From assembly GCF_040496035.1 (NCBI RefSeq), contig NZ_JBEPJZ010000001.1:1612001-1676000 (forward strand): 64,000 nucleotides of DNA, in the 5' to 3' direction. Positions 1 through 64,000 of the stretch are shown here, in pieces. A program made the position numbers and the translations under genes. Each line of letters begins with the position of its first letter. Position 1 is the first letter of the stretch. Under the pieces are notes generated by a model that did no database searches, had not been told where the DNA came from, and saw only the letters and a program-made list of their open reading frames with translations. This DNA comes from Agromyces sp. SYSU T00194 (GTDB lineage Bacteria; Actinomycetota; Actinomycetes; Actinomycetales; Microbacteriaceae).

Positions 1-1012
1 TGCCCACCTCGTCGCCGCGCGCGAGTCGGCTCGCCCCGTGCACGGATGCGAGGATCGGCGCGTCGAGCCCGGCCACCTCGACCGAGATGGTGGAGGCGCC
101 GCCGAGGAAGTACGTGTCGACGATCGTGCCGCGCAGGGTCGCCGTGGCGGCATCCGTCGTCAACTCGACGTCCTCGGGGCGCACCACCGCGGTCGCGGCC
201 GCGCCGTGCGCGAGACCGTGCGTGTCGACCGGCACGACGCCGACGCCGGGTACGTCGACGCCGCCTGCGACGGCGATGCCGTCGAACAGGTTCGTGCTGC
301 CGATGAACGACGCGACGAACCGGGTCGCGGGCGCCGAGTAGAGCTCCTGCGGCGTGGCGAGCTGCTCGAGCCGCCCATCGCGCAGCACCGCGATGCGGTC
401 GGCCATCGACATGGCCTCCTCCTGGTCGTGGGTCACGACCACGAAGGTGAGGCCCACCTCGTGCTGCAGGCGCTTCAGCTCGAGCTGCATCGACGCGCGC
501 ACCTGGCGGTCGAGCGCCGAGAGCGGCTCGTCGAGCAGCAGCAGACGGGGGCGCTTCACGATCGCGCGCGCGAGGGCCACGCGCTGGCGCTGGCCGCCCG
601 AGAGCTGCGAGGGCCGGCGCTTCGCGAGCGCCTGCAGCCCGACGACCTCCATGACCTCGCCGACGCGGGTGCGCACTTCGTCGCGCCCGAGCCCCTCCGA
701 CTCGAGGCCGTAGGCGATGTTCTTCTCCACGCTCAGGTGGGGGAAGAGCGCGTAGCTCTGGAACATCATGTTGACCGGTCGCCGGTGCGCCGGCATGCCG
801 AGCAGGTCGTCGCCGTCGAGTTCGATGCGTCCCGACTGCGGGGTCTCGAACCCGGCGATCGAACGCAGCAGGGTCGTCTTGCCGCAGCCCGACGGGCCGA
901 GCAGTGCGAAGAACTCGTTGTCGGCGATGTCGAGCGAGATGTCGTGCAGGGCGACGGTGTCGCCGTAGACGGCGTGCACGCCGTCGATGCGGAGCAGGGG
1001 GGACTGGCTCAT
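1..1012 (-). CDS. potA: Spermidine/putrescine-type ABC transporter ATP-binding protein, C-terminus cut by window edge
   Basis: This is the cytoplasmic ATPase that energises import of polyamines or a related cationic substrate. Translating from the ATG at 1012 gives [19 protein letters not shown], then a Walker A (GPSGCGKTT), Q-loop ([11 protein letters not shown]), ABC signature ([14 protein letters not shown]), Walker B ([12 protein letters not shown]) and the H-loop ([15 protein letters not shown]). The fold continues into a C-terminal TOBE-like region (STNLFDG onwards) typical of PotA and other carbohydrate/polyamine ATPases. Its start codon shares ATGA with the stop of the permease gene behind it, so it is translated as the last known member of the operon. 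The 3' end lies outside the window. The PotA assignment rests on operon context; putative substrates such as iron or thiamine would be less compatible with the neighbouring binding protein. Confidence 0.93.
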
Positions 1013-1806
1013 CGTGCGGATCCTGTCAGTCGGGTCAGGCGCTGCGCCGCGATCACCGTGACGATGCTCACGAGCAGCAGGATGCTGGCGAGGGCGTTCA
1101 CCTCGGGCGTGACCCCGAAGCGCACCATGGAGTAGATGACGATCGGCAGCGTGGGCTGGGTCGGCGCCGTGGTGAAGAACGCGATCACGAACTCGTCGAG
1201 CGAGAGCGTGAACGCGAGCAGGGCGCCCGCGACGATGCCGGGGGCGAGCTGCGGCAGGGTGACCCGCACGAAGGTGCGCACCGGGCCCGCGCCGAGGTCG
1301 CGCGACGCCTCCTCGAGGCTCGGGTCGAGGTTCGCCATGCGCGCGAGCACGATCGCCGTGACGAACGCGGTCGCGAACACGCCGTGCGCGATGACCACCG
1401 AGTGCAGGCCGAGCGTGAACGAGATCAGCGAGAAGAAGGTCAGCAGGCCGATGCCGAGCAGCAGGTCGGGCATGATCGCCGGGGCGATCGCGAACGCCCG
1501 CACGAGGCCGCCGCGCGTGTAGTGCTGGATGCCGTACGCGAGCAGCGTGCCGAGCACGGTCGCGATGGCGGTCGCGCCGGTGGCCACGATGAGCGTGTTC
1601 ACGAGCCCCTGCATGAGCGCCTCGTTCGCGAACAGCTCGGGGTACCAGCGCAGCGAGAACCCGCGCCAGACGAACAGGTTCGACGAGTCGTTGAAGCTCA
1701 TGACCACGACGACGAGGATCGGCAGGTAGAGGAAGACGTAGCCGAGCCACAGGGGCACGAGGATGCCGCGGGGCCGACGTGCAACCGATGCACTGCGCTC
1801 AGCCAC
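1009..1806 (-). CDS. potC: Spermidine/putrescine-type ABC transporter permease, PotC-like
   Basis: A 265-residue inner-membrane permease subunit. About six hydrophobic segments are visible, starting with [20 protein letters not shown] near residues 19-38. The EAA loop that docks on the ATPase is recognisable around [17 protein letters not shown], followed by the [14 protein letters not shown] helix typical of PotC. It starts with GTG at 1806, overlapping the end of the preceding permease gene by eight bases, and its stop overlaps the potA start (ATGA). Two permeases of the same size class, one binding protein and one ATPase make a complete polyamine-type importer. Substrate (putrescine, spermidine or a GABA-like compound) cannot be read from the sequence. 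Confidence 0.92.
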
Positions 1807-2701
1807 GGCGCGGTCCTTCCGTGATGCGGCGCGAGACGGCGGCCTGCGCGACGATGACGAGCACGAGCAGGAAGGTGAGCAGCAGCGCGAGCGTGGCGCC
1901 GAACGGCCAGTCGCGGGCCTCGAAGAACTGGTCGCGCACGAGGTTGCCGATCATGATCGTCTTGCCGCCGCCGATGAGCTCGGGGATCACGAAGTTCGAC
2001 ATGGCCGGCACGAAGACGAAGATGCTCCCGGTGAGTGCGCCGGGGATCGACAGCGGCAGGGTGATGGTGCGGAACGCCCGCCACGGGCTCGCGCCGAGGT
2101 TGGTCGCGGCCTCGCGCAGCGACGGGTCGAGCTGCTGGAGCGAGGCGTAGAGCGGCAGCACCATGAGCGGCAGGTACATGTAGAGGAGGCCGACCACGAT
2201 CGCCTGCGGCGTGTACAGCATGCGGATCGGCTCGTCGATGAAACCGAGGCCCTGCAGCCACTGGTTGACCCAGCCGGCGCTGTTGAGCAGCAGGATCCAG
2301 GCGTAGGTGCGGATCAGGAAGTTGGTCCAGAACGGCAGCACGACCGCGATGAGGGCGACCGTGCGCCACTTCGGCGAGAGCCCGGCGATGGCGTATGCCA
2401 TCGGGTAGCCGATGAGCAGCGCCAGCACGGTGACGATGAGCGCGAGGCCGATCGACTGCGCGATGACCCCGACGTAGAGCGGCTCGAACAGCTTCGCCCA
2501 GTTGTCGAGCGTGGGCTCGAAGACGACGCCGCCGAAGCGGCCGCGCTTGAAGAAGGTGTAGAAGGCGAGCAGCCCGACCGGCACCGCCATGAAGACGATG
2601 AGGAAGAGCATGCCCGGCGCCAGGAACGGCGCCGGGGCGAGCCCCCGCCGCACGCGCGAGGCGCGTGCGGCGGGGGCTGCCCGGTGGAGCTGGTCCGTCA
2701 C
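1799..2701 (-). CDS. potB: Spermidine/putrescine-type ABC transporter permease, PotB-like
   Basis: A 300-residue permease subunit that pairs with PotC. The membrane part begins at FLAPGMLFLIVFMAVPVGLL, and the EAA cytoplasmic loop appears as LREAATNLGASPWRAFRT followed by TLPLSIPGALTG. I place the start at the GTG at 2701 because it lies just five bases after the stop of the binding-protein gene and gives a family-typical length; the reading frame remains open far upstream through potD, but that part is a shadow. The short Arg/Ala-rich N-terminus (VTDQLHRAAPAARASRVRRG) is cytosolic. The gene overlaps potC by eight bases, implying translational coupling. Confidence 0.9.
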   Translation of the reverse strand: MTDQLHRAAPAARASRVRRGLAPAPFLAPGMLFLIVFMAVPVGLLAFYTFFKRGRFGGVVFEPTLDNWAKLFEPLYVGVIAQSIGLALIVTVLALLIGYPMAYAIAGLSPKWRTVALIAVVLPFWTNFLIRTYAWILLLNSAGWVNQWLQGLGFIDEPIRMLYTPQAIVVGLLYMYLPLMVLPLYASLQQLDPSLREAATNLGASPWRAFRTITLPLSIPGALTGSIFVFVPAMSNFVIPELIGGGKTIMIGNLVRDQFFEARDWPFGATLALLLTFLLVLVIVAQAAVSRRITEGPRRG

Positions 2702-2706
2702 GCTGG

Positions 2707-3807
2707 TCAGTTCGTGGCGAGCACTTCGGCGTTCAGGTCGACGTACTTGACGGTGTCGTCGCCGAGGTCGACGATCACCTCCTGCTCCGTGAGCTCGTCG
2801 ACGGTGATGCCGAGGGTGGGGTAGGCCTCGACGAGCGACGGGTCGAGCGCGTCCATCGCTGCCTGATTCGGCACCTTGTAGAGGATGTTCTCGGCGACCC
2901 AGGTCTGCACCTCGGGGTCGAGGATGTAGTTGATGAAGGCCATGGCGGCCTCCTTGTTCTCCGAGCTCTCGAGCACGGTCATGGTGTCGACCCAGAGGTC
3001 GGCGCCCTCGTCGGGCACGACGAACGCGATGTCGGGGTTCTCGGCGATGCCGTAGTTGCACCAGCCGTCCCACGCCTCGACCATCGCGGCCTCACCCGAG
3101 ACGAGCTTCGAGTAGAAGGTCGTGTCGTCGTAGGCGAGCAGGGTGCCCTTCGTCTCGATGAGCTGCGCCTTCGCCTCCTCGAGCTCGGCGTCGTCGGTCG
3201 AGTTGAGCGAGTAGCCGAGCGCCTTCATCGCGGGCATCGAGAGCCAGCGGTCGGTCGAGAGCATCGTGGTCTTGCCGACCAGGTCCTCCGTCGGGTTCAG
3301 CAGGTCGTTCCACGAGGTCGGGTCGAAGCCGGTGAGGTCGGGGCGGTAGCAGAGGCCCGTGGTGCCCCAGGCGTAGGGCTCGGAGTAGACGTTGCCCGGG
3401 TCGTAGGCGAGCTCGAGCGCCTCGGGGTAGAGGTTCGACTCGTTCGGGATGAGCGACTTGTCGAGCTCGGCCAGGAGGCCCTGCTCACCCAACGCCTGCG
3501 CGTACTGGCCCGACATGAACGCCACGTCGATGCCGGGGTCGGAGCTCGCGGTGAGCTTTGCCACGATGTCCTCGTTCGTGGTGTGGTTCACGATCGTGAT
3601 CTGCACCCCGGTCGCCTCCTCGAACCGCTCGGCGAGGTCCTCCGGGTAGTAGTCGGCCCAGTTCGACACCGTGAGGGTCTGCTGGGTGATGTCGGCGTCG
3701 GGGTCGAGCGCCTCCGACTCGCCACCGTCGCTGGAGCACGAGGTGACGGCGAGGGCGAGTGCGAATGATCCGGCTGCTGCGGCCGCGATGCGTCGCGTGG
3801 TGCGCAT
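2707..3807 (-). CDS. potD: Polyamine ABC transporter substrate-binding lipoprotein
   Basis: A 366-residue extracytoplasmic binding protein that captures the substrate for the importer encoded downstream. The N-terminus MRTTRRIAAAAAGSFALALA runs into a lipobox VTSC at about residue 25, so the mature protein is predicted to be lipid-anchored. The mature part starts TLTVSNWADYYPEDLAERFE, the classic opening of PotD/PotF family proteins, and includes PYAWGTTGLCYRPD and a WDGWCNYG segment in the ligand cleft region. The ATG at 3807 is preceded by an excellent ribosome site (AGGAGG, six bases upstream). It is the first gene of the potDBCA order. PotD family membership is clear; the exact ligand is inference. 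Confidence 0.95.
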   Translation of the reverse strand: MRTTRRIAAAAAGSFALALAVTSCSSDGGESEALDPDADITQQTLTVSNWADYYPEDLAERFEEATGVQITIVNHTTNEDIVAKLTASSDPGIDVAFMSGQYAQALGEQGLLAELDKSLIPNESNLYPEALELAYDPGNVYSEPYAWGTTGLCYRPDLTGFDPTSWNDLLNPTEDLVGKTTMLSTDRWLSMPAMKALGYSLNSTDDAELEEAKAQLIETKGTLLAYDDTTFYSKLVSGEAAMVEAWDGWCNYGIAENPDIAFVVPDEGADLWVDTMTVLESSENKEAAMAFINYILDPEVQTWVAENILYKVPNQAAMDALDPSLVEAYPTLGITVDELTEQEVIVDLGDDTVKYVDLNAEVLATN

Positions 3808-3842
3808 GGGTACCTCCTGGGGCGTGGGAACGGTTGATCGGA

Positions 3843-3871
3843 ATGTTGCACCACGACTGAAGGAACCGCAA
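3843..3871 (-). promoter_or_regulatory. Candidate promoter of the pot operon
   Basis: On the minus strand a -35-like TTGCGG (3871-3866) is separated by 17 bases from a -10-like CAACAT (3848-3843). Transcription would start near 3836 and leave a leader of about 28 bases carrying the AGGAGG ribosome site of potD. Confidence 0.4.
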
Positions 3872-3899
3872 TGGATCACTGGACACAGTGGAGGAGAGT

Positions 3900-3922
3900 T
3901 TGCGTAATAGTTACAATCGCAA
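3900..3922. promoter_or_regulatory. Inverted repeat TTGCG-N13-CGCAA overlapping the kinase promoter
   Basis: TTGCG at 3900-3904 and CGCAA at 3918-3922 form a 5-bp inverted repeat that encloses the TACAAT -10 box (3912-3917) of the sugar kinase gene and lies upstream of the pot operon promoter. The AT-rich core stands out in this very GC-rich sequence. It could be an operator for either divergent unit; no regulator is adjacent, so this is inference. Confidence 0.35.
3912..3917 (+). promoter_or_regulatory. Candidate -10 box TACAAT for the sugar kinase gene
   Basis: TACAAT ends nine bases before the ATG at 3927, so the mRNA would start at or within a few bases of that codon. This supports the ATG at 3927 over the in-frame GTG at 3888. 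Confidence 0.4.
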
Positions 3923-3926
3923 TTCA

Positions 3927-5099
3927 ATGAACTCGATGCTCGACGGGGAATCGCCGGCCATCGCCGACCGTGTGCTGACCGTCGGCGAGGGCGGTCGGGT
4001 GCGCGTCGACGGGCTTCCGCCGGCGGCCGGCGACGGCGTCGGGCGGGCGCTCGCACGCCTGGTCGTCCCCGAGCTTGCGGCGGATGCCCCGGAGCGGGGC
4101 ATCGACGTCGACCAGACCAACACCTCGGTCATCGTCGGCGATCGCGTGATCGTGAAGATCGTGGGCGAGTGGGCCGCCGCCGACCGCTCCGCGGTGCTGC
4201 TCGAGCGTCTCGCCGCCGCGGACGTCGCCGGCGTCGACCGGCTCCGTGGTCGCGTGCAGTGGCGGCATCCGCAGTTCGGCACCTCGACCCTCGCGATCGT
4301 CACCGATTTCCAGGACGGCGTGACCGATGGCTGGACCTGGGCGGTCGGCGACGTGCAGGCCTGCATCGACGGGGGAGTGGAGCCGACCTGGCCCGCGGTG
4401 CTCGGCGCGCACACGGCCCGCCTGCACGACGTGCTCGGGGCCGACGCGGCGCCCGCGGAGCGCGATGCGCCCGCCCGCCGCGCCGCCCGTGCGTCGGACG
4501 CCCTCGACCGGGCCCTCGCGGCGACGGCCGGCGACGCCGGCGCGCGCCTGTCGAACCGGCGTGAGGCGCTCGCCGGAGGCATCCGCTCGCTCGAGCACAC
4601 CGCGCCCGGCCGGGAGTTCCCGATCCACGGCGACCTGCATGTCGGGCAAGTGCTCGCCTCGCCCCGCGACGACGGCGATCGCCGGTACACGATCATCGAC
4701 TTCGACGGCGACCCGCAGCTGAGCGTCGAGGAGCGGGGGCGAGCGGATGCCGCTGCCCGCGACGTGGCCCACCTGCTCGTCTCGCTCGACCTCGTGGCCG
4801 CCGTCGCGCAGAAGTACGCGCGCAGGGTCGACGAGGCCGCGTGGGCGTGGGCCGACCGCGCGCGGGCCGCGTTGCTCGACGCGTACCGCGAGACACTGGA
4901 GCGGGCGGAGCTGTTCGACGAGGCGCTGCTGCCCGGCTTCGAGGCCGAGCAGCTCGCCGCCGAGCTGCACTACGCCGACCGCTTCCTGCCCGCCTGGCGA
5001 TACGCGCCGGACGCGGCGATCACCCACCGCTACCCGTCATCGCACGCACACCCGGAGGTCCCGTGGACACCGCCGCCTTTCGCTCCGACCTCGAGCTGA
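3927..5099 (+). CDS. Glucosamine kinase / maltokinase-like sugar kinase
   Basis: A 390-residue protein of the eukaryotic-like-kinase/aminoglycoside-phosphotransferase fold that phosphorylates a sugar with ATP. Visible are the maltokinase-type N-terminal cap, the nucleotide-binding strand NTSVIVGDRVIVKIV (Lys in VKIV), the catalytic loop HGDLHVGQVL (His234, Asp236) and the metal-binding IIDFDGDP (256-263). Family knowledge: actinobacteria carry maltokinases (trehalose/glycogen pathway) and close relatives that act on glucosamine. The absence of treS, glgE or glgB nearby and the overlap with a SIS sugar-phosphate gene favour the glucosamine-kinase type here, which is inference. The start was placed at 3927 from the TACAAT box; GTG 3888 would add 13 residues. 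The next gene starts inside this one (37-base overlap). Confidence 0.72.
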   Translation: MNSMLDGESPAIADRVLTVGEGGRVRVDGLPPAAGDGVGRALARLVVPELAADAPERGIDVDQTNTSVIVGDRVIVKIVGEWAAADRSAVLLERLAAADVAGVDRLRGRVQWRHPQFGTSTLAIVTDFQDGVTDGWTWAVGDVQACIDGGVEPTWPAVLGAHTARLHDVLGADAAPAERDAPARRAARASDALDRALAATAGDAGARLSNRREALAGGIRSLEHTAPGREFPIHGDLHVGQVLASPRDDGDRRYTIIDFDGDPQLSVEERGRADAAARDVAHLLVSLDLVAAVAQKYARRVDEAAWAWADRARAALLDAYRETLERAELFDEALLPGFEAEQLAAELHYADRFLPAWRYAPDAAITHRYPSSHAHPEVPWTPPPFAPTSS

Positions 5100-6034
5100 T
5101 CCCCGAGACGCTCGGCGCGCTCGCCGACGCCGTGGACGCGGGGCTGGACGGGCTCGAGCGCCTGCCGATGCTCGGCGCGTCGCGCGTGCTCGTGCTCGGA
5201 ATGGGGTCGAGCCGGTACGCCGCCGACGTGGTCGCCCGGCGCTACCGCGCGGTCGGCGCGACCGTGCTGGTCGAGCTCGCGAGCGTCGCGCTGCTGCCGC
5301 CGGCCGCGCCGGACCTCGCGGTGGTCGCGGTGTCGGCGACGGGCGGCAGCGTCGAGGTGCTGCGCGCGATCGAGCGGTATCGCGGCACCGGGCGACTCGT
5401 CGCCGTCACGAACCGCGGGGACTCCGAGCTCGCCCGCGCGGCCGACGTCGTGGTGCCGCTGCACGCCGGCGTCGAGGCATCCGGTGTCGCCTGCCGCACC
5501 TTCCGCGCCACGTTCGCGGTGCTCGACCAGGTGCTCGCCGAGCTGCTCGGCACGTCGCCCGAGGCGCGGTTCGACCCGGCCGCCCTGCGCACCGCCGCGG
5601 CGACGAGCGCGCACCTGCTCGAGGCATCCGCCGACTGGCTCGCACCCATGGCCGACCTGCTCGCCGGGCCCATGGGCACGTGGGCCCTCGCGCCCGCCGA
5701 GCGCGCGTCGAGCGCCCAGCAGTCCGCGCTCATGCTGCGCGAGGTGCCGCGCCGCGCGGCCTTCGCCTCGGAGACCGGCGACTGGTCGCACGTCGACGTC
5801 TACCTCACGAAGACGCAGGACTACCGGGCGCTCGTGTTCGCCGGCTCCGCGTGGGACGCGCAGGCCCTCGAGTGGATGGCCATGCGCGGCTCGCGGTTCG
5901 CGTCGATCGGCCGCGACCTGCCGGGTGCCGAGGCGACGCTGCGCTTCCCGGGCGATGAGGATGACACCGTCGCCGCCCTGTCCGAGGTGCTCGTCGGCGA
6001 GCTGGTCGCCGACCACTGGCTGCGACAGGGCTGA
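5063..6034 (+). CDS. SIS-domain sugar-phosphate isomerase/deaminase-like protein
   Basis: A 323-residue protein with two SIS (sugar isomerase) halves. The first shows VLVLGMGSSRYAADVVARRY and the phosphate-binding VSATGGSVEVLRAIERY; the second contains ALAPAERASSAQQSALMLRE, the C-terminal segment seen in GlmS/AgaS-like SIS proteins. Such proteins bind phosphorylated amino sugars and isomerise or deaminate them. Start is GTG 5063 with GGAGG five bases upstream; this overlaps the kinase gene by 37 bases, so the two are co-translated. Together they suggest phosphorylation of glucosamine followed by isomerisation/deamination to fructose-6-phosphate, a proposal from context; activity on another sugar is possible. 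Confidence 0.72.
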   Translation: MDTAAFRSDLELIPETLGALADAVDAGLDGLERLPMLGASRVLVLGMGSSRYAADVVARRYRAVGATVLVELASVALLPPAAPDLAVVAVSATGGSVEVLRAIERYRGTGRLVAVTNRGDSELARAADVVVPLHAGVEASGVACRTFRATFAVLDQVLAELLGTSPEARFDPAALRTAAATSAHLLEASADWLAPMADLLAGPMGTWALAPAERASSAQQSALMLREVPRRAAFASETGDWSHVDVYLTKTQDYRALVFAGSAWDAQALEWMAMRGSRFASIGRDLPGAEATLRFPGDEDDTVAALSEVLVGELVADHWLRQG

Positions 6035-6053
6035 GCGACCGGAGCCTGCGGGC

Positions 6054-6707
6054 TCAGTCGGCGGACGCCTCCGGCGGGGTCAGCCCGACCGCCGGCAGGA
6101 CGATGCGGTCGATCACGTCGAGCATGAACTCGCGGGTCATCGGCTGCTGGAGCATGAGCACGCGATAGGTGACGAGCGCGGGGCCCAGGATGCTGAGCGT
6201 CTCGACGTCGGTGTCGGCCGGGATCTCGCCGCGCTCGATCGCCCGACCGAAGACGATGCGGTTCGCGCCGGCGCGCGGCTCGACCAGGGCGGCGCGGGCG
6301 GCCTCGCCGAGCTCGGGCGCCCGGGCGATCATCGACGCGATGCCGGCCATGACCTTGAGCTTCCGCTCGCTGTCCTTGATGGACGGGGTGCGGACCATCG
6401 CGACGAGGTCGCCGCGCAGCGTGCCCGTGTCGGGCGGCGACGCGTAGTCGATGTCGGTGGCCTTCATGCATGCCACGGCGTCGATCACGAGTTCGGGCTT
6501 CGACGCCCAGCGCCGGTAGAGGGTCGCCTTCCCCGCCTTCGCGCGGGCGGCGACCATGTCGATGGTCATGCCCTCGTAGCCGGTCTCGGCGAGCACGTCG
6601 AGCGCCGCCTCGAGGATCTCCGGGTCGCGGGAGTGGTCGCGCTTGCGGCCGAGCTTCGGCTTCGCGGAGGTGTCGGTCGTGGACTCGACCGCGTCGGTCT
6701 GCGTCAT
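6054..6707 (-). CDS. TetR-family transcriptional regulator
   Basis: A 217-residue repressor. The N-terminal helix-turn-helix is seen at about residues 24-75 (ILEAALDVLAETGYEGMTID, then VAARAKAGKATLYRRWASKP), and the rest is the all-helical ligand-binding dimerisation domain of the TetR_C class. It is transcribed away from a DHA2 drug exporter gene across a 129-base intergenic region that holds an imperfect palindrome, so it very probably controls the exporter and itself. It converges with the SIS gene, 19 bases apart. The inducing compound is unknown. Confidence 0.9.
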   Translation of the reverse strand: MTQTDAVESTTDTSAKPKLGRKRDHSRDPEILEAALDVLAETGYEGMTIDMVAARAKAGKATLYRRWASKPELVIDAVACMKATDIDYASPPDTGTLRGDLVAMVRTPSIKDSERKLKVMAGIASMIARAPELGEAARAALVEPRAGANRIVFGRAIERGEIPADTDVETLSILGPALVTYRVLMLQQPMTREFMLDVIDRIVLPAVGLTPPEASAD

Positions 6708-6797
6708 CGCAGCCGCCTCCCTCCGAGTGCCGTGGTGCGCGTCACCGACGATCCTACGTTCCCGGGACGTGTCGCGCAGGTGAATTCCTGAACCGAG

Positions 6798-6827
6798 TAT
6801 ATCCGGAACTCCTCAGTACCGTATAGA
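6798..6827. promoter_or_regulatory. Candidate TetR operator in the tetR/exporter intergenic region
   Basis: TATATCCGG (6798-6806) and CCGTATAGA (6819-6827) are inverted relatives with 7 of 9 positions matching, spaced by 12 bases. The right half overlaps the -10 box of the exporter gene, which is where a repressor would block transcription. Confidence 0.45.
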
Positions 6828-6829
6828 GT
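6824..6829 (+). promoter_or_regulatory. -10 box TAGAGT, leaderless start of the DHA2 exporter
   Basis: TAGAGT ends seven bases before the ATG at 6837, the spacing expected for a leaderless transcript. It argues for ATG 6837 rather than the in-frame GTG at 6828, which lies inside the box. Confidence 0.5.
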
Positions 6830-6836
6830 GGCCCGC

Positions 6837-8345
6837 ATGACCTCGAATGCCACAACGCAGGCGCCCGATCGGCGCCGCTGGATCACGCTCGTCGTGGTCG
6901 GACTCGCCCAGCTCATGGTCGTGCTCGACGCGACCGTCGTGAACATCGCACTCCCCTCGGCCCAGGCCGACCTCGGCTTCACCGACGGCCAGCGCCAGTG
7001 GATCATCACCGCCTACTCGCTCGCCTTCGGCAGCCTGCTGCTGCTCGGCGGCCGGCTCTCCGACCTCATGGGCCGCAAGCTCACTTTCGTCATCGGACTC
7101 CTCGGGTTCGCCGCGGCCTCCGCCTTCGGCGGGGCGGCCGACACCTTCGAGCTCCTCGTCGCCGCGCGCGCGCTGCAGGGTGCGTTCGGCGCACTCCTCG
7201 CGCCCACCGCGCTCGCGGTGCTCACGACCACCTTCGTCATCCCGCGCGAGCGCGCGCGTGCGTTCGGCGTCTTCGGCGCGATCGCAGGTGCCGGCGGCGC
7301 GGTCGGGCTGCTCCTCGGCGGCGTGCTCACCGAGTGGCTCGACTGGCGCTGGAACCTGTACATCAACGTGGTGATCGCCGCGTTCGCCCTGGTCGGCGCC
7401 CTCGCCTTCATCCCGCGCGTCGCCCGCACGGGCCCGCGCCCGCAGCTCGACGTGCCCGGCACGCTGCTCGTCTCCTCGGCGCTGTTCGCGCTCGTCTACG
7501 GCTTCTCGCACGCCGAGACCGACGGGTGGGACGCGCCGCTGACCTGGGGGATGCTCGGCGCATCCGTCGTGCTGCTCGTCGCGTTCGTGCTCTGGCAGCG
7601 TCGCGCGACGCATCCGCTGCTGCCGCTGCCGATCGTGCTCGACCGCAACCGCGGCGCGGCCTACCTCTCGGTGCTGATCGCCGGTGCCGGCATGTTCGGC
7701 ATCTTCCTGTTCGTCACGTACTACCTGCAGGCGACGCTGGGGTACTCGCCGATCCAGACGGGGCTCGCGTTCCTGCCGATGATCGCGATGCTCGTGCTCG
7801 CCGCGCAGCTCGGCACGAACCTCTTCGTCCCGAGGTTCGGCCCGAAGGTGCTGGTGCCGATCGGCATGGCGCTCGGTGCGATCGGCATGTCGGGCCTCAC
7901 GCTGCTCGACGCCTCGAGCACGTACGCGGCGCACGTGCTGCCGCCGCTCATGGTGATCGGGTTCGCGATGGGCACGATCATGCCCGCCTCCATGCAGACC
8001 GCCACCCTGGGGGTCGACCGTCGATTCGCCGGCGTCGCCTCCGCGATGGTGAACACGAGCCAGCAGGTCGGCGGCTCCATCGGCACGGCGCTGCTGAACA
8101 CGCTCGCCGCGACCGCAACGGCCGACTTCTTGGTCGCGAACGGCCCGGCGACCCCGGAGGTGGGCGTCGACGCGGCACTCGCGGGCTACGCGACGGCGTA
8201 CTGGTGGGGTGCGGCGTTCTTCGCCGCCGGCGCCGTGATGTCGGCGCTGCTCTTCCGCCGTCGCGGCAGCGGGGCATCGCCCGCGCACCCGGGCGGCGAT
8301 CCGGACGCACGGGCCGCCGAGCCCGAGCCTGTCGCGGTCGGCTGA
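6837..8345 (+). CDS. DHA2-family MFS drug/multidrug exporter
   Basis: A 502-residue, probably 14-helix major facilitator that exports drugs or metabolites with proton exchange. Family marks are the motif LDATVVNIALPSAQADLG in helix 1, the loop-2-3 motif GGRLSDLMGRK, and the antiporter motif C-like GAIAGAGGAVGLLLGGVL in helix 5. The C-terminus is a short charged tail. Divergent from the TetR gene and controlled by the intergenic palindrome in all likelihood. It converges on the RCC1-repeat gene with a long hairpin between them. Substrate is not predictable from sequence. Confidence 0.9.
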   Translation: MTSNATTQAPDRRRWITLVVVGLAQLMVVLDATVVNIALPSAQADLGFTDGQRQWIITAYSLAFGSLLLLGGRLSDLMGRKLTFVIGLLGFAAASAFGGAADTFELLVAARALQGAFGALLAPTALAVLTTTFVIPRERARAFGVFGAIAGAGGAVGLLLGGVLTEWLDWRWNLYINVVIAAFALVGALAFIPRVARTGPRPQLDVPGTLLVSSALFALVYGFSHAETDGWDAPLTWGMLGASVVLLVAFVLWQRRATHPLLPLPIVLDRNRGAAYLSVLIAGAGMFGIFLFVTYYLQATLGYSPIQTGLAFLPMIAMLVLAAQLGTNLFVPRFGPKVLVPIGMALGAIGMSGLTLLDASSTYAAHVLPPLMVIGFAMGTIMPASMQTATLGVDRRFAGVASAMVNTSQQVGGSIGTALLNTLAATATADFLVANGPATPEVGVDAALAGYATAYWWGAAFFAAGAVMSALLFRRRGSGASPAHPGGDPDARAAEPEPVAVG

Positions 8346-8364
8346 CCTCCGTCACCTCGCTCGG

Positions 8365-8416
8365 GTCGTCACGAGCGGTCGCTTCGCCGGTAGTGCGAGC
8401 GGCCGTTCGTGACGAC
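8365..8416. terminator. Bidirectional hairpin terminator between convergent genes
   Basis: Arms 8365-8382 and 8399-8416 pair at 16 of 18 positions around a 16-base loop, flanked by further CTCG/CGAG complementarity. It sits 20 bases after the exporter stop and 22 bases from the stop of the convergent gene. No U-tract is present, as is usual in such GC-rich genomes. Confidence 0.65.
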
Positions 8417-8438
8417 TCGCGAGGTCGGTGGCGTCAGG

Positions 8439-9635
8439 TCAGGTGAGTGCGGCGATCCAGTCGTCGAGGGCCGATCGGGTGATGCCGAATCGGACGTGTC
8501 CCTTGCCGAGACCCGCGGCATCGATGATCTGTGTCGCGGAGCAGCCGCCGGTTTCCGAAAGGGTGATGCCGGTGCTGACGCCCTCGGCGTCGACGAAGGT
8601 GCCGGTCGCGTCGGCGTAGTAGCGGTTGGGCTTGAGCTGGTCGGGTCGGTCGGCGTCGTCGGCGAGCATCGTGCCGGGGCAGGCGTCCTCGGCGTCGACC
8701 ACGCCGTCGCCGTCGTCGTCGGCGCTGGGGAGGAGTCCGTACGGGCCGGGCTGGTCGGTGGCCTGCCCGACGCTGTCCCAGCCCCAGCAGTCGGCGGCGC
8801 CGGCGGGGGTGAGTCCGCAGGTGTGGAGGCCGCCGGCGGTGAGTTGGGTGTAGGGGCCGGGCTGGTCGTCGGATTGCCCGAAGGAGTTGGAGCCCCAGCA
8901 TTCGGCGACGCCACCGGGGGTGAGTCCGCAGGTGTGGAGGCCGCCGGCGGTGAGTTGGGTGTACGGGCCGGGCTGGTCGTCGGCCTGCCCGTAGGAGTTG
9001 TCGCCCCAGCAGTCAGCGGCACCGTCGGGGGTGAGTCCGCAGGTGTGGAAATCGCCTGCGGTGAGTTGGGTGTAGGGCCCGGTCTGGTCGGTGGCCTGCC
9101 CGCTGCTGTCCTGGCCCCAGCAGTCGGCGGCGCCGTCGGGGGTGCGTCCGCAGGTGTGGAGGTAGCCTGCGGTGAGTTGGGTGTAGGGGCCGGTCTGGTC
9201 GGTGGCCTGCCCTTCGATGTTGCGGCCCCAGCAGTCGGCGGCGCCGTCGGGGGTGAGTCCGCAGGTGTGGAGTCCACTTGCGGTGAGTTGGGTGTAGGGG
9301 CCGGTCTGGTCGGTGGCTCGCCCATCGCCGTTGTAGCCCCAGCAGTCGGCGGCGCCGTCGAGGGTGAGTCCGCAGGTGTGGGCACTGGCTGTGGTGAGTT
9401 GGGTGTAGGGGCCGGTCTGGTCGGTGGCCTGCCCTTCGCCGTTGGAGCCCCAGCAGTCGGCGGCGCCGTCGGGGGTGAGGCCGCAGGTGTGGCCGTCGCT
9501 CGCAGTGAGCGGGACATCGTCGGTCATCGCGGGCGTCGCCGCGGTCGCGGGTGCCGGTGCCAGCAGCATCAGCAGGACCAGCGCGGCGGCGGCGAGTGCG
9601 GCGGGGAGCAGGCGGAGCGAACGGAGCACGGGCAT
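8439..9635 (-). CDS. Secreted RCC1-like beta-propeller protein with seven near-identical repeats
   Basis: A 398-residue exported protein. MPVLRSLRLLPAALAAAALV and the following hydrophobic run to PATAA form a Sec signal peptide of about 33 residues. Residues 49-307 hold seven tandem 37-residue units beginning HTCGLTPDGAADCWG, the consensus of bacterial RCC1_2 repeats; each has two Cys (HTC and DCWG) that could form a disulfide. Seven repeats match the seven blades of an RCC1 propeller. Then comes DDDGDGVVDAEDACPGT, a thrombospondin-type-3 calcium-binding motif, and a C-terminal domain of about 70 residues with no sortase or membrane anchor. The ATG at 9635 follows GGAGG by five bases. Function unknown; surface or extracellular binding is likely. 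Confidence 0.8.
   Translation of the reverse strand: MPVLRSLRLLPAALAAAALVLLMLLAPAPATAATPAMTDDVPLTASDGHTCGLTPDGAADCWGSNGEGQATDQTGPYTQLTTASAHTCGLTLDGAADCWGYNGDGRATDQTGPYTQLTASGLHTCGLTPDGAADCWGRNIEGQATDQTGPYTQLTAGYLHTCGRTPDGAADCWGQDSSGQATDQTGPYTQLTAGDFHTCGLTPDGAADCWGDNSYGQADDQPGPYTQLTAGGLHTCGLTPGGVAECWGSNSFGQSDDQPGPYTQLTAGGLHTCGLTPAGAADCWGWDSVGQATDQPGPYGLLPSADDDGDGVVDAEDACPGTMLADDADRPDQLKPNRYYADATGTFVDAEGVSTGITLSETGGCSATQIIDAAGLGKGHVRFGITRSALDDWIAALT
8715..9491 (-). repeat. Seven tandem 111-bp coding repeats
   Basis: The seven RCC1-like units occupy 111 bases each without gaps. Several units are almost identical at DNA level (for example the segments encoding DQTGPYTQLTA), indicating recent duplication or ongoing homogenisation by recombination. 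Confidence 0.85.
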
Positions 9636-9767
9636 GACGACCTCCACGTCGAGGGCGACGCCGCGGCAGGACGCCGACACGTCACCCTGTCTACTCCCTG
9701 GCCGCACCCGCGGGTACCCCCAGAGGTGGTGACGGGCGTCCGGTATGCGGTGCCGGGCGCCCGTGTC

Positions 9768-12679
<2,912 letters not shown>

Positions 12680-12719
12680 GCCGACGACGCCCGGGCGGCC
12701 CGCGCCGCCGGGTCGGCCG

Positions 12720-13574
12720 TCAGGGCGACGGGATCGGCACCGCCGCGCCGGTCACCGTGATGCCGCCGCGGTGCGGCACGTGCACCCGCAGCAGGCTCGG
12801 CCGGCCGACGTGACGTCCCTGGTGCACGCGCAGGTCGGCGGGCGGCGCCACCGCGTCCGTCTCGCGCAGGTACGCGCCGAGTGCCGCGGCCGCGGCGCCG
12901 GTCGCCGGGTCCTCGACGATCGCGCCGACCGGGAACGGGTTGCGCACCTCGAAGGCGTCGGGCGTGCGCCGGTGCACCACGGTCACGGTCGCGGGCCAGC
13001 CCTGCGCGTCCATCAGCCGCCGCAGCGCCGCCGGGTCGAACGCGACCCGGTCGAGCGCGGCCACGTCGGCGACTGCGACGATCGGGTGCCGGTTGCCCGC
13101 GAACGCGATGCGCGGCGGCAGTGCGTCGTCCAGGTCTGCGGCGTCGAGGCCGAGCACCGCGAGCAGCTCCCGCAGCACCTCCGGGTCGAGCGGTTCGACG
13201 GCGGGCTCCACGCTCGTGAACGACGCCTCGACCCCGTGCGCGCCGGCAGCGGTGTCGATCACGACGTCGCCGACGGGGGTCGCGAAGGTGAGCCGCCCCG
13301 GTCCGCGGCGCTCGGCGAGGGCGACGGCCGTGGCGACCGTCGCATGCCCGCAGAACGGCACCTCGGCCAGGGGCGAGAAGTAGCGGATGCCGCAGGCCAG
13401 CCCGGCGCCGTCGGCGCGCGCGTCCGTGACGAACGCGGTCTCCGCGTAGCCGACCTCGGCGGCGATGCGCTGCATCGCGTCGTCGTCCAGCCCGCCGGCG
13501 TCGAGCACCACGCCCGCGGGGTTGCCGCCCGCCGGGTCGGTCGTGAACGCGGACAGGCGCAGGACCTCGGTCAT
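12720..13574 (-). CDS. PhzF-family isomerase/epimerase-like protein
   Basis: A 284-residue protein of the diaminopimelate-epimerase fold, duplicated in two halves. Hallmarks: FTTDPAGGNPAGVVLDAG at the N-terminus, the catalytic-glutamate motif AETAFVT near residue 45, FCGHATVATAVAL near 72, and EDPATGAAAAALGAYL in the second half. PhzF isomerises a phenazine precursor in phenazine producers, but most homologues sit, as here, outside any phenazine cluster and have unknown substrates. The ATG at 13574 lies six bases after the -10 box TACGCT. Divergent from a single-pass membrane protein gene, sharing a palindrome-containing intergenic region. Confidence 0.88.
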   Translation of the reverse strand: MTEVLRLSAFTTDPAGGNPAGVVLDAGGLDDDAMQRIAAEVGYAETAFVTDARADGAGLACGIRYFSPLAEVPFCGHATVATAVALAERRGPGRLTFATPVGDVVIDTAAGAHGVEASFTSVEPAVEPLDPEVLRELLAVLGLDAADLDDALPPRIAFAGNRHPIVAVADVAALDRVAFDPAALRRLMDAQGWPATVTVVHRRTPDAFEVRNPFPVGAIVEDPATGAAAAALGAYLRETDAVAPPADLRVHQGRHVGRPSLLRVHVPHRGGITVTGAAVPIPSP

Positions 13575-13580
13575 GCGCCG

Positions 13581-13586
13581 AGCGTA
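13581..13586 (-). promoter_or_regulatory. -10 box TACGCT, leaderless start of the PhzF-family gene
   Basis: Read on the minus strand, TACGCT is followed by six bases and the ATG at 13574. Confidence 0.5.
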
Positions 13587-13610
13587 GCCCCGCCCGAGCC
13601 CGCCGACACC

Positions 13611-13634
13611 GGGCCAATCGTCGACGACTGGCCC
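13611..13634. promoter_or_regulatory. 24-bp near-perfect palindrome between divergent genes
   Basis: GGGCCAATCG at 13611-13620 and the following TCGACGACTGGCCC form a palindrome centred on TCGA with one mismatched pair. It lies between two leaderless promoters and covers the -35 region of the plus-strand gene, so it may be a shared operator. Confidence 0.45.
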
Positions 13635-13653
13635 GCGCGCGGCCGAGGCGGCG

Positions 13654-13659
13654 TAGCGT
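13654..13659 (+). promoter_or_regulatory. -10 box TAGCGT, leaderless start of the membrane protein gene
   Basis: TAGCGT ends six bases before the ATG at 13666. Confidence 0.5.
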
Positions 13660-13665
13660 GGCGGC

Positions 13666-14496
13666 ATGGCCGCCGACGACGACGCACGACTCGCCGCACT
13701 GCGGGAGGCGGTCTACGGGCGGCGCGGCAGCACGGTCGGCCCCGCCGCCGAGGAGCTCGCAGCCCTCGAGCGCGCCCGTGCGTTCGCCGCGGCCCGCGCG
13801 GAGGCCTCCGGCGCGTCCGAGCAGGGTGCGGGCCCCGACCTCGGCGCATCCGTCGCCGTCGCCGAGCAGGCCGCGTCTCCGGCCGACGGTGCCGGCGGCG
13901 CGGCGAGCGGGGCGCCCCGGCCCGCGGGGGTGCCCGGGGGCGATGCGCGGTCGCGCGGGCGACTCGGCCGTGCGCTCCGCCGCCATCCGCAGGCCCTGGC
14001 GCTCGCCGGTGCGGCCGCCCTCGTGCTCGCCGTCGCCGTCGTCGCGTGGGCGGCCGGCGTGCGCACCGTCACCGCCCAGCCCACGGGCCTCGACGTGTTC
14101 GAGCGCCCCCAGGAGCCCGCGGACCTCGCGGGCGCCCACCCCGCGTACGCCGACCCCGCCGACGAGTCGTTCCGGCTGCTCGACGACGTGCTCGGGTGGT
14201 CGTTCTTCGCCGCACGCACCGACGAGGGCGCCGTCTGCCTCGCCCGCTCCGCCCCCGACCAGGCGGTGCCGTACGCCATCCGCTGCACCGACGAGGCGGC
14301 GTTCCGCGCCGAGGGCGTCGTCGACTGGCTCCGGGTCGACGAGGTGCCGCCCGCGGAGCGCCCGGAGGGCATGACGTACCGCGACGCCGTCGAGGTGCGC
14401 TGGGCACCCGGCACGACGCTCACGTGGACGCTCGTGCCGGCGACCGAGGCCGAGCGCCGCCAGCGCATCGGGGTCGGCGTGATCCCGGTGCCCTGA
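13666..14496 (+). CDS. Single-pass membrane protein with VYG motif N-terminus (paralogue of 18592-19407)
   Basis: A 276-residue protein of unknown function. Its cytosolic N-terminus begins with a helical segment LAALREAVYGRRGSTVGPAAEELAALE cut into LREAVYG and EELAALE motifs, followed by a low-complexity Ala/Gly/Glu linker (about 45-100), one transmembrane helix (ALALAGAAALVLAVAVVAWA, about 107-126) and an external domain of about 140 residues. The external part has two Cys (GAVCLARS, AIRCTDE) that may form a disulfide. The same layout and motifs recur in the gene at 18592. No enzymatic motif is visible. Confidence 0.75.
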   Translation: MAADDDARLAALREAVYGRRGSTVGPAAEELAALERARAFAAARAEASGASEQGAGPDLGASVAVAEQAASPADGAGGAASGAPRPAGVPGGDARSRGRLGRALRRHPQALALAGAAALVLAVAVVAWAAGVRTVTAQPTGLDVFERPQEPADLAGAHPAYADPADESFRLLDDVLGWSFFAARTDEGAVCLARSAPDQAVPYAIRCTDEAAFRAEGVVDWLRVDEVPPAERPEGMTYRDAVEVRWAPGTTLTWTLVPATEAERRQRIGVGVIPVP

Positions 14497-14593
14497 GCAC
14501 CTGGTCGCCCCACCGCATCCGCATCGTGACGCCCGATGACGCGCCACGCCGGCCGCCACGCGTTCACCTCGCGTTCGGGTCGGTGTGATGCGC

Positions 14594-14599
14594 TAGAGT
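14594..14599 (+). promoter_or_regulatory. Candidate -10 box TAGAGT for the phosphodiesterase gene
   Basis: TAGAGT 39 bases upstream of the ATG at 14638; a short leader is implied. No convincing -35 is seen. Confidence 0.35.
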
Positions 14600-14637
14600 C
14601 CCTGTCCGGCGGCGACGGTGCCGCAACCACTTGATCG

Positions 14638-15597
14638 ATGGGACGAATCGTGACCACCCGCACGGCCGAGTACCCGCGGCCGGATCACTTCCTGCTCCAC
14701 ATCTCCGACACCCACCTCCTGGCCGGTGGCGGAAGCCTCTACGACCGCGTGCCGAGCGAACGGCACCTGCGGCAGCTCTTCGACGAGTTCGAGGCGTCCG
14801 GTGCCCGCCCCGAGGCCATCGTGTTCACGGGCGACCTCGCCGACCGCGGCGAGCCCGACGCCTACGCGCGCCTGCGCCGCATCGTGGAGCCCGCCGCCGA
14901 GCGCGTCGGCGCCGAGGTGATCTGGGTGATGGGCAACCACGACGAGCGGCGGGCCTTCCGCCGCGGCCTGTTCGACGAGGTGGGCAGCGAGCGCCCGGTC
15001 GATCGCGCCTACGACGTCAACGGGCTGCGCGTCATCACGCTCGACTCGACCGTGCCCGGCCACCACCACGGCGAGGTCGCCGAGGAGCAGCTCGACTGGC
15101 TCGCCGAGGAGCTGTCGACGGATGCCCCGCACGGCACGATCCTCGCCATGCACCACCCGCCCGTGCCCAGCGTGCTCGACCTCGCGGTGAGCGTCGAGCT
15201 GCGCGACCAGGCCGCGCTCGCCGAGGTCGTCGAGGGCAGCGACATCCGCTCGATCATCGCCGGGCACCTGCACTACTCGTCGACGGCGACCTTCGCGGGC
15301 GTGCCGGTGTCCGTGGCGTCCGCCACCTGCTACACGCAGGACCTCAACGTGCCGGTCGGCGGCACCCGCGGCCGCGACGGTGCGCGCGCGTTCAACCTCG
15401 TGCACGTGTACCCGTCGACCGTGCTGCACTCGGTCGTGCCGCTGGGCGAGTTCCCGGCGCTCGACTGGATCGACGCCGACGAGTCGGCCGCGCGCCTCGC
15501 AGGCGACGGCATCGTCATCGCCGACGCGGAGACGCCTCCGGCGCCGGCAGAGGCGCCGCTGACGCTGCCGCAGACGGTGCTGGCCGACCTGCGCTGA
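14638..15597 (+). CDS. cpdA: Class III cyclic nucleotide phosphodiesterase, Rv0805-like metallophosphoesterase
   Basis: A 319-residue calcineurin-like phosphoesterase that hydrolyses cyclic nucleotides using two metal ions. The metal-ligand motifs appear in order: LLHISDTHL (about 20-28), [10 protein letters not shown] (62-71), WVMGNHDER (98-106), [13 protein letters not shown] (177-189) and IIAGHLHYS (217-225). The segments [15 protein letters not shown] and [17 protein letters not shown] are nearly those of the mycobacterial enzyme Rv0805. The C-terminus adds a Pro/Ala-rich tail. ATG 14638 was chosen; GTG 14650 is an alternative four codons in. No adenylate cyclase is nearby. Substrate range (cAMP versus 2',3'-cNMPs or wall components) is open for this family. 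Confidence 0.88.
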
Positions 15598-15620
15598 CGC
15601 CCGGCGCGCGTCGGGAGCCG

Positions 15621-15845
15621 TCAGCCGATGCCGGGGTGCTCCGCCGCGGTGCGGGGGATGGTCACGTGCACCGCGACGTCGGCGCCGTCGCGCCCGCCGG
15701 GGGCCTCGGGAACGGCCGTTCGGCGCACGATGCCCTGGAGTGGCCAGACCTGGATGGACGGGTGCGGACGAGGGGCGTCCTCGTGTACGCGCGCGCGGCC
15801 GAACCTCGGGACGCGCGCCCAGCCGGCCTGCCGTTCGATGCCCAT
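15621..15845 (-). CDS. Small hypothetical protein, 74 aa
   Basis: An ORF with no family I recognise, beginning MGIERQAGWARVPRFGRARV and containing a HPSIQVWPLQGIVRRT segment. It is kept because its codons show the strong G/C bias at third positions seen in real genes here, and because the ATG at 15845 has a good ribosome site (AGGAG, four bases upstream). It is soluble, basic and Pro-rich with no membrane segment. It lies convergent to the phosphodiesterase gene (23 bases apart) and divergent to a small membrane protein gene. Confidence 0.55.
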   Translation of the reverse strand: MGIERQAGWARVPRFGRARVHEDAPRPHPSIQVWPLQGIVRRTAVPEAPGGRDGADVAVHVTIPRTAAEHPGIG

Positions 15846-15958
15846 GGTGCTCCTCGTATCGTGCGCATGCTCGCGCACCTCCATGGTGCGCCCCTGCCGG
15901 GCGAGCGGAGGGGCCGTTGGTCCCGTGCGCGTGCGCGTTCGGGGCAGACGCTGGTCGC

Positions 15959-16258
15959 ATGGACACGATGCATGCGCCCAACGGCGCGACCGTCCTCCCG
16001 GAGGCGGCCGCGGACGGCCGTGTCGCGCGGTTCCTGCTCCTGGTGCTCCTCGCATTCACGGCCGTGACCGCTGCGGCGGGCGGGATCGCCCTCGTCGTCG
16101 GGAGCCTCGTGCAGGTCGCGCTCATCCCGTTCAGTGCGCTGCAGGCCCTGTACTTCGCGATCGGGCTCGCCGAGGTGGGCCTCGTGCTGCTCACGCTGGG
16201 TGTCTTCCGCGGCTGGGGCGGCGACGGTGCCCTGCGGCCGGGGAGTCCTGAGTCCTGA
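15959..16258 (+). CDS. Small two-helix membrane protein, 99 aa
   Basis: A hypothetical integral membrane protein. After a polar start (MDTMHAPNGATVLPEA) it has two hydrophobic segments, FLLLVLLAFTAVTAAAGGIA and LYFAIGLAEVGLVLLTLGVF, separated by a short loop. No family is recognised. The in-frame ORF is open further upstream, but codon bias and an AxxxT-like -10 (GACGCT ending six bases before) favour ATG 15959. Its last codons and stop lie inside a heptanucleotide repeat, so repeat-number changes could alter the C-terminus. Confidence 0.6.
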   Translation: MDTMHAPNGATVLPEAAADGRVARFLLLVLLAFTAVTAAAGGIALVVGSLVQVALIPFSALQALYFAIGLAEVGLVLLTLGVFRGWGGDGALRPGSPES

Positions 16259-16313
16259 GTCCTGAGTCCTGAGTCCTGAGTCCTGAGCCCTGAGCCCTGA
16301 GCCCTGAGCCCTA
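16244..16313. repeat. Heptanucleotide tandem repeat AGTCCTG/AGCCCTG, about ten units
   Basis: Six copies of AGTCCTG (from 16244) are followed by three of AGCCCTG and a final variant ending at 16313. The array contains the stop codons of both convergent neighbours: TGA at 16256-16258 on the plus strand and TAG at 16313-16311 on the minus strand. Its uniformity indicates slippage-driven expansion. Confidence 0.9.
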
Positions 16314-16748
16314 CTTGGGTGGCAGCGTCACCGACTGCTCGAGCGCGGTGACCTCGAGCGGCTCCGTCGTGGTCACGTACGTCGGCGTCCAGAACACGGT
16401 GGTGTGCGGCGCGTAGTCCATGGTGCAGGCGACGTTGTCGGGCAGCGGCGGGATCTCGATCGACACCGCGTTGCCCTCGCCGGCCTCGGCGGTGACGGCG
16501 ATGTCGGTGCCGACCCACGGGCAGCTCGAGCTGCCCCAGAGTGTGACGGCCAGCTTGGTGCCCTCCTCGAGCCAGGCGGCCTGCATGCCGAGCTCGTCGG
16601 CGTCGGGGCTGGCCTGGTCGTACTCCTCCGGCTCGCCCGCGTAGTCCTCGACGGGACTCGTCCCGGGGTTGCACGCGGCGAGCAGGAGGAGGGCGCTCGC
16701 CGAGACGGCGAGCGCGACGGTGGTGCGGCGGAGCATCCGTCGGTCCAT
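16311..16748 (-). CDS. Small lipoprotein of unknown function
   Basis: A 145-residue exported protein. MDRRMLRRTTVALAVSASAL leads to a lipobox LAAC at about residue 27, so it should be anchored to the outer face of the membrane. The mature part is acidic at first (EDYAGEPEEYDQASPDADE), then a small beta-rich domain with two Cys (SSSCPWVG, NVACTMDYAP) and a repeated Thr-rich edge (VTTTEPLEV). No family recognised. A TACGCT box seven bases before the ATG gives it its own leaderless promoter inside the end of the upstream Stealth gene. Its stop codon is part of the heptamer repeat. Confidence 0.75.
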   Translation of the reverse strand: MDRRMLRRTTVALAVSASALLLLAACNPGTSPVEDYAGEPEEYDQASPDADELGMQAAWLEEGTKLAVTLWGSSSCPWVGTDIAVTAEAGEGNAVSIEIPPLPDNVACTMDYAPHTTVFWTPTYVTTTEPLEVTALEQSVTLPPK

Positions 16749-16753
16749 GCCGC

Positions 16754-18460
16754 TCAGCGTAGCGTCGCGCGCGGCTGGGCGACAGGGTCGTACGACCTGC
16801 CCGCCTCGGCGACCTCCCGCTCCCACGGCGCGGGGATCGGGAAGTAGCGCTCGAGGAAGTCGATCACGGCGCGCGTGCGCTGCTCGACCGGGATCTCCGG
16901 GAAGCTGCCGTCGTTCAGGCAGAACATGTCGTGGTCGCGACGCTTCAGCAGGCGGCGCATGGCGGGCAGCGCCTTCCGCAGCGTCGTCTCGACGTACTTC
17001 ACGGTGACGTCGGTCTGCGTGACCGCGCGCCCCGTCATCAGTGCGTAGTAGTGGTAGAGCGAGTTGGTCACCGAGATGTCGGTCGCCGACCGGAAGCGAC
17101 TGGCCGCGGTGCGCCGGAAGTCCTCGGGGAACTCGGCCTCGAGCTCGGCCATGACGCTCTTGCGCAGCGGGGCGGCGCAGTGCTCGAGGTGCCGGGTGGT
17201 GACCTTGCCGAAGCGCTCGCGCAGCAGGGCGCGGTTCACGCGGGCGGCGTTCTCGAAGCCGCTGCGGCTCGGGTCGGACTCGCCGAGGCCGATGCGGGTG
17301 GTGGCCTCGACGAACTTCGTGATGCCGCCGGGGGAGAAGAACACGTCGGGCCGGAGCGGGCGGCCGAAGAACATGTCGTCGTTGGAATACAGGAAGTGCT
17401 CGCTGATGCCGGGGATGTGGTGCAGCAGGCTCTCGACCGCGTGCGAGTTGTGCGTCGGCAGCACCGACGGGTCGGGGAACATGTCCTCGCTCGGCACGAT
17501 GGTGACGCGCGGATGCTCGGCGAGCCAGTGCGGCGCGCCGGAGTCGGTGGCGATGTAGATGTGCCGCACCCACGGGGCGTACAGGTACACCGAGCGCAGC
17601 GCGTACTTCAGCTCGTCGATCTGGCGGAACCTGGCTTCGGAGTCGTCGCCCGCGCCGACCACGTACTGCTGCATGCGCTTGGCGCGCTCGCGCTGGAACT
17701 CGTCGCTCGAGCCGTCGACCCACGAGAAGACGATGTCGATCTCGAAGTTCACGTCGCTCGCGAGGGGGGTGAACATGTGCTCGAGCGTGGGCCAGTCGCG
17801 GCCGAACAGGTGCACCGTGTCCTGCACGGCCTCGGCGCGGGGGAGCGTGCGGCGCATGAGCGCGTTCTCGAGCGGCGCGGTGATCTGGTCGTCGCCGAAG
17901 TGCCAGAGCTCGAGCTGCAGGGCGGTCTCGGCGCCGTAGCGCAGCCTGCCGACCGGCTCGATGCGCGGGCGGTACAGGCGCATCGCCGTCGCCTTGCGGT
18001 GCGCGGCCAGGTGCCCGTCGGCGAGCAGCACGGGCTCGGCGCCGGCCAGCTTGCGGGGCTCGACCACCTCGGAGGTGAACGGCTCGTCCCAGAACGCCTC
18101 CGCGAAGGCGGCCGCGAGCTCCCGGCGCCGGGCACGGTCGACCGCGACGATCATGCGGTCGTCGTCGCCGCGCACGAGCAGGAACGGGATCGATGCCGCG
18201 TCGAGCACGCGCCCGACCTCGAGCAGGTCCTCGACCATCGACTCGTGGGGCGTCATGTGCCCGTTCCGCAGCGCGTACACGCCCTTGCGCACGACCACGT
18301 CGTCGCGCTCGAAGCGCGGGCGGCGGTGGCCGGAGGCGACGAGCACCAACTCCGGGGCATCCGACAGCTGCGGCACGGGTGCGGTCACCGGTTCCCGGCG
18401 CGCGAACGCCTCGCCGTCGTCGTGGGCGGGGCCTGCCGGGAAATCGGGATCGCTCGTCAC
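16754..18460 (-). CDS. Stealth-family sugar-phosphate transferase
   Basis: A 568-residue cytosolic enzyme of the Stealth family, which transfers hexose-1-phosphate units to build phosphodiester-linked capsules or wall glycopolymers. All four conserved regions are present: CR1 IDIVFSWVDGSS (241-252), CR2 DELKYALRSVYLYAPWVRHI and IYIATD (282-306), CR3 THNSHAVESLLHHIPGISEH and FLYSNDDMFFGRP (336-368), and CR4 RDHDMFCLNDGSF near the C-terminus. A roughly 230-residue N-terminal region of the kind seen in actinobacterial members precedes CR1. Start is GTG 18460 with AGAGG upstream. No other glycopolymer genes are nearby, so the polymer is unknown. Confidence 0.88.
   Translation of the reverse strand: MTSDPDFPAGPAHDDGEAFARREPVTAPVPQLSDAPELVLVASGHRRPRFERDDVVVRKGVYALRNGHMTPHESMVEDLLEVGRVLDAASIPFLLVRGDDDRMIVAVDRARRRELAAAFAEAFWDEPFTSEVVEPRKLAGAEPVLLADGHLAAHRKATAMRLYRPRIEPVGRLRYGAETALQLELWHFGDDQITAPLENALMRRTLPRAEAVQDTVHLFGRDWPTLEHMFTPLASDVNFEIDIVFSWVDGSSDEFQRERAKRMQQYVVGAGDDSEARFRQIDELKYALRSVYLYAPWVRHIYIATDSGAPHWLAEHPRVTIVPSEDMFPDPSVLPTHNSHAVESLLHHIPGISEHFLYSNDDMFFGRPLRPDVFFSPGGITKFVEATTRIGLGESDPSRSGFENAARVNRALLRERFGKVTTRHLEHCAAPLRKSVMAELEAEFPEDFRRTAASRFRSATDISVTNSLYHYYALMTGRAVTQTDVTVKYVETTLRKALPAMRRLLKRRDHDMFCLNDGSFPEIPVEQRTRAVIDFLERYFPIPAPWEREVAEAGRSYDPVAQPRATLR
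16756..16761 (-). promoter_or_regulatory. -10 box TACGCT, leaderless start of the lipoprotein gene
   Basis: On the minus strand TACGCT ends seven bases before the ATG at 16748 and overlaps the last codons of the Stealth gene. Confidence 0.45.
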
Positions 18461-18511
18461 TGCACCTCTGCTCTGCGGGGCCGGTCACGCGCGGTCGCGC
18501 GGAACGGGAAG

Positions 18512-18517
18512 ATTCTA
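18512..18517 (-). promoter_or_regulatory. Candidate -10 box TAGAAT for the Stealth gene
   Basis: TAGAAT on the minus strand would start a leader of about 45 bases that carries the AGAGG ribosome site of GTG 18460. No clear -35 is seen. Confidence 0.4.
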
Positions 18518-18591
18518 TGTCGGCGCCGTGCGCCCGCCCGCCCCCTGTGCGGGGCCGCGCGTTCGGCGTAGGCTCGGCGGCGGAGCCTCCG

Positions 18592-19407
18592 ATGCCACCC
18601 GACGACGACCTCGACGCGCTGCGTGCACGTCGGCGCGCGCTCGAGGCGGTGGTCTACGGCACGCCCGACGGGCACGCGTCCCGGGCCGCCGACGAGCTGG
18701 CCGAGGTGCTCGGGCGCATCGCCGCCCTCGAGCGACAGGCGGACGCCGCGACGGCGACGGCCCCGGCACCACCCGGCGCAGGGCGAGCGGATGCATCCGA
18801 GCCGGAGAAGTTCGATGCGCTGATCGCCGGGCTCGGCGACGACATCGACGACACCGACGCCTCGGCAGCGGCCGGGACTGACGCGGCCGGGGCGGCCGGG
18901 GCGGTCGACGAGGCCGCCGCGGACGACGCGCCGTCGGCACCCGGGCGCCGGCGGGGCATCCGCCGCCTCCTCCTCGCCGGGGCGGCGGTGGTCGCGCTCG
19001 TCGCGTGGTTCGCCGTCACGATCACGCCTCCGACGGGCCCGGGCCTGGCGATCTTCGAGCGCGAGCAGGCGGAGGCCGACGTGCTGCCGATGGCCGCGTT
19101 CCTCGCGCCGAGCGAGCGGGAGACGACCCGGCTCGTCCATGAGGAGTTCGGCTACGGGTTCTGGGCGTTCCGCGACCGCTCGGGGCGGGTGTGCCTGATC
19201 ATGCTGCAGCCGGGCACCATCGACGGGGCGGACGCGGACTGCGCCCAGGAGCCGACGTTCCTCGCCGGCGGGCTCTCGCTCGTGCTCGCCTACGAGGACA
19301 TCCCCGACGGGCTCCGTCCGGCGGACATGCGGATGGGCGAGGTGCTCCGCCTCATCTGGACCGCCGACGCGGCCGGGGTCGCGTGGACCATGGACGCCGA
19401 CGCCTGA
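18592..19407 (+). CDS. Single-pass membrane protein with VYG motif N-terminus (paralogue of 13666-14496)
   Basis: A 271-residue protein of unknown function with the same plan as its paralogue five kilobases away: MPPDDDLDALRARRRALEAV with VYG shortly after, an Ala-rich acidic linker, one transmembrane helix (RLLLAGAAVVALVAWFAVTI), the juxtamembrane GLAIFERE (compare GLDVFERP in the paralogue), then an external domain with FGYGFWAFRDRSGRVCLIML and a second Cys (DADCAQE). A TAGGCT -10 box lies at 18569-18574. The Stealth gene is divergent and the FBP gene follows after 35 bases. The shared external fold suggests a sensor or wall-associated role, which is only a guess. Confidence 0.75.
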   Translation: MPPDDDLDALRARRRALEAVVYGTPDGHASRAADELAEVLGRIAALERQADAATATAPAPPGAGRADASEPEKFDALIAGLGDDIDDTDASAAAGTDAAGAAGAVDEAAADDAPSAPGRRRGIRRLLLAGAAVVALVAWFAVTITPPTGPGLAIFEREQAEADVLPMAAFLAPSERETTRLVHEEFGYGFWAFRDRSGRVCLIMLQPGTIDGADADCAQEPTFLAGGLSLVLAYEDIPDGLRPADMRMGEVLRLIWTADAAGVAWTMDADA

Positions 19408-19442
19408 GGCAGACTGGAGACGTCGACCCGGGGAGGAATCGC

Positions 19443-19952
19443 GTGCGACCACTGACCGATGCGGAGATCCGGGCCTCGCTCGTGAACGCCGTGGACGACG
19501 AGGCCGAGCAGCTGTCGCTGCCGCTCGACTACCCGCTCACCGAGTGGGGGGCGATCGAGTTCCTCGGCTGGCGCGACCCGAGGGCCCGGCAGCGCGCCTA
19601 CCTCGTGACCCTGCGCGACGACCGGCCCGTCGGCATCGTGCTGCGCGCCGCCTCGACCACCATGTCGCGTCGCCACTCGGCGATCTGCAACCTCTGCCAC
19701 ACCATGCAGCCGGCCGACCAGATCTCGCTGTTCTCGGCGCTGCGGGCGGGCGACTCCGGCCAGCAGGGCAACTCGATCGGCACCTACATCTGCGCCGACC
19801 TGTCGTGCGCGGGCAACGTGCGCCTGGGCGCGCCGCTCGCGCCCCACGAGGTGCGCGCGCCCGGGCAGATGGAGCGGCGGATCGCGGAGACGGTGCGACG
19901 CACCGAGTCGTTCGTCGACGAGGTGCTGGGGGTGGCCGCGGGCGGACGCTAG
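19443..19952 (+). CDS. FBP-domain treble-clef zinc-finger protein (FusB-like EF-G-binding family)
   Basis: A 169-residue protein with a C-terminal treble-clef zinc finger of the FBP_C type. The four zinc ligands are visible as C82-x2-C85 (ICNLCHTM) and C117-x4-C122 (YICADLSC), embedded in the family consensus SLFSALRAG and GTYICADLSCAGNVR. Staphylococcal FusB-type proteins with this domain bind elongation factor G and release it from stalled ribosomes; actinobacterial homologues are annotated from that similarity only. Start is GTG 19443 with GGGGAGGA upstream. It precedes a DUF998 membrane gene by ten bases. Confidence 0.82.
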   Translation: MRPLTDAEIRASLVNAVDDEAEQLSLPLDYPLTEWGAIEFLGWRDPRARQRAYLVTLRDDRPVGIVLRAASTTMSRRHSAICNLCHTMQPADQISLFSALRAGDSGQQGNSIGTYICADLSCAGNVRLGAPLAPHEVRAPGQMERRIAETVRRTESFVDEVLGVAAGGR

Positions 19953-19955
19953 CGT
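19950..19955 (+). promoter_or_regulatory. -10 box TAGCGT, leaderless start of the DUF998 gene
   Basis: TAGCGT overlaps the stop codon of the FBP gene and ends seven bases before GTG 19963. Confidence 0.4.
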
Positions 19956-19962
19956 GACCGGT

Positions 19963-21105
19963 GTGAGCATCGCGACGCGCAGGCCCGGCTTCCTCGACTC
20001 CTGGCGCGCGCCGACCGCCGAGACGGTCGAGGCGAGCGCGATCGTCGCGGCGGCGGTCGCCTTCGTCGTCGCGGCCGTGTCGATGCTCCTCGTCGGCGGC
20101 CTCGAGTCGATCCCGATCACGGGCTGGGGCTCGGTCGCCGAGGTCTCGGCGTTCGCGGCCGCGATCTCGGCGGCGATCGCCTTCGGCGTCGGCTACCTCG
20201 TGCAGGGACTGCCGCTGAACGCGGCCTACGCCGAGCGCACGCCGACCTGGGCGCGCTGGATCGACGGGGTCGCGCTCGCGCTCACCGCCGCCGTGCTCGT
20301 GCTGCTGTTCGTCGTCGGGCTCGGGTCGCTGCTCGGCGACGCGTTCCTCGGCGCGAGCCTCTACGGCCTGACCGCGGCGCTGCTGGCGGGCGCCATCGCC
20401 GCCGTGGCCGCGTACTTCACGTACCTCGTCGCGGCCGGGGTGTCGGCGACCTCGATCGCGACGCTGCTCGCGTTCTTCCTCGTGAGCGGATGCCTCGGCA
20501 GCATGCTGACCGCGTCCGACCCGCTCTGGTGGCAGAAGAACCTCTCCGCCCTCGGCACCGTGCGCGACCTGTCGGGCTACGCGTTCGGCATCACGCTCAT
20601 CCTCGGCGGGCTCGTGGTGGTCGCCCTCGCACGCTACATCGGCGGCGAGCTGCGACAGTGGGCCTCCGAGCGCGGGCTCGTCGCGGAGCGGGGCATCCGC
20701 ATCATCACCGCCGGCCTGGTGCTGCTCGGGGCCTTCCTCGCCTGCGTCGGCCTCTTCCCGGTCGACCTGCACTTCGCGCTGCACAACTCGGTCGCGTCGG
20801 GCATGGCGGTCGTCTACCTGGTGCTCGTGGTCGGCCTGCGCTGGTTCCTGCCCGGCTTCCCGAACGCGTTCCTCGTGCTGGGCTACGCCTTCCTCGGCAC
20901 CATCCTCGTGAGCGTGCTCATGTTCTTCCCATTCGGGTACTACAACCTCACGGCCGTCGAGCTGGTCGCGGCGGGGCTCATCTTCAGCTGGCTGATCATC
21001 TTCATCCGCAACATCACCGCATCGACGACCGATCGGCGCGTGCAGCAGGTCAGCGCCCGCATGACGGGCGACCCGGCCGCGCCCGTGCGCGAGCCGGGCT
21101 ACTAG
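19963..21105 (+). CDS. DUF998-family integral membrane protein
   Basis: A 380-residue polytopic membrane protein with roughly ten hydrophobic segments. The second half carries the DUF998-type pattern DPLWWQKNLSALGTVRDLSG and FPVDLHFALHNSVASGMAVV; the first half is a further membrane domain. Function of the family is unknown. GTG 19963 is preferred from the TAGCGT box; GTG 19954 would add three residues. The gene ends with a short cytosolic tail (RVQQVSARMTGDP). Confidence 0.75.
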   Translation: MSIATRRPGFLDSWRAPTAETVEASAIVAAAVAFVVAAVSMLLVGGLESIPITGWGSVAEVSAFAAAISAAIAFGVGYLVQGLPLNAAYAERTPTWARWIDGVALALTAAVLVLLFVVGLGSLLGDAFLGASLYGLTAALLAGAIAAVAAYFTYLVAAGVSATSIATLLAFFLVSGCLGSMLTASDPLWWQKNLSALGTVRDLSGYAFGITLILGGLVVVALARYIGGELRQWASERGLVAERGIRIITAGLVLLGAFLACVGLFPVDLHFALHNSVASGMAVVYLVLVVGLRWFLPGFPNAFLVLGYAFLGTILVSVLMFFPFGYYNLTAVELVAAGLIFSWLIIFIRNITASTTDRRVQQVSARMTGDPAAPVREPGY

Positions 21106-21125
21106 GCGGTCGGGGCCGCACGCGA

Positions 21126-21953
21126 TCAGCGCGAGGTCGTGAGCGGCACCGGGGCGAGCGCGGGGCGCTTCGCGGTGCGCCCGTCGCCGGAGGAGCGCCC
21201 CGTGAGCCGACGACCGATCCACGGCATCACGAACTCCCGGTAGTAGGCGGCGGTGTTGCGGCTGCGGCCCGTCGCGGGCGCGGCGGCGACCTCGGCGACA
21301 CCCCATTCCGGGGGCGTGGGCACGTCGAGCGCAGTGAGCACGTTGCTCGCCACGCGCGCGTGGCCGAGCGAGTTGAGGTGGAGCTTGTCCGCCGACCAGT
21401 AGCGGATGTCGCGCAGCCCGGCATCCGACCAGTTGTCGACCCGGGTGACCCCGTCGAGGGCGCCCCAGCCGAAGACCTCCTCGGCCAGCGCATCGCCGCG
21501 TCGGCCGAAGACGCCACCCATGGGCAGGTGGTCGGTCGGGTTCGCGCCCGACAGCAGGAGCACGTGGATGCCCGCGTCGCGGATGCGGTCGACCGCCCCG
21601 CGCAGCCGGTCGGCGACCTCGGGCACCGTGATGCGCGGGCGGAGGATGTCGTTGCCGCCGCCGTTCAGGCTGATCAGCTCCGGCCGGAGCGCGATCGCCG
21701 GCTCGAGCTGCTCGTCGATGATCGGGCCGAGCTTGCGGCCGCGGATCGCGAGGTTGGCGTAGCGGACGGTGGCTGCGGTGCCGGATGCCTCGGTGCCGGG
21801 TGCCGCGGTGCCGGATGCCTCGGCCTGCGCCGCCGCGTGCCGGGCCAGCCCGAGCGCGACGAAGTCGGCCCACCCGCGCACCGTGCCGTCGGGGAGCTCG
21901 TCGCCGACACCCTCCGTGAAGCTGTCGCCGATCGCCGCGTAGCTGTGGAACAC
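21126..21953 (-). CDS. SGNH/GDSL-family hydrolase
   Basis: A 275-residue esterase/lipase-like enzyme without a signal peptide. Block I is AAIGDSFTEGVGDE (Ser in GDSF), block III is SLNGGGNDILRPR, and the catalytic Asp-His pair is SADKLHLNSLGHARV (DxxH). A low-complexity insert with the twice-repeated EASGTAA sits in a loop after the first helix and is encoded by a short repeat of GGATGCCTCGGTGCC-type sequence. A TAGTCT box (21965-21960) six bases before GTG 21953 predicts a leaderless mRNA. Substrate unknown. Confidence 0.85.
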   Translation of the reverse strand: MFHSYAAIGDSFTEGVGDELPDGTVRGWADFVALGLARHAAAQAEASGTAAPGTEASGTAATVRYANLAIRGRKLGPIIDEQLEPAIALRPELISLNGGGNDILRPRITVPEVADRLRGAVDRIRDAGIHVLLLSGANPTDHLPMGGVFGRRGDALAEEVFGWGALDGVTRVDNWSDAGLRDIRYWSADKLHLNSLGHARVASNVLTALDVPTPPEWGVAEVAAAPATGRSRNTAAYYREFVMPWIGRRLTGRSSGDGRTAKRPALAPVPLTTSR

Positions 21954-21959
21954 CGGCCC

Positions 21960-21965
21960 AGACTA
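21960..21965 (-). promoter_or_regulatory. -10 box TAGTCT, leaderless start of the SGNH hydrolase gene
   Basis: On the minus strand TAGTCT is followed by six bases and GTG 21953. Confidence 0.5.
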
Positions 21966-21990
21966 GCCGGACCGCGCGCCCCGCCAGGGG

Positions 21991-22182
21991 CTACCCGGTC
22001 TGCGCGTGCTCCACCTCGCAGTCGGAGCCGGGGAAGATGAGGCTCTCGTGGCCGTCGTCGAACCGCACGAGGTAGGGCGGTGCGCCGTCCTCGCCGCGGA
22101 CGTCGATGATCTCGCCGTGCCGTTCCGCCTGGCCGACCTGCTTGCCGTGGATGATGAGGCGCTCGCCCGTGACCGCATGCAT
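21991..22182 (-). CDS. DUF1918 domain protein, 63 aa
   Basis: A small soluble protein that is essentially one DUF1918 domain: MHAVTGERLIIHGKQVGQAE, then REGEIIDV-like RHGEIIDVRGEDG and PYLVRFDDGHESLIFPGSD, the SH3-like barrel pattern of the family. Function unknown, though such proteins are common in actinobacteria. ATG 22182 is preceded by GGAGGG with six bases spacing. Transcribed with or after the PucR gene (17 bases apart). Confidence 0.85.
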   Translation of the reverse strand: MHAVTGERLIIHGKQVGQAERHGEIIDVRGEDGAPPYLVRFDDGHESLIFPGSDCEVEHAQTG

Positions 22183-22199
22183 CGTGATCCCTCCGCCTC

Positions 22200-23795
22200 T
22201 CAGGGTACGCCGGGCGCTCCGTCGCGGCCAGACCCGTCCGCGTCCGCGTCGGGGCCGTCGTCCGCGCCGGCATCCGCAGCCAGCAGCGCGGCCCACAGGT
22301 CCGCCCGGGCGTGGAACGTGGAGAGGTCGCGCCCGAGCAGGCGCTCCGCGTGCTGCACGCGGGCGCGCACCGTGTGGCGGTGCACGCCGAGCGCGCGCGC
22401 CGCCGCGTCGAACTGCCCGTTGCGCTCGAGCCAGGCGCGCAGGGTCTCGACGAGCGCGGTGCCCTCCGCGGCATCGTGGGCGACGAGCGGATCGAGCGCG
22501 GCCCGCGCGACGTCGCGCGCATCGGTGCGTGCGAGGTAGGCGAGCACGCCCTGGCGCGCGACGTCGTCGAACTCGACCACGCTCGCGGTGCGCGCCTCGG
22601 CCGCGCGGTCCAGGGCGCGGCGCGCCTCGGCGTGTCCGCGGGCGAGGTCGTGCCAGGCGACCGGCCCGGCGACGCCGACCGCGACGCCGAACGCCCGTGC
22701 GAGCTCGTCCACGAGCGCGCGGTCGGCGGGGTCGAGGCAGATCGCCACGCGGTCGTCGTCGCAGGCGAAGAACAGGGCGCCCTCGCGGGTGTCGACCTGC
22801 AGCTCGAGCCACTCGACGAGCCCGCCCACCGGCTCCGGGGCCGCCGCGACGGCCACCTGGACGGGCCCGGCGGGCAGCGCGCCCCACATCTCGCGCGCGA
22901 TGCGGTCGGGCAGCGCGACGTCGCCGGCCAGCATCGCGTGCAGGAGCCCGGTGCGCAGCAGTCCCGTGGCGCGGTCGAGGTGGCGGTGCTGCTCGAGTGC
23001 CAGGCCGGCCATGGCGATGACCGCGGTCATGACGCCCCGCCCCGCCTGGTCGAGCCGGTCGGCACCGCCGACGGCGAGCACGCCGCGGAGCGCCCCGCCG
23101 ATGCCGAGCGTGTGCAGGCTCACCCGGTCGGTGCCGACCGGCACGATCACGCTCGCCCGCTGCCCGCGGCGGAGCAGCTCGCGCGCGCCGTCGCGCACGA
23201 CCTCGATGCCCGCGGCGTCGAGCCCGCCCGCGGGGTACTCGCGGTCGACCCTGCCGCCCGCGCCGACGAGCGCGACCCACTGGCCGAGTTGGCGGGAGAG
23301 CTCGGCGAGCGTGGCGCTCAGGCCGTCGGGCCGGAGGGCCGCGAGGGCGAGCGCGCGCTGCGCCCCGAGCGCCCAGGTGCGCCGTGCGTACGCCTCCTCG
23401 GCGATGCCGGCGGCGACCGTGCGCGCGATCGCGATGAACGGGGTCGGGTAGGGCACCTCGACGAGCGGGAGACGGCGCGACGCGCACGCCGCGACGAGCG
23501 TGTCGGGCGTGCCGTCGCGCAGCACCTCGGTGCCGAAGCCCAGTCCCGCCACCCCGCGGTCGACGAGCCGGGCGACGTACGCGTCGGCGAACCCCGCGTC
23601 GGCGCCCTCGAACTGGCGGCCGGTCGTCAGCAGCAGCCCGCTCGCGTCGAGGAACGGCGTCGGGTCGGCGAGGTCGGACGCATGCGCCCATTCCACCGGG
23701 GCGTCGAGCGCCCCGGTCCGCAGGGCCGCCTCGTCGCCCACGAGGCGCAGGTCGAGTTCGCGATGGTCGAGCAGGGTGCGCAGGGTGGGATGCAT
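22200..23795 (-). CDS. PucR-family transcriptional regulator, probable GABA-utilisation regulator
   Basis: A 531-residue regulator. The N-terminal PucR domain covers LRTLLDHRELDLRLVG and DLADPTPFLDASGLLLTTGR; the middle is a GGDEF-like CdaR region; the C-terminus is the HTH_30 domain with TLRAWLERNGQFDAAARALG and VHRHTVRARVQHAERLLGRD. It is divergent from gabT-gabD. In Corynebacterium glutamicum a PucR-type protein, GabR, activates gab genes, so an equivalent role is likely. ATG 23795 is chosen because it starts the conserved MHPTLRTLLDH; an upstream start 11 codons earlier is possible. The tail is acidic and low-complexity. Confidence 0.85.
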   Translation of the reverse strand: MHPTLRTLLDHRELDLRLVGDEAALRTGALDAPVEWAHASDLADPTPFLDASGLLLTTGRQFEGADAGFADAYVARLVDRGVAGLGFGTEVLRDGTPDTLVAACASRRLPLVEVPYPTPFIAIARTVAAGIAEEAYARRTWALGAQRALALAALRPDGLSATLAELSRQLGQWVALVGAGGRVDREYPAGGLDAAGIEVVRDGARELLRRGQRASVIVPVGTDRVSLHTLGIGGALRGVLAVGGADRLDQAGRGVMTAVIAMAGLALEQHRHLDRATGLLRTGLLHAMLAGDVALPDRIAREMWGALPAGPVQVAVAAAPEPVGGLVEWLELQVDTREGALFFACDDDRVAICLDPADRALVDELARAFGVAVGVAGPVAWHDLARGHAEARRALDRAAEARTASVVEFDDVARQGVLAYLARTDARDVARAALDPLVAHDAAEGTALVETLRAWLERNGQFDAAARALGVHRHTVRARVQHAERLLGRDLSTFHARADLWAALLAADAGADDGPDADADGSGRDGAPGVP

Positions 23796-23830
23796 CGCAG
23801 GTCCGATCGCTCGCGTGGCAGGGGGCATCC

Positions 23831-23910
23831 GTACTGTACATCGCGGCCAGCTTCATCGGGCGGATTGGACGCTGCGTACACCGCAGACGACGCGTTGCGG
23901 AACCTACGAT
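23831..23910. promoter_or_regulatory. PucR/gabT divergent control region
   Basis: Contains GTACTGTAC (23831-23839), a CTGCG-N5-CGCAG inverted repeat (23872-23886) and a gabT -10 box TACGAT (23905-23910) with no recognisable -35, as expected for an activator-dependent promoter. These are candidate PucR sites; no consensus can be assigned from one copy. Confidence 0.4.
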
Positions 23911-23983
23911 CGGACCAGCGCACCCGCCCCGTCGACCCGACGGCCGTCCGTGCGCGCTCGCCCGCCACCCGAAGGAGTCCGCC

Positions 23984-25372
23984 ATGACCCTCGCCGAACC
24001 CCGCTCCACCGAGGTCGCCGCCGCCGTCGGCGGCCCGGCCCTGCCGCAGCAGCGGCGCCTGGCCACGTCGATCCCCGGGCCCCGCTCGTCGGAGCTGCTC
24101 GCCCGCAAGGCCGCGGCGGTCGCACGCGGCGTCGGCCACGCGGCCCCCGTGCACGTGGTGGCCGCGGGCGGCGGCGTGCTGGTCGACGCCGACGGCAACT
24201 CCTTGATCGACCTGGGCTCGGGCATCGCCGTCACGAGCGTGGGCAACAGCAACCCTCGGGTGGTCGACGCGGTCTCCCGACAGCTCGAGGCGTTCACGCA
24301 CACCTGCTTCACCATCGCCCCCTACGACGGCTACGTGTCGGTCGCCGAGGCGCTGAACCGCCTGACCCCGGGCGACCACGCCAAGCGCAGCGCGCTGTTC
24401 AACTCGGGCGCCGAGGCCGTCGAGAACGCGGTGAAGATCGCCCGCCGGGCCACCCGCAAGCAGGCCGTCGTCGCGTTCGACCACGCCTACCACGGACGCA
24501 CCAACCTCACCATGGGCCTCACCGCCAAGAACATCCCGTACAAGCACGGGTTCGGCCCGTTCGCCCCCGAGGTGTACCGGGCGCCGCTGTCGTACCCGTT
24601 CCGCGACGGCGGGCTGAGCGGGGCGGATGCGGCGGCACGGGCCATCCTCCAGATCGAGAAGCAGATCGGGGCCGAGAACCTCGCCGCGCTCATCATCGAG
24701 CCGATCCAGGGCGAGGGCGGGTTCATCGTGCCGGCCGAGGGCTTCCTGCCGGCGCTCGCCGACTGGGCGCGCGCCAACGACGTGGTCTTCATCGCCGACG
24801 AGGTGCAGACCGGGTTCGGCCGCACCGGCGCGATGTTCGCGATGGAGCACGAGGGCGTCGTGCCCGACCTCGTCGTGACCGCGAAGGGCATCGCGGGCGG
24901 CCTGCCGCTCGCCGCCGTCACCGGCCGCGCCGAGATCATGGACGCGTCCGACCCGGGCGGACTCGGCGGCACCTACGGCGGCAACCCGCTCGCCTGCGCC
25001 GCCGCGCTCGCCGCGATCGAGGCGTACGAGCAGGACGGCCTCGTCGAGCGCGCCGCCGCCATCGGCGAGGTGCTGCTCGGTCGCCTCGCCGAGCTGCAGG
25101 CCGCCGACCCGCGCGTCGGCGACGTGCGCGGACGCGGCGCGATGGTCGCGATGGAACTCGTCGACCCGGTGACGGGCGCCCCCGACGCGGCGCTGACGTC
25201 GCGCATCGCCGCCTCGGCGGTCGCGCAGGGCGTGGTCGTGCTCACCTGCGGGACGTACGGGAACGTCATCCGCTTCCTCCCGCCGCTGACGATCTCCGAC
25301 GCGCTCCTGCTCGAAGGGCTGGGCGTGGTCGCCGACGCCCTGGCCGCCGCGACCGAGGAGGTGCAGGCATGA
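23984..25372 (+). CDS. gabT: 4-aminobutyrate-2-oxoglutarate transaminase
   Basis: A 462-residue class III PLP-dependent aminotransferase that moves the amino group of GABA to 2-oxoglutarate, giving succinic semialdehyde. Visible: SGIAVTSVGN near residue 75, the cofactor-phosphate loop NSGAEAVENAVKIARR, DHAYHGRTNLTMGLT, the Asp of IIADEVQTGFGRTG-type (FIADEVQTGFGRTG) and the PLP lysine in VTAKGIAGGLPLAAVTGR. The length and these motifs match actinobacterial GabT. A good AAGGAG precedes ATG 23984. Its stop overlaps the gabD start (ATGA). GabT enzymes also accept 5-aminovalerate, which matters for the glutarate cluster at 53-57 kb. Confidence 0.93.
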   Translation: MTLAEPRSTEVAAAVGGPALPQQRRLATSIPGPRSSELLARKAAAVARGVGHAAPVHVVAAGGGVLVDADGNSLIDLGSGIAVTSVGNSNPRVVDAVSRQLEAFTHTCFTIAPYDGYVSVAEALNRLTPGDHAKRSALFNSGAEAVENAVKIARRATRKQAVVAFDHAYHGRTNLTMGLTAKNIPYKHGFGPFAPEVYRAPLSYPFRDGGLSGADAAARAILQIEKQIGAENLAALIIEPIQGEGGFIVPAEGFLPALADWARANDVVFIADEVQTGFGRTGAMFAMEHEGVVPDLVVTAKGIAGGLPLAAVTGRAEIMDASDPGGLGGTYGGNPLACAAALAAIEAYEQDGLVERAAAIGEVLLGRLAELQAADPRVGDVRGRGAMVAMELVDPVTGAPDAALTSRIAASAVAQGVVVLTCGTYGNVIRFLPPLTISDALLLEGLGVVADALAAATEEVQA

Positions 25373-26838
25373 GCGCCACCGCCACGCGCGAGGCCGCACT
25401 GCTCGCCGGCATCCCGACCCGCCTGTCGATCGGCGGCGAGTGGGTCGAGGCGTCGGGCGGCGCCACGCTGCCCGTGCACGACCCGTCGACCGGCGAGGTG
25501 CTCGTGCACATCGCCGACGCGAGCGTCGAGGACGGCGCACGCGCGCTCGACGCGGCCGTCGCCGCGCAGGATTCGTGGGCGGCGACCGCCCCGCGGCAGC
25601 GCGCCGAGATCCTGCGCCGGGCGTTCGACCTGCTGCAGGAGCGCGCCGACGACTTCGCGCTGCTGATGACCCTCGAGATGGGCAAGCCGCTCGCCGAGGC
25701 GCGCGGCGAGGTGACCTACGGCGGCGAGTTCCTGCGCTGGTTCAGCGAGGAGGCCGTGCGCATCCACGGCCGCTACGGGCTGAACCCCGAGGGCACCGGC
25801 CACATGGTCGTCTCGCAGCGGCCCGTCGGCCCCTGCTTCCTGATCACCCCGTGGAACTTCCCGCTCGCCATGGCGACCCGCAAGATCGCGCCCGCGCTGG
25901 CGGCCGGCTGCACCGTGGTCGTGAAGCCCGCCGCGCTCACCCCGCTCACGACGCTCGCGTTCGTCGCCCTGCTCGAGGAGGCGGGCCTGCCCGGCGGCGT
26001 GGTGAACGTCATCACGACCTCGCGCTCGTCGGCGGTGTCGTCGCCGATCATCGCCGACCCGCGCCTGCGCAAGCTCTCCTTCACCGGCTCGACGCCCGTC
26101 GGGCAGGCGCTGCTGCGCGAGGCCGCGAACGGTGTGCTGCGGGTGTCGATGGAGCTCGGCGGCAACGCCCCGTTCGTGGTCTTCGAGGACGCCGACCTCG
26201 ACAAGGCCGTCGACGGCGCGATGCTCGCGAAGTTCCGCAACATCGGGCAGGCCTGCACGGCCGCCAACCGGTTCATCGTGCACGAGTCGGTCGCCGACGT
26301 GTTCGCGGCCCGGGTCGCCGAGCGGGTGCGCGCGATGCGCGTCGGCCGCGGCACCGAGGACGGCGTGCAGATCGGGCCGCTCATCGACGAGCGCGCCGTC
26401 GCCACGACGGGCGAGCTGGTGGCCGACGCGGTCGGGCGCGGCGCGACGGTGCTCGCCGGCGGCGAGGCATCCGGCGGCCCCGGCTCGTTCTTCGCGCCGA
26501 CCGTGCTCGCGGGCGTCGCACCCGGCTCGCGGTTGCTGGCGGAGGAGATCTTCGGGCCGGTGCTCGGCATCACGACCTTCGCCGACGAGGACGAGGCCGT
26601 GCGGCTCGCCAACGCGACCGAGTACGGCCTGGTGTCGTACGTGTTCACGCAGGACCTCGCGCGCGGGCACCGCATGATCGACCGGCTCGACACCGGCATG
26701 ATGGGCCTGAACGCGGGCGTCGTGTCGAACGCGGCGGCGCCGTTCGGCGGCGTCAAGGCGTCGGGCCTCGGCCGCGAGGGCGGGTTCGAGGGCATCCACG
26801 AGTACCTCTCGACGAAGTACACGCTGATCCCCGCCTGA
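25369..26838 (+). CDS. gabD: Succinate-semialdehyde dehydrogenase
   Basis: A 489-residue NAD(P)-dependent aldehyde dehydrogenase completing GABA breakdown to succinate. Conserved elements: PWNFPLAMATRKIAPALAAG, the cofactor strand SFTGSTPVGQALLREA, the general-base glutamate in SMELGGNAPF and the catalytic cysteine in NIGQACTAANRF, ending with NAAAPFGGVKASGLGREGGF. It is coupled to gabT by ATGA. A separate, less similar dehydrogenase of the same class is at 53.3 kb. No gabP permease is present in the window. Confidence 0.92.
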   Translation: MSATATREAALLAGIPTRLSIGGEWVEASGGATLPVHDPSTGEVLVHIADASVEDGARALDAAVAAQDSWAATAPRQRAEILRRAFDLLQERADDFALLMTLEMGKPLAEARGEVTYGGEFLRWFSEEAVRIHGRYGLNPEGTGHMVVSQRPVGPCFLITPWNFPLAMATRKIAPALAAGCTVVVKPAALTPLTTLAFVALLEEAGLPGGVVNVITTSRSSAVSSPIIADPRLRKLSFTGSTPVGQALLREAANGVLRVSMELGGNAPFVVFEDADLDKAVDGAMLAKFRNIGQACTAANRFIVHESVADVFAARVAERVRAMRVGRGTEDGVQIGPLIDERAVATTGELVADAVGRGATVLAGGEASGGPGSFFAPTVLAGVAPGSRLLAEEIFGPVLGITTFADEDEAVRLANATEYGLVSYVFTQDLARGHRMIDRLDTGMMGLNAGVVSNAAAPFGGVKASGLGREGGFEGIHEYLSTKYTLIPA

Positions 26839-26864
26839 CCCGGGGGCGCGCGAACCTCCACCCG

Positions 26865-26870
26865 TAGACT
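26865..26870 (+). promoter_or_regulatory. -10 box TAGACT, leaderless start of the hadA-like gene
   Basis: TAGACT ends six bases before GTG 26877. Confidence 0.5.
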
Positions 26871-26876
26871 GTCGGG

Positions 26877-27326
26877 GTGTCAGTGAACCCCGAGCTGCTG
26901 GGCCGCGAGTTCGCGCCCACCGAGCCCTACCTCGTCGGTCGCGAGAAGGTGCGCGAGTTCGCGCGCGCCGTGTTCGCGACGAACCCGATCCACTTCGACC
27001 CCGAGGCCGCGCGCGCGGCCGGCCACGCCGACGTGGTCGCCCCGCCGACGTTCCCGGTCGTCGTGCAGGAGCACACGCTCGCGCAGCTGCTCGCCGAGCC
27101 CGACGCCGGCATCGACTTCAGCCGAGTCGTGCACGGCGACCAGCGCTTCAGCTACTCGCGCCCGGTCGTCGCGGGCGACGAGCTGACCGCGCAGCTCGCG
27201 GTCACGAGCGTGAAGACGCTCGGCGGCAACGCCATGGTCACCGCCGAGTCGACGATGACGGATGCCGCGGGCGCGCACGTCGTCACGGCGATCTCGTCGC
27301 TCGTCGTGCGGGGAGGGGACGCATGA
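26877..27326 (+). CDS. MaoC-like (3R)-hydroxyacyl dehydratase subunit, HadA-type (FAS1-like dehydratase)
   Basis: A 149-residue hotdog-fold protein. It has the hydratase-2 region ATNPIHFDPEAARAAGHADV but lacks the catalytic Asp that normally precedes NPIH (GDxNPIH in the partner gene), which matches the non-catalytic HadA-type subunit of the mycobacterial HadAB dehydratase. The next gene overlaps it by four bases and encodes the subunit with an intact active site. The pair would dehydrate 3-hydroxyacyl-ACP intermediates in fatty acid synthesis or modification. GTG 26877 follows the -10 box directly. Confidence 0.82.
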   Translation: MSVNPELLGREFAPTEPYLVGREKVREFARAVFATNPIHFDPEAARAAGHADVVAPPTFPVVVQEHTLAQLLAEPDAGIDFSRVVHGDQRFSYSRPVVAGDELTAQLAVTSVKTLGGNAMVTAESTMTDAAGAHVVTAISSLVVRGGDA

Positions 27327-27772
27327 CCGCCGCATCCGCCGCCGCACCCGCGACGCCCGACCTCGCCGCGCTCGCCGTGGGCGACGTGGTCGCCGAGCGC
27401 ACCGTGCCGATCACGCGCGACGCGCTCGTGCGCTACGCCGGGGCGTCCGGCGACTTCAACCCCATCCACTACCGCGACGACGTCGCCGCATCGGTCGGGC
27501 TGCCGGGCGTGCTCGCCCACGGCATGCTCACCATGGGCATCGCCGTGCAGCCGGTCGTCGACTGGGCGGGCGACCCCGGCCGCGTGGCCGACTACCAGGT
27601 GCGCTTCACGCGCCCCGTCGTGGTCGACCCCGCCGACGGCGCCGAGCTGTCGATCGTCGCGAAGGTCGGCCAGCTCGACGCCGAGGCGGGCACTGCGCGC
27701 ATCGACCTCACGGTGAGCGCCGCCGGGTCCACCGTGCTCGGCAAGGCCCAGGTGCAGGTGCGGCTGGCGTGA
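27323..27772 (+). CDS. MaoC-like (3R)-hydroxyacyl dehydratase subunit, HadB-type
   Basis: A 149-residue hotdog protein with the complete hydratase-2 motif SGDFNPIHYRDDVAASVG (catalytic Asp and His) and GVLAHGMLTMGIA. It is the catalytic partner of the preceding HadA-like subunit. Overlaps on both sides (ATGA with hadA, GTGA with murB) make the three genes one translational unit. Its presence next to murB in an organism not expected to make mycolic acids points to general fatty acid metabolism, which is inference. Confidence 0.85.
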   Translation: MTAASAAAPATPDLAALAVGDVVAERTVPITRDALVRYAGASGDFNPIHYRDDVAASVGLPGVLAHGMLTMGIAVQPVVDWAGDPGRVADYQVRFTRPVVVDPADGAELSIVAKVGQLDAEAGTARIDLTVSAAGSTVLGKAQVQVRLA

Positions 27773-28992
27773 CGGATGCCGCGACGTCATCGCCCGCGCA
27801 GGGCGGCGACGCCCTGCCGCTCAGCGAGCTGACGACGCTGCGCGTCGGCGGGCCGGCGGCGCGCATGGTGACCGCGACGACCGAGGACGAGCTCGTCGCG
27901 CTCGCCCGCGAGACGTGGGAGGCGGGCGGGCCGTGGCTCGCGCTCGGCGGCGGGTCGAACCTGCTCGTCGGCGACGACGGCGTGCCGGGCACGGTCATCC
28001 GCGTTGCGACCACGGGCATCGCGACCCGCGCCGGCGGCGAGCCGAACACCGTGCACCTGCGGGTGCAGGCCGGCGAGCGGTGGGACGACCTCGTCGCGTA
28101 CACGGTCTCCCGCGGCTGGTCGGGCATCGAGGCGCTGTCGGGCATCCCGGGCAGCGTCGGCGCGGCGCCCGTGCAGAACATCGGGGCGTACGGGCAGGAG
28201 CTCGTCTCCGTGCTCGTCGCGATCGACTTCCTCGAGGAGGACGCCGACGCGCCCCGTCGCATGACCGCCGACGAGCTCGAGCTCGGCTACCGCACGTCGG
28301 TGCTGAAGCAGGGCCTCCGCGGCATCGTCACCGCGGTCGAGCTCGAGCTGCACGACACGGCGCCCGAGCGCGACGTGCTGGGCGGCGCGCTCGGCGTGCC
28401 GATCGCCTACGCGCAGCTCGCGAACGCCCTCGGCGTGCAGCTCGGCGACCGCGTGCCGGTCGAGCAGGTGCGCTCCGCCGTGCTGGCACTGCGCGCCTCG
28501 AAGGGCATGGTGCTCGACCCCGACGACCACGACTCCTGGAGCGCCGGGTCGTTCTTCACCAACCCCATCGTCACCGAGCACGTCGCCCGCACGATGCCGT
28601 CGGACGCCCCGCGCTGGTACGTCGAGCCCGAGACGCCGCCCGAGGTGGTGCCGCTCACGGGCCTCGACGAGAGCCCGCTCGACCAGTTCCTCGCGCACCA
28701 GGCCGAGGCCGAGGCATCCGCCGCCGAACCCGACGCCGCCGAGCCCGCCGGCGAGGTGCAGGTGAAGCTCTCGGCCGCGTGGCTCATCGAGCACAGCGGC
28801 ATCCACCGCGGGTTCGCGCTGCCGGGCTCGCATGCGGCGGTCTCGAGCAGGCACACGCTGGCGCTGACCAACCGCGGCGGGGCGAGCGCCGACGAGCTCG
28901 TGCAGCTCGCGAGGTTCGTGCGCAGCCGCGTGCAGGCCGAGTTCGGCATCCTCCTGGAGCCGGAGCCCGTGCTCGTGGGCACCGAGCTCTGA
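27769..28992 (+). CDS. murB: UDP-N-acetylmuramate dehydrogenase
   Basis: A 407-residue flavoenzyme that reduces UDP-GlcNAc-enolpyruvate to UDP-MurNAc in peptidoglycan precursor synthesis. FAD-binding motifs LALGGGSNLLVGDDGVPGTV and LSGIPGSVGAAPVQNIGAYG are clear, with the catalytic serine in SWSAGSFFTNP and the C-terminal glutamate region ILLEPEPVLVG. An acidic Ala/Glu-rich insert of about 40 residues (around 300-330, EAEASAAEPDAAEPAGE) interrupts the C-terminal domain and is common in this bacterial group. Start is GTG 27769, overlapping the previous stop. Confidence 0.95.
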   Translation: MTDAATSSPAQGGDALPLSELTTLRVGGPAARMVTATTEDELVALARETWEAGGPWLALGGGSNLLVGDDGVPGTVIRVATTGIATRAGGEPNTVHLRVQAGERWDDLVAYTVSRGWSGIEALSGIPGSVGAAPVQNIGAYGQELVSVLVAIDFLEEDADAPRRMTADELELGYRTSVLKQGLRGIVTAVELELHDTAPERDVLGGALGVPIAYAQLANALGVQLGDRVPVEQVRSAVLALRASKGMVLDPDDHDSWSAGSFFTNPIVTEHVARTMPSDAPRWYVEPETPPEVVPLTGLDESPLDQFLAHQAEAEASAAEPDAAEPAGEVQVKLSAAWLIEHSGIHRGFALPGSHAAVSSRHTLALTNRGGASADELVQLARFVRSRVQAEFGILLEPEPVLVGTEL

Positions 28993-29048
28993 GCCCCGCG
29001 CGTGACGTCTCGCGTCCGGCCGGTAACGTGCCGGTCACACTCCGCCGG

Positions 29049-29054
29049 TAGCGT
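29049..29054 (+). promoter_or_regulatory. -10 box TAGCGT, leaderless start of ppc
   Basis: TAGCGT ends six bases before GTG 29061; no usable ribosome site precedes that codon. Confidence 0.5.
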
Positions 29055-29060
29055 CGAAGG

Positions 29061-31715
29061 GTGAGCACCATGGACACCGATACCCTGCAGTCCGGCCGCG
29101 CCCAGGCGACCGAGGCGGTCGATCGCGCGCTGCGCGCCGACGTCAGCCTCCTCGGGGAGCTGCTCGGACGCGTGCTGCGCGAGGCCGGCGGCGAAGCGCT
29201 GCTGGCCGACGTCGAGCACCTGCGCGGCCTCGTTATCCGCGCCTACGACGGCGACGCGACCGCCCTGGCCGACGCGGAGGCGTTCGTCGCCGGGCTCGAG
29301 ATGGAGCGTGCCGAACAGGTCGCCCGCGCGTTCACCGTGTACTTCCACCTCGCGAACCTCGCCGAGGAGCACCACCGTGTGCGCGTGCTGCGCGAGCGCC
29401 AGGCGGGTGGGGCGGATGCCGCGGCCGACTCGATCCCCGGCGCCCTGTCGCTGCTCGCGGAGGAGGTCGGCGACGACGAGGCGAACCGCCGGCTGCGCGA
29501 GCTGCGCTTCCACCCCGTCTTCACCGCGCACCCGACGGAGGCCCGGCGACGGGCGGTCGCCTCGGGCATCCGTCGCGTCGCCGACCAGCTCTCGAAGCTG
29601 CACCTCGCCGTCGACGGCACCCCGGCCCACGCCGAGTCCGAGCGGCGGATGCTGGAGGAGATCGACATCCTCTGGCGCACGTCGCCGCTGCGCATGACGC
29701 GGCCCACCCCGCTCGACGAGGTGCGCACGGTCATGAACGTGTTCGACCAGACGCTGTTCGAGGCCGTGCCGCGCGTCTACCGCCTGCTCGACGACGCGCT
29801 GCTCGGCCCCGACGCCGGCGCGCGCCCCGTGGCGGCCGTGCCGTTCCTGCGCCTGGGCACGTGGATCGCCGGCGACCGCGACGGCAACCCCTACGTCACC
29901 GCGTCGACCACCAAGGCCGCCGCCGCGATCGCGTCGGAGCACGTGCTGCTGGGCCTCGAGCGCGCCGCGACGCGCATCGGCCGCTCGCTCACGCTCGACT
30001 CCGGCGACACCCCGCCCGATGCCGCGCTCGCCGAGCTGTCGCGCCGGCAGCAGTCGCTCGCCGACGAGCTCGCCACCCAGATCGGCACCCGTGCCCCGAA
30101 CGAGCCGCACCGCAAGGCGCTGCTCGTCGTGGCCGAGCGCATCGCCGGCACGCGCCAGCGCGACGCCGACCTCGCGTACGGCGCGCCCGACGAGCTGCTC
30201 GCCGACCTCCGGGTCATCCAGGACTCGCTGGTCGCCGCCGGCGCCGCACGCAGCGCGAACGGCGAGCTGCAGCACCTCATCTGGCAGGTCGAGACGTTCG
30301 GTTTCCACCTCGCCGAGCTCGAGGTGCGCCAGCACTCGAAGGTGCACCGCGACGCGCTCGCCGACGTGCGATCGGGTGGCGGCCTGGCCGAGATGACCGA
30401 GGAGGTGCTGTCGGTCTACCGCACGATCGCCTCGCTGCAGCGCCGCTACGGCGTGAACGCCGCCCGCCGCTACATCGTGTCGTTCACGCAGTCGGCCGAT
30501 GACATCGCCAACGTCTTCGCGCTCGCCGAGGCCGCGCTCGGGCCCGACGAGCAGCCGGTGATCGACGCGATCCCGCTGTTCGAGACGTTCGCCGACCTCG
30601 ACGCGTCGACCGACATCCTCGACGCGATGATCGAGATCCCGCAGGTGCGGGCGCGCCTCGAGGCGACCGGTCGGCAGCTCGAGGTCATGCTCGGGTACTC
30701 CGACTCGTCGAAGGACGTCGGCCCGGTCTCGGCGACCCTCGCCCTGCACGACGCGCAGGCGCGCATCGCGGCCTGGGCCGAGCGCAACGACATCGAGCTC
30801 ACCCTGTTCCACGGTCGCGGCGGTGCGCTCGGCCGCGGCGGCGGTCCGGCCAACGAGGCCGTGCTCGCCCAGCCGCCCGGCTCGGTGCAGGGCCGCTTCA
30901 AGCTCACCGAGCAGGGCGAGGTCATCTTCGCCCACTACGGCGACCCGACCATCGCGGTGCGGCACATCGAGCAGATGGCCGCGGCTACGCTGCTCGCGTC
31001 GAGCCCCGCGAACGAGCGGCGGAACGCCACCGCGAAGGCCGACTTCGAGCCGCTCGCCGCCGACCTCGACCGGGTCTCGCGCAAGCGCTTCTTCGACCTG
31101 GTGAAGGCCGAGGGCTTCGCCCCGTGGTTCGCGCAGGTCACGCCGATGGAGGAGGTCGGCCTGCTCGCGCTCGGCTCGCGGCCCGCACGCCGCGGCCTGT
31201 CGGTCGAGTCGCTCGAGGACCTGCGGGCCATCCCGTGGGTGTTCTCGTGGACGCAGGCGCGCATCAACCTCACGGGCTGGTTCGGGCTCGGCGCGGCGCT
31301 CGCCGCGATCGAGGACGACGCCGTGCTCCGCGACGCGTACGAGCGCTGGCCGCTGTTCCACTCGATGATCTCGAACGTGGAGATGTCGCTCGCGAAGACC
31401 GACCGGCGCCTCGCCGAGCGCTACCTCGCCCTGGGCGATCGCGACGACCTCGCCGCGCTCGTGCTCGACGAGATGGATCTCACCCGCGCGCAGGTGCTGC
31501 GCGTGAGCGGCAACGATGCGCTGCTCGAGGACCGCCCCGTGCTCGGTCGCGCGGTGCGCCTGCGCAGTCCCTACGTCGACGCCCTCTCGCTGCTGCAGCT
31601 GCGCGCATTGCGCGCGGTGCGCCAGGAGGAGGAGCGCGACCCGACCGACGAGCACCACCGCCTGCTGCTGCTCGCCGTGAACGGCATCGCGGCGGGCCTG
31701 CAGAACACGGGCTGA
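29061..31715 (+). CDS. ppc: Phosphoenolpyruvate carboxylase
   Basis: An 884-residue cytosolic enzyme converting phosphoenolpyruvate and bicarbonate to oxaloacetate, refilling the TCA cycle. Signature motifs: FTAHPTEARRR with catalytic His157, the LEVMLGYSDSSKDVGP region, the glycine-rich FHGRGGALGRGGGPANEAVL, and the extreme C-terminus NGIAAGLQNTG that binds the inhibitor aspartate. Length is within the usual 880-930. It has its own leaderless promoter after murB. Nearby aspartate aminotransferase (46-47.5 kb) would use the oxaloacetate. Confidence 0.97.
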   Translation: MSTMDTDTLQSGRAQATEAVDRALRADVSLLGELLGRVLREAGGEALLADVEHLRGLVIRAYDGDATALADAEAFVAGLEMERAEQVARAFTVYFHLANLAEEHHRVRVLRERQAGGADAAADSIPGALSLLAEEVGDDEANRRLRELRFHPVFTAHPTEARRRAVASGIRRVADQLSKLHLAVDGTPAHAESERRMLEEIDILWRTSPLRMTRPTPLDEVRTVMNVFDQTLFEAVPRVYRLLDDALLGPDAGARPVAAVPFLRLGTWIAGDRDGNPYVTASTTKAAAAIASEHVLLGLERAATRIGRSLTLDSGDTPPDAALAELSRRQQSLADELATQIGTRAPNEPHRKALLVVAERIAGTRQRDADLAYGAPDELLADLRVIQDSLVAAGAARSANGELQHLIWQVETFGFHLAELEVRQHSKVHRDALADVRSGGGLAEMTEEVLSVYRTIASLQRRYGVNAARRYIVSFTQSADDIANVFALAEAALGPDEQPVIDAIPLFETFADLDASTDILDAMIEIPQVRARLEATGRQLEVMLGYSDSSKDVGPVSATLALHDAQARIAAWAERNDIELTLFHGRGGALGRGGGPANEAVLAQPPGSVQGRFKLTEQGEVIFAHYGDPTIAVRHIEQMAAATLLASSPANERRNATAKADFEPLAADLDRVSRKRFFDLVKAEGFAPWFAQVTPMEEVGLLALGSRPARRGLSVESLEDLRAIPWVFSWTQARINLTGWFGLGAALAAIEDDAVLRDAYERWPLFHSMISNVEMSLAKTDRRLAERYLALGDRDDLAALVLDEMDLTRAQVLRVSGNDALLEDRPVLGRAVRLRSPYVDALSLLQLRALRAVRQEEERDPTDEHHRLLLLAVNGIAAGLQNTG

Positions 31716-31741
31716 GCCGCGCCGAGGGACCGACCACGGGG

Positions 31742-31790
31742 TCGACCACGGGCCGATCCGCCCGCCGTGGCTCGACGACGGGCCGATCCG
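31742..31790. repeat. Short direct repeat TCGAC(C/G)ACGGGCCGATCCG
   Basis: Two 19-base copies at 31742-31760 and 31772-31790 differ at one base and are spaced 30 bases start to start, in the gap after ppc. They may be remnants of duplication or part of a weak terminator; nothing else is visible in this gap apart from the ribosome site of the next gene. Confidence 0.6.
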
Positions 31791-31837
31791 GTGTGGACAG
31801 TCCCGTTCCTGTCACCCGAATGGGGGAGGATGGCCGG

Positions 31838-33190
31838 GTGCCCGTGACACTCCGCCTGCCCCTGCTCCGCTCGCCGATGGTCTGGTTCGCCGCGATCCTG
31901 CTCGGGTTCGTCCTGGGCCTGCTCGTTCCGGGCAATCGGTTCATCGTCGTGCCGCTCCTCGTCGCCGCCGTGCTCGCCGCCGCCGCGCTCGTCGTGCGCG
32001 TGCTGTTCCCGCCGGTCGTGATCGACCTGGAGCGTCACCTGGTGCGACTGGGCAGCGCCGAGGTGTCGATCGCCACGATCGATCGGGTGACCCGGCGCGC
32101 GGAGATCTCACCGAGCGCGGCGTACCTCACCTATCGCCTCCACTCCTCCGACGGCCCGTCCGCCCGCGTGCTGGTGGCCGGGCGACCGCTCCGCGGCCTC
32201 GACGAGTCGGGTGCCCGCGCCCTTCGCGAGGTGATCGCGCTCGCGCCGATCGCCGTGCCCGACGACGGCGGGCTCACCGACCGGCAGGCCGCGATCGCCG
32301 CGAACCTCCAGGGCGACCGTGGTGCGCACCCCGCGGGTCGCGAGCTCCTCCTCGCCGAGCTGGACGAGCTGATCGGCACCGCCGACGACGCGGGCGATCC
32401 CGGTGCGCCCGTCCCGGACGCGCGGAGGGAGCCCGCTGCGGCGCCGACGGTGGACCCGGCCGAGGCCCGACGCGCCGTCACCGAACCGGGACCCGTGCCG
32501 GAGCCCGATCCCGAGCCCGTGCCCGAGGAGCACCTCGCCGACCTCGACGCCGACGAGGCCGATGCGCGGAGCACCATCGCGGCGCTGTCGCCCGCGCCGA
32601 CCCGCGCCCTGGTGGTCGGCGTGCTCGTCGTCGTGCTGGGGGCGCTCGCCTTCGCGGGCGGGCTGATCGCGGGGGTCGTCGTCGAGACCACGACGGGAGC
32701 GCGCACCGAGGGCGGCACCCACGCGGCGGTCGTCGGCTGGGTGCTCGCCGGGCTCGTCGCGGGGCTCGCGGGAACGCTGTCGTGGAGCATCGGCGCCGAC
32801 CTCCGCGCCGTGCAGCGTCGTCGCGCGGCGGCCGCGTGGCTGGCGGCGGCCGACCCCGCACGTCGCGAACGGGGCCTCGCGCGCGCGTTCTGGCCGGCCG
32901 AGGCGGATGCCGCCAACCGCACCATCGCGATCGGCTGGTTCAGCGGCCTCGTCATCGCGCTGCTCGCCGCGCTCGCGCTCATCGTCCTCCTGATCGAGGG
33001 CGAGTACCCCGGCATCGCGTTCGGCGCGTTCGCCGTCGCCGTCGTCGCCGGGGTCGCCGGCGTCGGCGGCTGGATCATCGCGCGCCGGCGGAGGTCGGCC
33101 GCAGCGGCGCGGCTCGCGGTGCTCATCGACCGGCGCATCCGGCTCGAGCAGTCGCTGGTCGAGCAGGCGTCGGGCGCCGACGGCGCGTAG
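31838..33190 (+). CDS. Polytopic membrane protein of unknown function
   Basis: A 450-residue protein I cannot assign to a family. Two N-terminal helices (MVWFAAILLGFVLGLLVPGN and FIVVPLLVAAVLAAAALVVR) are followed by a soluble beta-rich stretch (VVIDLERHLVRLGSAEVSIA to about residue 140), a Pro/Glu-rich linker (PEPDPEPVPEEHLADLDADE), and four C-terminal helices arranged as two hairpins with a charged loop between (RAVQRRRAAAAWLAAADPAR). The soluble stretch resembles the PH-like region of bacterial membrane proteins, but this is weak. GTG 31838 is preferred since GGGGAGGA lies seven bases upstream; ATG 31820 overlaps that site. Confidence 0.7.
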   Translation: MPVTLRLPLLRSPMVWFAAILLGFVLGLLVPGNRFIVVPLLVAAVLAAAALVVRVLFPPVVIDLERHLVRLGSAEVSIATIDRVTRRAEISPSAAYLTYRLHSSDGPSARVLVAGRPLRGLDESGARALREVIALAPIAVPDDGGLTDRQAAIAANLQGDRGAHPAGRELLLAELDELIGTADDAGDPGAPVPDARREPAAAPTVDPAEARRAVTEPGPVPEPDPEPVPEEHLADLDADEADARSTIAALSPAPTRALVVGVLVVVLGALAFAGGLIAGVVVETTTGARTEGGTHAAVVGWVLAGLVAGLAGTLSWSIGADLRAVQRRRAAAAWLAAADPARRERGLARAFWPAEADAANRTIAIGWFSGLVIALLAALALIVLLIEGEYPGIAFGAFAVAVVAGVAGVGGWIIARRRRSAAAARLAVLIDRRIRLEQSLVEQASGADGA

Positions 33191-33302
33191 CCCTCGCTGG
33201 CTCGTGCCGCGGTCGTGGCGCGGGCGCGTCCCGGGGTCGGCACGCGCACGTTCCGGACGGAGCATGCGTGGGCATCGATGTGCGCTCATGTGAGCAGCCG
33301 GG

Positions 33303-33308
33303 TAGGGT
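33303..33308 (+). promoter_or_regulatory. -10 box TAGGGT, leaderless start of the next gene
   Basis: TAGGGT ends seven bases before GTG 33316. Confidence 0.45.
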
Positions 33309-33315
33309 GCCTCGG

Positions 33316-33759
33316 GTGATCCCCCAGCACTGGCAGCCCCACCACCGTTCCAACGACGACGAACTCGTCGGCTACCTCGCACCCGTCGACGGTGTCTCCC
33401 GCATGACGAGCGTCGACGAGGAGGGGCCGGTCGTCGCGATGACACTCGTGGGCACCGCGCTCGGCGAGGTCACGGGGCCGGGGGTGGCGCGCATGGCGCT
33501 CGATGCGCACGGCCTCGACGTGCTCGACGCGCGCTGGTGGTGCCGACTGCCCGAGTCGCTCGACCGGGAGCGCCTCGACGCCGCGGAGCCCGAGGACGCC
33601 TGGGAGTGGCGACCGGTCGTCATCGCCGAGTCGGGCACCGAGGAGTGCGTCGTTCGGCTCGCCTATCCCGGTGACGACGAGGCCGAGGCGTCCGCGGTGC
33701 TGCCCGTGCCTGCAGCGGGCCTGCTGCGGGCCGACCAGCCCGACCCCGAGTACGCCTGA
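33316..33759 (+). CDS. Hypothetical protein, 147 aa
   Basis: A soluble acidic protein beginning VIPQHWQPHHRSNDDELVGY with no family I recognise. It looks beta-rich with a conserved-looking LDVLDARWWCRLPESLD segment and an acidic C-terminus. GTG 33316 is chosen from the TAGGGT box; GTG 33307 would add three residues. Third-position GC is high across the frame, so it is coding. It stands between a membrane protein gene and a thioesterase gene, both on the same strand with their own promoters. Confidence 0.7.
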   Translation: MIPQHWQPHHRSNDDELVGYLAPVDGVSRMTSVDEEGPVVAMTLVGTALGEVTGPGVARMALDAHGLDVLDARWWCRLPESLDRERLDAAEPEDAWEWRPVVIAESGTEECVVRLAYPGDDEAEASAVLPVPAAGLLRADQPDPEYA

Positions 33760-33783
33760 CCCGGATTCGGTACGCCGAGCCAC

Positions 33784-33789
33784 TACCGT
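33784..33789 (+). promoter_or_regulatory. -10 box TACCGT, leaderless start of the thioesterase gene
   Basis: TACCGT ends six bases before ATG 33796. Confidence 0.45.
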
Positions 33790-33795
33790 GGTCGC

Positions 33796-34308
33796 ATGAC
33801 CCACGAGGCATGGCCCACCGAACATGCGACCCTCGAGTGGGCCGATCCCGCGATCGGCCTCGCGTCGCTGCCCGAGCTGAGCGGGTTCGACTACCTCGAG
33901 GGCATCCGGGCCGGGCGCATTCCGCCGCCGCCCATGGCCGCGACGATGGCCATGGACCTCCGCCTGGTGGGGGAGGGCACCGTGGAGTTCGACGTGACCC
34001 CGCACGCGCGGCACCTGAACCCGCTTGGCGTGGTGCACGGCGGCCTGGCCTGCACCGTGCTCGACACGGTCGCCGGATGCGCGGGCCAGACCACGCTCCC
34101 CGCAGGCGTCGGCTACACCTCGATCGACCTGCAGGTCGGCTACCTGCGCCCGATCATGCCGACGACCGAGCCGTTGCGCGCGGTGGGCCGCGTGGTCAAG
34201 GGCGGCCGCCGCGTCATCTTCACCGAGGCCGAGCTGTTCGACCCCGCCGGCGACGCCCTCGCCACGGCGACGAGCAGCCTGCTGGTCATCGACCGCCGCG
34301 GGAACTGA
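33796..34308 (+). CDS. PaaI-family hotdog thioesterase
   Basis: A 170-residue acyl-CoA thioesterase-like protein. The hotdog core is seen in NPLGVVHGGLACTVLDTVAG (HGG plus the helix with Asp) and YTSIDLQVGYLRPIMP. An N-terminal extension of about 50 residues (FDYLEGIRAGRIPPPPMAAT) matches the PaaI subgroup with the GIRAGRIPPPP segment. It hydrolyses acyl- or aryl-CoA thioesters; the natural substrate is unknown. Its last 23 bases overlap the convergent PAP2-kinase gene. Confidence 0.85.
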   Translation: MTHEAWPTEHATLEWADPAIGLASLPELSGFDYLEGIRAGRIPPPPMAATMAMDLRLVGEGTVEFDVTPHARHLNPLGVVHGGLACTVLDTVAGCAGQTTLPAGVGYTSIDLQVGYLRPIMPTTEPLRAVGRVVKGGRRVIFTEAELFDPAGDALATATSSLLVIDRRGN

Positions 34309-35905
34309 CGGCGGAGCCGTCGGCCTGGCGGGTGCGCGCGTACACCCGCAGTTCCCCCGGCAGCACGCGGATGCGCGTGCGGTACGACCGCGGCGCGGGC
34401 AGCAGGTCGGCGCCGGGCAGCGCCGCGCCCGGGTCCTCGGCGACCTCGCCGTCGTGCGCGAAGCCGTGCGGTCGGCCGGGCGCCGGGAAGACGTCGACCA
34501 CGAGCTCGCGCGCGTCGAACGCCTCGATCTGCTCGGGCAGCAGGCGGAGGGTGCGCAGCACCGCGCTCGTGCGCCGGCCGAAGGAGAGCGACGCGACCGC
34601 GCCGGTGCGCGTGCCGGCGCGCAGGATGCGCACGCCGAGCGCGCCGTCGGCGAGGCGGTGTCGCGCGAGCGGCGCCAGCGTGACGGGGTCGCTGCCGCCC
34701 ACGCTCGTGAAGAGCGTCCAGACCCGCATCGGCCGCCCGTCGACCTCGAGCGCGATCGGCTCGGCGCGGCCGAGCACCTTCCATGCGGCGACCAGGGCCG
34801 CCGGCCACTTGCCGATCGCCGGCTCCCGCCGCTCGCGCTCGAGCACGAAGCCCGGGTAGATGCCGACCGAGGCGGAGTTCAGCACCGTGACGGGTGACTC
34901 GTCGGCAAACGTCAGCTCGGCGGCATCCGTGCGCACCCCCGTGCCGGCCTGCACCGCGTCGATCGCGTCGGCCGCCGAGTCGAGCCCGGCCGCGCGGGCG
35001 AAGTGGTTGAACGTGCCGCCGGGCACGACGAGCAGCGGCAGGCCGGTGCGCCGGGCGATGCCCGCGACGCGCGCGACCGTGCCGTCGCCGCCGACCACGC
35101 CGAGGATGCGCGGCGGGGCGTCGCCCGCGAGGGCCGCGTCGACGGCGGGGTCGAGGTCGTCCACCCGGTCGAGCTCGAGCAGCGTCGCGTCGGGCAGCCG
35201 CCGGGTCAGCGCCCGCACCGGGTCGGCGCGGACGACCGCCCGCCCCGACGACGGGTTCACGACGACCAGCACGCCCTCGCCCGTGGGCGACGCGGGCAGG
35301 TCGACGCGCGGGCCGTGCGCCACGGGCGGCGCGGGCGCCGGTCGCGGTGGCACGACGAGCCCGCCGATCAGCGCGAGCCCCGCCCCGATGCCGACGCCCG
35401 CGACCACGTCGGAGAGCCAGTGGGCGCCGGTGTGCAGCCGCGAGTAGGCGACGGATGCCGCGACCGGCGCGATGGCGAGCCCCGCGCGCGGCGCCTCCAG
35501 TGCGACGCCCGTCGCGAACGCCGCGGCGCTCGCCGAGTGCCCCGACGGGAACGACGCCGACGTGGGTTGCGCGGCCAGCCGCCGCCCGACCGGGATGTCC
35601 TTCAGCAGCTGCCGCTCGCCGCCGAACACCTGCTTGCCGACGAGGTTCGCGACCGTGCTCGCCGCCGCGAGCGAGAGCACCCCGCGCAGGGCCGCCCGGC
35701 GGCGCCCGAAGATCGCGAGCCCCGCCGCGATCGCGAACCACAGCCGCCCGCGATCGGCCGCGTGCGACAGCCGCACCCAGGCCCGGTCGGCCGCCGGGTG
35801 CGCATGGCTGCGGTTCAGCCGCGCGGCGAACCGCGAGTCGGCCCGGCGGATCGACCGCGGGATGAGCCGCACGCGGCGGATCTCCGAGCGCAGGGACCCG
35901 CTCAC
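34286..35905 (-). CDS. PAP2 phosphatase-diacylglycerol kinase fusion protein
   Basis: A 539-residue bifunctional lipid enzyme. Residues about 45-185 are a membrane-embedded PAP2 phosphatase with PSGHSASAAAF (120-130) and SRLHTGAHWLSD (155-166) carrying the catalytic histidines. Residues about 205-520 are a DAGK/sphingosine-kinase-like catalytic domain with VVVNPSSGRA (214-223), GGDGT (272-276) and VPGGTFNHFARA (294-305). One half removes and the other adds a phosphate on lipid-type substrates, suggesting a phosphatidate/diacylglycerol or polyprenyl-phosphate cycle. It is the last gene of a five-gene operon, starting with GTG 35905 in overlap with the response regulator stop. Confidence 0.9.
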   Translation of the reverse strand: MSGSLRSEIRRVRLIPRSIRRADSRFAARLNRSHAHPAADRAWVRLSHAADRGRLWFAIAAGLAIFGRRRAALRGVLSLAAASTVANLVGKQVFGGERQLLKDIPVGRRLAAQPTSASFPSGHSASAAAFATGVALEAPRAGLAIAPVAASVAYSRLHTGAHWLSDVVAGVGIGAGLALIGGLVVPPRPAPAPPVAHGPRVDLPASPTGEGVLVVVNPSSGRAVVRADPVRALTRRLPDATLLELDRVDDLDPAVDAALAGDAPPRILGVVGGDGTVARVAGIARRTGLPLLVVPGGTFNHFARAAGLDSAADAIDAVQAGTGVRTDAAELTFADESPVTVLNSASVGIYPGFVLERERREPAIGKWPAALVAAWKVLGRAEPIALEVDGRPMRVWTLFTSVGGSDPVTLAPLARHRLADGALGVRILRAGTRTGAVASLSFGRRTSAVLRTLRLLPEQIEAFDARELVVDVFPAPGRPHGFAHDGEVAEDPGAALPGADLLPAPRSYRTRIRVLPGELRVYARTRQADGSAVSSRGGR

Positions 35906-36549
35906 AGGAGGCCCAGCTCCATGGCGCGCGTGACCGCGCGGGTGCGGTCGGAGACGTCGAGCTTCTCGAAGACGTGCTGCAGGTGGGTCTTCACGGTGGC
36001 CTCGCCGATGAACAGCTCGGCGGCGATCGCGGGGTTGCTGCGGCCGTCCGCGACGAGGCGCAGCACCTCGAGCTCGCGCGGTGAGAGCGCGGGCGGGTCG
36101 GATGCCGCGGGGCCGGCGCCCGTGCGCACGCGGGCCACGAGCTTGGCGGCGATCGAGGGTGCCAGCACGGTCTCGCCGGCGGCGACGGCGCGCACGCCCG
36201 CGACGATCTCGTCCTGCGGGGCGGCCTTCAGCAGGTAGCCCGAGGCGCCGGCCTCGATCGCGCCGATGATGTGATCGTCGGTCTCGTAGGTCGTGAGCAC
36301 GAGCACCCGGGTCGCCGCGCCCGTGTCGGCCGCTGCCGCGAGGATGCGCTCGGTCGCCCCGGCGCCGTCGAGGCCGGGCATGCGCAGGTCCATGAGCACG
36401 AGATCGGGGGCGTGCTCCGCCGCGAGGCGCACCGCCTCGAGCCCGTCCGACGCCTCGCCGACGACCTCGACGTCGTCGAGTGCGGCGAGCATGCCGGCGA
36501 GTCCGCCGCGCACGATGGGGTGGTCGTCGGCCACCAGGATGCGGATCAC
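35902..36549 (-). CDS. NarL/LuxR-family response regulator
   Basis: A 215-residue two-component regulator. The receiver domain shows the acidic pair in VADDHPIVRGG, the phosphoacceptor Asp in LVLMDLRMPGLDG (about residue 53), Thr in VLTTYETDD and Lys in GYLLKAAP. The C-terminal LuxR helix-turn-helix is LSPRELEVLRLVADGRSNPA followed by GEATVKTHLQHVFEKLDVSDR. GTG 36549 overlaps the kinase stop (GTGA), and its stop overlaps the next gene. It is expected to be phosphorylated by the upstream kinase and to control this or a related membrane-transport operon. Confidence 0.94.
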   Translation of the reverse strand: MIRILVADDHPIVRGGLAGMLAALDDVEVVGEASDGLEAVRLAAEHAPDLVLMDLRMPGLDGAGATERILAAAADTGAATRVLVLTTYETDDHIIGAIEAGASGYLLKAAPQDEIVAGVRAVAAGETVLAPSIAAKLVARVRTGAGPAASDPPALSPRELEVLRLVADGRSNPAIAAELFIGEATVKTHLQHVFEKLDVSDRTRAVTRAMELGLL

Positions 36550-37739
36550 CGGGCCGCCTCCGGGTCGTGTGCCGCCTCCGGCGTCGCGGCCCCGAGCGGC
36601 ACGGTCACCGTGAGCGCGGTGCCGCCCGCCGGACCGGGCTCGATCTGCAGGGTGCCGCCGACGAGCGCCACCCGGTCGCGCATGCCGGCGACCCCGAAAC
36701 CGCCCGCGGCACCGGGATCCTCGCCCGGGCCGACGCCGTCGTCGAGCACCGTGAGCACGACCTCGCGCGCGCTCGCGGCGACCTCGATCGACGCCCGCGT
36801 GGCGCGTGCGTGCTTGCGCACGTTGGCCAGCCCCTCCTGCGCGCAGCGCAGCAGCACGACCTCGAGCTCGCGGTCGAGGCCCGGGGCATCCGCCGCCGTC
36901 TGCACCGCGACGCCGGTCTCGCGGCCGAAGCGCTGCCCGAGTCGTTCCAGGGCCTCGGCGAACGTCGACTCGACCCGCACGGGCGCCATCGACGCGACGA
37001 GCGACCGGGCCTCGGTGAGCGCGTCGCGTGCCATCTGCTCGATGAGCTCCGCATCGGATGCCGCCGTCGCGACGCCGTCCGCCGACCCGCGCGCGAGCTG
37101 CCCCCGCGTGCGCTGCGCGACCATGACCAGGCCCGTCAGCGACTGCGCGATGGTGTCGTGGATCTCGCGGGCCAGTCGCTCGCGCTCCGCAGAGACGCCC
37201 GCGTCGCGGTGCATCGCGGCCAGCTCGCCCTGCGCGGCCTGCAGCTCGTCGAGGAGTCGCGCGCGCTCGGCGCCGTACGCGGCGATGCGCGAGATCCAGA
37301 AGCCCAGCGCGAGGCTGCCGGTGAGCGAGATCACCGCGATGCCGAGGCCCGAGAGCAGGCCGTCGAGGCCGGCGCGGATCGCGTAGCCGACGACGACGGC
37401 GATCGCCGGGAGGATGTTGCTGACGACCGCGAGGCGCACGGTCGCGGCGGTCCACCACGCGAACGGGTAGATGAACGCCTGCATCACGGCGAACGACGGC
37501 TCGAACGAGACGCCCACCGCGAGCACCACCGAGAACGCGGCCGTCGGGCCGGCGTGGCCCAGCATCGAGGGGCCGGCGAGGTATCGCCGGGCCCACGCGA
37601 GGTAGATCACCAGGAAGGCGCCGATCGCCGCCAGTGCGACCCCGTCGCCCGTGCCGTACGGCGGGTCGACGAGCGCGAAGACCGCCGCGGCGACGGCCGT
37701 GGCCGCCGCCGCGAGGTCCCACCAGCGCTGTCCGCCCAT
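36546..37739 (-). CDS. Membrane sensor histidine kinase, HisKA_3 family
   Basis: A 397-residue sensor with about five or six N-terminal transmembrane segments and hardly any extracellular domain (intramembrane-sensing style). After a coiled-coil linker (YGAERARLLDELQAAQGELA) comes the dimerisation/phosphoacceptor motif ERLAREIHDTIAQSLTG (His about 189), then the ATPase domain with ANVRKHARAT (N box), DDGVGPG (G1) and GGFGVAGMRDRVALVGG (G2). Partner of the response regulator encoded next. Its place behind an ABC-2 exporter resembles antibiotic- or envelope-stress modules in Gram-positives. Confidence 0.93.
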   Translation of the reverse strand: MGGQRWWDLAAAATAVAAAVFALVDPPYGTGDGVALAAIGAFLVIYLAWARRYLAGPSMLGHAGPTAAFSVVLAVGVSFEPSFAVMQAFIYPFAWWTAATVRLAVVSNILPAIAVVVGYAIRAGLDGLLSGLGIAVISLTGSLALGFWISRIAAYGAERARLLDELQAAQGELAAMHRDAGVSAERERLAREIHDTIAQSLTGLVMVAQRTRGQLARGSADGVATAASDAELIEQMARDALTEARSLVASMAPVRVESTFAEALERLGQRFGRETGVAVQTAADAPGLDRELEVVLLRCAQEGLANVRKHARATRASIEVAASAREVVLTVLDDGVGPGEDPGAAGGFGVAGMRDRVALVGGTLQIEPGPAGGTALTVTVPLGAATPEAAHDPEAAR

Positions 37740-37751
37740 GTGCTCAGCCTG

Positions 37752-38561
37752 TCACGCGTCGCGGCGGATCCAGCGGAACGTCACCCGCGAGATCACGAGT
37801 CCGACGACCAGCCAGATGAGCAGCGCGATCGCCACGCCGCCGAGGTCCCAGACGCCGTTCTGCTCGAGTACCTCGAAGTCCTCGGGGAGGAACACGGCGC
37901 GCATGCCCTGGGCCATCCACTTCAGCGGGAAGATGCTCGCGATGTTCTGCATCCACTCGGGCAGTTGGTAGAACTGCAGGTACACGCCCGAGATGAACTG
38001 CAGCACCAGCACGATCGGGATGACGACCGCGGTCGCGGACTTGGCCGAGCGTGGCACCGACGAGAGGGCCACGCCGAGCAGCGCCGAGGTGGCGATGCCG
38101 AGCACGAACACCCAGGCGAAGGTGGCCCACTTCGCGGGCTCGGTGGGCAGTTGCACGCCGAAGACGAGCGCCGACACCGACAGCAGCAGGGCGGCCTGCA
38201 GCACGCCGGTCACGAAGACCTGGCCCATCTTGCCGATGAAGAAGGCGATCGGCGACAGCGGGGTGCCCCCGAGGCGCTTGAGGGTGCCGTCGCCCTTCTC
38301 GCCCGCGATGTCGACCGCCAGGTTCTGCACGCCCGAGAGCAGCAGGCCCGCGGCGAGCAGGCCGGGCAGGTAGTAGGCCGCGAAGCTCACGCCCTCCGCG
38401 CCGGGGCCGGGGGTGATGTCGCCCATGGAGCTGAAGGCGGTCGCGAAGATCGCCAGCATCACCACCGGGAACAGGAAGGTGAAGAACACGGCGTCGGGGG
38501 TGCGGAAGTACCCCTTGGTCTCGTAGCCGACGCGCGACGCGCCGGTGGTCATGATGCTCAT
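37752..38561 (-). CDS. ABC-2 type transporter permease
   Basis: A 269-residue permease with six hydrophobic segments. The opening YETKGYFRTPDAVFFTFLFP and the DGTLKRLGGTPLSPIAFFIG loop are typical of ABC-2 (DrrB/YhfQ-like) exporters, as is GVYLQFYQLPEWMQNIASIF before the last helices. It pairs with the ATPase gene immediately upstream (ATGA overlap). Substrate may be a lipid, drug or peptide antibiotic; the fusion lipid enzyme in the same operon makes a lipid-related role attractive, but that is inference. Confidence 0.9.
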   Translation of the reverse strand: MSIMTTGASRVGYETKGYFRTPDAVFFTFLFPVVMLAIFATAFSSMGDITPGPGAEGVSFAAYYLPGLLAAGLLLSGVQNLAVDIAGEKGDGTLKRLGGTPLSPIAFFIGKMGQVFVTGVLQAALLLSVSALVFGVQLPTEPAKWATFAWVFVLGIATSALLGVALSSVPRSAKSATAVVIPIVLVLQFISGVYLQFYQLPEWMQNIASIFPLKWMAQGMRAVFLPEDFEVLEQNGVWDLGGVAIALLIWLVVGLVISRVTFRWIRRDA

Positions 38562-39475
38562 GCCGCGACCTCCTCGGTCTGGTCGTGCGAGTGCTCGGCG
38601 GCCTCGCCGACGAGCTCCAGGTAGATGTCCTCGAGGCTCGGGCGCACGACCTCGAGCCCGACGGGCTCGCGTCCCATGCGCTGCACCATCTCGGCCACGA
38701 GCGCGCCCGGTCGGTCGGTGCGCTCCTCGCGCGCCGTGCCGTCGGCCTCGCGCCAGCGCACGATCGGCACGCGCGCCTCGGCGCCGCCGATCTCGTCGAT
38801 GGCCCCGATGTCGACCAGCTTCCCGCCGGCGATGACGCCCGCCCGGTCGCTCAGCTGCGCCGCCTCGTCGAGGTAGTGCGTGGTGAGCAGGATGGTCGTG
38901 CCCTCGCGCTTCAGGTCGCGGATGAGGGTCCAGAAGTCGCGCCGGGCCTGCGGGTCGAAGCCCGTGGTCGGCTCGTCGAGGAAGAGCAGCTCGGGCCGCC
39001 CGACGATGCCGAGCGCCACGTCGACGCGCCGTCGCTGCCCGCCGGAGAGCTTCGCGATGCGGGTCTTGGCCTTGTGCTCGAGCCCGACGGCGGCGATCAC
39101 CTCGTCGACGTCGCGCGGGTTCGGGTAGAACCCGGCGAAGTGGGCGAGCTGCTCGCGCACGGTGTAGGCGCCGGCCTCGCCGGTCGACTGCAGCACGATG
39201 CCGAGCCGGGCCTTCCAGTCGAGCCTGCCGTGCGCCGGGTCGACCCCCAGCACGGATGCCTCGCCGCCGGTGCGCCTGCGGTACCCCTCGAGGATCTCGA
39301 TGGTGGTGGACTTGCCCGCGCCGTTGGGCCCGAGCAGCGCGAAGGTCTCGCCGCGCGCGATCTCGAAGCTGATGTCGTCGACCGCGGCGACGGACCCGTA
39401 GTGCTTGGTGAGGCCCCGCACGTACAGCGCGGGTCCTGCGTCTCGGCCGCGTCCCGCGGCATCCGTCTCGTTCAT
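38558..39475 (-). CDS. ABC-2 type transporter ATP-binding protein
   Basis: A 305-residue ATPase with Walker A GPNGAGKSTT, Q-loop LQSTGEAGAYTVREQ, signature LSGGQRRRVDVALG, Walker B LLFLDEPTTGFDP and H-loop LLTTHYLDEAAQL, then a C-terminal DrrA-like domain. It leads the five-gene operon. ATG 39475 has no good ribosome site; a CACCGT box six bases upstream suggests a leaderless transcript. A plus-strand small gene diverges after 180 bases; that gap has no other recognisable feature. Confidence 0.92.
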   Translation of the reverse strand: MNETDAAGRGRDAGPALYVRGLTKHYGSVAAVDDISFEIARGETFALLGPNGAGKSTTIEILEGYRRRTGGEASVLGVDPAHGRLDWKARLGIVLQSTGEAGAYTVREQLAHFAGFYPNPRDVDEVIAAVGLEHKAKTRIAKLSGGQRRRVDVALGIVGRPELLFLDEPTTGFDPQARRDFWTLIRDLKREGTTILLTTHYLDEAAQLSDRAGVIAGGKLVDIGAIDEIGGAEARVPIVRWREADGTAREERTDRPGALVAEMVQRMGREPVGLEVVRPSLEDIYLELVGEAAEHSHDQTEEVAA

Positions 39476-39655
39476 GCTTCCACGGTGGCAGCGCCGGGAC
39501 GACCCCGGTAGCGCCCGGGAGCGGGATTTCCGGCATCCACCGATCGGGGGATGCGGCTCCGCCGGTCGGGCTCGACGCCATGGCTGCGGATGCCTCATGC
39601 GCACCGCATCGCGGACTCACAGCCGATACTCACCTGACGCGGGCAGCATCGCCCC

Positions 39656-39922
39656 ATGGCAGCCATCGAGCGCAATCGCGACGAGTACGCCGAGGTCGAA
39701 CAGGTCGTCGACCGCCTGGGGGAGAAGTTCGAGGAGCTTCCGCGCGCAGTCGTCGCGGACGTGGTCCATCACGTGCACCTCGGACTGCAGGGCAACCCGA
39801 TCCGCGAGTACGTCCCCGTGCTCGTCGAACACGGAGCCAAGGAGCAGCTGCGGGCGATCCGCCGCGGCCTCGCGGATCAGCCGGGAGCGGGTGCCGACGA
39901 GCGCCGCGTCGCCGCGCCCTGA
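39656..39922 (+). CDS. Small three-helix-bundle domain protein, 88 aa
   Basis: A small soluble protein starting MAAIERNRDEYAEVEQVVDR, with a helical core LPRAVVADVVHHVHLGLQGN and PIREYVPVLVEHGAKEQLRA. This pattern is the three-helix dimerisation domain found in small actinobacterial proteins (DUF3562-like). Function unknown. Its 3' end overlaps the convergent transporter gene by 46 bases. Confidence 0.75.
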   Translation: MAAIERNRDEYAEVEQVVDRLGEKFEELPRAVVADVVHHVHLGLQGNPIREYVPVLVEHGAKEQLRAIRRGLADQPGAGADERRVAAP

Positions 39923-40851
39923 GCCTCGGGAGGTTCCGGGCGAACGGCGCCCGGAACCGCAGCGGCGCGCCGCCGGGCGCGCCGAGACCGCAGGTCGACG
40001 AGCGTCGGCACGGCCACGCCCGCGACGAGCAGCACGCTGCCCGCGAGCTCGAGCGCGTTCGGCGACTCGCCGAGCACGAGCCACGCGGCGGCCATGCCCA
40101 CGGGCGGCACGAGGAGCGTGAACGGCACGACGTCGGCGGCCGGGTAGCGGCTGAGCAGCGCGTTCCAGATGCTGTAGCCGACGAGGGATGCCGCCCCGGC
40201 GGTGTAGGCGACCGACACGGCCGTCTCCCAGCCGAGCGTCGTGAACGCCTCGCCGACGGCGGCGGGCCCGTCGACGACGAGGCTCGCCGCGAGCGCCGGC
40301 ACGGGCACCACGAGCGCCGACCAGACGACGAGGCCGAGTCCGTTCGACGGCGGGGCGCTGCGGGCGACCACGTTGCCGATGCCCCAGCTGAGCGCCGCGG
40401 CCAGGCAGAGCGCGAGGGGCACCAGCGCCGCGGCCCCGGCGCCGTCCACGCGACCGGCGCCGACGACGGCGAGGCCGGCGAGGCCGACCGCGGCACCGAG
40501 CAGCTGCACCCGCGAGGGCCGCTCGCGCAGCACGATCGCGGCGATCGCGATCGTGAAGATCATCTGGCTCTGCAGCACGATCGGGGCGAGGCCGGTCGGC
40601 AGGCCGAGGTGCATGGCGGTGAACAGGAGTGCGAACTGCCCGACGCTCATGAAGCCGCCGAGGGCGAGGAGGGTGCGCCAGGGCACGTCCGGCCGCGGCA
40701 CGACGAACACGAGCGGCACCGCGACGAGGGCGAACCGCAGCGCGAGGAGCACGAGCGGCGGGCTGTCGCGGAGGCCGAGGTCGATGGCGAGGAAGTTGAC
40801 GCCCCAGATGACCGCGACGAGCGCGGCGAGGAGGGAATGCCGGGTGGACAT
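39877..40851 (-). CDS. EamA/DMT-family transporter
   Basis: A 324-residue ten-helix transporter of the drug/metabolite superfamily. Both EamA repeats are visible, the first from LLAALVAVIWGVNFLAIDLG, the second from PLALCLAAALSWGIGNVVAR, ending with LELAGSVLLVAGVAVPTLVD. Members export amino acids such as cysteine pathway intermediates or other metabolites. It is divergent from a LysR gene with a 72-base gap and is its likely target. A basic cytosolic tail of about 40 residues follows the last helix and is encoded over the end of the convergent small gene. Confidence 0.88.
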   Translation of the reverse strand: MSTRHSLLAALVAVIWGVNFLAIDLGLRDSPPLVLLALRFALVAVPLVFVVPRPDVPWRTLLALGGFMSVGQFALLFTAMHLGLPTGLAPIVLQSQMIFTIAIAAIVLRERPSRVQLLGAAVGLAGLAVVGAGRVDGAGAAALVPLALCLAAALSWGIGNVVARSAPPSNGLGLVVWSALVVPVPALAASLVVDGPAAVGEAFTTLGWETAVSVAYTAGAASLVGYSIWNALLSRYPAADVVPFTLLVPPVGMAAAWLVLGESPNALELAGSVLLVAGVAVPTLVDLRSRRARRRAAAVPGAVRPEPPEAQGAATRRSSAPAPG

Positions 40852-40911
40852 GGATCCATCGTCGCCCGACCGATCGTCCAGCACCAGTTCCGATTCGTGC
40901 CGTGTACCACG

Positions 40912-40917
40912 TAGCAT
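40912..40917 (+). promoter_or_regulatory. -10 box TAGCAT, leaderless start of the LysR gene at 40924
   Basis: TAGCAT ends six bases before ATG 40924. Confidence 0.5.
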
Positions 40918-40923
40918 CGCTGC

Positions 40924-41865
40924 ATGATCGATCCGCAGGGGCTGCGCGCACTCGTCGGCGTTGCCCAGCACGGCAGCGTTGCGGCCGCTGCCACGGCGCT
41001 CGGCTACACGCCCTCCGCGGTCTCGCAGCAGGTCAAGCGGCTCGAGGGCGAGCTCGGCGACGCGCTGCTCGAGCGCCGCGGTCGCGGGGTGCTGCTCACC
41101 GAGCGGGGCCGCGTGGTCGCGCACGAGGGGCGGGCGCTGCTCGATGCCATGCAGCAGCTCGTCGCCGGCGGCACGGGCGCCGGCGCCGCGTCTGCGCCCG
41201 TGCGCATCGCGTCCTTCTCCACGGCCACCCGCGGCCTCGTCGGACCCGCGGTGCAGGCGATGCGGCGGGCGGCGGCGGACGCCGGCCCGGGGGCATCCGC
41301 CCCCCTCGACCTGCGGGTCTCGAGCGTCGACCCGTTCGAGGCGGTCGTGCTGGTCGACCGCGGCGACGTCGACCTCGCGATCGTGCACGACTGGGACTCG
41401 GTGCCGCTCGTCGTGCCCGAGGGGCTCGTGCGCGAACCGGTCTGCCGCGACGAGGCCGACGTGGTGCTGTGGGCCGACCACCCGCTCGCGACCGGCCCGG
41501 CCGTCGACCGCCACGCGCTCGTCGACGAGGCCTGGGGGTCGACCCCGCGCGGCGCGATCTGCCACGAGGCGCTGCTGCGGCTGTTCACCGACCTCGGGCG
41601 CGTGCCGCGGATCGTCGCGGAGGACCCCGACTTCGCCTCGCTCACGGCGCTCGCGGCCAGCCGGGTCGCCGTCTGCCTCGTGCCGCGCCTCGGCCGGGTG
41701 CCGCTGCCCGAGGGCACCGTGGCGCTGCCGCTCGCCGACCGCAGCCAGGTGCGCCAGGTCTCGGTCGTGACGCGCGCCGCGCGGGCCGGCAGCCCGGCGA
41801 TCCGTGCGGTCGTCGACGCCCTGCGGGTCGCCGCGGCGGATGCCCCGGGCGCGCGGGCCGCCTGA
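40924..41865 (+). CDS. LysR-family transcriptional regulator
   Basis: A 313-residue regulator with the N-terminal winged helix-turn-helix LRALVGVAQHGSVAAAATAL followed by GYTPSAVSQQVKRLEGELGD, and a C-terminal periplasmic-binding-like effector domain. It is divergent from the EamA transporter, the standard arrangement for a LysR regulator and its exporter. The intergenic CGTG-N8-CACG around 40896-40910 fits a LysR-type interrupted palindrome. Effector unknown. Confidence 0.9.
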   Translation: MIDPQGLRALVGVAQHGSVAAAATALGYTPSAVSQQVKRLEGELGDALLERRGRGVLLTERGRVVAHEGRALLDAMQQLVAGGTGAGAASAPVRIASFSTATRGLVGPAVQAMRRAAADAGPGASAPLDLRVSSVDPFEAVVLVDRGDVDLAIVHDWDSVPLVVPEGLVREPVCRDEADVVLWADHPLATGPAVDRHALVDEAWGSTPRGAICHEALLRLFTDLGRVPRIVAEDPDFASLTALAASRVAVCLVPRLGRVPLPEGTVALPLADRSQVRQVSVVTRAARAGSPAIRAVVDALRVAAADAPGARAA

Positions 41866-41895
41866 GCCGCCGCGCCCGCCCGGAGCATCCGGAAC

Positions 41896-42900
41896 CTACG
41901 CCCCGACCAGCAGGTGCGGGTGCTGGGCCTCGACCACGTTCGGGTGCGCGCGCAGCCGGCTCTTCAGCCAGTTCTCGCCGAACACCGCGTGCAGCGGGTT
42001 CGCCGGGTCGTCGGTGGCGCCCGCGGCGTCGGCCGCGAGGGCCGGCGGCAGCTCGATCGACGGGATGCGCGCATCGAGCGACGGGCCGTGGAAGTAGGGG
42101 ATCGAGATGCGCTCGGTGCCGGGCTCGGGCGAGACCACGCGGTGCAGGGTCGCCTTGAGGTACCCGTCGGTGGCGATCTCGAGCAGCTCGCCGATGTTCA
42201 CCACGAACGACCCGGGCGGCGGGGTCACGTCGATCCACTCGCCCTCGTGCTCGACCTGCAGGCCCGCCTTGCCCTCCTCGACCGACAGCAGCGTCAGCAC
42301 GCCGAGGTCCTTGTGCGCCCCGACGCCCTGCGCGGGCTGCTCGGCCTCCACGCCGGGGTAGCGCACGATCTTCATGTAGGGCGACGGGGTCGCGAACGCG
42401 GCGTCGAACGCGTCGGCGGGGGCGCCGAGCGCCTCGGCCCAGGCGCGCAGCAGGCGCGTGCCGACCTCGTCGAGGCGGGCGATCCACTCCTCGGCGACCT
42501 CGCGCAGCTCGGGCAGCGCCTCGGGCCACAGGTTCGGGCCCTGCAGCGCCCAGTAGTCGGGGGTGTGCTCGCCCGCGGGCACCTCGGGGCGCTCGGCGCC
42601 GATGTCGATCTGCTCGCGGATGTCGACGCGGCCCTGCGTGCGCTCGCCGCCCATGCGGGTGTAGCCGCGGAAGTGCGGGCTGTGCACGTTCTCGATCGCG
42701 AGCTTGTGCGACTCGGGCAGCGCGAAGAACGCGCGGGCCACGTCGTACGCGCGGTCGATGAGCTCGGCGGGCACGCCGTGCCCGATGAGCGAGAAGAAGC
42801 CGACCTCGTGGGTCGCGCGTCGCAGGTCGTCGCGGAACGCGGCCTGCTGCTCGGGCGTGCCGTTCAGCAGGGAGAGGTCGAGGACGGGGATGCCGGTCAT
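41896..42900 (-). CDS. Isopenicillin-N-synthase-family 2-oxoglutarate/Fe(II) dioxygenase-like protein
   Basis: A 334-residue non-haem iron oxygenase. The N-terminal DIOX_N domain (IPVLDLSLLNGTPEQQAAFR, then VGFFSLIGHGVP) is followed by the jelly-roll core with the iron ligands HKD (GAHKDLGVLTLL) and His in ATLHRVVSPEPG, and the RISI motif (Arg-x-Ser) that binds the co-substrate carboxylate. There is no sign of penicillin genes nearby; most bacterial members have unknown substrates. ATG 42900 is preceded by AAAGGA. A cysteine-rich leader peptide and three hairpins lie upstream on the same strand, suggesting attenuation control. Confidence 0.88.
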   Translation of the reverse strand: MTGIPVLDLSLLNGTPEQQAAFRDDLRRATHEVGFFSLIGHGVPAELIDRAYDVARAFFALPESHKLAIENVHSPHFRGYTRMGGERTQGRVDIREQIDIGAERPEVPAGEHTPDYWALQGPNLWPEALPELREVAEEWIARLDEVGTRLLRAWAEALGAPADAFDAAFATPSPYMKIVRYPGVEAEQPAQGVGAHKDLGVLTLLSVEEGKAGLQVEHEGEWIDVTPPPGSFVVNIGELLEIATDGYLKATLHRVVSPEPGTERISIPYFHGPSLDARIPSIELPPALAADAAGATDDPANPLHAVFGENWLKSRLRAHPNVVEAQHPHLLVGA

Positions 42901-42976
42901 GATGACGGTCCTTTCAGGGGTGCCGGGAGAGGGTGCGCCGTCGATGCGGCCCCGGCATCCTGCTGGGTCGGCCCGT

Positions 42977-43011
42977 GGCATCCGTCCCGGTGAACCGGGT
43001 GAGCGGATGCC
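42977..43011 (-). promoter_or_regulatory. Nested hairpin in the dioxygenase leader (hairpin 3)
   Basis: GGCATCCG (42977-42984) pairs with CGGATGCC (43004-43011), and inside it CCCGG (42986-42990) pairs with CCGGG (42995-42999) over a four-base loop. It lies about 75 bases upstream of the dioxygenase ATG and could act as terminator or as alternative structure in an attenuator. Confidence 0.5.
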
Positions 43012-43062
43012 GCTGGGCTGACGCGGGCGCGTCGGATGCGGCGTGAGCGGGCTGCGGTCGGC

Positions 43063-43080
43063 GGCGCGGAGATTCGCGCC
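43063..43080 (-). promoter_or_regulatory. Hairpin GGCGCG/CGCGCC in the dioxygenase leader (hairpin 2)
   Basis: Perfect six-bp stem (43063-43068 with 43075-43080) and a six-base loop, directly after hairpin 1 in the direction of transcription. Confidence 0.5.
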
Positions 43081-43084
43081 CTGG

Positions 43085-43103
43085 GGTCGTCGGGGAGACG
43101 ACC
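43085..43103 (-). promoter_or_regulatory. Hairpin GGTCGTC/GACGACC just after the leader peptide stop (hairpin 1)
   Basis: Perfect seven-bp stem (43085-43091 with 43097-43103) with a five-base loop. It begins two bases after the leader stop codon, so a ribosome at that stop would cover its first arm. Confidence 0.55.
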
Positions 43104-43105
43104 GC

Positions 43106-43141
43106 CTAGCGGCGACAGCAGCGACAGGAGTTGGTGCTCAC
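43106..43141 (-). CDS. Putative cysteine-rich regulatory leader peptide, 11 aa
   Basis: GTG 43141 opens the short frame VSTNSCRCCRR ending at TAG 43106. Three cysteines and three to four arginines lie together in the last six codons. A TAGCCT -10 box (43157-43152, overlapping the lysE stop) would start an mRNA three to four bases before GTG, so the peptide would be translated as a leaderless reading frame. Actinobacteria are known to use cysteine-rich leader peptides to attenuate sulfur-related genes. The target here would be the dioxygenase 205 bases downstream. It is too short for statistical support as a gene; the combination with the hairpins is the evidence. Confidence 0.5.
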   Translation of the reverse strand: MSTNSCRCCRR

Positions 43142-43149
43142 GATGGCAG

Positions 43150-43848
43150 TCAGGCTACCACCAGCGAGACCGCGATCGCGACCATGACCACCGCGATCAC
43201 CCCGTCGAGCACGCGCCAGGCGGTCGGCCCCGCGAGCACGCGCCCGAGCAGCCGCGCGCCGTATCCGAGCGCCGTGAACCAGGCCAGGCTGCCGAGCGCC
43301 GCGCCGAGCGCGAAGGTCCACCGGGCGTCGCCGTAGGTGGCGCCGATGGAGCCCAGCAGCACGACCGTGTCGAGGTACACGTGCGGGTTCAGCCAGGTGA
43401 GCGCGAGGCAGGTGAGCACCACCGGCACGAGGCCGGTGCCGGCGCGGGCGGCGACGGCGACGGATGCCACGGGCCCGGCGCCGCCGTCTGCTGCGCGCTC
43501 GCCGGAGGCATCCGTCGCGCCCGCTCCCGCGGGGTCGGTCCCGACCACGAGCCCGGTCTCGCCGCCGCGCAGCGCGCGCCGCGCGGCGAGCACGCCGTAG
43601 CCGAACACGAACAGCGCGCCCGCCCACCGGGCCACGTCGACCAGCCACGGCACCCTGCCGATCGCCGCGCCCATGCCGCCGACGCCCGCGGCGATGAGCA
43701 GCGCGTCGGACGCCGTGCAGATCGCGACGACCGCGAGCACGTGCTCGCGTCGGATGCCCTGGCGCAGCACGAAGACGTTCTGCGCGCCGATGGCGACGAT
43801 GAGCGAGAGGCCGAGGCCGAGGCCGGCGGCGAGCACGGTGGGGTCCAC
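43150..43848 (-). CDS. LysE/ArgO-family amino acid exporter
   Basis: A 232-residue exporter of basic amino acids. The family motif is GLGLSLIVAIGAQNVFVLRQ near the N-terminus, with TASDALLIAAGVGGMG and LALTWLNPHVYLDTVVLLGS (the NPHVYLDT block) further on; six hydrophobic segments are visible. A Gly/Ala/Asp-rich loop (about residues 100-130) lies between helices three and four. Divergent from a LysR gene of the ArgP/LysG type, its expected activator. GTG 43848 follows a TAGCGT box by seven bases. Confidence 0.92.
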   Translation of the reverse strand: MDPTVLAAGLGLGLSLIVAIGAQNVFVLRQGIRREHVLAVVAICTASDALLIAAGVGGMGAAIGRVPWLVDVARWAGALFVFGYGVLAARRALRGGETGLVVGTDPAGAGATDASGERAADGGAGPVASVAVAARAGTGLVPVVLTCLALTWLNPHVYLDTVVLLGSIGATYGDARWTFALGAALGSLAWFTALGYGARLLGRVLAGPTAWRVLDGVIAVVMVAIAVSLVVA

Positions 43849-43855
43849 GGATGCG

Positions 43856-43861
43856 ACGCTA
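43856..43861 (-). promoter_or_regulatory. -10 box TAGCGT, leaderless start of lysE
   Basis: On the minus strand TAGCGT is followed by seven bases and GTG 43848. Confidence 0.45.
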
Positions 43862-43906
43862 GGCGTGCCGCCCGATGAAAGCCAGCTCAGGTTTCTACGC
43901 AGTCAT

Positions 43907-43912
43907 TAGCAT
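43907..43912 (+). promoter_or_regulatory. -10 box TAGCAT, leaderless start of the LysR gene at 43919
   Basis: TAGCAT ends six bases before ATG 43919. Confidence 0.5.
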
Positions 43913-43918
43913 TGCTTC

Positions 43919-44815
43919 ATGCAGATTCCGCTCGACCTGGCCCGCACCCTCGCCGCGGTCGTCGACGCGGGCACCTTCGAGGCGGCGGCGGCCGAGCTCT
44001 CCGTCACGCCGTCCGCCGTCTCGCAGCGCGTGAAGCAGCTCGAGCAGCGGCTCGGGCGCGTGCTGGTCGTGCGCGCCAAGCCCGTGCGTCCGACCGAGGC
44101 CGGCGCGGCCGTGGTGCGCCTCGCCCGCCAGCTGGCGCTCCTCGAGCACGACGCGCTCGCGGCGTTCGGCGGCGACCCCGGGGCATCCGACCGCCGCGCC
44201 ACCGTGCCGCTCGCCGTCAACGCCGACTCGCTCGCCACCTGGTTCCTGCCCGCGCTCGCCGCGGTGGAGCGCGAGCACGCGGTCGTGTTCGACCTGCACC
44301 GCGACGACCAGGACTTCACCGCGGGGCTCCTCGAGTCGGGCACCGTGATGGGTGCCGTCACCTCGCGCGCCGAGCCCGTCGCCGGATGCCTCGTGCGGCC
44401 GCTCGGCGTCATGCGCTACACCGCCGTGGCCACGCCGGCGTACGTCGCCAGGCACCGGCGGGAGGCGGCGGACGCCGCGTGGCTGGCCCGTGCGCCGCGC
44501 ATCGACCTCGACCGGCGCGACGACCTCCAGGCGCAGTACCTGCACGCCCGGGGCGTCGACGACGCCGGCGCCCCGCGCCATTACGTGCCCGCCTCGAACG
44601 ACTTCGCGGCGGCGGTCAAGCTCGGGCTCGGCTGGGGGCTGCTGCCGGGCTTCCAGTCGGACGCCGAGCTCGCCGACGGCAGCCTGGTCGCCCTCGGCGG
44701 GCCGCCCGTCGACGTGCCGCTGCACTGGCAGCAGTGGAACCTCGGCTCGCCGCTGCTGGACGCGGTGGCCGACGGCCTCCTGCGCGCCGCGCGCCACGAG
44801 CTCCTGGCGGCCTAG
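43919..44815 (+). CDS. ArgP/LysG-type LysR transcriptional regulator
   Basis: A 298-residue activator. It begins MQIPLDLARTLAAVVDAGTF with helix-turn-helix LSVTPSAVSQRVKQLEQRLG, and its effector domain contains LAVNADSLATWFLPALAAVE, the segment typical of ArgP (IciA)/LysG. In Corynebacterium, LysG senses lysine or arginine and turns on the divergent lysE gene; gene order here is the same, so the same role is probable. It converges on the dGTPase gene with four bases between stops. Confidence 0.92.
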   Translation: MQIPLDLARTLAAVVDAGTFEAAAAELSVTPSAVSQRVKQLEQRLGRVLVVRAKPVRPTEAGAAVVRLARQLALLEHDALAAFGGDPGASDRRATVPLAVNADSLATWFLPALAAVEREHAVVFDLHRDDQDFTAGLLESGTVMGAVTSRAEPVAGCLVRPLGVMRYTAVATPAYVARHRREAADAAWLARAPRIDLDRRDDLQAQYLHARGVDDAGAPRHYVPASNDFAAAVKLGLGWGLLPGFQSDAELADGSLVALGGPPVDVPLHWQQWNLGSPLLDAVADGLLRAARHELLAA

Positions 44816-44819
44816 CGGC

Positions 44820-46331
44820 TCAGAGGTTGTGCCCCACGTCCCACAGCCGGTCGGGGCGCCCGTCGATCGCCTCGGAGACGGCGAACGCCTGGTCGTCGGA
44901 CAGCGACGCTACGTAGTCGACCACGCCGCGGCCGATGCCGAGCGCCCGCACCGCCGACGGCTCGGGCAGCGGCACGCCCTCCGGGCGGTCGACGCGGATC
45001 GCCGCGTAGCCGTCGGTGGCGATCTCGACGAGCTCGCGCAGGCGCTGCGGCACGCGGTCGCGGTCGTCCTCGTCGTGGATCCACGCGGTGAGGCCCTTCA
45101 CCGCACGGGTGAGCACCCGGCTGAGGCCCCGCTGGTACATCACGATGTCGGAGCGGTCGAGGATGAAGTGCCGGTGCACGAACTTCAGGATCTCGACCTC
45201 GTGCCAGGCGCGGGTGTCGAGGGTCACGGGGCCGGCGCGCACGACGTCGGGCGGGGCCGGCACGACCGAGGACCGCAGGTGGCCGATCCAGCGGTTGGTG
45301 AACGACGACAGGGCGCGCTCCGACGCGATCGACCCGTCGAACGGGCTCGCGAGCAGGCCGTCGACGAGGTCGTCGGCGACGACCCCGACGGCCTCGCGGA
45401 ACGCGTCGTCGTCGGCGATCCAGTCGTCGCCGCGGCGGAGCTTGCGGCGAAGGCCCTCGAGCGCCGCGCCGGCAGGTGCCCCGCGGCCCCGCAGCTCCTC
45501 GTCGTCGAGGCGGCCCAGCGCTGCGCCGTCCTCGATCCAGCCGCGGAACTCGCGCGCCACCGCGCCCTGGCCGAGCAGGCCCGCCCGGTGGAAGTCGTCG
45601 ACGTCGTGGATCGAGTAGGCGATGTCGTCGGCGATGTCCATGATCGCGCACTCGAGCGTCTGCTTCAGGGCCGGATGCCCCTCGCGGGCCTCCTGCAGGT
45701 CGGCCGCGTCGATGCCGTAGGCGGAGTACTTCGCCACCCGCGGCCCGCGCGGCGTGCGGGTGAGCCCGCGGGGGAGCGGGCCGTCGCCGAGCGCGGCGGC
45801 ATCCAGGTGCCCGGTCCACGGGTACTTCGCGACGGCGCTGCGCACCGCGGCGGTGAGGTTCAGCCCGAGCGGCGCCGTCTCGCTCACGTCGAGGGTCGCC
45901 AGGATGCGGTAGGTCTGCGCGTTGCCCTCGAAGCCGTCGGGCAGGCCGAGGGCGTCGCGCGCGAGCCGGTCGAGCACGCGCTCGCCGAGGTGCCCGAACG
46001 GCGGGTGCCCGAGGTCGTGCGCGCTCGCCGCGGCCTGCACGACGACCGCGTCGCACCCGTGCTCGCGGGCGAACGCGTGCGTCGGGGCATCCGGGTCGAC
46101 CAGCGTCACCGCGATCGCGCGCGCGACCGCGGTCACCTTGATCGAGTGGCTCAGCCGGTTGTGGATGAGCGGGCCCGCCCCCGGCTGCCCGATCACCTGC
46201 GTCACCGCCGACAGGCGCGAGAAGTAGGGCGAGAAGCGCACCCGCTCGAGGTCGAGGCGGAACTGCGAGTGCTCGCCGACGACGTCCGCGCTGCTGCGCG
46301 GTTCCTCCACGTGCCGGGTCGCGCGGGCCAT
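44820..46331 (-). CDS. dgt: Deoxyguanosinetriphosphate triphosphohydrolase-like protein
   Basis: A 503-residue HD-domain phosphohydrolase that cleaves dNTPs to nucleosides and triphosphate. Metal ligands are visible as NRLSHSIKV (His), AASAHDLGHPPFGHLGE (the HD pair) and IMDIADDIAYSIHDVDD (Asp). Length and the C-terminal helical region (WHEVEILKFVHRHFI) match the actinobacterial branch of the family. It lies ten bases downstream of the aspartate aminotransferase gene on the same strand and is probably cotranscribed. Confidence 0.9.
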   Translation of the reverse strand: MARATRHVEEPRSSADVVGEHSQFRLDLERVRFSPYFSRLSAVTQVIGQPGAGPLIHNRLSHSIKVTAVARAIAVTLVDPDAPTHAFAREHGCDAVVVQAAASAHDLGHPPFGHLGERVLDRLARDALGLPDGFEGNAQTYRILATLDVSETAPLGLNLTAAVRSAVAKYPWTGHLDAAALGDGPLPRGLTRTPRGPRVAKYSAYGIDAADLQEAREGHPALKQTLECAIMDIADDIAYSIHDVDDFHRAGLLGQGAVAREFRGWIEDGAALGRLDDEELRGRGAPAGAALEGLRRKLRRGDDWIADDDAFREAVGVVADDLVDGLLASPFDGSIASERALSSFTNRWIGHLRSSVVPAPPDVVRAGPVTLDTRAWHEVEILKFVHRHFILDRSDIVMYQRGLSRVLTRAVKGLTAWIHDEDDRDRVPQRLRELVEIATDGYAAIRVDRPEGVPLPEPSAVRALGIGRGVVDYVASLSDDQAFAVSEAIDGRPDRLWDVGHNL

Positions 46332-46341
46332 CGGCGCCCCG

Positions 46342-47568
46342 CTACCCGAACAGGCGCTGCAGTCGCTGCACGCCCTCGAGGAGCGCGTCGTCGCCCAGCG
46401 CGTAGCTGAGGCGCAGGTACCCGCTCGGGCCGAACGCCTCGCCGGGCACGGCGGCCACCTCGGCGCGCTCGAGGATGAGGTCGGCGAGCTCGAGCGACGT
46501 CGTCGGCGTGACGCCGCCCCACTCGCGGCCGAGCAGGCCCGAGACGTCGGGGTAGACGTAGAACGCCCCCTCGGGCACGGGCACGTGCACGCCGTCGATC
46601 TTCGACAGCTCGGCGACGATCGTGCGGCGGCGGCGGTCGAACGCGCGGCGCATCTGCTCGACGGGCTCCTGGGGGCCGGTGAGCGCGGCGATCGCGGCGC
46701 GCTGCGAGATGTTCGACACGTTCGAGGTGAGGTGCGACTGCAGGTTCGCCGCGCCCTTGATGACGTCGGCGGGGCCGACCATCCAGCCGAGGCGCCAGCC
46801 GGTCATCGCGTAGGTCTTGGCGACGCCGTTCACCAGGATCGTGGTGTCGGCCAGCTCGGGCACCGCCTCGACGATCGAGGTCGCCCGCGGCGGCGCGGCA
46901 TCCGGGTCGCCGTCGAGCGGCCCGTAGGTGAGGTTCTGGTAGATCTCGTCGGTGATCACCCAGATGCCGTGCTCGAGGGCCCACTCGCCGATCTCGCGCA
47001 CCTGCTCGGCCGAGTAGACCGCGCCGGTCGGGTTCGACGGCGAGACGAACAGCAGCACCTTCGTGCGCGGCGTGCGCGCGGCCTCGAGCTGGTCGACCGT
47101 GACCCGGTAGCCCTGCTCGGCCCCCGCGAAGACGTCGACCTGACGTCCGCCGGCGAGGCCGATCGCCTCGGGGTAGGTGGTCCAGTACGGGGTCGGCACG
47201 AGCACCTCGTCGCCCGGGTCGACGAGCACCTGGAAGGCCTGGTAGACGGCCTGCTTGCCGCCGTTGGTCACGACGACCTGGCTCGGCGCCACGGCGAGGC
47301 CCGAGTCGCGCAGCGTCTTGGCCGCGACGGCCTCGCGCAGCTCGGGCAGGCCCGCGGCCGGCGTGTAGCGGTGGTTGCGCGGGTCGCGCACGGCCTCGAG
47401 CGCGGCCTCCACGATGTGCTCGGGGGTCGCGAAGTCGGGCTCGCCCGCCGCGTACGAGATGACGGGCCTGCCCTCGGCCTTCAGGGCCTTGGCCTTGGCG
47501 TCGACCTTGAGGGTCGCGGACTCGGCGATGGCGGCGATTCGGGCGGAGAGACGGTGCTGCGCGGTCAC
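46342..47568 (-). CDS. Pyridoxal-phosphate-dependent aspartate aminotransferase
   Basis: A 408-residue class I/II aminotransferase of subgroup Ib. Conserved parts: [70 protein letters not shown] (the NPTG turn), [11 protein letters not shown] (Tyr binding PLP), the PLP lysine in [17 protein letters not shown], and the substrate arginine in [11 protein letters not shown]. It makes aspartate from oxaloacetate and glutamate. The gene commonly sits near secE-nusG in actinobacteria, as here. GTG 47568 is six bases after a TAGGCT box that also leaves GGAGG in front of the codon. Confidence 0.92.
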
Positions 47569-47574
47569 CCCTCC

Positions 47575-47580
47575 AGCCTA
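47575..47580 (-). promoter_or_regulatory. -10 box TAGGCT of the aspartate aminotransferase gene
   Basis: On the minus strand TAGGCT is followed by GGAGGG and GTG 47568; the mRNA is predicted to be leaderless or nearly so. Confidence 0.5.
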
Positions 47581-47679
47581 CCGAGGAGCGGATGCCGCGG
47601 GCAGGTCGGGGAGTCTGGATGACGCATCGCGTCCGGACGGTTCGCCGGGGTGCCCGCGCATTGCCAGAATGGACTCCCG

Positions 47680-48618
47680 ATGCACACCACGACGACACCG
47701 GATGCCACGGGCAGCCGCCGCCCCCGATGGCGGTCGGTGCTGCTGTGGTCGCTCGTCGCGCTCGCGGCGCTGGTCGTCGTCGTGCTCGTCGCGCGCTGGC
47801 TGCGCACGCTGCCCGACGTCGAGGGGTTCATCGCCGAGTACCCGGGCACCTCGCCGCTGCCCGAGGGCGCGCCGGTCGGCATCCCGGCGTGGCTGGCGTG
47901 GCAGCACTTCCTGAACGCGTTCTTCCTCGTGCTGCTGGTCAAGACGGGTCTCGTGCTGCGGGCGAAGCAGCGGCCGAAGGTCTTCTGGCGGCGCGACAAC
48001 ACCCGCGGCATCCGCACCGCCGGCGCTCCGCGGCGCATCGGCATCGACCTCTGGCTGCACCTCTGGGTCGACGCGCTCTGGATGCTGAACGGCGTCGTCT
48101 ACGTCGTGCTGCTGTTCGCGACCGGCGCCTGGATGCGCATCGTGCCGACGAGTTGGGACATCGTGCCGAATGCCGTGTCGGCAGGCCTCCAGTACGCGTC
48201 GCTCGCCTGGCCCGTGCACGACGGGTGGGCGACGTACAACGCGCTGCAGCTGCTGTCGTACTTCGCGACCGTCTTCGTCGCGGCGCCGCTGGCGTTCCTC
48301 ACCGGCCTGCGGCTGTCGTCGGTGTGGCCGCAGCAGGCGGCCCGCCTGAACCGGGCGTTCCCGGAGCGACTCGCGCGGGCGGTGCACTACCCGGTGATGC
48401 TCTACTTCCTGGGCTTCACGGCCGTGCACGTGACGCTCGTGCTCACGACCGGCATCCTGCGCAACCTCGACCACATGTACCTGGCCCGCGACACCGAGAC
48501 GTGGATCGGGCTCGTGATCTTCGCCGCCTCGCTCGTCGCCATGGTCGCGGCCTGGGTGCTCGCGCGGCCCGCGCTGCTGAAGCGCATCGCCGCGCGCAGC
48601 GGGCAGGTGTGGGGGTGA
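47680..48618 (+). CDS. Cytochrome b561-type membrane protein (cytochrome b/b6 domain)
   Basis: A 312-residue integral membrane protein with about five or six helices. His residues that could ligate haem sit in helices: AWQHFLNAFFLVLLVKTGLV, WLHLWVDALWMLNGVVYVVL, and VHYPVMLYFLGFTAVHVTLV. A periplasmic loop holds LPDVEGFIAEYPGTSPLPEG. It is likely an electron-transfer subunit of the formate-dehydrogenase/nitrate-reductase gamma type, but no partner oxidoreductase is adjacent. ATG 47680 starts the polar MHTTTTPDATG; an in-frame ATG ten codons upstream is possible. It precedes the tRNA-secE promoter. Confidence 0.75.
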   Translation: MHTTTTPDATGSRRPRWRSVLLWSLVALAALVVVVLVARWLRTLPDVEGFIAEYPGTSPLPEGAPVGIPAWLAWQHFLNAFFLVLLVKTGLVLRAKQRPKVFWRRDNTRGIRTAGAPRRIGIDLWLHLWVDALWMLNGVVYVVLLFATGAWMRIVPTSWDIVPNAVSAGLQYASLAWPVHDGWATYNALQLLSYFATVFVAAPLAFLTGLRLSSVWPQQAARLNRAFPERLARAVHYPVMLYFLGFTAVHVTLVLTTGILRNLDHMYLARDTETWIGLVIFAASLVAMVAAWVLARPALLKRIAARSGQVWG

Positions 48619-48638
48619 GGTGCGGGTTCCGGCCTCGG

Positions 48639-48668
48639 TTGGACTGGCCGCGCGGCATCACCTAGACT
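48639..48668 (+). promoter_or_regulatory. Promoter of the tRNA-Trp/secE/nusG unit
   Basis: TTGGAC (48639-48644), 18 bases spacing and TAGACT (48663-48668) make a good vegetative promoter about 120 bases upstream of the tRNA. Confidence 0.55.
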
Positions 48669-48701
48669 GTCTGAGGTTGTGAACTCAGCCAAGCTTCTCC
48701 G

Positions 48702-48717
48702 TGCCCGCGAACGGGCA
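48702..48717 (+). other. Stem-loop TGCCCG-CGAA-CGGGCA in the tRNA leader
   Basis: A perfect six-bp stem closed by a stable CGAA tetraloop lies between the promoter and tRNA-Trp. It may be a processing signal or a stability element of the precursor RNA. Confidence 0.5.
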
Positions 48718-48788
48718 GAATCCCAGCACTGACGGGCACGAGGAAGCCGCACGTTCACGACACCGTCGGCCGCGATGTGCGCGGTCGA

Positions 48789-48861
48789 AGGGCGGTGGCT
48801 CAATTGGTAGAGCAGCGGTCTCCAAAACCGCAGGTTGCAGGTTCGAGTCCTGTCCGCCCTG
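48789..48861 (+). tRNA. tRNA-Trp (anticodon CCA)
   Basis: A 73-base cloverleaf: acceptor stem AGGGCGG (48789-48795) pairs with CCGCCCT (48854-48860), discriminator G at 48861; D arm GGCTCAATTGGTAGAGC; anticodon stem GCGGT/ACCGC around the loop CTCCAAA; T arm GCAGG-TTCGAGT-CCTGT. The CCA end is not encoded. Its place just before secE is the usual one in actinobacteria. Confidence 0.97.
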
Positions 48862-48901
48862 CGAGTCGGCAGTGAATGCCGGCCCATGAAAGGTGTACGA
48901 G

Positions 48902-49177
48902 GTGGCCCGAAGAGTAACCGACGAACCCAGCGAGGACGTCGTCGCCAAGGCGAAGCAGGATCGCGCCGAGCGGCGCAATCCCTTCGCCCGGATCGCCCTG
49001 TTCATCCGACAGGTCATCGCAGAACTGAAGAAGGTCGTCACCCCGACCCGGCGCGAGCTGGTGAGCTTCACCATCGTCGTGCTGGTGTTCGTGCTCATCA
49101 TGATGGGCATCGTGTGGGCGCTCGACCAGGTCTTCAGCTGGCTCGTGATCTACGTCTTCGGTACGCCGGGCGTCTAG
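48902..49177 (+). CDS. secE: Preprotein translocase subunit SecE
   Basis: A 91-residue membrane subunit of the Sec translocon. It has the amphipathic RNPFARIALFIRQVIAELKK and VVTPTRREL signature followed by a single transmembrane helix FTIVVLVFVLIMMGIVWALD. I place the start at GTG 48902 because AAAGG lies eight bases upstream; the in-frame GTG 48893 overlaps that site. It follows tRNA-Trp by 40 bases and precedes nusG by 69. Confidence 0.93.
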   Translation: MARRVTDEPSEDVVAKAKQDRAERRNPFARIALFIRQVIAELKKVVTPTRRELVSFTIVVLVFVLIMMGIVWALDQVFSWLVIYVFGTPGV

Positions 49178-49246
49178 ATCCCGGGCACGGCCTGGACGAC
49201 GGCGGTGCGATCCGCCCCCCGAACCGAAATCGAAGGACTGAGACAC

Positions 49247-50170
49247 GTGGCAAAGACCGAGCGCGAGGACGTCGACTGGGCGACCGCTGCCGAGCAGTCG
49301 TCCGAGGACGACGAGGCCCAGGAGGGCAACTCGCTGCAGCGCGACGAGCAGTCCGTGGAGCCCGCCGAGCACCGCGCCGTGCACATCGTCGACGACGAGG
49401 GCAACGACGTCGACCTCGACGCCGTGCTCGACTCGCTCGCCGAGGCGAGCGACCCCGAGGCCGACAAGGTCGTCGACGACGCCCTCGACGTCGACAGCGC
49501 CGACGAGGCCGAGGCCGCGGCAGAGGCCACCGAGGAGGAGGAAGAGGAGGCCCACGACCCCTACGAGGAGTTCCGTCGCGAGCTGCGCTTCCTCCCGGGC
49601 AAGTGGTACGTCATCCACTCCTACGCCGGCTTCGAGCGCCGCGTGAAGGCGAACATCGAGCAGCGCCGCGAGACCATGGCGATGGCCGACTACGTCTACC
49701 AGGTCGAGGTCCCGATGGAGGACGTCGTCGAGATCAAGAACGGCCAGCGCAAGATGGTCAACCGCGTGCGCATCCCGGGCTACGTGCTCGTGCGCATGGA
49801 GCTCAACGAGGAGAGCTGGTCGGTGATCCGCCACACGCCGGGCGTCACCGGCTTCGTGGGCAACGCGCACAACCCGACCCCGCTCCGCTTCGAGGAGGCC
49901 TTCGGCATGCTGAAGAGCCTCGTCGAGCCCAAGGAGGCCCCCGTCAAGGCCGGCAAGGCCGGCGGCGGCGCCCAGGCTGCGCGTCCGATCCCCGCCGAGG
50001 TCGACTTCGAGGTCGGCGAGACGATCACCATCAAGGACGGCTCGTTCGCGGGCCTGCCCGGTTCGATCAGCGAGATCAAGCCCGAGAGCGGCAAGCTCAC
50101 GGTGCTGGTCTCCCTCTTCGAGCGCGAGACCCCGGTCGAGCTCAGCTTCGACCAGGTCACCAAGCTCTAG
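49247..50170 (+). CDS. nusG: Transcription termination/antitermination factor NusG
   Basis: A 307-residue NusG. The first hundred or so residues are an acidic, low-complexity extension ([20 protein letters not shown]; a run of Glu near 100) characteristic of actinobacteria; the NGN domain starts at [20 protein letters not shown] and the C-terminal KOW domain at [20 protein letters not shown]. It binds RNA polymerase and couples transcription to translation or Rho. GTG 49247 has AAGGA nine bases upstream. An insert rich in Lys/Gly/Ala separates NGN and KOW. Confidence 0.96.
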
Positions 50171-50243
50171 CCGGCGTCCGCCGCCAGGGCTCACCGAGAC
50201 CCCAGACCACCGCCGCCCGGACAGGCCGGGCGCGCGGGAGAGT

Positions 50244-50257
50244 GCCCCGCCAGGGGC
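50244..50257 (+). other. Stem-loop GCCCC-GCCA-GGGGC in the rplK leader
   Basis: A five-bp GC stem with a four-base loop about 25 bases upstream of the rplK start. In other bacteria L1 represses this operon by binding its leader; whether this hairpin is that site cannot be told from sequence. Confidence 0.35.
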
Positions 50258-50281
50258 GTTCGAACAGGAAGAGAGAAAACT

Positions 50282-50710
50282 ATGGCACCGAAGAAGAAGG
50301 TCACTGGTCTGATCAAGCTTCAGATCAACGCCGGCGCCGCGAACCCCGCCCCGCCGATCGGCCCCGCACTGGGCCAGCACGGCGTGAACATCATGGAGTT
50401 CTGCAAGGCGTACAACGCCGCGACCGAGTCGCAGCGCGGCAACGTGATCCCCGTCGAGATCACCGTGTACGAGGACCGCTCGTTCACGTTCGTGCTCAAG
50501 ACCCCGCCCGCCGCGGAGCTCATCAAGAAGGCCGCCGGCGTCGCCAAGGGCTCGGGCGTCCCGCACACCACCAAGGTCGGCAAGATCTCGTCCGACCAGG
50601 TCCGTGAGATCGCCCAGCAGAAGATGGCCGACCTCAACGCGAACGACCTCGACGCCGCGTCGAAGATCATCGCGGGCACCGCTCGTTCGATGGGCATCAC
50701 GGTCGAGTAA
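50282..50710 (+). CDS. rplK: 50S ribosomal protein L11
   Basis: A 142-residue ribosomal protein of the GTPase-associated centre. It starts [20 protein letters not shown] with [20 protein letters not shown], and the RNA-binding C-terminal half holds the signature [20 protein letters not shown] and [15 protein letters not shown] 50282 is preceded by AGGAAGAG. Standard order secE-nusG-rplK-rplA. Confidence 0.98.
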
Positions 50711-50818
50711 GCCTCGATCGGCGGATGCATCCGGCCAGGAGGCATCCGCTCGTCACCAGACATCTCGTGGCAGCGCCGGCCAGGCGCGATGACCACACAC
50801 TCTTCAAGGAGAACCAAC

Positions 50819-51508
50819 ATGGCACAGAAGTCCAAGGCCTACCGGGCCGCGGCCGAGAAGATCGAGGCCGGCAAGTACTACACCCCGACCGAGGCCGTCG
50901 CCCTCGCGAAGGAGACCGGCTCGGCGAAGTTCGACTCGACCGTCGAGGTCGCGCTGAAGCTCAACGTCGACCCCCGCAAGGCCGACCAGATGGTGCGCGG
51001 CACCGTCATCCTCCCGCACGGCACCGGCAAGACCGCCCGCGTGATCGTGTTCGCGACCGGTGACGCGGCCGAGGCCGCCATCGCCGCGGGTGCGGACGAG
51101 GTCGGCGGCTCCGACCTGATCGCCAAGGTCGCCGACGGCTACACCGCCTTCGACGCCGCCGTCGCGACCCCCGAGCTCATGGGCCAGGTCGGTCGTCTCG
51201 GCAAGGTGCTCGGCCCGCGCGGCCTCATGCCGAACCCCAAGACCGGCACCGTCACCCCGAACCCGGCCAAGGCCGTGTCCGACATCAAGGGCGGCAAGAT
51301 CGAGTTCCGCGTCGACAAGCACGCCAACGTGCACTTCGTCGTCGGCAAGGCCGGCTTCACCGCCGACCAGCTGAACGAGAACATCGCGACCGCCCTCGAG
51401 GAGGTCGTGCGCCTCAAGCCGTCGAGCGCCAAGGGCCGCTACATCCAGAAGGGCTCGGTCTCGACCACCTTCGGCCCCGGCATCCCGCTGGACGTCAACA
51501 GCATCTAG
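50819..51508 (+). CDS. rplA: 50S ribosomal protein L1
   Basis: A 229-residue protein of the L1 stalk. [20 protein letters not shown] opens the protein, and the signature region is [20 protein letters not shown] with [20 protein letters not shown] following. ATG 50819 has a strong AAGGAG eight bases upstream; an ATG ten codons earlier is in frame but lacks one. A hairpin terminator follows, so rplJ-rplL are not part of this transcript within the window. Confidence 0.98.
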
Positions 51509-51525
51509 TCGATCCGTCGACCACG

Positions 51526-51555
51526 CGAAGGGCTCGCCTCATGGCGGGCCCTTCG
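51526..51555 (+). terminator. Hairpin terminator after rplA
   Basis: CGAAGGGC at 51526-51533 pairs with GCCCTTCG at 51548-51555, extended inward by CGCC/GGCG around a TCAT loop with one bulged pair. It starts 18 bases after the rplA stop. Confidence 0.75.
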
Positions 51556-51614
51556 TCGTCGTCCCCCACGGGCGGATGGGGGGTTCCCCCGATGCGCCGC
51601 CCGCGCGGCCCGCG

Positions 51615-51620
51615 TAGCGT
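51615..51620 (+). promoter_or_regulatory. -10 box TAGCGT, leaderless start of the SemiSWEET-like gene
   Basis: TAGCGT ends seven bases before ATG 51628. Confidence 0.5.
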
Positions 51621-51627
51621 CGTCGGC

Positions 51628-52053
51628 ATGGACCTGGCAGTCCTCGCGGGAGTCGTCGCCACGGCGATGTTCGCGATCAGCCACTTCCCGATGCTGCGGA
51701 AGGCGATCGCGACGCGGGACCTGCACTCCTACAGCCTCGGCAACCTCGTCATCCTGAACGCCGCCAACCTCATCTACTCGGCCTACGTCTTCACGCTGCC
51801 GCTCGGTCCGATCTGGATCCTGCACAGCTTCTACGTGGCCGTCGCCGCGACGATGCTGGGCCTCTACGTCGGCACCGGCGCGCACCGGTCGGGCGGCGGG
51901 GCCACGCGGGCGCGCCGGGCCCGTCGGGACGCGACGCCCGCCATGCGGGCGCATCGGGAGCCCCCGAGGATTCGAGCCCGGCGCAGCCCCGGGCCGCCGG
52001 CCGGCGCCGCGCCCGAGGACGCCCACCCGACCGGCGGCCTCATCCCGGTGTGA
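51628..52053 (+). CDS. SemiSWEET/PQ-loop-like small transporter with basic tail
   Basis: A 141-residue membrane protein. Three helices (LAVLAGVVATAMFAISHFPM; SYSLGNLVILNAANLIYSAY; IWILHSFYVAVAATMLGLYV) with a conserved proline in helix 1 and NAAN in helix 2 match the triple-helix unit of SemiSWEET/PQ-loop proteins, which dimerise to move small sugars or metabolites. The canonical PQ dipeptide is replaced by FPML. The last 55 residues are a Arg/Pro/Ala-rich tail with no counterpart in typical SemiSWEETs, which are about 90 residues. Functional assignment is tentative. Confidence 0.65.
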   Translation: MDLAVLAGVVATAMFAISHFPMLRKAIATRDLHSYSLGNLVILNAANLIYSAYVFTLPLGPIWILHSFYVAVAATMLGLYVGTGAHRSGGGATRARRARRDATPAMRAHREPPRIRARRSPGPPAGAAPEDAHPTGGLIPV

Positions 52054-52112
52054 GGCGCGCCCGCCCGGGGGTGCGGATGCGCGTGCCGCGCGAGCGATGG
52101 GAGGATGCGCGT

Positions 52113-52460
52113 ATGGGTGAGATCGCCGACTACCTCGACACGCTCGACGGCGCCGAGCGGGACGCCGTCGCACACGTCTACGAACGGGCCCGCGCCGTGG
52201 TGCCCGAGGCGGAGGAGGGCACCGGCTACGGCATGCCCGCGCTCCGCCTGCGCGGCAAGCCGCTGCTGGCCGTGCAGGTCGCGCGGGCGCACGTCGCGCT
52301 GTATCCGTTCAGCCCGGAGGCCGTCGCCGCGGTCGCCGACGAGCTCGCCGCCTTCTCCCTGTCGAAGGGAACCATCCGCTTCCAGGTCGACCACCCCGTG
52401 CCCGACCCCGTGCTCGATCTGCTCGTGTCGGCGCGGCGCGACCAGATCCTCGGCGCGTGA
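52113..52460 (+). CDS. DUF1801 / YdhG-like protein (iron chaperone-like fold)
   Basis: A 115-residue soluble protein. MGEIADYLDTLDGAERDAVA leads to the family core EEGTGYGMPALRLRGKPLLA and HVALYPFSPEAVAAVADELA. This is the DUF1801 fold, related to frataxin-like Fra proteins of Bacillus but in most bacteria of unknown role. ATG 52113 follows GGGAGGA by seven bases. Its stop overlaps the next GTG (GTGA), so it is co-translated with the FHA protein. Confidence 0.8.
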   Translation: MGEIADYLDTLDGAERDAVAHVYERARAVVPEAEEGTGYGMPALRLRGKPLLAVQVARAHVALYPFSPEAVAAVADELAAFSLSKGTIRFQVDHPVPDPVLDLLVSARRDQILGA

Positions 52461-53305
52461 GCACGACGCCGGAGCCCGACGAGGGCGGTCCCGCCCTCCG
52501 CATCACCGAGGGGCGGCGCGCCGGCGACCGGATCGCCCTGCCCGAGGGGCGCGCCACGCTCGGGCGCGGCGAGGATGTCGACATCCGCCTCGACGACGGC
52601 GGCGTCAGCCGCATCCACGCATACCTCGATCGAGCGGGCGAGTCGGTGCGGATCACCGATGTCGGGTCGACCAACGGCACCACCGTGAACGGCCTGCCCG
52701 CGCGCGGTGCGCACCCGCTCGTGGCCGGGGACGAGGTCGGCATCGGGGAGGTGCGGCTCGTGCTGGAGCTCGCGCCCGCCCGGGTCCCCGAGGCGGCGCC
52801 CGTGCCGACACCGGTGCCCGCGCGAGCGACCCCGCGACGCGGGGTCCGCCTCGGGCGGGTGCTCGTGATCGGCGGGAGCGTGGAGGCCGCCGTGGCCGCG
52901 GTCGGGTGGATCGGAGCCGCGGTCGCGGGCTGGGCGATCGGCGCACTGTGGATCGTGGCACCGCTCGTCGGCGTCGCGGCGGCAGGCGCGGCGATCTGGG
53001 CGGATGCCCGGCACTCGCGCCATGAGGCGCCGGGTGGACGCACGAGCGCGCCCCAGCCGCCCGCAGGGGCGGCACCGGACGCCGCGGACGCCGCGGCCCG
53101 GCCGCCCATGTACACGCCGCCGCCGACCGAGCCGCATGCGGTCACGACCGAGGCGCCACGTCTCGACGGCGGCGGGCATCGACCCACCCGGGTCTCGGCG
53201 GCCGTCGCCGCGGTGGTCGCGGTCGCCGCCGTCGGCATCGGCGGCGCCGCGCTCATTCTCGTGGTCACGGCCGTCGCGAACGCCGTCGTGGCGGGGTTCG
53301 CCTGA
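52457..53305 (+). CDS. FHA-domain membrane protein
   Basis: A 282-residue protein with an N-terminal forkhead-associated domain: ATLGRGEDVDIRLDDGGVSR with IHAYLDR, and DVGSTNGTTVNGLPARG, carrying the Arg, Ser, His and Asn residues that bind phosphothreonine. Helices follow at about 130-175 (VLVIGGSVEAAVAAVGWIGA and IGALWIVAPLVGVAAAGAAI) and at the C-terminus (VSAAVAAVVAVAAVGIGGAA), with a Pro-rich segment between. It likely docks a Ser/Thr-kinase substrate at the membrane; no kinase gene is in the window. Confidence 0.85.
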   Translation: MSTTPEPDEGGPALRITEGRRAGDRIALPEGRATLGRGEDVDIRLDDGGVSRIHAYLDRAGESVRITDVGSTNGTTVNGLPARGAHPLVAGDEVGIGEVRLVLELAPARVPEAAPVPTPVPARATPRRGVRLGRVLVIGGSVEAAVAAVGWIGAAVAGWAIGALWIVAPLVGVAAAGAAIWADARHSRHEAPGGRTSAPQPPAGAAPDAADAAARPPMYTPPPTEPHAVTTEAPRLDGGGHRPTRVSAAVAAVVAVAAVGIGGAALILVVTAVANAVVAGFA

Positions 53306-53348
53306 GCCCGATCGGGTCTGCCTTCCGCAGCCCCGGCCGGCGCCCGGC

Positions 53349-54713
53349 TCAGCCGACGCGGATGAGCTTCTTGTTGACGAACTCCTCGGCGGCGAAGCGG
53401 CCGAGCTCGCGGCCCGAGCCGGAGCGCTTGATGCCGCCGAACGGCAGCTCCACGCCGTCGGCGAGCACCAGGTTCACGAAGACCATGCCGGCCTCGATGC
53501 GGTCGGCGACGCGCGCGGCCTGCTCGGGGTCGGTGGAGTAGACGTAGGAGCCGAGCCCGTACGGGGTGTCGTTCGCGATGGCGACGGCCTCCGCCTCGTC
53601 GGCGGCGCGGTAGACCTGTGCGATCGGCCCGAAGAACTCCTCGTGACGCGCGTCGGCGCCGGCGGGCACGTCGCTCAGCACGCCGGGCTGCACGAACGCG
53701 CCGGCGCGGGCGCCGCCGGTGAGGGTCGCGCCCTGGGCGACGGCGCGATCGAGCTGCTCCTGCAGGCGGTCGGCCGCAGTGGCGGACGACAGCGGGCCGA
53801 CGGCCGCGTCGGGGGCGTTGGGGTCGGTCGCCTCGACGGCGGTGACCGCGGCCGTGAACTTCTCCGCGAAGGCGTCGTAGAGCTCGTCGAGCACGATGAA
53901 CCGCTTGGCGGCGTTGCACGACTGGCCGGAGTTGTCGAGGCGCGCGTCGACCGCGGCCTGCACGGTGGCGTCGAGGTCGTCGGTCGAGAGCAGGATGAAC
54001 GGGTCGGAGCCGCCGAGCTCGAGCACGACCTTCTTGAGGTTGCGGCCGGCGATCTCGGCGACCGCGGCGCCCGCGCGCTCGGAGCCGGTCAGCGACACGC
54101 CCTGCACGCGCGGGTCGGCGATGACGGTCTCGATCTGGGCGTTGGTGGCGTAGATGTTCACGTAGGCGCCGTCGGGGAGCCCGGCGTCGCGCATGATCTG
54201 CTCGATCGCCGCAGCCGACTCGGGGCACTGCGGGGCGTGCTTCAGCAGGATCGTGTTGCCGACCACGAGGTTCGGGCCGGCGAAGCGGGCCACCTGGTAG
54301 TAGGGGAAGTTCCACGGCATGATGCCGAGCAGCACGCCGAGCGGGCTGCGGCGCACGACGGCCGTGCCCTCGCCGGCGAGCAGGTCGATCGGCTCGTCCT
54401 TGGTGAACTCCTCGGCGTGGTCGGCGTAATAGCCGTAGATCTCGGCGGCGAAGTCGACCTCGCCGAGCGCGTGCTCGAGGGGCTTGCCCATCTCGCGCAC
54501 GATGATCGCGGCGAGCTCGTCACGGCGCTCCGTGTGCAGCTCGGCGACGCGGCGCACGAGCGCGGCGCGCTCGGCCGGCGTCGCGCTGCGCGCCCAGCCG
54601 GTGAACGCGGCCTGCGCGCGGTCGATCGCACCGGCCAGCTCGGCGTCGGTGATGGTCGGGTAGGTTGCGACGGTCTCGCCGGTCGCCGGGTTGACCACTG
54701 CGTATTCGCTCAT
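53349..54713 (-). CDS. Succinate/glutarate-semialdehyde dehydrogenase
   Basis: A 454-residue aldehyde dehydrogenase of the short SSADH (Sad/GabD2-like) type. Motifs: PWNFPYYQVARFAGPNLVVG, SLTGSERAGAAVAEIAGRN, the glutamate in VLELGGSDPFILL and the catalytic cysteine in DNSGQSCNAAKRF, ending GVELPFGGIKRSGSGRELG. Such enzymes oxidise succinic or glutaric semialdehyde. It is divergent from a CoA-transferase/glutaryl-CoA-dehydrogenase pair, which makes glutarate semialdehyde the more likely substrate (inference). A TAGGCT box six bases before ATG 54713 predicts a leaderless mRNA. Confidence 0.9.
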   Translation of the reverse strand: MSEYAVVNPATGETVATYPTITDAELAGAIDRAQAAFTGWARSATPAERAALVRRVAELHTERRDELAAIIVREMGKPLEHALGEVDFAAEIYGYYADHAEEFTKDEPIDLLAGEGTAVVRRSPLGVLLGIMPWNFPYYQVARFAGPNLVVGNTILLKHAPQCPESAAAIEQIMRDAGLPDGAYVNIYATNAQIETVIADPRVQGVSLTGSERAGAAVAEIAGRNLKKVVLELGGSDPFILLSTDDLDATVQAAVDARLDNSGQSCNAAKRFIVLDELYDAFAEKFTAAVTAVEATDPNAPDAAVGPLSSATAADRLQEQLDRAVAQGATLTGGARAGAFVQPGVLSDVPAGADARHEEFFGPIAQVYRAADEAEAVAIANDTPYGLGSYVYSTDPEQAARVADRIEAGMVFVNLVLADGVELPFGGIKRSGSGRELGRFAAEEFVNKKLIRVG

Positions 54714-54719
54714 GCGAAC

Positions 54720-54725
54720 AGCCTA
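54720..54725 (-). promoter_or_regulatory. -10 box TAGGCT, leaderless start of the semialdehyde dehydrogenase gene
   Basis: On the minus strand TAGGCT is followed by six bases and ATG 54713. Confidence 0.5.
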
Positions 54726-54780
54726 GGTCGGCGGGCGGATGCCGCGGCCCGACGTGTTGGCGGAATCCGGCGCCGGACCA

Positions 54781-54791
54781 TACAACGTGTA
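54781..54791. promoter_or_regulatory. Candidate operator TACA-ACG-TGTA between divergent catabolic genes
   Basis: A perfect four-bp inverted repeat with a three-base centre in an AT-richer patch, between the two leaderless promoters. It is a candidate site for a GntR-like or other regulator, not encoded nearby. Confidence 0.35.
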
Positions 54792-54817
54792 CAGGTCGCC
54801 CGGGTGAACGTGCCGGA

Positions 54818-54823
54818 TAGTCT
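54818..54823 (+). promoter_or_regulatory. -10 box TAGTCT upstream of the leaderless mini-ORF
   Basis: TAGTCT ends six bases before ATG 54830, which opens a nine-codon reading frame coupled to the CoA-transferase gene. Confidence 0.5.
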
Positions 54824-54829
54824 GCACGC

Positions 54830-54859
54830 ATGAGCGAGGCGACGGCGGCGGACCGGTGA
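54830..54859 (+). CDS. Leaderless nine-residue uORF coupled to the CoA-transferase
   Basis: ATG 54830 opens MSEATAADR and stops at TGA 54857-54859, sharing GTGA with the CoA-transferase start at 54856. The CoA-transferase GTG has no ribosome site, and ATG 54830 has the exact leaderless spacing from TAGTCT. A ribosome finishing this peptide would restart on GTG, which explains how the main gene is translated. Evidence is positional only. Confidence 0.5.
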   Translation: MSEATAADR

Positions 54860-56037
54860 CGGGCCACGGCCCGCTCCACGGCGTTCGCGTTGCGGACTTC
54901 TCGCGCGTGCTCGCGGGTCCGTACGCGACCATGCTGCTCGCCGACTTCGGCGCCGACGTGGTGAAGATCGAGTCGCCCGAGGGCGACGGCACCCGCCAGT
55001 GGGCGCCCCCGGTCGACGCGCGCGGCGATGCGACCTACTTCGCGGCCGTGAATCGCAACAAGCGCTCGGTCGTGTGCGACCTCGCGACGCCCGGGGGGCT
55101 CGCCCGGGCGCGCGGGCTCGCCACGACCGCCGATGTCGTGGTCGAGAACCTGCGGCCCGGAACGATGGCGCGCTTCGGGCTCGCCCCCGACGACCTGCGC
55201 GCCGCGAACCCGCGCCTCGTCACGTGCTCCATCACCGGGTTCGGCAGCGGCGCGGGCGCCGCGCTGCCCGGCTACGACCTGCTCGCGCAGGCGATGGGCG
55301 GGCTCATGAGCATCACCGGCCCGGCGGACGGCGCACCCGCGAAGGCGGGCGTGGCCCTGGTCGACGTGCTGGCCGGCATGAACGCCGTCACGGGCATCCT
55401 GCTCGCCCTGCGCGCCCGCGACGACCCCGACGGCGACGGGCTCGGCCGCCACGTCGAGGTCGACCTGCTGACCGGCCTGCTCTCGGCGCTCACCAACCAG
55501 GCCGCCGGCACGCTCGCGACCGGGCAGCCGCCGGCGCGCACCGGCAACGCGCACCCGAGCATCGCCCCGTACGCCCTGTTCCGCACCGCCGACCGTGCCC
55601 TCGTGCTCGCCGTGGGCACCGACCGCCAGTTCCGCACGCTCGTGGGGCTGCTCGGCGCCCCAGAACTCGCTGACGACCCGCGCTTCGCGACGAACCCCGA
55701 CCGGGTCGCGCATCGCGACCTGCTGACGGCCGCGCTCGAGGTGCGGCTGGCCGGGGCATCCGCCGCCCACTGGGCCGACGTGCTCACCGACGCGGGCGTG
55801 CCCGCCGGGCCCGTGCACGACATCGCCGAGGCGTTCGCCCTGGCCGAGCGGCTCGGGCTGGGGTCGGTCGTCGAGCTGGGCGGCGACGACGGTTCGGCAC
55901 CGAGCCGGTCGGTCGCGAACCCGATCCGCCTCGACCGCGGCGGGGCCGAGTACCGGCTGCCGCCGCCCCGGCTCGGCGAGCACCCCGACGCCGCCTGGCG
56001 GGACACCCGCACCGAACCGGAAGGACCCACCCCATGA
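54856..56037 (+). CDS. Class III (CaiB/BaiF family) CoA-transferase, probable glutarate CoA-transferase
   Basis: A 393-residue enzyme that moves CoA between acids. It opens GPLHGVRVADFSRVLAGPYA and TMLLADFGADVVKIESPEGD, with NRNKRSVVCDLATPGG, then VENLRPGTMARFGL and the catalytic-aspartate region GVALVDVLAGMNAVTGILLA, all standard for the family. Its 3' end overlaps the acyl-CoA dehydrogenase start (ATGA). In humans and several bacteria, a family III enzyme activates glutarate beside glutaryl-CoA dehydrogenase, so succinyl-CoA:glutarate CoA-transferase is the preferred reading. Another dicarboxylate is possible. Confidence 0.85.
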   Translation: MTGHGPLHGVRVADFSRVLAGPYATMLLADFGADVVKIESPEGDGTRQWAPPVDARGDATYFAAVNRNKRSVVCDLATPGGLARARGLATTADVVVENLRPGTMARFGLAPDDLRAANPRLVTCSITGFGSGAGAALPGYDLLAQAMGGLMSITGPADGAPAKAGVALVDVLAGMNAVTGILLALRARDDPDGDGLGRHVEVDLLTGLLSALTNQAAGTLATGQPPARTGNAHPSIAPYALFRTADRALVLAVGTDRQFRTLVGLLGAPELADDPRFATNPDRVAHRDLLTAALEVRLAGASAAHWADVLTDAGVPAGPVHDIAEAFALAERLGLGSVVELGGDDGSAPSRSVANPIRLDRGGAEYRLPPPRLGEHPDAAWRDTRTEPEGPTP

Positions 56038-57242
56038 CCGACCCCGTCGACGCCGTCTTCGACCTGGACGCGCTGCTCACCGAGGAGGAGCTCGCGTGGC
56101 GCGATCGCGCGCGGGAGTTCGCCCGCACGCGGCTCGCGCCCGTGGTGGAGGCCGACTTCGACGCCGCGCACTTCCGCGGCGAGCTGGTGCCCGAGCTCGG
56201 CGCAGCGGGCCTGCTCGGCATGCACCTCACGGGGTACGGCTGCGCGGGCGCGGGGCCGGTCGCGTACGGCCTCGCCTGCCACGAGCTCGAGTACGTCGAC
56301 TCGGGCTGGCGCACGCTCGTCTCGGTGCAGGGCTCGCTCGCGATGACCGCGATCGCGAGGTTCGGCAGCGACGCGCAGCGCGAGGCGTGGCTGCCGCGCA
56401 TGGCGACGGGCGAGGCGATCGGATGCTTCGCGCTGACCGAGCCCACCGGCGGCAGCGACCCCGCGGCGATGACGACCGGGGCGCGGTTCGTCGACGGCGA
56501 GTGGGTGCTCGACGGGGCGAAGCGGTGGATCGGGCTGGCCAGCGAGGCATCCGTCGCCGTGGTCTGGGCGCGCACCGACGCCGCCGGCGAGGAGGCCCTC
56601 GGCGACGCCGACGGGGCGGCCGCGGGCGGCCGGGTGCGCGGGTTCGTGGTGCCGACCGACACCGCGGGGTTCACCGCGACGCCCATCGCGGGCAAGCGCT
56701 CGATGCGCACGAGCATCCAGTGCGACGTCGTGCTCGACGGCGTGCGGCTGCCCGCCGACGCGGTGCTGCCCGGCGCGCGCGGGCTGTCGGCACCGTTCAC
56801 CTGCCTCGGCGAGGCGCGCTACGGCATCACCTGGGGCGCGATGGGCGCGGCGCGCGCCTGCCTCGACGCGGCGGTCGCCCGCTCGCGCTCGCGCGAGGTG
56901 TTCGGCCGGCCGATCGGGGCCATGCAGCTCACGCAGGCCAAGCTCGCCGACATGCTCGTCGAGTACGAGAAGGGCATGCTGCTGGCGCTCCACCTCGGCC
57001 GGGCGAAGGAGCGCGGCGCGCTCACGCCCGAGCAGGTCTCGGTCGGCAAGCTGAACGCCGTGCGCGAGGCGATCTCGATCGCGTCGCAGGCGCGCACCAT
57101 CCTCGGCGGCGACGGCGTGACCGATGAGTTCCCGGTCATGCGCCACCTCGCGAACCTCGAGTCGGTGCGCACCTACGAGGGCACCGACGAGATCCACCAG
57201 CTCGTGCTGGGGCGGGCGCTGACCGGGCTCGCGGCGTTCTAG
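56034..57242 (+). CDS. Glutaryl-CoA dehydrogenase-like acyl-CoA dehydrogenase
   Basis: A 402-residue flavin enzyme. Family motifs: FALTEPTGGSDPAAMTTGAR, KRWIGLASEASVAVVWARTD, and the block LNAVREAISIASQARTILGG followed by DGVTDEFPVMRHLANLESVR and TYEGTDEIHQLVLGRALTG. The catalytic glutamate is that of TYEGT, where glutaryl-CoA dehydrogenases also carry it, and the MLLALHLGRAKERG segment resembles theirs closely. It would oxidise and decarboxylate glutaryl-CoA to crotonyl-CoA. It contains a short Gly/Ala/Asp insert (AGEEALGDADGAAAGGR) near residue 185. Translationally coupled to the CoA-transferase gene. Confidence 0.85.
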   Translation: MTDPVDAVFDLDALLTEEELAWRDRAREFARTRLAPVVEADFDAAHFRGELVPELGAAGLLGMHLTGYGCAGAGPVAYGLACHELEYVDSGWRTLVSVQGSLAMTAIARFGSDAQREAWLPRMATGEAIGCFALTEPTGGSDPAAMTTGARFVDGEWVLDGAKRWIGLASEASVAVVWARTDAAGEEALGDADGAAAGGRVRGFVVPTDTAGFTATPIAGKRSMRTSIQCDVVLDGVRLPADAVLPGARGLSAPFTCLGEARYGITWGAMGAARACLDAAVARSRSREVFGRPIGAMQLTQAKLADMLVEYEKGMLLALHLGRAKERGALTPEQVSVGKLNAVREAISIASQARTILGGDGVTDEFPVMRHLANLESVRTYEGTDEIHQLVLGRALTGLAAF

Positions 57243-57325
57243 CCTGCCGAGGCGCGTGCACGACACGCGGAAGCGGAGGGTAGGGTCCCCCGAAGTGGGG
57301 AGCGCCGTCCGGATGCAGCGGTCGG

Positions 57326-57331
57326 TACAGT
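57326..57331 (+). promoter_or_regulatory. Candidate -10 box TACAGT for the Tat-exported protein gene
   Basis: TACAGT inside a GCGGTC/GACCGC inverted repeat about 95 bases upstream of GTG 57427. A leader of around 90 bases, with a GGGCG/CGCCC hairpin near its end, is implied. Confidence 0.35.
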
Positions 57332-57426
57332 CCGATTCGGACCGCCGTTGGCGTGCGCATCTGGTCCATCATCCCGTTCGGAGACATGGGCGGGGCGACG
57401 CGCCCAATCACCGTTCGAGGAGCATC

Positions 57427-58284
57427 GTGACCGCAGCATCCACCCCCGACGACCCGGCCGGCGCGCGCTCCGGCATGGACCGCCGCAGCGTCGTCAAGGC
57501 CGCCGCCTGGACGGTGCCGGCCGTCGCCGTCGCCGCGTCCGTGCCGGCCCATGCCGCGTCGACGCCCGACGACCCCTGCATCCCGACGACGTTCCTCGAC
57601 GGCCTGCAGCCGGGTACCTCGCCGAGCAGCATCACGTTCTTCCCGTCCACCGTGTTCGCGTCGCTCTCGTACGCGTCCAGCGGGCAGGGCGGCGACAGCA
57701 CGCCGGGCGACACCGGTCAGGTCGCAGCGACGAGCACCACGCCGTCGTGGAACTACATCGAGATCGAGATGGTCTCCCAGCTCAACGCGGGCGACTGGGT
57801 GGAGCTGACGATCAACCTGAGCGTGCCGGTCGTGGGCCTGTCGTTCACGCTCCACGACATCGACTGGGTCGACGACGCGTGGTACGACACCGTCAGCGTG
57901 ACGCCCGCCGGTTACACTTCGACGCCCGGCGCCAACGTCCTGGGTTCGGGGGCCTCCGGTGATCCGTTCCGGCCGATCATCGAGGGCGACACGCCGATCG
58001 ACAGCGGCCAGGGCGATGTGCGCATCGAGTACCCGCTCTCGGGCCCGGTCTCGCAGGTCGTGATCCACTACCAGGCGGGCATCACCGGCAACTCGGGCAA
58101 CCAGCACATCGGGCTCGGCGACCTCAGCTTCGAGAACTGCCCGGAAGGGGCGACCCTGGCTCCCTCGACCCAGACCCTCCAGGGCACGGCACTCCGCAGC
58201 GCCCCGTCGGAGCCGCGGTCGCGGCACCAGATCACGACGGGTGAGACGACGTTCGTGCCCTGCGACGGCAGCGAGGACACCTGA
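57427..58284 (+). CDS. Tat-exported protein of unknown function
   Basis: A 285-residue secreted protein. The N-terminus has a twin-arginine signal GMDRRSVVKAAAWTVPAVAV ending at about AHA-A near residue 42. The mature part is predicted beta-rich (NYIEIEMVSQLNAGDWVELT; VVGLSFTLHDIDWVDDAWYD; VRIEYPLSGPVSQVVIHYQA) with Asp/Gly-rich turns and three Cys (PCIPTT, ENCPEG, PCDGSED). There is no cell-wall anchor or membrane tail. GTG 57427 is preceded by GAGGAG. Export by Tat means it folds, or binds cofactor, in the cytoplasm first. Family not recognised. Confidence 0.75.
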   Translation: MTAASTPDDPAGARSGMDRRSVVKAAAWTVPAVAVAASVPAHAASTPDDPCIPTTFLDGLQPGTSPSSITFFPSTVFASLSYASSGQGGDSTPGDTGQVAATSTTPSWNYIEIEMVSQLNAGDWVELTINLSVPVVGLSFTLHDIDWVDDAWYDTVSVTPAGYTSTPGANVLGSGASGDPFRPIIEGDTPIDSGQGDVRIEYPLSGPVSQVVIHYQAGITGNSGNQHIGLGDLSFENCPEGATLAPSTQTLQGTALRSAPSEPRSRHQITTGETTFVPCDGSEDT

Positions 58285-58304
58285 TCGCAGGTCTCGACAC
58301 GGTC

Positions 58305-58337
58305 GAAGCGCCGGGCGGCATCGCCGCCCGGCGCTTC
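58305..58337. terminator. Strong bidirectional hairpin terminator
   Basis: A perfect 15-bp stem (58305-58319 with 58323-58337) and a three-base loop between the convergent Tat-protein and small membrane protein genes. Confidence 0.8.
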
Positions 58338-58363
58338 GCCGTGCGAGGGGCGGGTGCGAACCG

Positions 58364-58690
58364 CTAGTTGAGCCCGGGGATGACCAGCCAGCCCTGCTCG
58401 AGCACGATCCAGAGCGCGATCAGCACGAGGGCGATGATGGTGAGCGTCATGCCGAGGCGGCCCCGGGTGACGAGGGCGACGACCAGCACCACGAGCAGCG
58501 CGATGCCGAGCACGAGCGAGCCGAAGGGGATGCCCGTGACGAACAGCGACAGCACGAACAGCGCGGCGACGACGATCTCGATGATGCCGACGATCGCCGA
58601 GCCGCGGGCGCGGACCCGCCAGATGCCGTCGACGAGGGCGAGCACGCCGCCGACGAGTGCGATGAGCAGGAGCCAGGACAGGGTGATCAC
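58364..58690 (-). CDS. Small hydrophobic membrane protein, 108 aa
   Basis: Nearly the whole chain is membrane: helices at MITLSWLLLIALVGGVLALV, IVGIIEIVVAALFVLSLFVT, SLVLGIALLVVLVVALVTRG and LTIIALVLIALWIVLEQGWL. No family recognised. GTG 58690 follows AAGGA by about seven bases, and a TATGCT -10 box lies at 58801-58796, giving a leader of about 100 bases. Confidence 0.7.
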   Translation of the reverse strand: MITLSWLLLIALVGGVLALVDGIWRVRARGSAIVGIIEIVVAALFVLSLFVTGIPFGSLVLGIALLVVLVVALVTRGRLGMTLTIIALVLIALWIVLEQGWLVIPGLN

Positions 58691-58828
58691 GGTGGTTCCT
58701 TCCGGTCAGGGGCGCAGGCGAGGATGACGGCCTGAGCCCGTGATGCATCCGGCCGGGGGTGCTCCGGATGCGGTGCCCGCGAACGGGCCGGAGCCAGCAT
58801 AGGGATCTCCCCGACGTCCGTCGATTTC

Positions 58829-58857
58829 GTCCCGGGGGCTTGTGCGGCCCCCGGGAC
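58829..58857 (-). terminator. Hairpin terminator after the omega-aminotransferase gene
   Basis: A perfect 11-bp stem (58829-58839 with 58847-58857) with a seven-base loop, 27 bases past the aminotransferase stop on the minus strand. Confidence 0.7.
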
Positions 58858-58884
58858 ATCCGCTATTTCACGCGGGAGTCGCCG

Positions 58885-60321
58885 TCAGGCCACCATCGCG
58901 TCGGCGCGGTCGAGCGCGCGGTCGATCACGTCGAGGCCGCGACGCAGCTCCGCCTCGGAGATGACCAGCGGCGGCGCGACGTGCAGGCGGTTGAAGTGCG
59001 TGAACGGCCAGACGCCGCCCTCCTTGCACGCGGCCGCGACGGCGGCCATCGGCGCGGCATCCGCCCCGCTCGCGTTGAACGGCACGAGCGGCTCGCGGGT
59101 CGCGGGGTCGCGCACGAGCTCGATCGCCCAGAACAGGCCGAGCCCGCGCACCTCGCCCACCGACGGGTGGTGGTCGGCGATCTCGGCCAGACGCGGGCCG
59201 ACGACCCGCTCGCCGAGGTCGCGCACCCGCTCGAGGATGCCATCGCGCTCGAACACCTCGAACGTCGCGACGCCGGCGGCGCAGGCGAGCGGATGCCCCG
59301 AGTAGGTGAGCCCGCCCGCGAACGGCACGGTGTCGAAGTGCGACGCGATGCGCTGCGAGATGACCACGCCGCCGAGCGGCACGTAGCCCGAGTTCACGCC
59401 CTTCGCGAAGGTGATCAGGTCGGGGGTGACGCCGAAGTGGTTCACGGCGAACCACTCGCCGACACGGCCGAAGCCGACCATGACCTCGTCGGCGATGTAG
59501 ACGATGCCGTAGCGGTCGGCGAGCTCGCGCACGCCCTGCAGGTAGCCGGGCGGCGGAACCAGCACGCCGTTGGTGCCGACGATCGTCTCGATGATGATCG
59601 CCGCGATGGTCTGCGGCCCCTCGAGCGTGATGACCTGCTCGAGGTGCGCGAGGGCGCGCTCGGTCTCCTGCTCGGGCGTGGTGGCGTGGAACGACGAGCG
59701 GTACGGGTACGGCCCGAGGAAGTGCGCGACCGAGCCGTCGGAGGGCTCGTTCGGCCAGCGCCGCGGGTCGCCCGTGAGCGAGATCGCGGTCGCGGTGCCG
59801 CCGTGGTAGCTGCGGTACATCGACAGCACCTTGCGCCGCCCCGTGACCTGGCGCGCCATGCGCACCGCGTACTCGTTCGCATCCGCCCCGCCGTTGGTGA
59901 AGAACACCTTGTCGAGGTCGCTCGGCGCCACCTCGGCGATGCGCCGGGCGAGCTCGCCGCGCACGTCGTTCGCCATCGACGGCTGGATCGTCGCGAGCCG
60001 GCCCGCCTGCTGCTGGATCGCGACGACGAGGTCGGGGTGCTGGTGCCCGAGGTTCAGGTTCACCAGCTGGCTCGAGAAGTCGAGGTACGCGTTGCCCGCG
60101 TAGTCGCGGAACGTCGACCCCTCGCCCGACGCGATGGGCAGCGGGTCGATCAGCGCCTGCGCGCTCCAGGAGTGGAACACGTGCCCGCGGTCGTCGGCGC
60201 GCACGCGCGCGTCGGCCTCGCGGTCGGGCAGCGGATGCACAGAGCCGTCGCGCCGGGTGTAGGTCGCGCCCGGGGCATCCGTCGTCTCAGGGGCATCCGT
60301 CGCCGTCATCGTGTCGGTCAT
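58885..60321 (-). CDS. Class III omega-amino acid:pyruvate-type aminotransferase
   Basis: A 478-residue PLP enzyme. Recognisable: GNAYLDFSSQLVNLNLGHQH, the cofactor loop VFFTNGGADANEYAVRMAR, YRSYHGGTATAISLTGDPR, the Asp in YIADEVMVGFGRVGEW and the PLP lysine in ITFAKGVNSGYVPLGGV. It is closest in pattern to taurine-, beta-alanine- or other omega-amino acid:pyruvate transaminases rather than GabT. With the MmsA-type dehydrogenase encoded upstream, beta-alanine to malonate semialdehyde to acetyl-CoA is the plausible pathway. GGAG precedes ATG 60321. The first 55 residues are a disordered Thr/Ala/Asp-rich tail. Confidence 0.88.
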   Translation of the reverse strand: MTDTMTATDAPETTDAPGATYTRRDGSVHPLPDREADARVRADDRGHVFHSWSAQALIDPLPIASGEGSTFRDYAGNAYLDFSSQLVNLNLGHQHPDLVVAIQQQAGRLATIQPSMANDVRGELARRIAEVAPSDLDKVFFTNGGADANEYAVRMARQVTGRRKVLSMYRSYHGGTATAISLTGDPRRWPNEPSDGSVAHFLGPYPYRSSFHATTPEQETERALAHLEQVITLEGPQTIAAIIIETIVGTNGVLVPPPGYLQGVRELADRYGIVYIADEVMVGFGRVGEWFAVNHFGVTPDLITFAKGVNSGYVPLGGVVISQRIASHFDTVPFAGGLTYSGHPLACAAGVATFEVFERDGILERVRDLGERVVGPRLAEIADHHPSVGEVRGLGLFWAIELVRDPATREPLVPFNASGADAAPMAAVAAACKEGGVWPFTHFNRLHVAPPLVISEAELRRGLDVIDRALDRADAMVA

Positions 60322-60349
60322 GTGGGTCTCCGTCCATGGAGTGCGGTCA

Positions 60350-60477
60350 CTTTTCAGGAGTGCCCGGGGAGGTGGTGGTGAGATGTTGCTGGTGGGGCGA
60401 TCGAGTGCAGCAATGGTGCAGGTTCCGGATGCTCCGTGCAGCAACTCGCCACGCAGCCCGGCCCGGCTCCTGAAAAG
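60350..60477. promoter_or_regulatory. Structured control region upstream of the omega-aminotransferase
   Basis: An 11-bp perfect inverted repeat, CTTTTCAGGAG (60350-60360) and CTCCTGAAAAG (60467-60477), encloses two direct copies of GTGCAGCAA (60405-60413 and 60436-60444), 31 bases apart, and an inverted half TTGCTG (60386-60391). Spacing of three helical turns suggests a cooperative operator, perhaps for the adjacent PucR protein. Confidence 0.5.
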
Positions 60478-60494
60478 CGCCGCCCTCGTGAGCG

Positions 60495-61979
60495 TCAGTG
60501 GTTGCTGGGGAAGCCCAGGTCGACCTGCGAGGGGGTGTGGTCGGGCCAGCGCGTGGTCACGACCTTGGAGCGGGTGTAGAAGTGCACCGACTCGGGGCCG
60601 TAGATGTGGGCGTCGCCGAACAGCGAGTCCTTCCAGCCGCCGAACGAGTACGCGCCGATCGGCACCGGGATCGGCACGTTCACGCCGACCATGCCGACCT
60701 CGATGTCGAACTCGAACTGGCGCGAGGTGCCGCCGTCGCGGGTGAAGATCGCGACGCCGTTGCCGTAGCGGTTGGCGTTCACGAGCGCGACGGCCTCGTC
60801 GTAGGTGTCGACGCGCACGACCGACAGCACCGGGCCGAAGATCTCGTCGTCGTAGGCCTTCATGCCGGGCCGCACGTGGTCGAGCAGGCTCACGCCGATG
60901 AAGAACCCGTCGCCGTCGAAGGCCTTCGTGGTGCCATCGACGACGACGGTCGCGCCCTCGGCGGTTGCGCCGGTGACGTAGGAGGCGACACGGTCGCGGT
61001 GCTCGCGCGTGATGAGGGGGCCCATCTCGCTCGCGGCATCCGTGCCGGCGCCGATCGTGAGGTCGTCGATGCGGCGGGCGATGCCGGCGACCAGCTCGTC
61101 GGCGACGTCGCCGACCGCGACGAGCACCGAGACGGCCATGCACCGCTCGCCGGCCGAGCCGTACGCGGCCGAGACGGCGGCGTCGGCCGCCGCGTCGACG
61201 TCGGCGTCGGGCATGACGACCATGTGGTTCTTCGCGCCGCCGAGGGCCTGCACGCGCTTGCCGGCGGCGGATGCCCGCTGGTAGATCGTGCGCGCGATCG
61301 GCGTCGAGCCGACGAAGCTGACCGCGTCGACGTCGGGGGAGTCGAGGATCGCGTCGACCGCGACCTTGTCGCCGTGCACGACGTTCAGCACGCCGGCAGG
61401 CAGTCCCGCCTCCTCGAACAGCTCGGCGAGCAGCATCGACGCGCTCGGGTCCTTCTCGCTCGGCTTCAGCACGACCGTGTTGCCGCAGGCGATGGCGGAT
61501 GCCACCATCCACAGCGGCACCATGACGGGGAAGTTGAACGGGGTGATCGCGCCGACCACGCCCACGGGCTGCTTCACCGAGTGCACGTCGACACCGCCCG
61601 CGACCTGCTCGCTGCGCTCGCCCTTCAGCAGGTGCACGAGGCCGGCCGCGAACTCCACGTTCTCGATGCCGCGGCTGATCTCGCCCGCGGCATCCGACAG
61701 CACCTTGCCGTGCTCGCTCGTGACGACGGCGGCGATCTCGGGCGTGCGCTCCTTGAGCAGCTGGCGCAGGCGGAAGAACACGTCGGCGCGCTTGATCAGG
61801 CTCGTCGCGCGCCACGCGGGCAGGGCTGCACGGGCGGCGGCGATCGCGCCTGCGACCTCGGCATCGCTCGCGAGCGCGACCTCGTGCTGCACCTGGCCGG
61901 TGGCCGGGTCGTAGACGGGTGCGCGGCGCTCGGCTGCGCCGGTCTCGGTGCCGTTGATGCGGTGTCGGATGAGGCTCAC
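60495..61979 (-). CDS. mmsA: CoA-acylating methylmalonate/malonate-semialdehyde dehydrogenase
   Basis: A 494-residue aldehyde dehydrogenase that forms an acyl-CoA with loss of CO2. It has ITPFNFPVMVPLWMVASAIA, VLKPSEKDPSASMLLAELFE, SFVGSTPIARTIYQRA and the catalytic Cys in SAGERCMAVSVLVAVG. The general-base glutamate of hydrolytic family members is missing (QALGGAKNHMVVMPDAD), the mark of CoA-dependent MmsA/IolA enzymes. Products would be acetyl-CoA from malonate semialdehyde or propionyl-CoA from methylmalonate semialdehyde. Divergent from a PucR regulator and upstream of an omega-aminotransferase. Confidence 0.92.
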   Translation of the reverse strand: MSLIRHRINGTETGAAERRAPVYDPATGQVQHEVALASDAEVAGAIAAARAALPAWRATSLIKRADVFFRLRQLLKERTPEIAAVVTSEHGKVLSDAAGEISRGIENVEFAAGLVHLLKGERSEQVAGGVDVHSVKQPVGVVGAITPFNFPVMVPLWMVASAIACGNTVVLKPSEKDPSASMLLAELFEEAGLPAGVLNVVHGDKVAVDAILDSPDVDAVSFVGSTPIARTIYQRASAAGKRVQALGGAKNHMVVMPDADVDAAADAAVSAAYGSAGERCMAVSVLVAVGDVADELVAGIARRIDDLTIGAGTDAASEMGPLITREHRDRVASYVTGATAEGATVVVDGTTKAFDGDGFFIGVSLLDHVRPGMKAYDDEIFGPVLSVVRVDTYDEAVALVNANRYGNGVAIFTRDGGTSRQFEFDIEVGMVGVNVPIPVPIGAYSFGGWKDSLFGDAHIYGPESVHFYTRSKVVTTRWPDHTPSQVDLGFPSNH

Positions 61980-62007
61980 GGATGCTCCTGGCTGGTGTTC
62001 ACGCGCC

Positions 62008-62034
62008 GGCGCCCGGACATTCTGCCCGGGCGCC
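62008..62034. promoter_or_regulatory. Palindrome GGCGCCCGG/CCGGGCGCC between mmsA and pucR
   Basis: A perfect nine-bp inverted repeat with a nine-base centre in the 102-base divergent gap. It can act as operator or hairpin. An AT-rich patch at 62047-62063 beside it probably holds the promoters. Confidence 0.45.
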
Positions 62035-62081
62035 GTCTAAGCTGGTTCATCAATACTTACAGAGCCGGAGCGTGGTTCAGG

Positions 62082-63746
62082 ATGCCAGAACGTCGGGAAG
62101 ATCCGAGGTCCCGCACAGAACGTCCGGGCCCGGCGGCGGTCGGTCACGGGGTGCTGCCGACCGTCGGCGAGCTGCTCGCGCTGCCCGCCCTCGTGGAGGG
62201 CATGCCGGAGGTGCTCGTCGGCGAGCAGGCGCTCGAGGCGCCCGTGCGCTGGGTGCACGTGTCCGACTCGGCCGGCGTCGCCCGGCTGCTGGAGGGCGGC
62301 GAGCTGCTGCTGTCGACCGGTTCGGGCTGGCCCGAGGAGCCGATCGAGCTGTCGACGTTCATCGCGGGGCTGGTCGAGGCCGGGCTCTCGGGCCTCGTGC
62401 TCGAGCTCGGCAGCCACTTCCACTACGTGCCGGCGGTCGTCGTGCAGGCGGCCGCCACCCACGGGCTCGCGCTCGTCGCGCTGCACCGCGAGGTGAAGTT
62501 CGTCGCGGTCACGCAGGCGGTGCACAGCCGCATCATCTCGGAGCAGACCAGCGCGCTGCGCGCGCTCGACGAGCTGCACGAGCTGTTCACGTCGCTGAGC
62601 CTGCGCGGCTCGCCCGCCGACTACATCGTGCGCCAGCTCGGGCACGCGCTGCGCTCGACCGTGGTGCTGGAGAACCTCGCGCACGAGGTCGTCGCGCTCG
62701 AGCTCGGCGGCGAGTCGGAGGAGGACGTGCTCACCCGGTGGGAGCCGCGGTCGCGGCTCGCGCACCGCGCGACCGAGCAGCGCTCGGCGCTCGGGCAGGC
62801 GGCGCGCTCGCCGGAGGACTGGCTCATCGTGCCGGTCGAGGCGCGCGGCATCCGCTGGGGCTCGCTCGTGGCGCTGCCGGGGCCGCCGCATCCCGCGGGG
62901 CGTGCGAACGTGCTCGAGCAGGGGGCGATCGCGCTCGCGTTCGGGCGGCTCGGCGACGCGGCCCGCGACACCGACGAATGGACCCGGCTCGGCCAGCAGC
63001 GCCTCGTCGACGAACTGCTGGAGGGGCGGTTCGGCGGGCAGGGCGCCGCGTCGGCGCGGGTCGATGCCGCGGGGCTCCCCGTCGAGGGGCGCACGCTGGT
63101 GGGGCTCGCCGTGACGGGGGCCGGCCGGGCGGCGCCCGCGGTCGTGGCGGCCGCCCGCGAGCAGGGCGCGGCGGCGATCGGCGCCGTGCGCGGTGACACG
63201 ACGATCGCGATGCTCTCGCTCCCCGGTGCGACCCGGTTCGACGACCAGGTGGCGGGCCGGTTCGCCCGTGACCTGGCCCGCCTCGCGGGCGCCGAGCCCG
63301 AGCGCGTGGTCGTGCACGTCGGCGGCGCGGCGCACGACCTGCCGTCGCTGCTCACGGCCGTGCAGGAGGCGATCGAGCTCTCCCGCTCGCGCCCGACCCG
63401 CCAGCGCGGCCCGCTCGTCAAGCGCGTCGACGACCGACCGCTCGCGCGCCTCGTGACGGCGCTGCGCGACGACCATCGGCTGCAGGAGCACTCCGAGCGC
63501 ATGCTCGCGCCGCTCATCGAGTACGACCTGCAGCGCGGCGGCGACCTGCTGGCGGTGCTCGGCGCGGCGCTGGCGCATCCGGGCAACCGCACCGCCGCGG
63601 CATCCGCCTCGCACCTGTCGCGCTCGGTGTTCTACCAGCGCATCGCGCTGATCTCCGACCTGCTGGGCGCCGACCTCGACGACGGCGAGACGCTGACGGC
63701 GCTGCACCTCGCCCTGCTCGCGCGGCAGGCCGGCACGGGTCGCTGA
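62082..63746 (+). CDS. PucR-family transcriptional regulator
   Basis: A 554-residue regulator with an N-terminal PucR domain (LPTVGELLALPALVEGMPEV, then VHVSDSAGVARLLEGGELLL), a central CdaR/GGDEF-like portion, and a C-terminal HTH region (LIEYDLQRGGDLLAVLGAAL and TAAASASHLSRSVFYQRIAL) that forms the family's DNA-binding segment. It is divergent from mmsA and the omega-aminotransferase gene, its likely targets, as the PucR protein at 22 kb is divergent from gabT. ATG 62082 has only a weak GGAG twelve bases upstream. Confidence 0.87.
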   Translation: MPERREDPRSRTERPGPAAVGHGVLPTVGELLALPALVEGMPEVLVGEQALEAPVRWVHVSDSAGVARLLEGGELLLSTGSGWPEEPIELSTFIAGLVEAGLSGLVLELGSHFHYVPAVVVQAAATHGLALVALHREVKFVAVTQAVHSRIISEQTSALRALDELHELFTSLSLRGSPADYIVRQLGHALRSTVVLENLAHEVVALELGGESEEDVLTRWEPRSRLAHRATEQRSALGQAARSPEDWLIVPVEARGIRWGSLVALPGPPHPAGRANVLEQGAIALAFGRLGDAARDTDEWTRLGQQRLVDELLEGRFGGQGAASARVDAAGLPVEGRTLVGLAVTGAGRAAPAVVAAAREQGAAAIGAVRGDTTIAMLSLPGATRFDDQVAGRFARDLARLAGAEPERVVVHVGGAAHDLPSLLTAVQEAIELSRSRPTRQRGPLVKRVDDRPLARLVTALRDDHRLQEHSERMLAPLIEYDLQRGGDLLAVLGAALAHPGNRTAAASASHLSRSVFYQRIALISDLLGADLDDGETLTALHLALLARQAGTGR

Positions 63747-63770
63747 GCGCCGCGCCCGCCGTTCCGGTTA

Positions 63771-63805
63771 CTTGCTATTGACAAGCGTGCTTGCGAAGAG
63801 CAAGC
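63771..63805. promoter_or_regulatory. CTTG/GCAAG repeats and -35 TTGACA upstream of the VOC gene
   Basis: CTTG (63771-63774) and CAAG (63782-63785) form one inverted repeat, GCTTGC (63789-63794) and GCAAGC (63800-63805) a second; a consensus TTGACA lies at 63778-63783. No good -10 is seen at the usual distance. Probably an operator region. Confidence 0.4.
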
Positions 63806-63864
63806 CGTGCGTGTCGGCGATCCGGCCGACCGGTCCACGGGACCGATCCACTCAGGGGGACCCC

Positions 63865-64000
63865 ATGACGCACATCTTCGTGAACCTCGCGACCGCCGAC
63901 CTCGACGGCGCGAAGGAGTTCTACACCGCGCTCGGCTTCGAGCTGAACCCGCTCTTCACCGACGAGAACGCCGCGTGCGTGGTCGTCGACGAGAACATCT
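63865..64000 (+). CDS. VOC/glyoxalase-family protein, 3' end beyond the window
   Basis: The first 45 residues, MTHIFVNLATADLDGAKEFY and TALGFELNPLFTDENAACVV, show the beta-alpha-beta start of the vicinal-oxygen-chelate fold (VNLATADLDGAKEFYTALGF). Such proteins include glyoxalases, antibiotic-binding proteins and PhnB-like homologues; the fragment does not tell which. ATG 63865 follows AGGGGGA. The repeats upstream suggest dedicated regulation. Confidence 0.75.
   Translation, partial: MTHIFVNLATADLDGAKEFYTALGFELNPLFTDENAACVVVDENI

Follow-up and report, generated by a model that had tools for sequence, protein, structure and literature searches.

An oxygenase gene in Agromyces sp. SYSU T00194 is preceded by a very short cysteine-rich reading frame and a series of hairpins, which raises the question of what this leader senses and what the enzyme does for the cell. 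The locus was analysed within a stretch of 64,000 nucleotides (positions 1,612,001 to 1,676,000 of contig NZ_JBEPJZ010000001.1), referred to here as the window, and all positions are counted from its first letter. The data point with good confidence to a cysteine-sensing, ribosome-mediated leader of a known actinobacterial kind, which would control an Fe(II)/2-oxoacid-type oxygenase of sulfur supply for cysteine synthesis.

The leader reading frame and surrounding genes

The locus comprises the following genes and signals:
41896..42900, minus strand: DIOX_N / 2OG-Fe(II) oxygenase gene, 334 aa (PF14226, PF03171)
42908..42913, minus strand: Shine-Dalgarno sequence AAGGAC of the oxygenase gene
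43106..43141, minus strand: leader reading frame VSTNSCRCCRR*, GTG start and TAG stop, recognised from the sequence and from VSTxxCxCCRR* in relatives
43152..43157, minus strand: TAGCCT, a -10-like box, separated from the leader GTG by 10 nt
43150..43848, minus strand: LysE-type exporter gene, an upstream neighbour outside the leader unit (PF01810; TIGR00948 under the cut-off)
43919..44815, plus strand: divergent argP/lysG regulator gene, a neighbour only (TIGR03298 above the cut-off)

On re-reading of the sequence, the 11-codon frame reported by the first-pass annotation was present at 43141-43106 on the minus strand (GTG AGC ACC AAC TCC TGT CGC TGC TGT CGC CGC TAG), as was the TAGCCT box at 43157-43152. 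The pattern T-A-N-N-N-T was retained throughout the 16 rows of alignment A1, and the promoter scan returned no sigma-70 consensus promoter. Given the short distance from TAGCCT to the GTG, transcription could begin at the GTG or a few nucleotides upstream, and a leaderless transcript is plausible from the sequence. Among ATG or GTG frames of 5-14 sense codons, the leader was the only one on either strand of the 64-kb window to have three or more Cys codons. In 60 dinucleotide shuffles such frames arose by chance at a mean of 0.48 per shuffle, and none of the 60 held one together with a TANNNT box. The 15-base Cys core occurs once more in the same genome (C1:827550), but this copy was rejected, as by eye it lies inside a coding frame and has no leader frame around it.

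Conservation of the cysteine codons

By a single criterion, 28 of 80 named loci had a leader immediately upstream of the orthologous oxygenase gene, each with a TANNNT box, and in two more loci the leader stood at the head of an operon. Leaders were found in Agromyces (10/10), in Promicromonospora and in Microcella and its relatives. Another 60 upstream stretches yielded leaders in 12 (seven adjacent to the oxygenase gene and five at operon heads), five of these 12 being repeats of loci from an earlier sample. By oxygenase clade, the leader was present in 38/40 rows in one clade as against 0/57 in the sister clade, whose 57 homologs also had no counted sulfur gene nearby. At the cut-off used, five same-genus genomes carried the oxygenase and five listed ones did not.

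Each of the 28 oxygenase leaders has a start after the TANNNT box, a frame, a stop and three to five Cys codons, and they differ in length (11 to 15 codons) and in sequence (VST.., MSR.., MNA.. and MHL..). The first Cys codon, TGT, was invariant (26/26) despite its position outside helix P2 (below) in the window, and the CRCC motif was replaced elsewhere by CTCC, CPCC, CSCC or CCCCC, with retention of Cys. The first-pass annotation had named either Cys-tRNA or Arg-tRNA as the cue; since the Cys codons are kept while the intervening Arg becomes Thr, Pro or Ser, cysteine is the residue that would be read, and the arginine half of that proposal was not upheld.

Sensing of arginine, or of arginine together with cysteine, is accordingly considered very improbable, despite the three Arg codons (CRCCRR in Agromyces) and the proximity of a LysE/ArgO-type exporter and an ArgP-type regulator. 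The replacements of Arg between the Cys codons occur in Promicromonospora, and leaders of the MNALLCCCCCR type hold a last Arg only, while Cys stays. The exporter gene was upstream in 10/10 Agromyces loci but in 0/130 others (140 loci), the same RNA stands at the head of cbs-cgl operons, and base pairing partly accounts for the terminal CGC codons. Arginine sensing was rejected on the strength of the substitutions and of the confinement of the exporter to Agromyces.

RNA fold, proposed mechanism and output

The following RNA elements were located:
43136..43141, minus strand: helix P1, 5' strand GUGAGC, which includes the start codon and pairs with 43048-43043
43043..43048, minus strand: helix P1, 3' strand GCUCAC, partner of GUGAGC
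43113..43122, minus strand: helix P2, 5' strand (GCUGC, a U mismatch, then GUCG) on Cys codons 2 and 3
43051..43060, minus strand: helix P2, 3' strand CGAC C GCAGC, partner of the Cys-codon strand
43085..43103, minus strand: hairpin A, 7 bp, right past the leader stop (arms 43103-43097/43091-43085)
43063..43080, minus strand: hairpin B, 6 bp, GGCGCG/CGCGCC (arms 43080-43075/43068-43063)
42977..43011, minus strand: nested 8+5-bp hairpin, GGCATCCG ... CGGATGCC, a candidate element

The three hairpins noted in the first pass were present, the 7-bp one starting two bases past the leader stop codon, and the oxygenase ATG (42900-42898) follows some 75 nt past the nested hairpin. Absent from that description were P1 and P2, which close hairpins A and B into a single fold; by P2, the Cys codons of the window leader pair with downstream mRNA. 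Folding of the leader RNA gave z scores of -3.9 over 244 nt and -3.6 over 112 nt, with 0/200 shuffles as good in either case.

Five of the six P1 pairs were invariant among 16 sequences, the sixth being C-G (13) or U-G (3), and hairpin B was invariant in 16/16; as B does not vary and P1 has only the one G-U change, these two elements give no covariation evidence. Hairpin A carried compensatory changes at two pairs (GC 10, AU 5, GU 1; and UA 11, CG 5), with one pair broken in 1/16 sequences. In P2, U-A is exchanged for C-G at a Cys wobble base among the compact relatives, and the U-C mismatch was present in 11/11 Agromyces leaders. Several consensus pairs were broken in relatives L028 and L038. 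When P2 strands were swapped between leaders, 3' strands of the TTG group preferred 5' strands of their own type over those of Agromyces or Promicromonospora; the support for the helix from swapping is only modest, because 3' strands of the CTG group paired well with all 5' strands. Both the Cys codons and the stems were thus kept upstream of orthologous oxygenase genes, which is the comparison that the first-pass annotation had proposed.

The nested 8+5 stem was not shared by the five Promicromonospora leaders, and the word from which it is built, GGATGC/GCATCC, occurred 144 times across the window against 55 expected. Comparison with Rfam gave no match for the window leader, either at the gathering score or at E<=1, and one match among relatives L018, L025, L028, L030 and L225 (E 0.38), which fell outside the leader. 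A model built from the 16 long leaders made two strong and four weak matches on leaders in relatives and three weak matches elsewhere. A model built from eight compact oxygenase leaders matched the leaders of cbs operons (E 1e-6 to 2e-9) and made no match at E<=1 in five control loci that lack a leader.

An RNA that acts by structure only, for example as a protein or ligand site, with the reading frame incidental, would be consistent with a fold that is conserved with compensatory changes and in which the start codon itself is paired. We hold this to be highly unlikely, as 28 leaders keep the box, start, frame, stop and Cys codons despite their differing length and sequence, and the invariant first Cys codon lies outside P2.

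In the cysteine-sensing reading, transcription would start at or a few bases before the GTG at 43141, as the -10 box suggests, and ribosomes would load at the 5' end and read the Cys codons. With ample Cys-tRNA the ribosome would pass, and the start and Cys codons would refold onto the downstream RNA, with P1 and P2 formed around hairpins A and B; this closed fold, backed by conservation and by some compensatory changes, would keep oxygenase expression low. With scarce Cys-tRNA, the ribosome would stall on the Cys codons and prevent P2 (and P1) from forming, which would allow the oxygenase to be made. The product may then free or convert the sulfur of some compound for the CBS/CGL route, as the operons and neighbouring genes described below suggest.

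A classical attenuator of the trp operon type, ending in an intrinsic terminator, would fit a hairpin series after a leader peptide, but no terminator-like site with a T-run was found in 42880-43250. The authors of PMC1262725 likewise found no such hairpins conserved at mycobacterial cys leaders, and an attenuator of this type is judged improbable here. Plain sequestration of the Shine-Dalgarno sequence was also not supported for the Agromyces oxygenase leader, in which the predicted gain is small and shuffle-like: on stalling, the opening cost changed by no more than 0.4 kcal/mol, and 25/40 shuffles did as well. Across 42 leaders, only nine had three or fewer of 40 shuffles as good on this measure, among them the leader of the host's own cbs gene (2/40), L025 (0/40) and L040 (1/40). 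In the own cbs leader the opening cost fell from 10.1 to 0.4 kcal/mol upon stalling. The folding predictions suggest that stalling probably exposes the ribosome-binding site in the host cbs leader and in certain compact relatives; for the long Agromyces leader, Rho-dependent termination and an indirect switch are candidate outputs.

Sulfur links of the oxygenase and comparison with known systems

The predicted structure of the oxygenase had a pLDDT of 94, and the HxD...H metal ligands and RxS residues (H196, D198, H253, R264 and S266) were invariant in 33 sequences. An assignment as isopenicillin N synthase proper was rejected (44 bits to 2bjs/1bk0 versus 184 to 9ovh). The family is large, with 6524 of 7997 scored candidates at E<=1e-40.

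An operon of leader, cystathionine beta-synthase (CBS), cystathionine gamma-lyase (CGL) and oxygenase, headed by the same RNA, was found at five distinct loci in five Microbacteriaceae. In the Agromyces genome, a leader VISSLCCR* precedes the host's own cbs gene (TIGR01137 above the cut-off), which is followed by a CGL-like gene with 64% to the CGL of L027; a CC leader preceded only 8/40 other Microbacteriaceae cbs genes. Beyond Actinomycetota, a sulfur gene lay near the oxygenase homolog in 21/33 loci, the neighbours elsewhere being MetY, MetQ/MetNI, SfnB and SsuA-like genes. These operons and neighbours agree with the sulfur link proposed in the first pass. Leader-bearing loci with a stand-alone oxygenase had no counted sulfur gene nearby, the leader aside. 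No CC leader was found in the 2-kb stretch before the host's own PAPS-reductase/sulfite-reductase operon (L224), which had one frame with two separate Cys codons and no -10 box; the operon may start farther upstream.

CGL releases 2-oxobutyrate, and a real, cysteine-responsive leader might serve an oxygenase that is not in sulfur supply and instead handles such a by-product of the pathway. The CBS-CGL-oxygenase operons would suit this, and 3 of 120 listed homologs (one each from Agromyces, Promicromonospora and Nakamurella) are named '2-oxobutyrate oxidase'. That name is an annotation only, however, and the MetY, MetQ/MetNI, SfnB and SsuA-like neighbours elsewhere point to sulfur acquisition; we consider a by-product role unlikely. 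A broader and much more tentative proposal is a portable cysteine-sensing RNA, one family on cbs operons and stand-alone oxygenase genes, which would have spread between two actinobacterial families and govern an oxygenase step in sulfur supply that has so far gone unrecognised. In that case a sulfur compound would be oxidised by the enzyme, and members of the same enzyme family would do this in Proteobacteria and Chloroflexota; the reaction might be an oxidative S-dealkylation that yields a thiol (homocysteine, for instance) for CBS/CGL or, alternatively, a C-S cleavage to a species that MetY could fix.

In work attributed to Canestrari (2020), polycysteine leaderless short ORFs were reportedly tested in M. 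smegmatis as cysteine-responsive attenuators, and the stalled ribosomes are said to prevent an inhibitory mRNA structure from closing. Those ORFs and the Agromyces leader are alike in being very short and Cys-rich; the Agromyces leader would likewise lie at or near the mRNA 5' end and before a gene of sulfur metabolism. They differ in that the Agromyces leader targets a DIOX_N-type oxygenase, has a closed P1/P2 and two-hairpin fold common to Microbacteriaceae and Promicromonosporaceae, and has Cys codons for which, in the window, no pairing with the Shine-Dalgarno sequence is predicted. The M. smegmatis work is recounted in parts of PMC9031893 and PMC13236596, the former describing control of translation by attenuation. 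The system is not undescribed, as had been claimed at first, since Cys leader peptides in actinobacteria were predicted in 2005, before cys operons of Mycobacterium and P. acnes and before cbs of Bifidobacterium longum (PMC1262725, in the portion consulted). Those leaders share Cys codons close to the stop, cbs as a target and absence of a terminator; no conserved terminator hairpins were found for them, whereas the stems here are conserved with compensatory changes. Within the literature searched, the oxygenase as leader target and the common RNA fold appear to be new.

Cysteine leader control would now reach Microbacteriaceae and Promicromonosporaceae, where the leader has a defined RNA fold, and the leader labels the cell state that calls for an enzyme filed under no other name than 'isopenicillin N synthase family'. 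When the operons with CBS and CGL and the MetY/MetQ neighbours in other phyla are added, a large uncharacterised oxygenase family becomes testable as candidate sulfur-supply enzymes, the members of which need not all share one function. TauD has a Pfam architecture different from DIOX_N plus 2OG-FeII_Oxy, which the Agromyces oxygenase matches. TauD/AtsK enzymes would resemble it in the use of Fe(II)/2OG oxygenase chemistry to gain sulfur, and a sulfur-scavenging 2OG-dependent dioxygenase of that type is the alkyl sulfatase Rv3406 (PMC3675115, in part). The closest solved relatives, at 35-36% identity, were 6jyv ('isopenicillin N synthase' of P. aeruginosa PAO1) and 9ovh (an ancestral ethylene-forming enzyme), for neither of which a sulfur-supply role was found. 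According to the portion of PMC8151288 consulted, PA4191 is upregulated when the regulator PA3027 is in excess, along with cysT, a TauE-type exporter gene and genes of ABC transporters.

Conservation of a cysteine-rich leader upstream of the oxygenase gene

All the elements listed in the first-pass annotation, an 11-codon frame, a TAGCCT box and a series of hairpins before the oxygenase gene (41896..42900, minus strand), are present in the sequence. Two were read directly:

43157-43152, minus strand: -10-like box TAGCCT, upstream of the leader frame
43141-43106, minus strand: leader frame VSTNSCRCCRR*

After the frame come two hairpins, A (7 bp) and B (6 bp), then a nested hairpin of 8+5 bp and, at 42900, the ATG of the oxygenase. 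It is the sole frame of 5-14 sense codons with at least three Cys in the 64-kb window, and such a frame plus a -10 box was found in 0/60 shuffles. The nested hairpin is one of four inverted pairs GCATCC-N3..33-GGATGC in the window (0.36 expected); GGATGC itself occurs 144 times in positions 1-64000 (55 expected), a number reached by 0/100 shuffles. Upstream of the leader lies a LysE-type exporter gene with an ArgP-type regulator divergent from it, and downstream of the oxygenase is a convergent LysR-type regulator. The exporter was considered a neighbour, outside the leader-oxygenase unit, because it is upstream only in Agromyces (10/10 loci, and 0/130 others among the 140 searched).

The closest oxygenase orthologues among the matches listed are from Agromyces (85-94% identity). 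Conservation of the Cys codons upstream of orthologous oxygenases was borne out by a survey of 80 of 85 loci with an oxygenase relative for frames of at least three Cys, including CC, at most 320 nt upstream. A leader frame was found in 28/80 loci, counting L037, where the start of the gene is disturbed, and was preceded by a TANNNT box in 28/28; the remaining loci had no frame meeting the Cys criterion, even when the box was not required. Beyond the 28, L027 and L032 have a leader ∼2.4 kb upstream, heading an operon.

Leader types in the surveyed oxygenase loci
VSTxxCRCCRR: 10/10 Agromyces loci
VSTF.C[TPS]CCRR: 5 Promicromonospora loci
M.RL.CR.CCCRSS (Microcella type): 4 loci
MSIRLC..CCR: 2 loci
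CCRCCR/CCCCCR: 7 loci, 7/7 metagenome bins

An oxygenase homologue at E<=1e-60 was detected in 133/398 Microbacteriaceae genomes. Of 137 listed places, 60 had their upstream stretches inspected; these were the top scorers, with five Agromyces and seven more of the same range left out. The leader was adjacent in 7, at an operon head in 5 and absent in 48. The 48 include L136, whose frame VRACMCL has two Cys, as well as L120 and L139, which have short two-Cys frames and no -10 box. Five of these 12 leader loci repeat loci of the 80-locus survey, with identical oxygenases. A quick tree of 130 different proteins placed the genes with a leader in one clade, where 38/40 rows have it (SH-aLRT 86 for all 40, 95 for a group of 39 of these); by the criteria used it was on 0/57 rows of the sister clade. 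The two leader-free rows inside the clade are L095 and L143. L143 (G336:C1:224278-228573) is a second oxygenase copy, without a Cys leader by the same criteria, downstream of SufC-like, short SufT-like and cystathionine gamma-lyase (CGL) genes, the first two named by eye from sequence.

The first-pass annotation had proposed a response to Cys-tRNA or Arg-tRNA. Cys was kept throughout, while the residues between the Cys codons vary (R, T, P, S or none), which favours Cys over Arg. TGT, the codon of the first Cys, does not vary across 26 aligned leaders, and in the window it falls outside helix P2 of the leader fold. Judged from these sequences, the leader is predicted to read cysteine, not arginine.

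The suggestion of an undescribed sulfur-linked system was not upheld. Cys leader peptides lacking terminators, including before cystathionine beta-synthase (cbs) genes, were predicted in 2005 (excerpts of PMC1262725) and proposed anew in 2015 from ribosome profiling (excerpts of PMC4633059); a test in M. smegmatis followed in 2020 (as described in excerpts of PMC9031893 and PMC13236596). No paper on a Cys leader before an oxygenase was recognised among those listed in a search with subscription papers mostly outside its range, which is weak evidence of absence. As far as that search goes, the oxygenase as target, the families concerned and the common fold are new.

Fold of the leader RNA

In the window, helix P1 pairs GUGAGC with GCUCAC and helix P2 pairs the second and third Cys codons with CGACnGCAGC, together enclosing hairpins A and B. 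Compensatory changes in the stems, looked for as the first-pass annotation suggested, were found in both sets of leaders. Among the 16 long leaders of Agromyces and Promicromonospora, 3/30 pairs had changed on both sides: two in hairpin A (G-C 10, A-U 5, G-U 1; U-A 11, C-G 5) and a weak P2 end pair, broken in three. One pair of hairpin A is broken in 1/16, no pair of hairpin B changes, and P1 shows a single G-U change. In eight compact leaders of relatives 5/21 pairs had changed on both sides; here the stop codon is part of hairpin A (CTAGTTC/GAACTAG or CTAACG/CGTTAG), and a P2 pair at a Cys wobble base is C-G in L026, U-G in L025 and U-A in six others. Counting against the fold are several broken consensus pairs in L028 and L038 and a U-C mismatch within P2 of 11/11 Agromyces leaders.

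A covariance model built from the eight compact leaders was applied to 35 other sources and yielded 23 matches at E<=1, 23/23 at leader positions. The leaders of the five cbs operons were among them, with E values of 1e-6 to 2e-9, as were L037, which nearly copies one of the build sequences, and, as a weak match, the leader of the cbs gene of the window's own genome (E 0.098). The 12 sources without a match were one Agromyces, six cbs leaders and 5/5 leader-free control loci. A model from the 16 long leaders matched L089 and L090 strongly, L025, L026, L040 and L028 weakly, and three off-target places weakly. No Rfam family matched the leader.

Leaders of cbs genes and possible action of the leader

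The gene order Cys leader, CBS, CGL/MetB, oxygenase was found in five distinct loci.

Leaders at the operon heads
L027/L092: MNFSSTCCCL
L032/L098: VINTRLCCCCL
L097: VITSRLCCCR
L100: MFIPRLCCCCCR
L108: VITSRLCCCCR

By NCBIfam, the L027 proteins are a cystathionine beta-synthase (483 bits, below the 510 cut-off) and a cystathionine gamma-synthase (634 bits, above the 513 cut-off); their counterparts in the other operons were identified by tblastn (68-74%). The window's own genome carries a related leader:

G000:C1:1780843-1780968 (L225:544-669): leader VISSLCCR*, with TAGAGT

This was located where a covariance-model match, at E 2.1, coincided with the result of a family search. It precedes a cystathionine beta-synthase gene (TIGR01137, 518 bits, above cut-off), next to a CGL-like gene (64% to the L027 CGL), and its Cys codons are predicted to pair beside that gene's start codon and Shine-Dalgarno site, which makes it a good candidate, within this genome, for a Cys leader acting on translation. 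A CC leader precedes 8/40 other Microbacteriaceae cbs genes, with a TANNNT box in 8/8. Over 199 Microbacteriaceae genomes the compact model gave six matches at E<=0.01, four before cbs (two being the L027 and L032 operons) and two before an oxygenase (that in G189 being the build sequence L026 refound), under stricter filters that lost weak matches; the window's leader and the other searched Agromyces leaders were missed at this threshold. At L228 and L230 the leader and cbs are preceded, on their own strand, by a gene for an NtaA/DmoA-like FMN monooxygenase, 53% identical to the reference from L063.

Leaders were folded free and with a ribosome on the first Cys codon, on the second or at the stop codon. 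On stalling, the Shine-Dalgarno opening cost fell in the cbs leader of the window's genome from 10.1 to 0.4 kcal/mol (2/40 shuffles equal), from 7.7 to 1.4 in L025 (0/40) and from 5.6 to 1.8 in L040 (1/40); at most 3/40 shuffles were as good in 9/42 leaders (L037 excluded). On these stalling folds and shuffle counts, RBS exposure is a reasonable model for part of the leaders and unsupported for the Agromyces leader (2.5 to 2.2 kcal/mol, 25/40 shuffles as good). No intrinsic terminator was found in the window's leader region. In the stretch from P1 to the Shine-Dalgarno site C exceeds G (0.46 versus 0.31), which would suit Rho and is no proof of it.

The oxygenase and sulfur genes around its homologues

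The oxygenase has domains PF14226 and PF03171, metal ligands and an RxS motif invariant across 33 sequences, and a predicted model of pLDDT 94. The closest structures, at 35-36% identity, are 6jyv, labelled 'isopenicillin N synthase' and from P. aeruginosa, and 9ovh, an ancestral ethylene-forming enzyme; 3 of 120 homologues listed bear the database name '2-oxobutyrate oxidase'. Going by kinship, the enzyme probably uses 2-oxoglutarate, RxS by itself being no proof.

Stand-alone leader-bearing loci had no counted sulfur gene nearby, and among leader-free actinobacterial loci, for 48 of which just 0.3 kb downstream was covered, one was found only at L143 (CGL). Outside Actinomycetota a sulfur gene lay within the stretch covered, at most 3 kb on either side, in 21/33 loci (L054-L086, phylum not assigned for two, close kin included: four Acinetobacter, three Halomonas-type), a count that is no blind test, since the reference proteins (from L063, L066, L077 and L027, named with NCBIfam) were picked after inspecting these loci. 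Lone MetN matches were left uncounted because ABC ATPases match as well. A MetY-type sulfhydrylase was near nine of the 33 loci, MetQ near ten (seven at 29-40% identity), a CuyA-type gene near one and an LLM/SfnB pair near one (weak, 32-35%). In P. aeruginosa with PA3027 in excess, a table of strongly changed genes in excerpts of PMC8151288 has PA4191, an isopenicillin N synthase family oxygenase, rising together with PA4192-4193, PA2202-2203, cysT and a TauE-type exporter.
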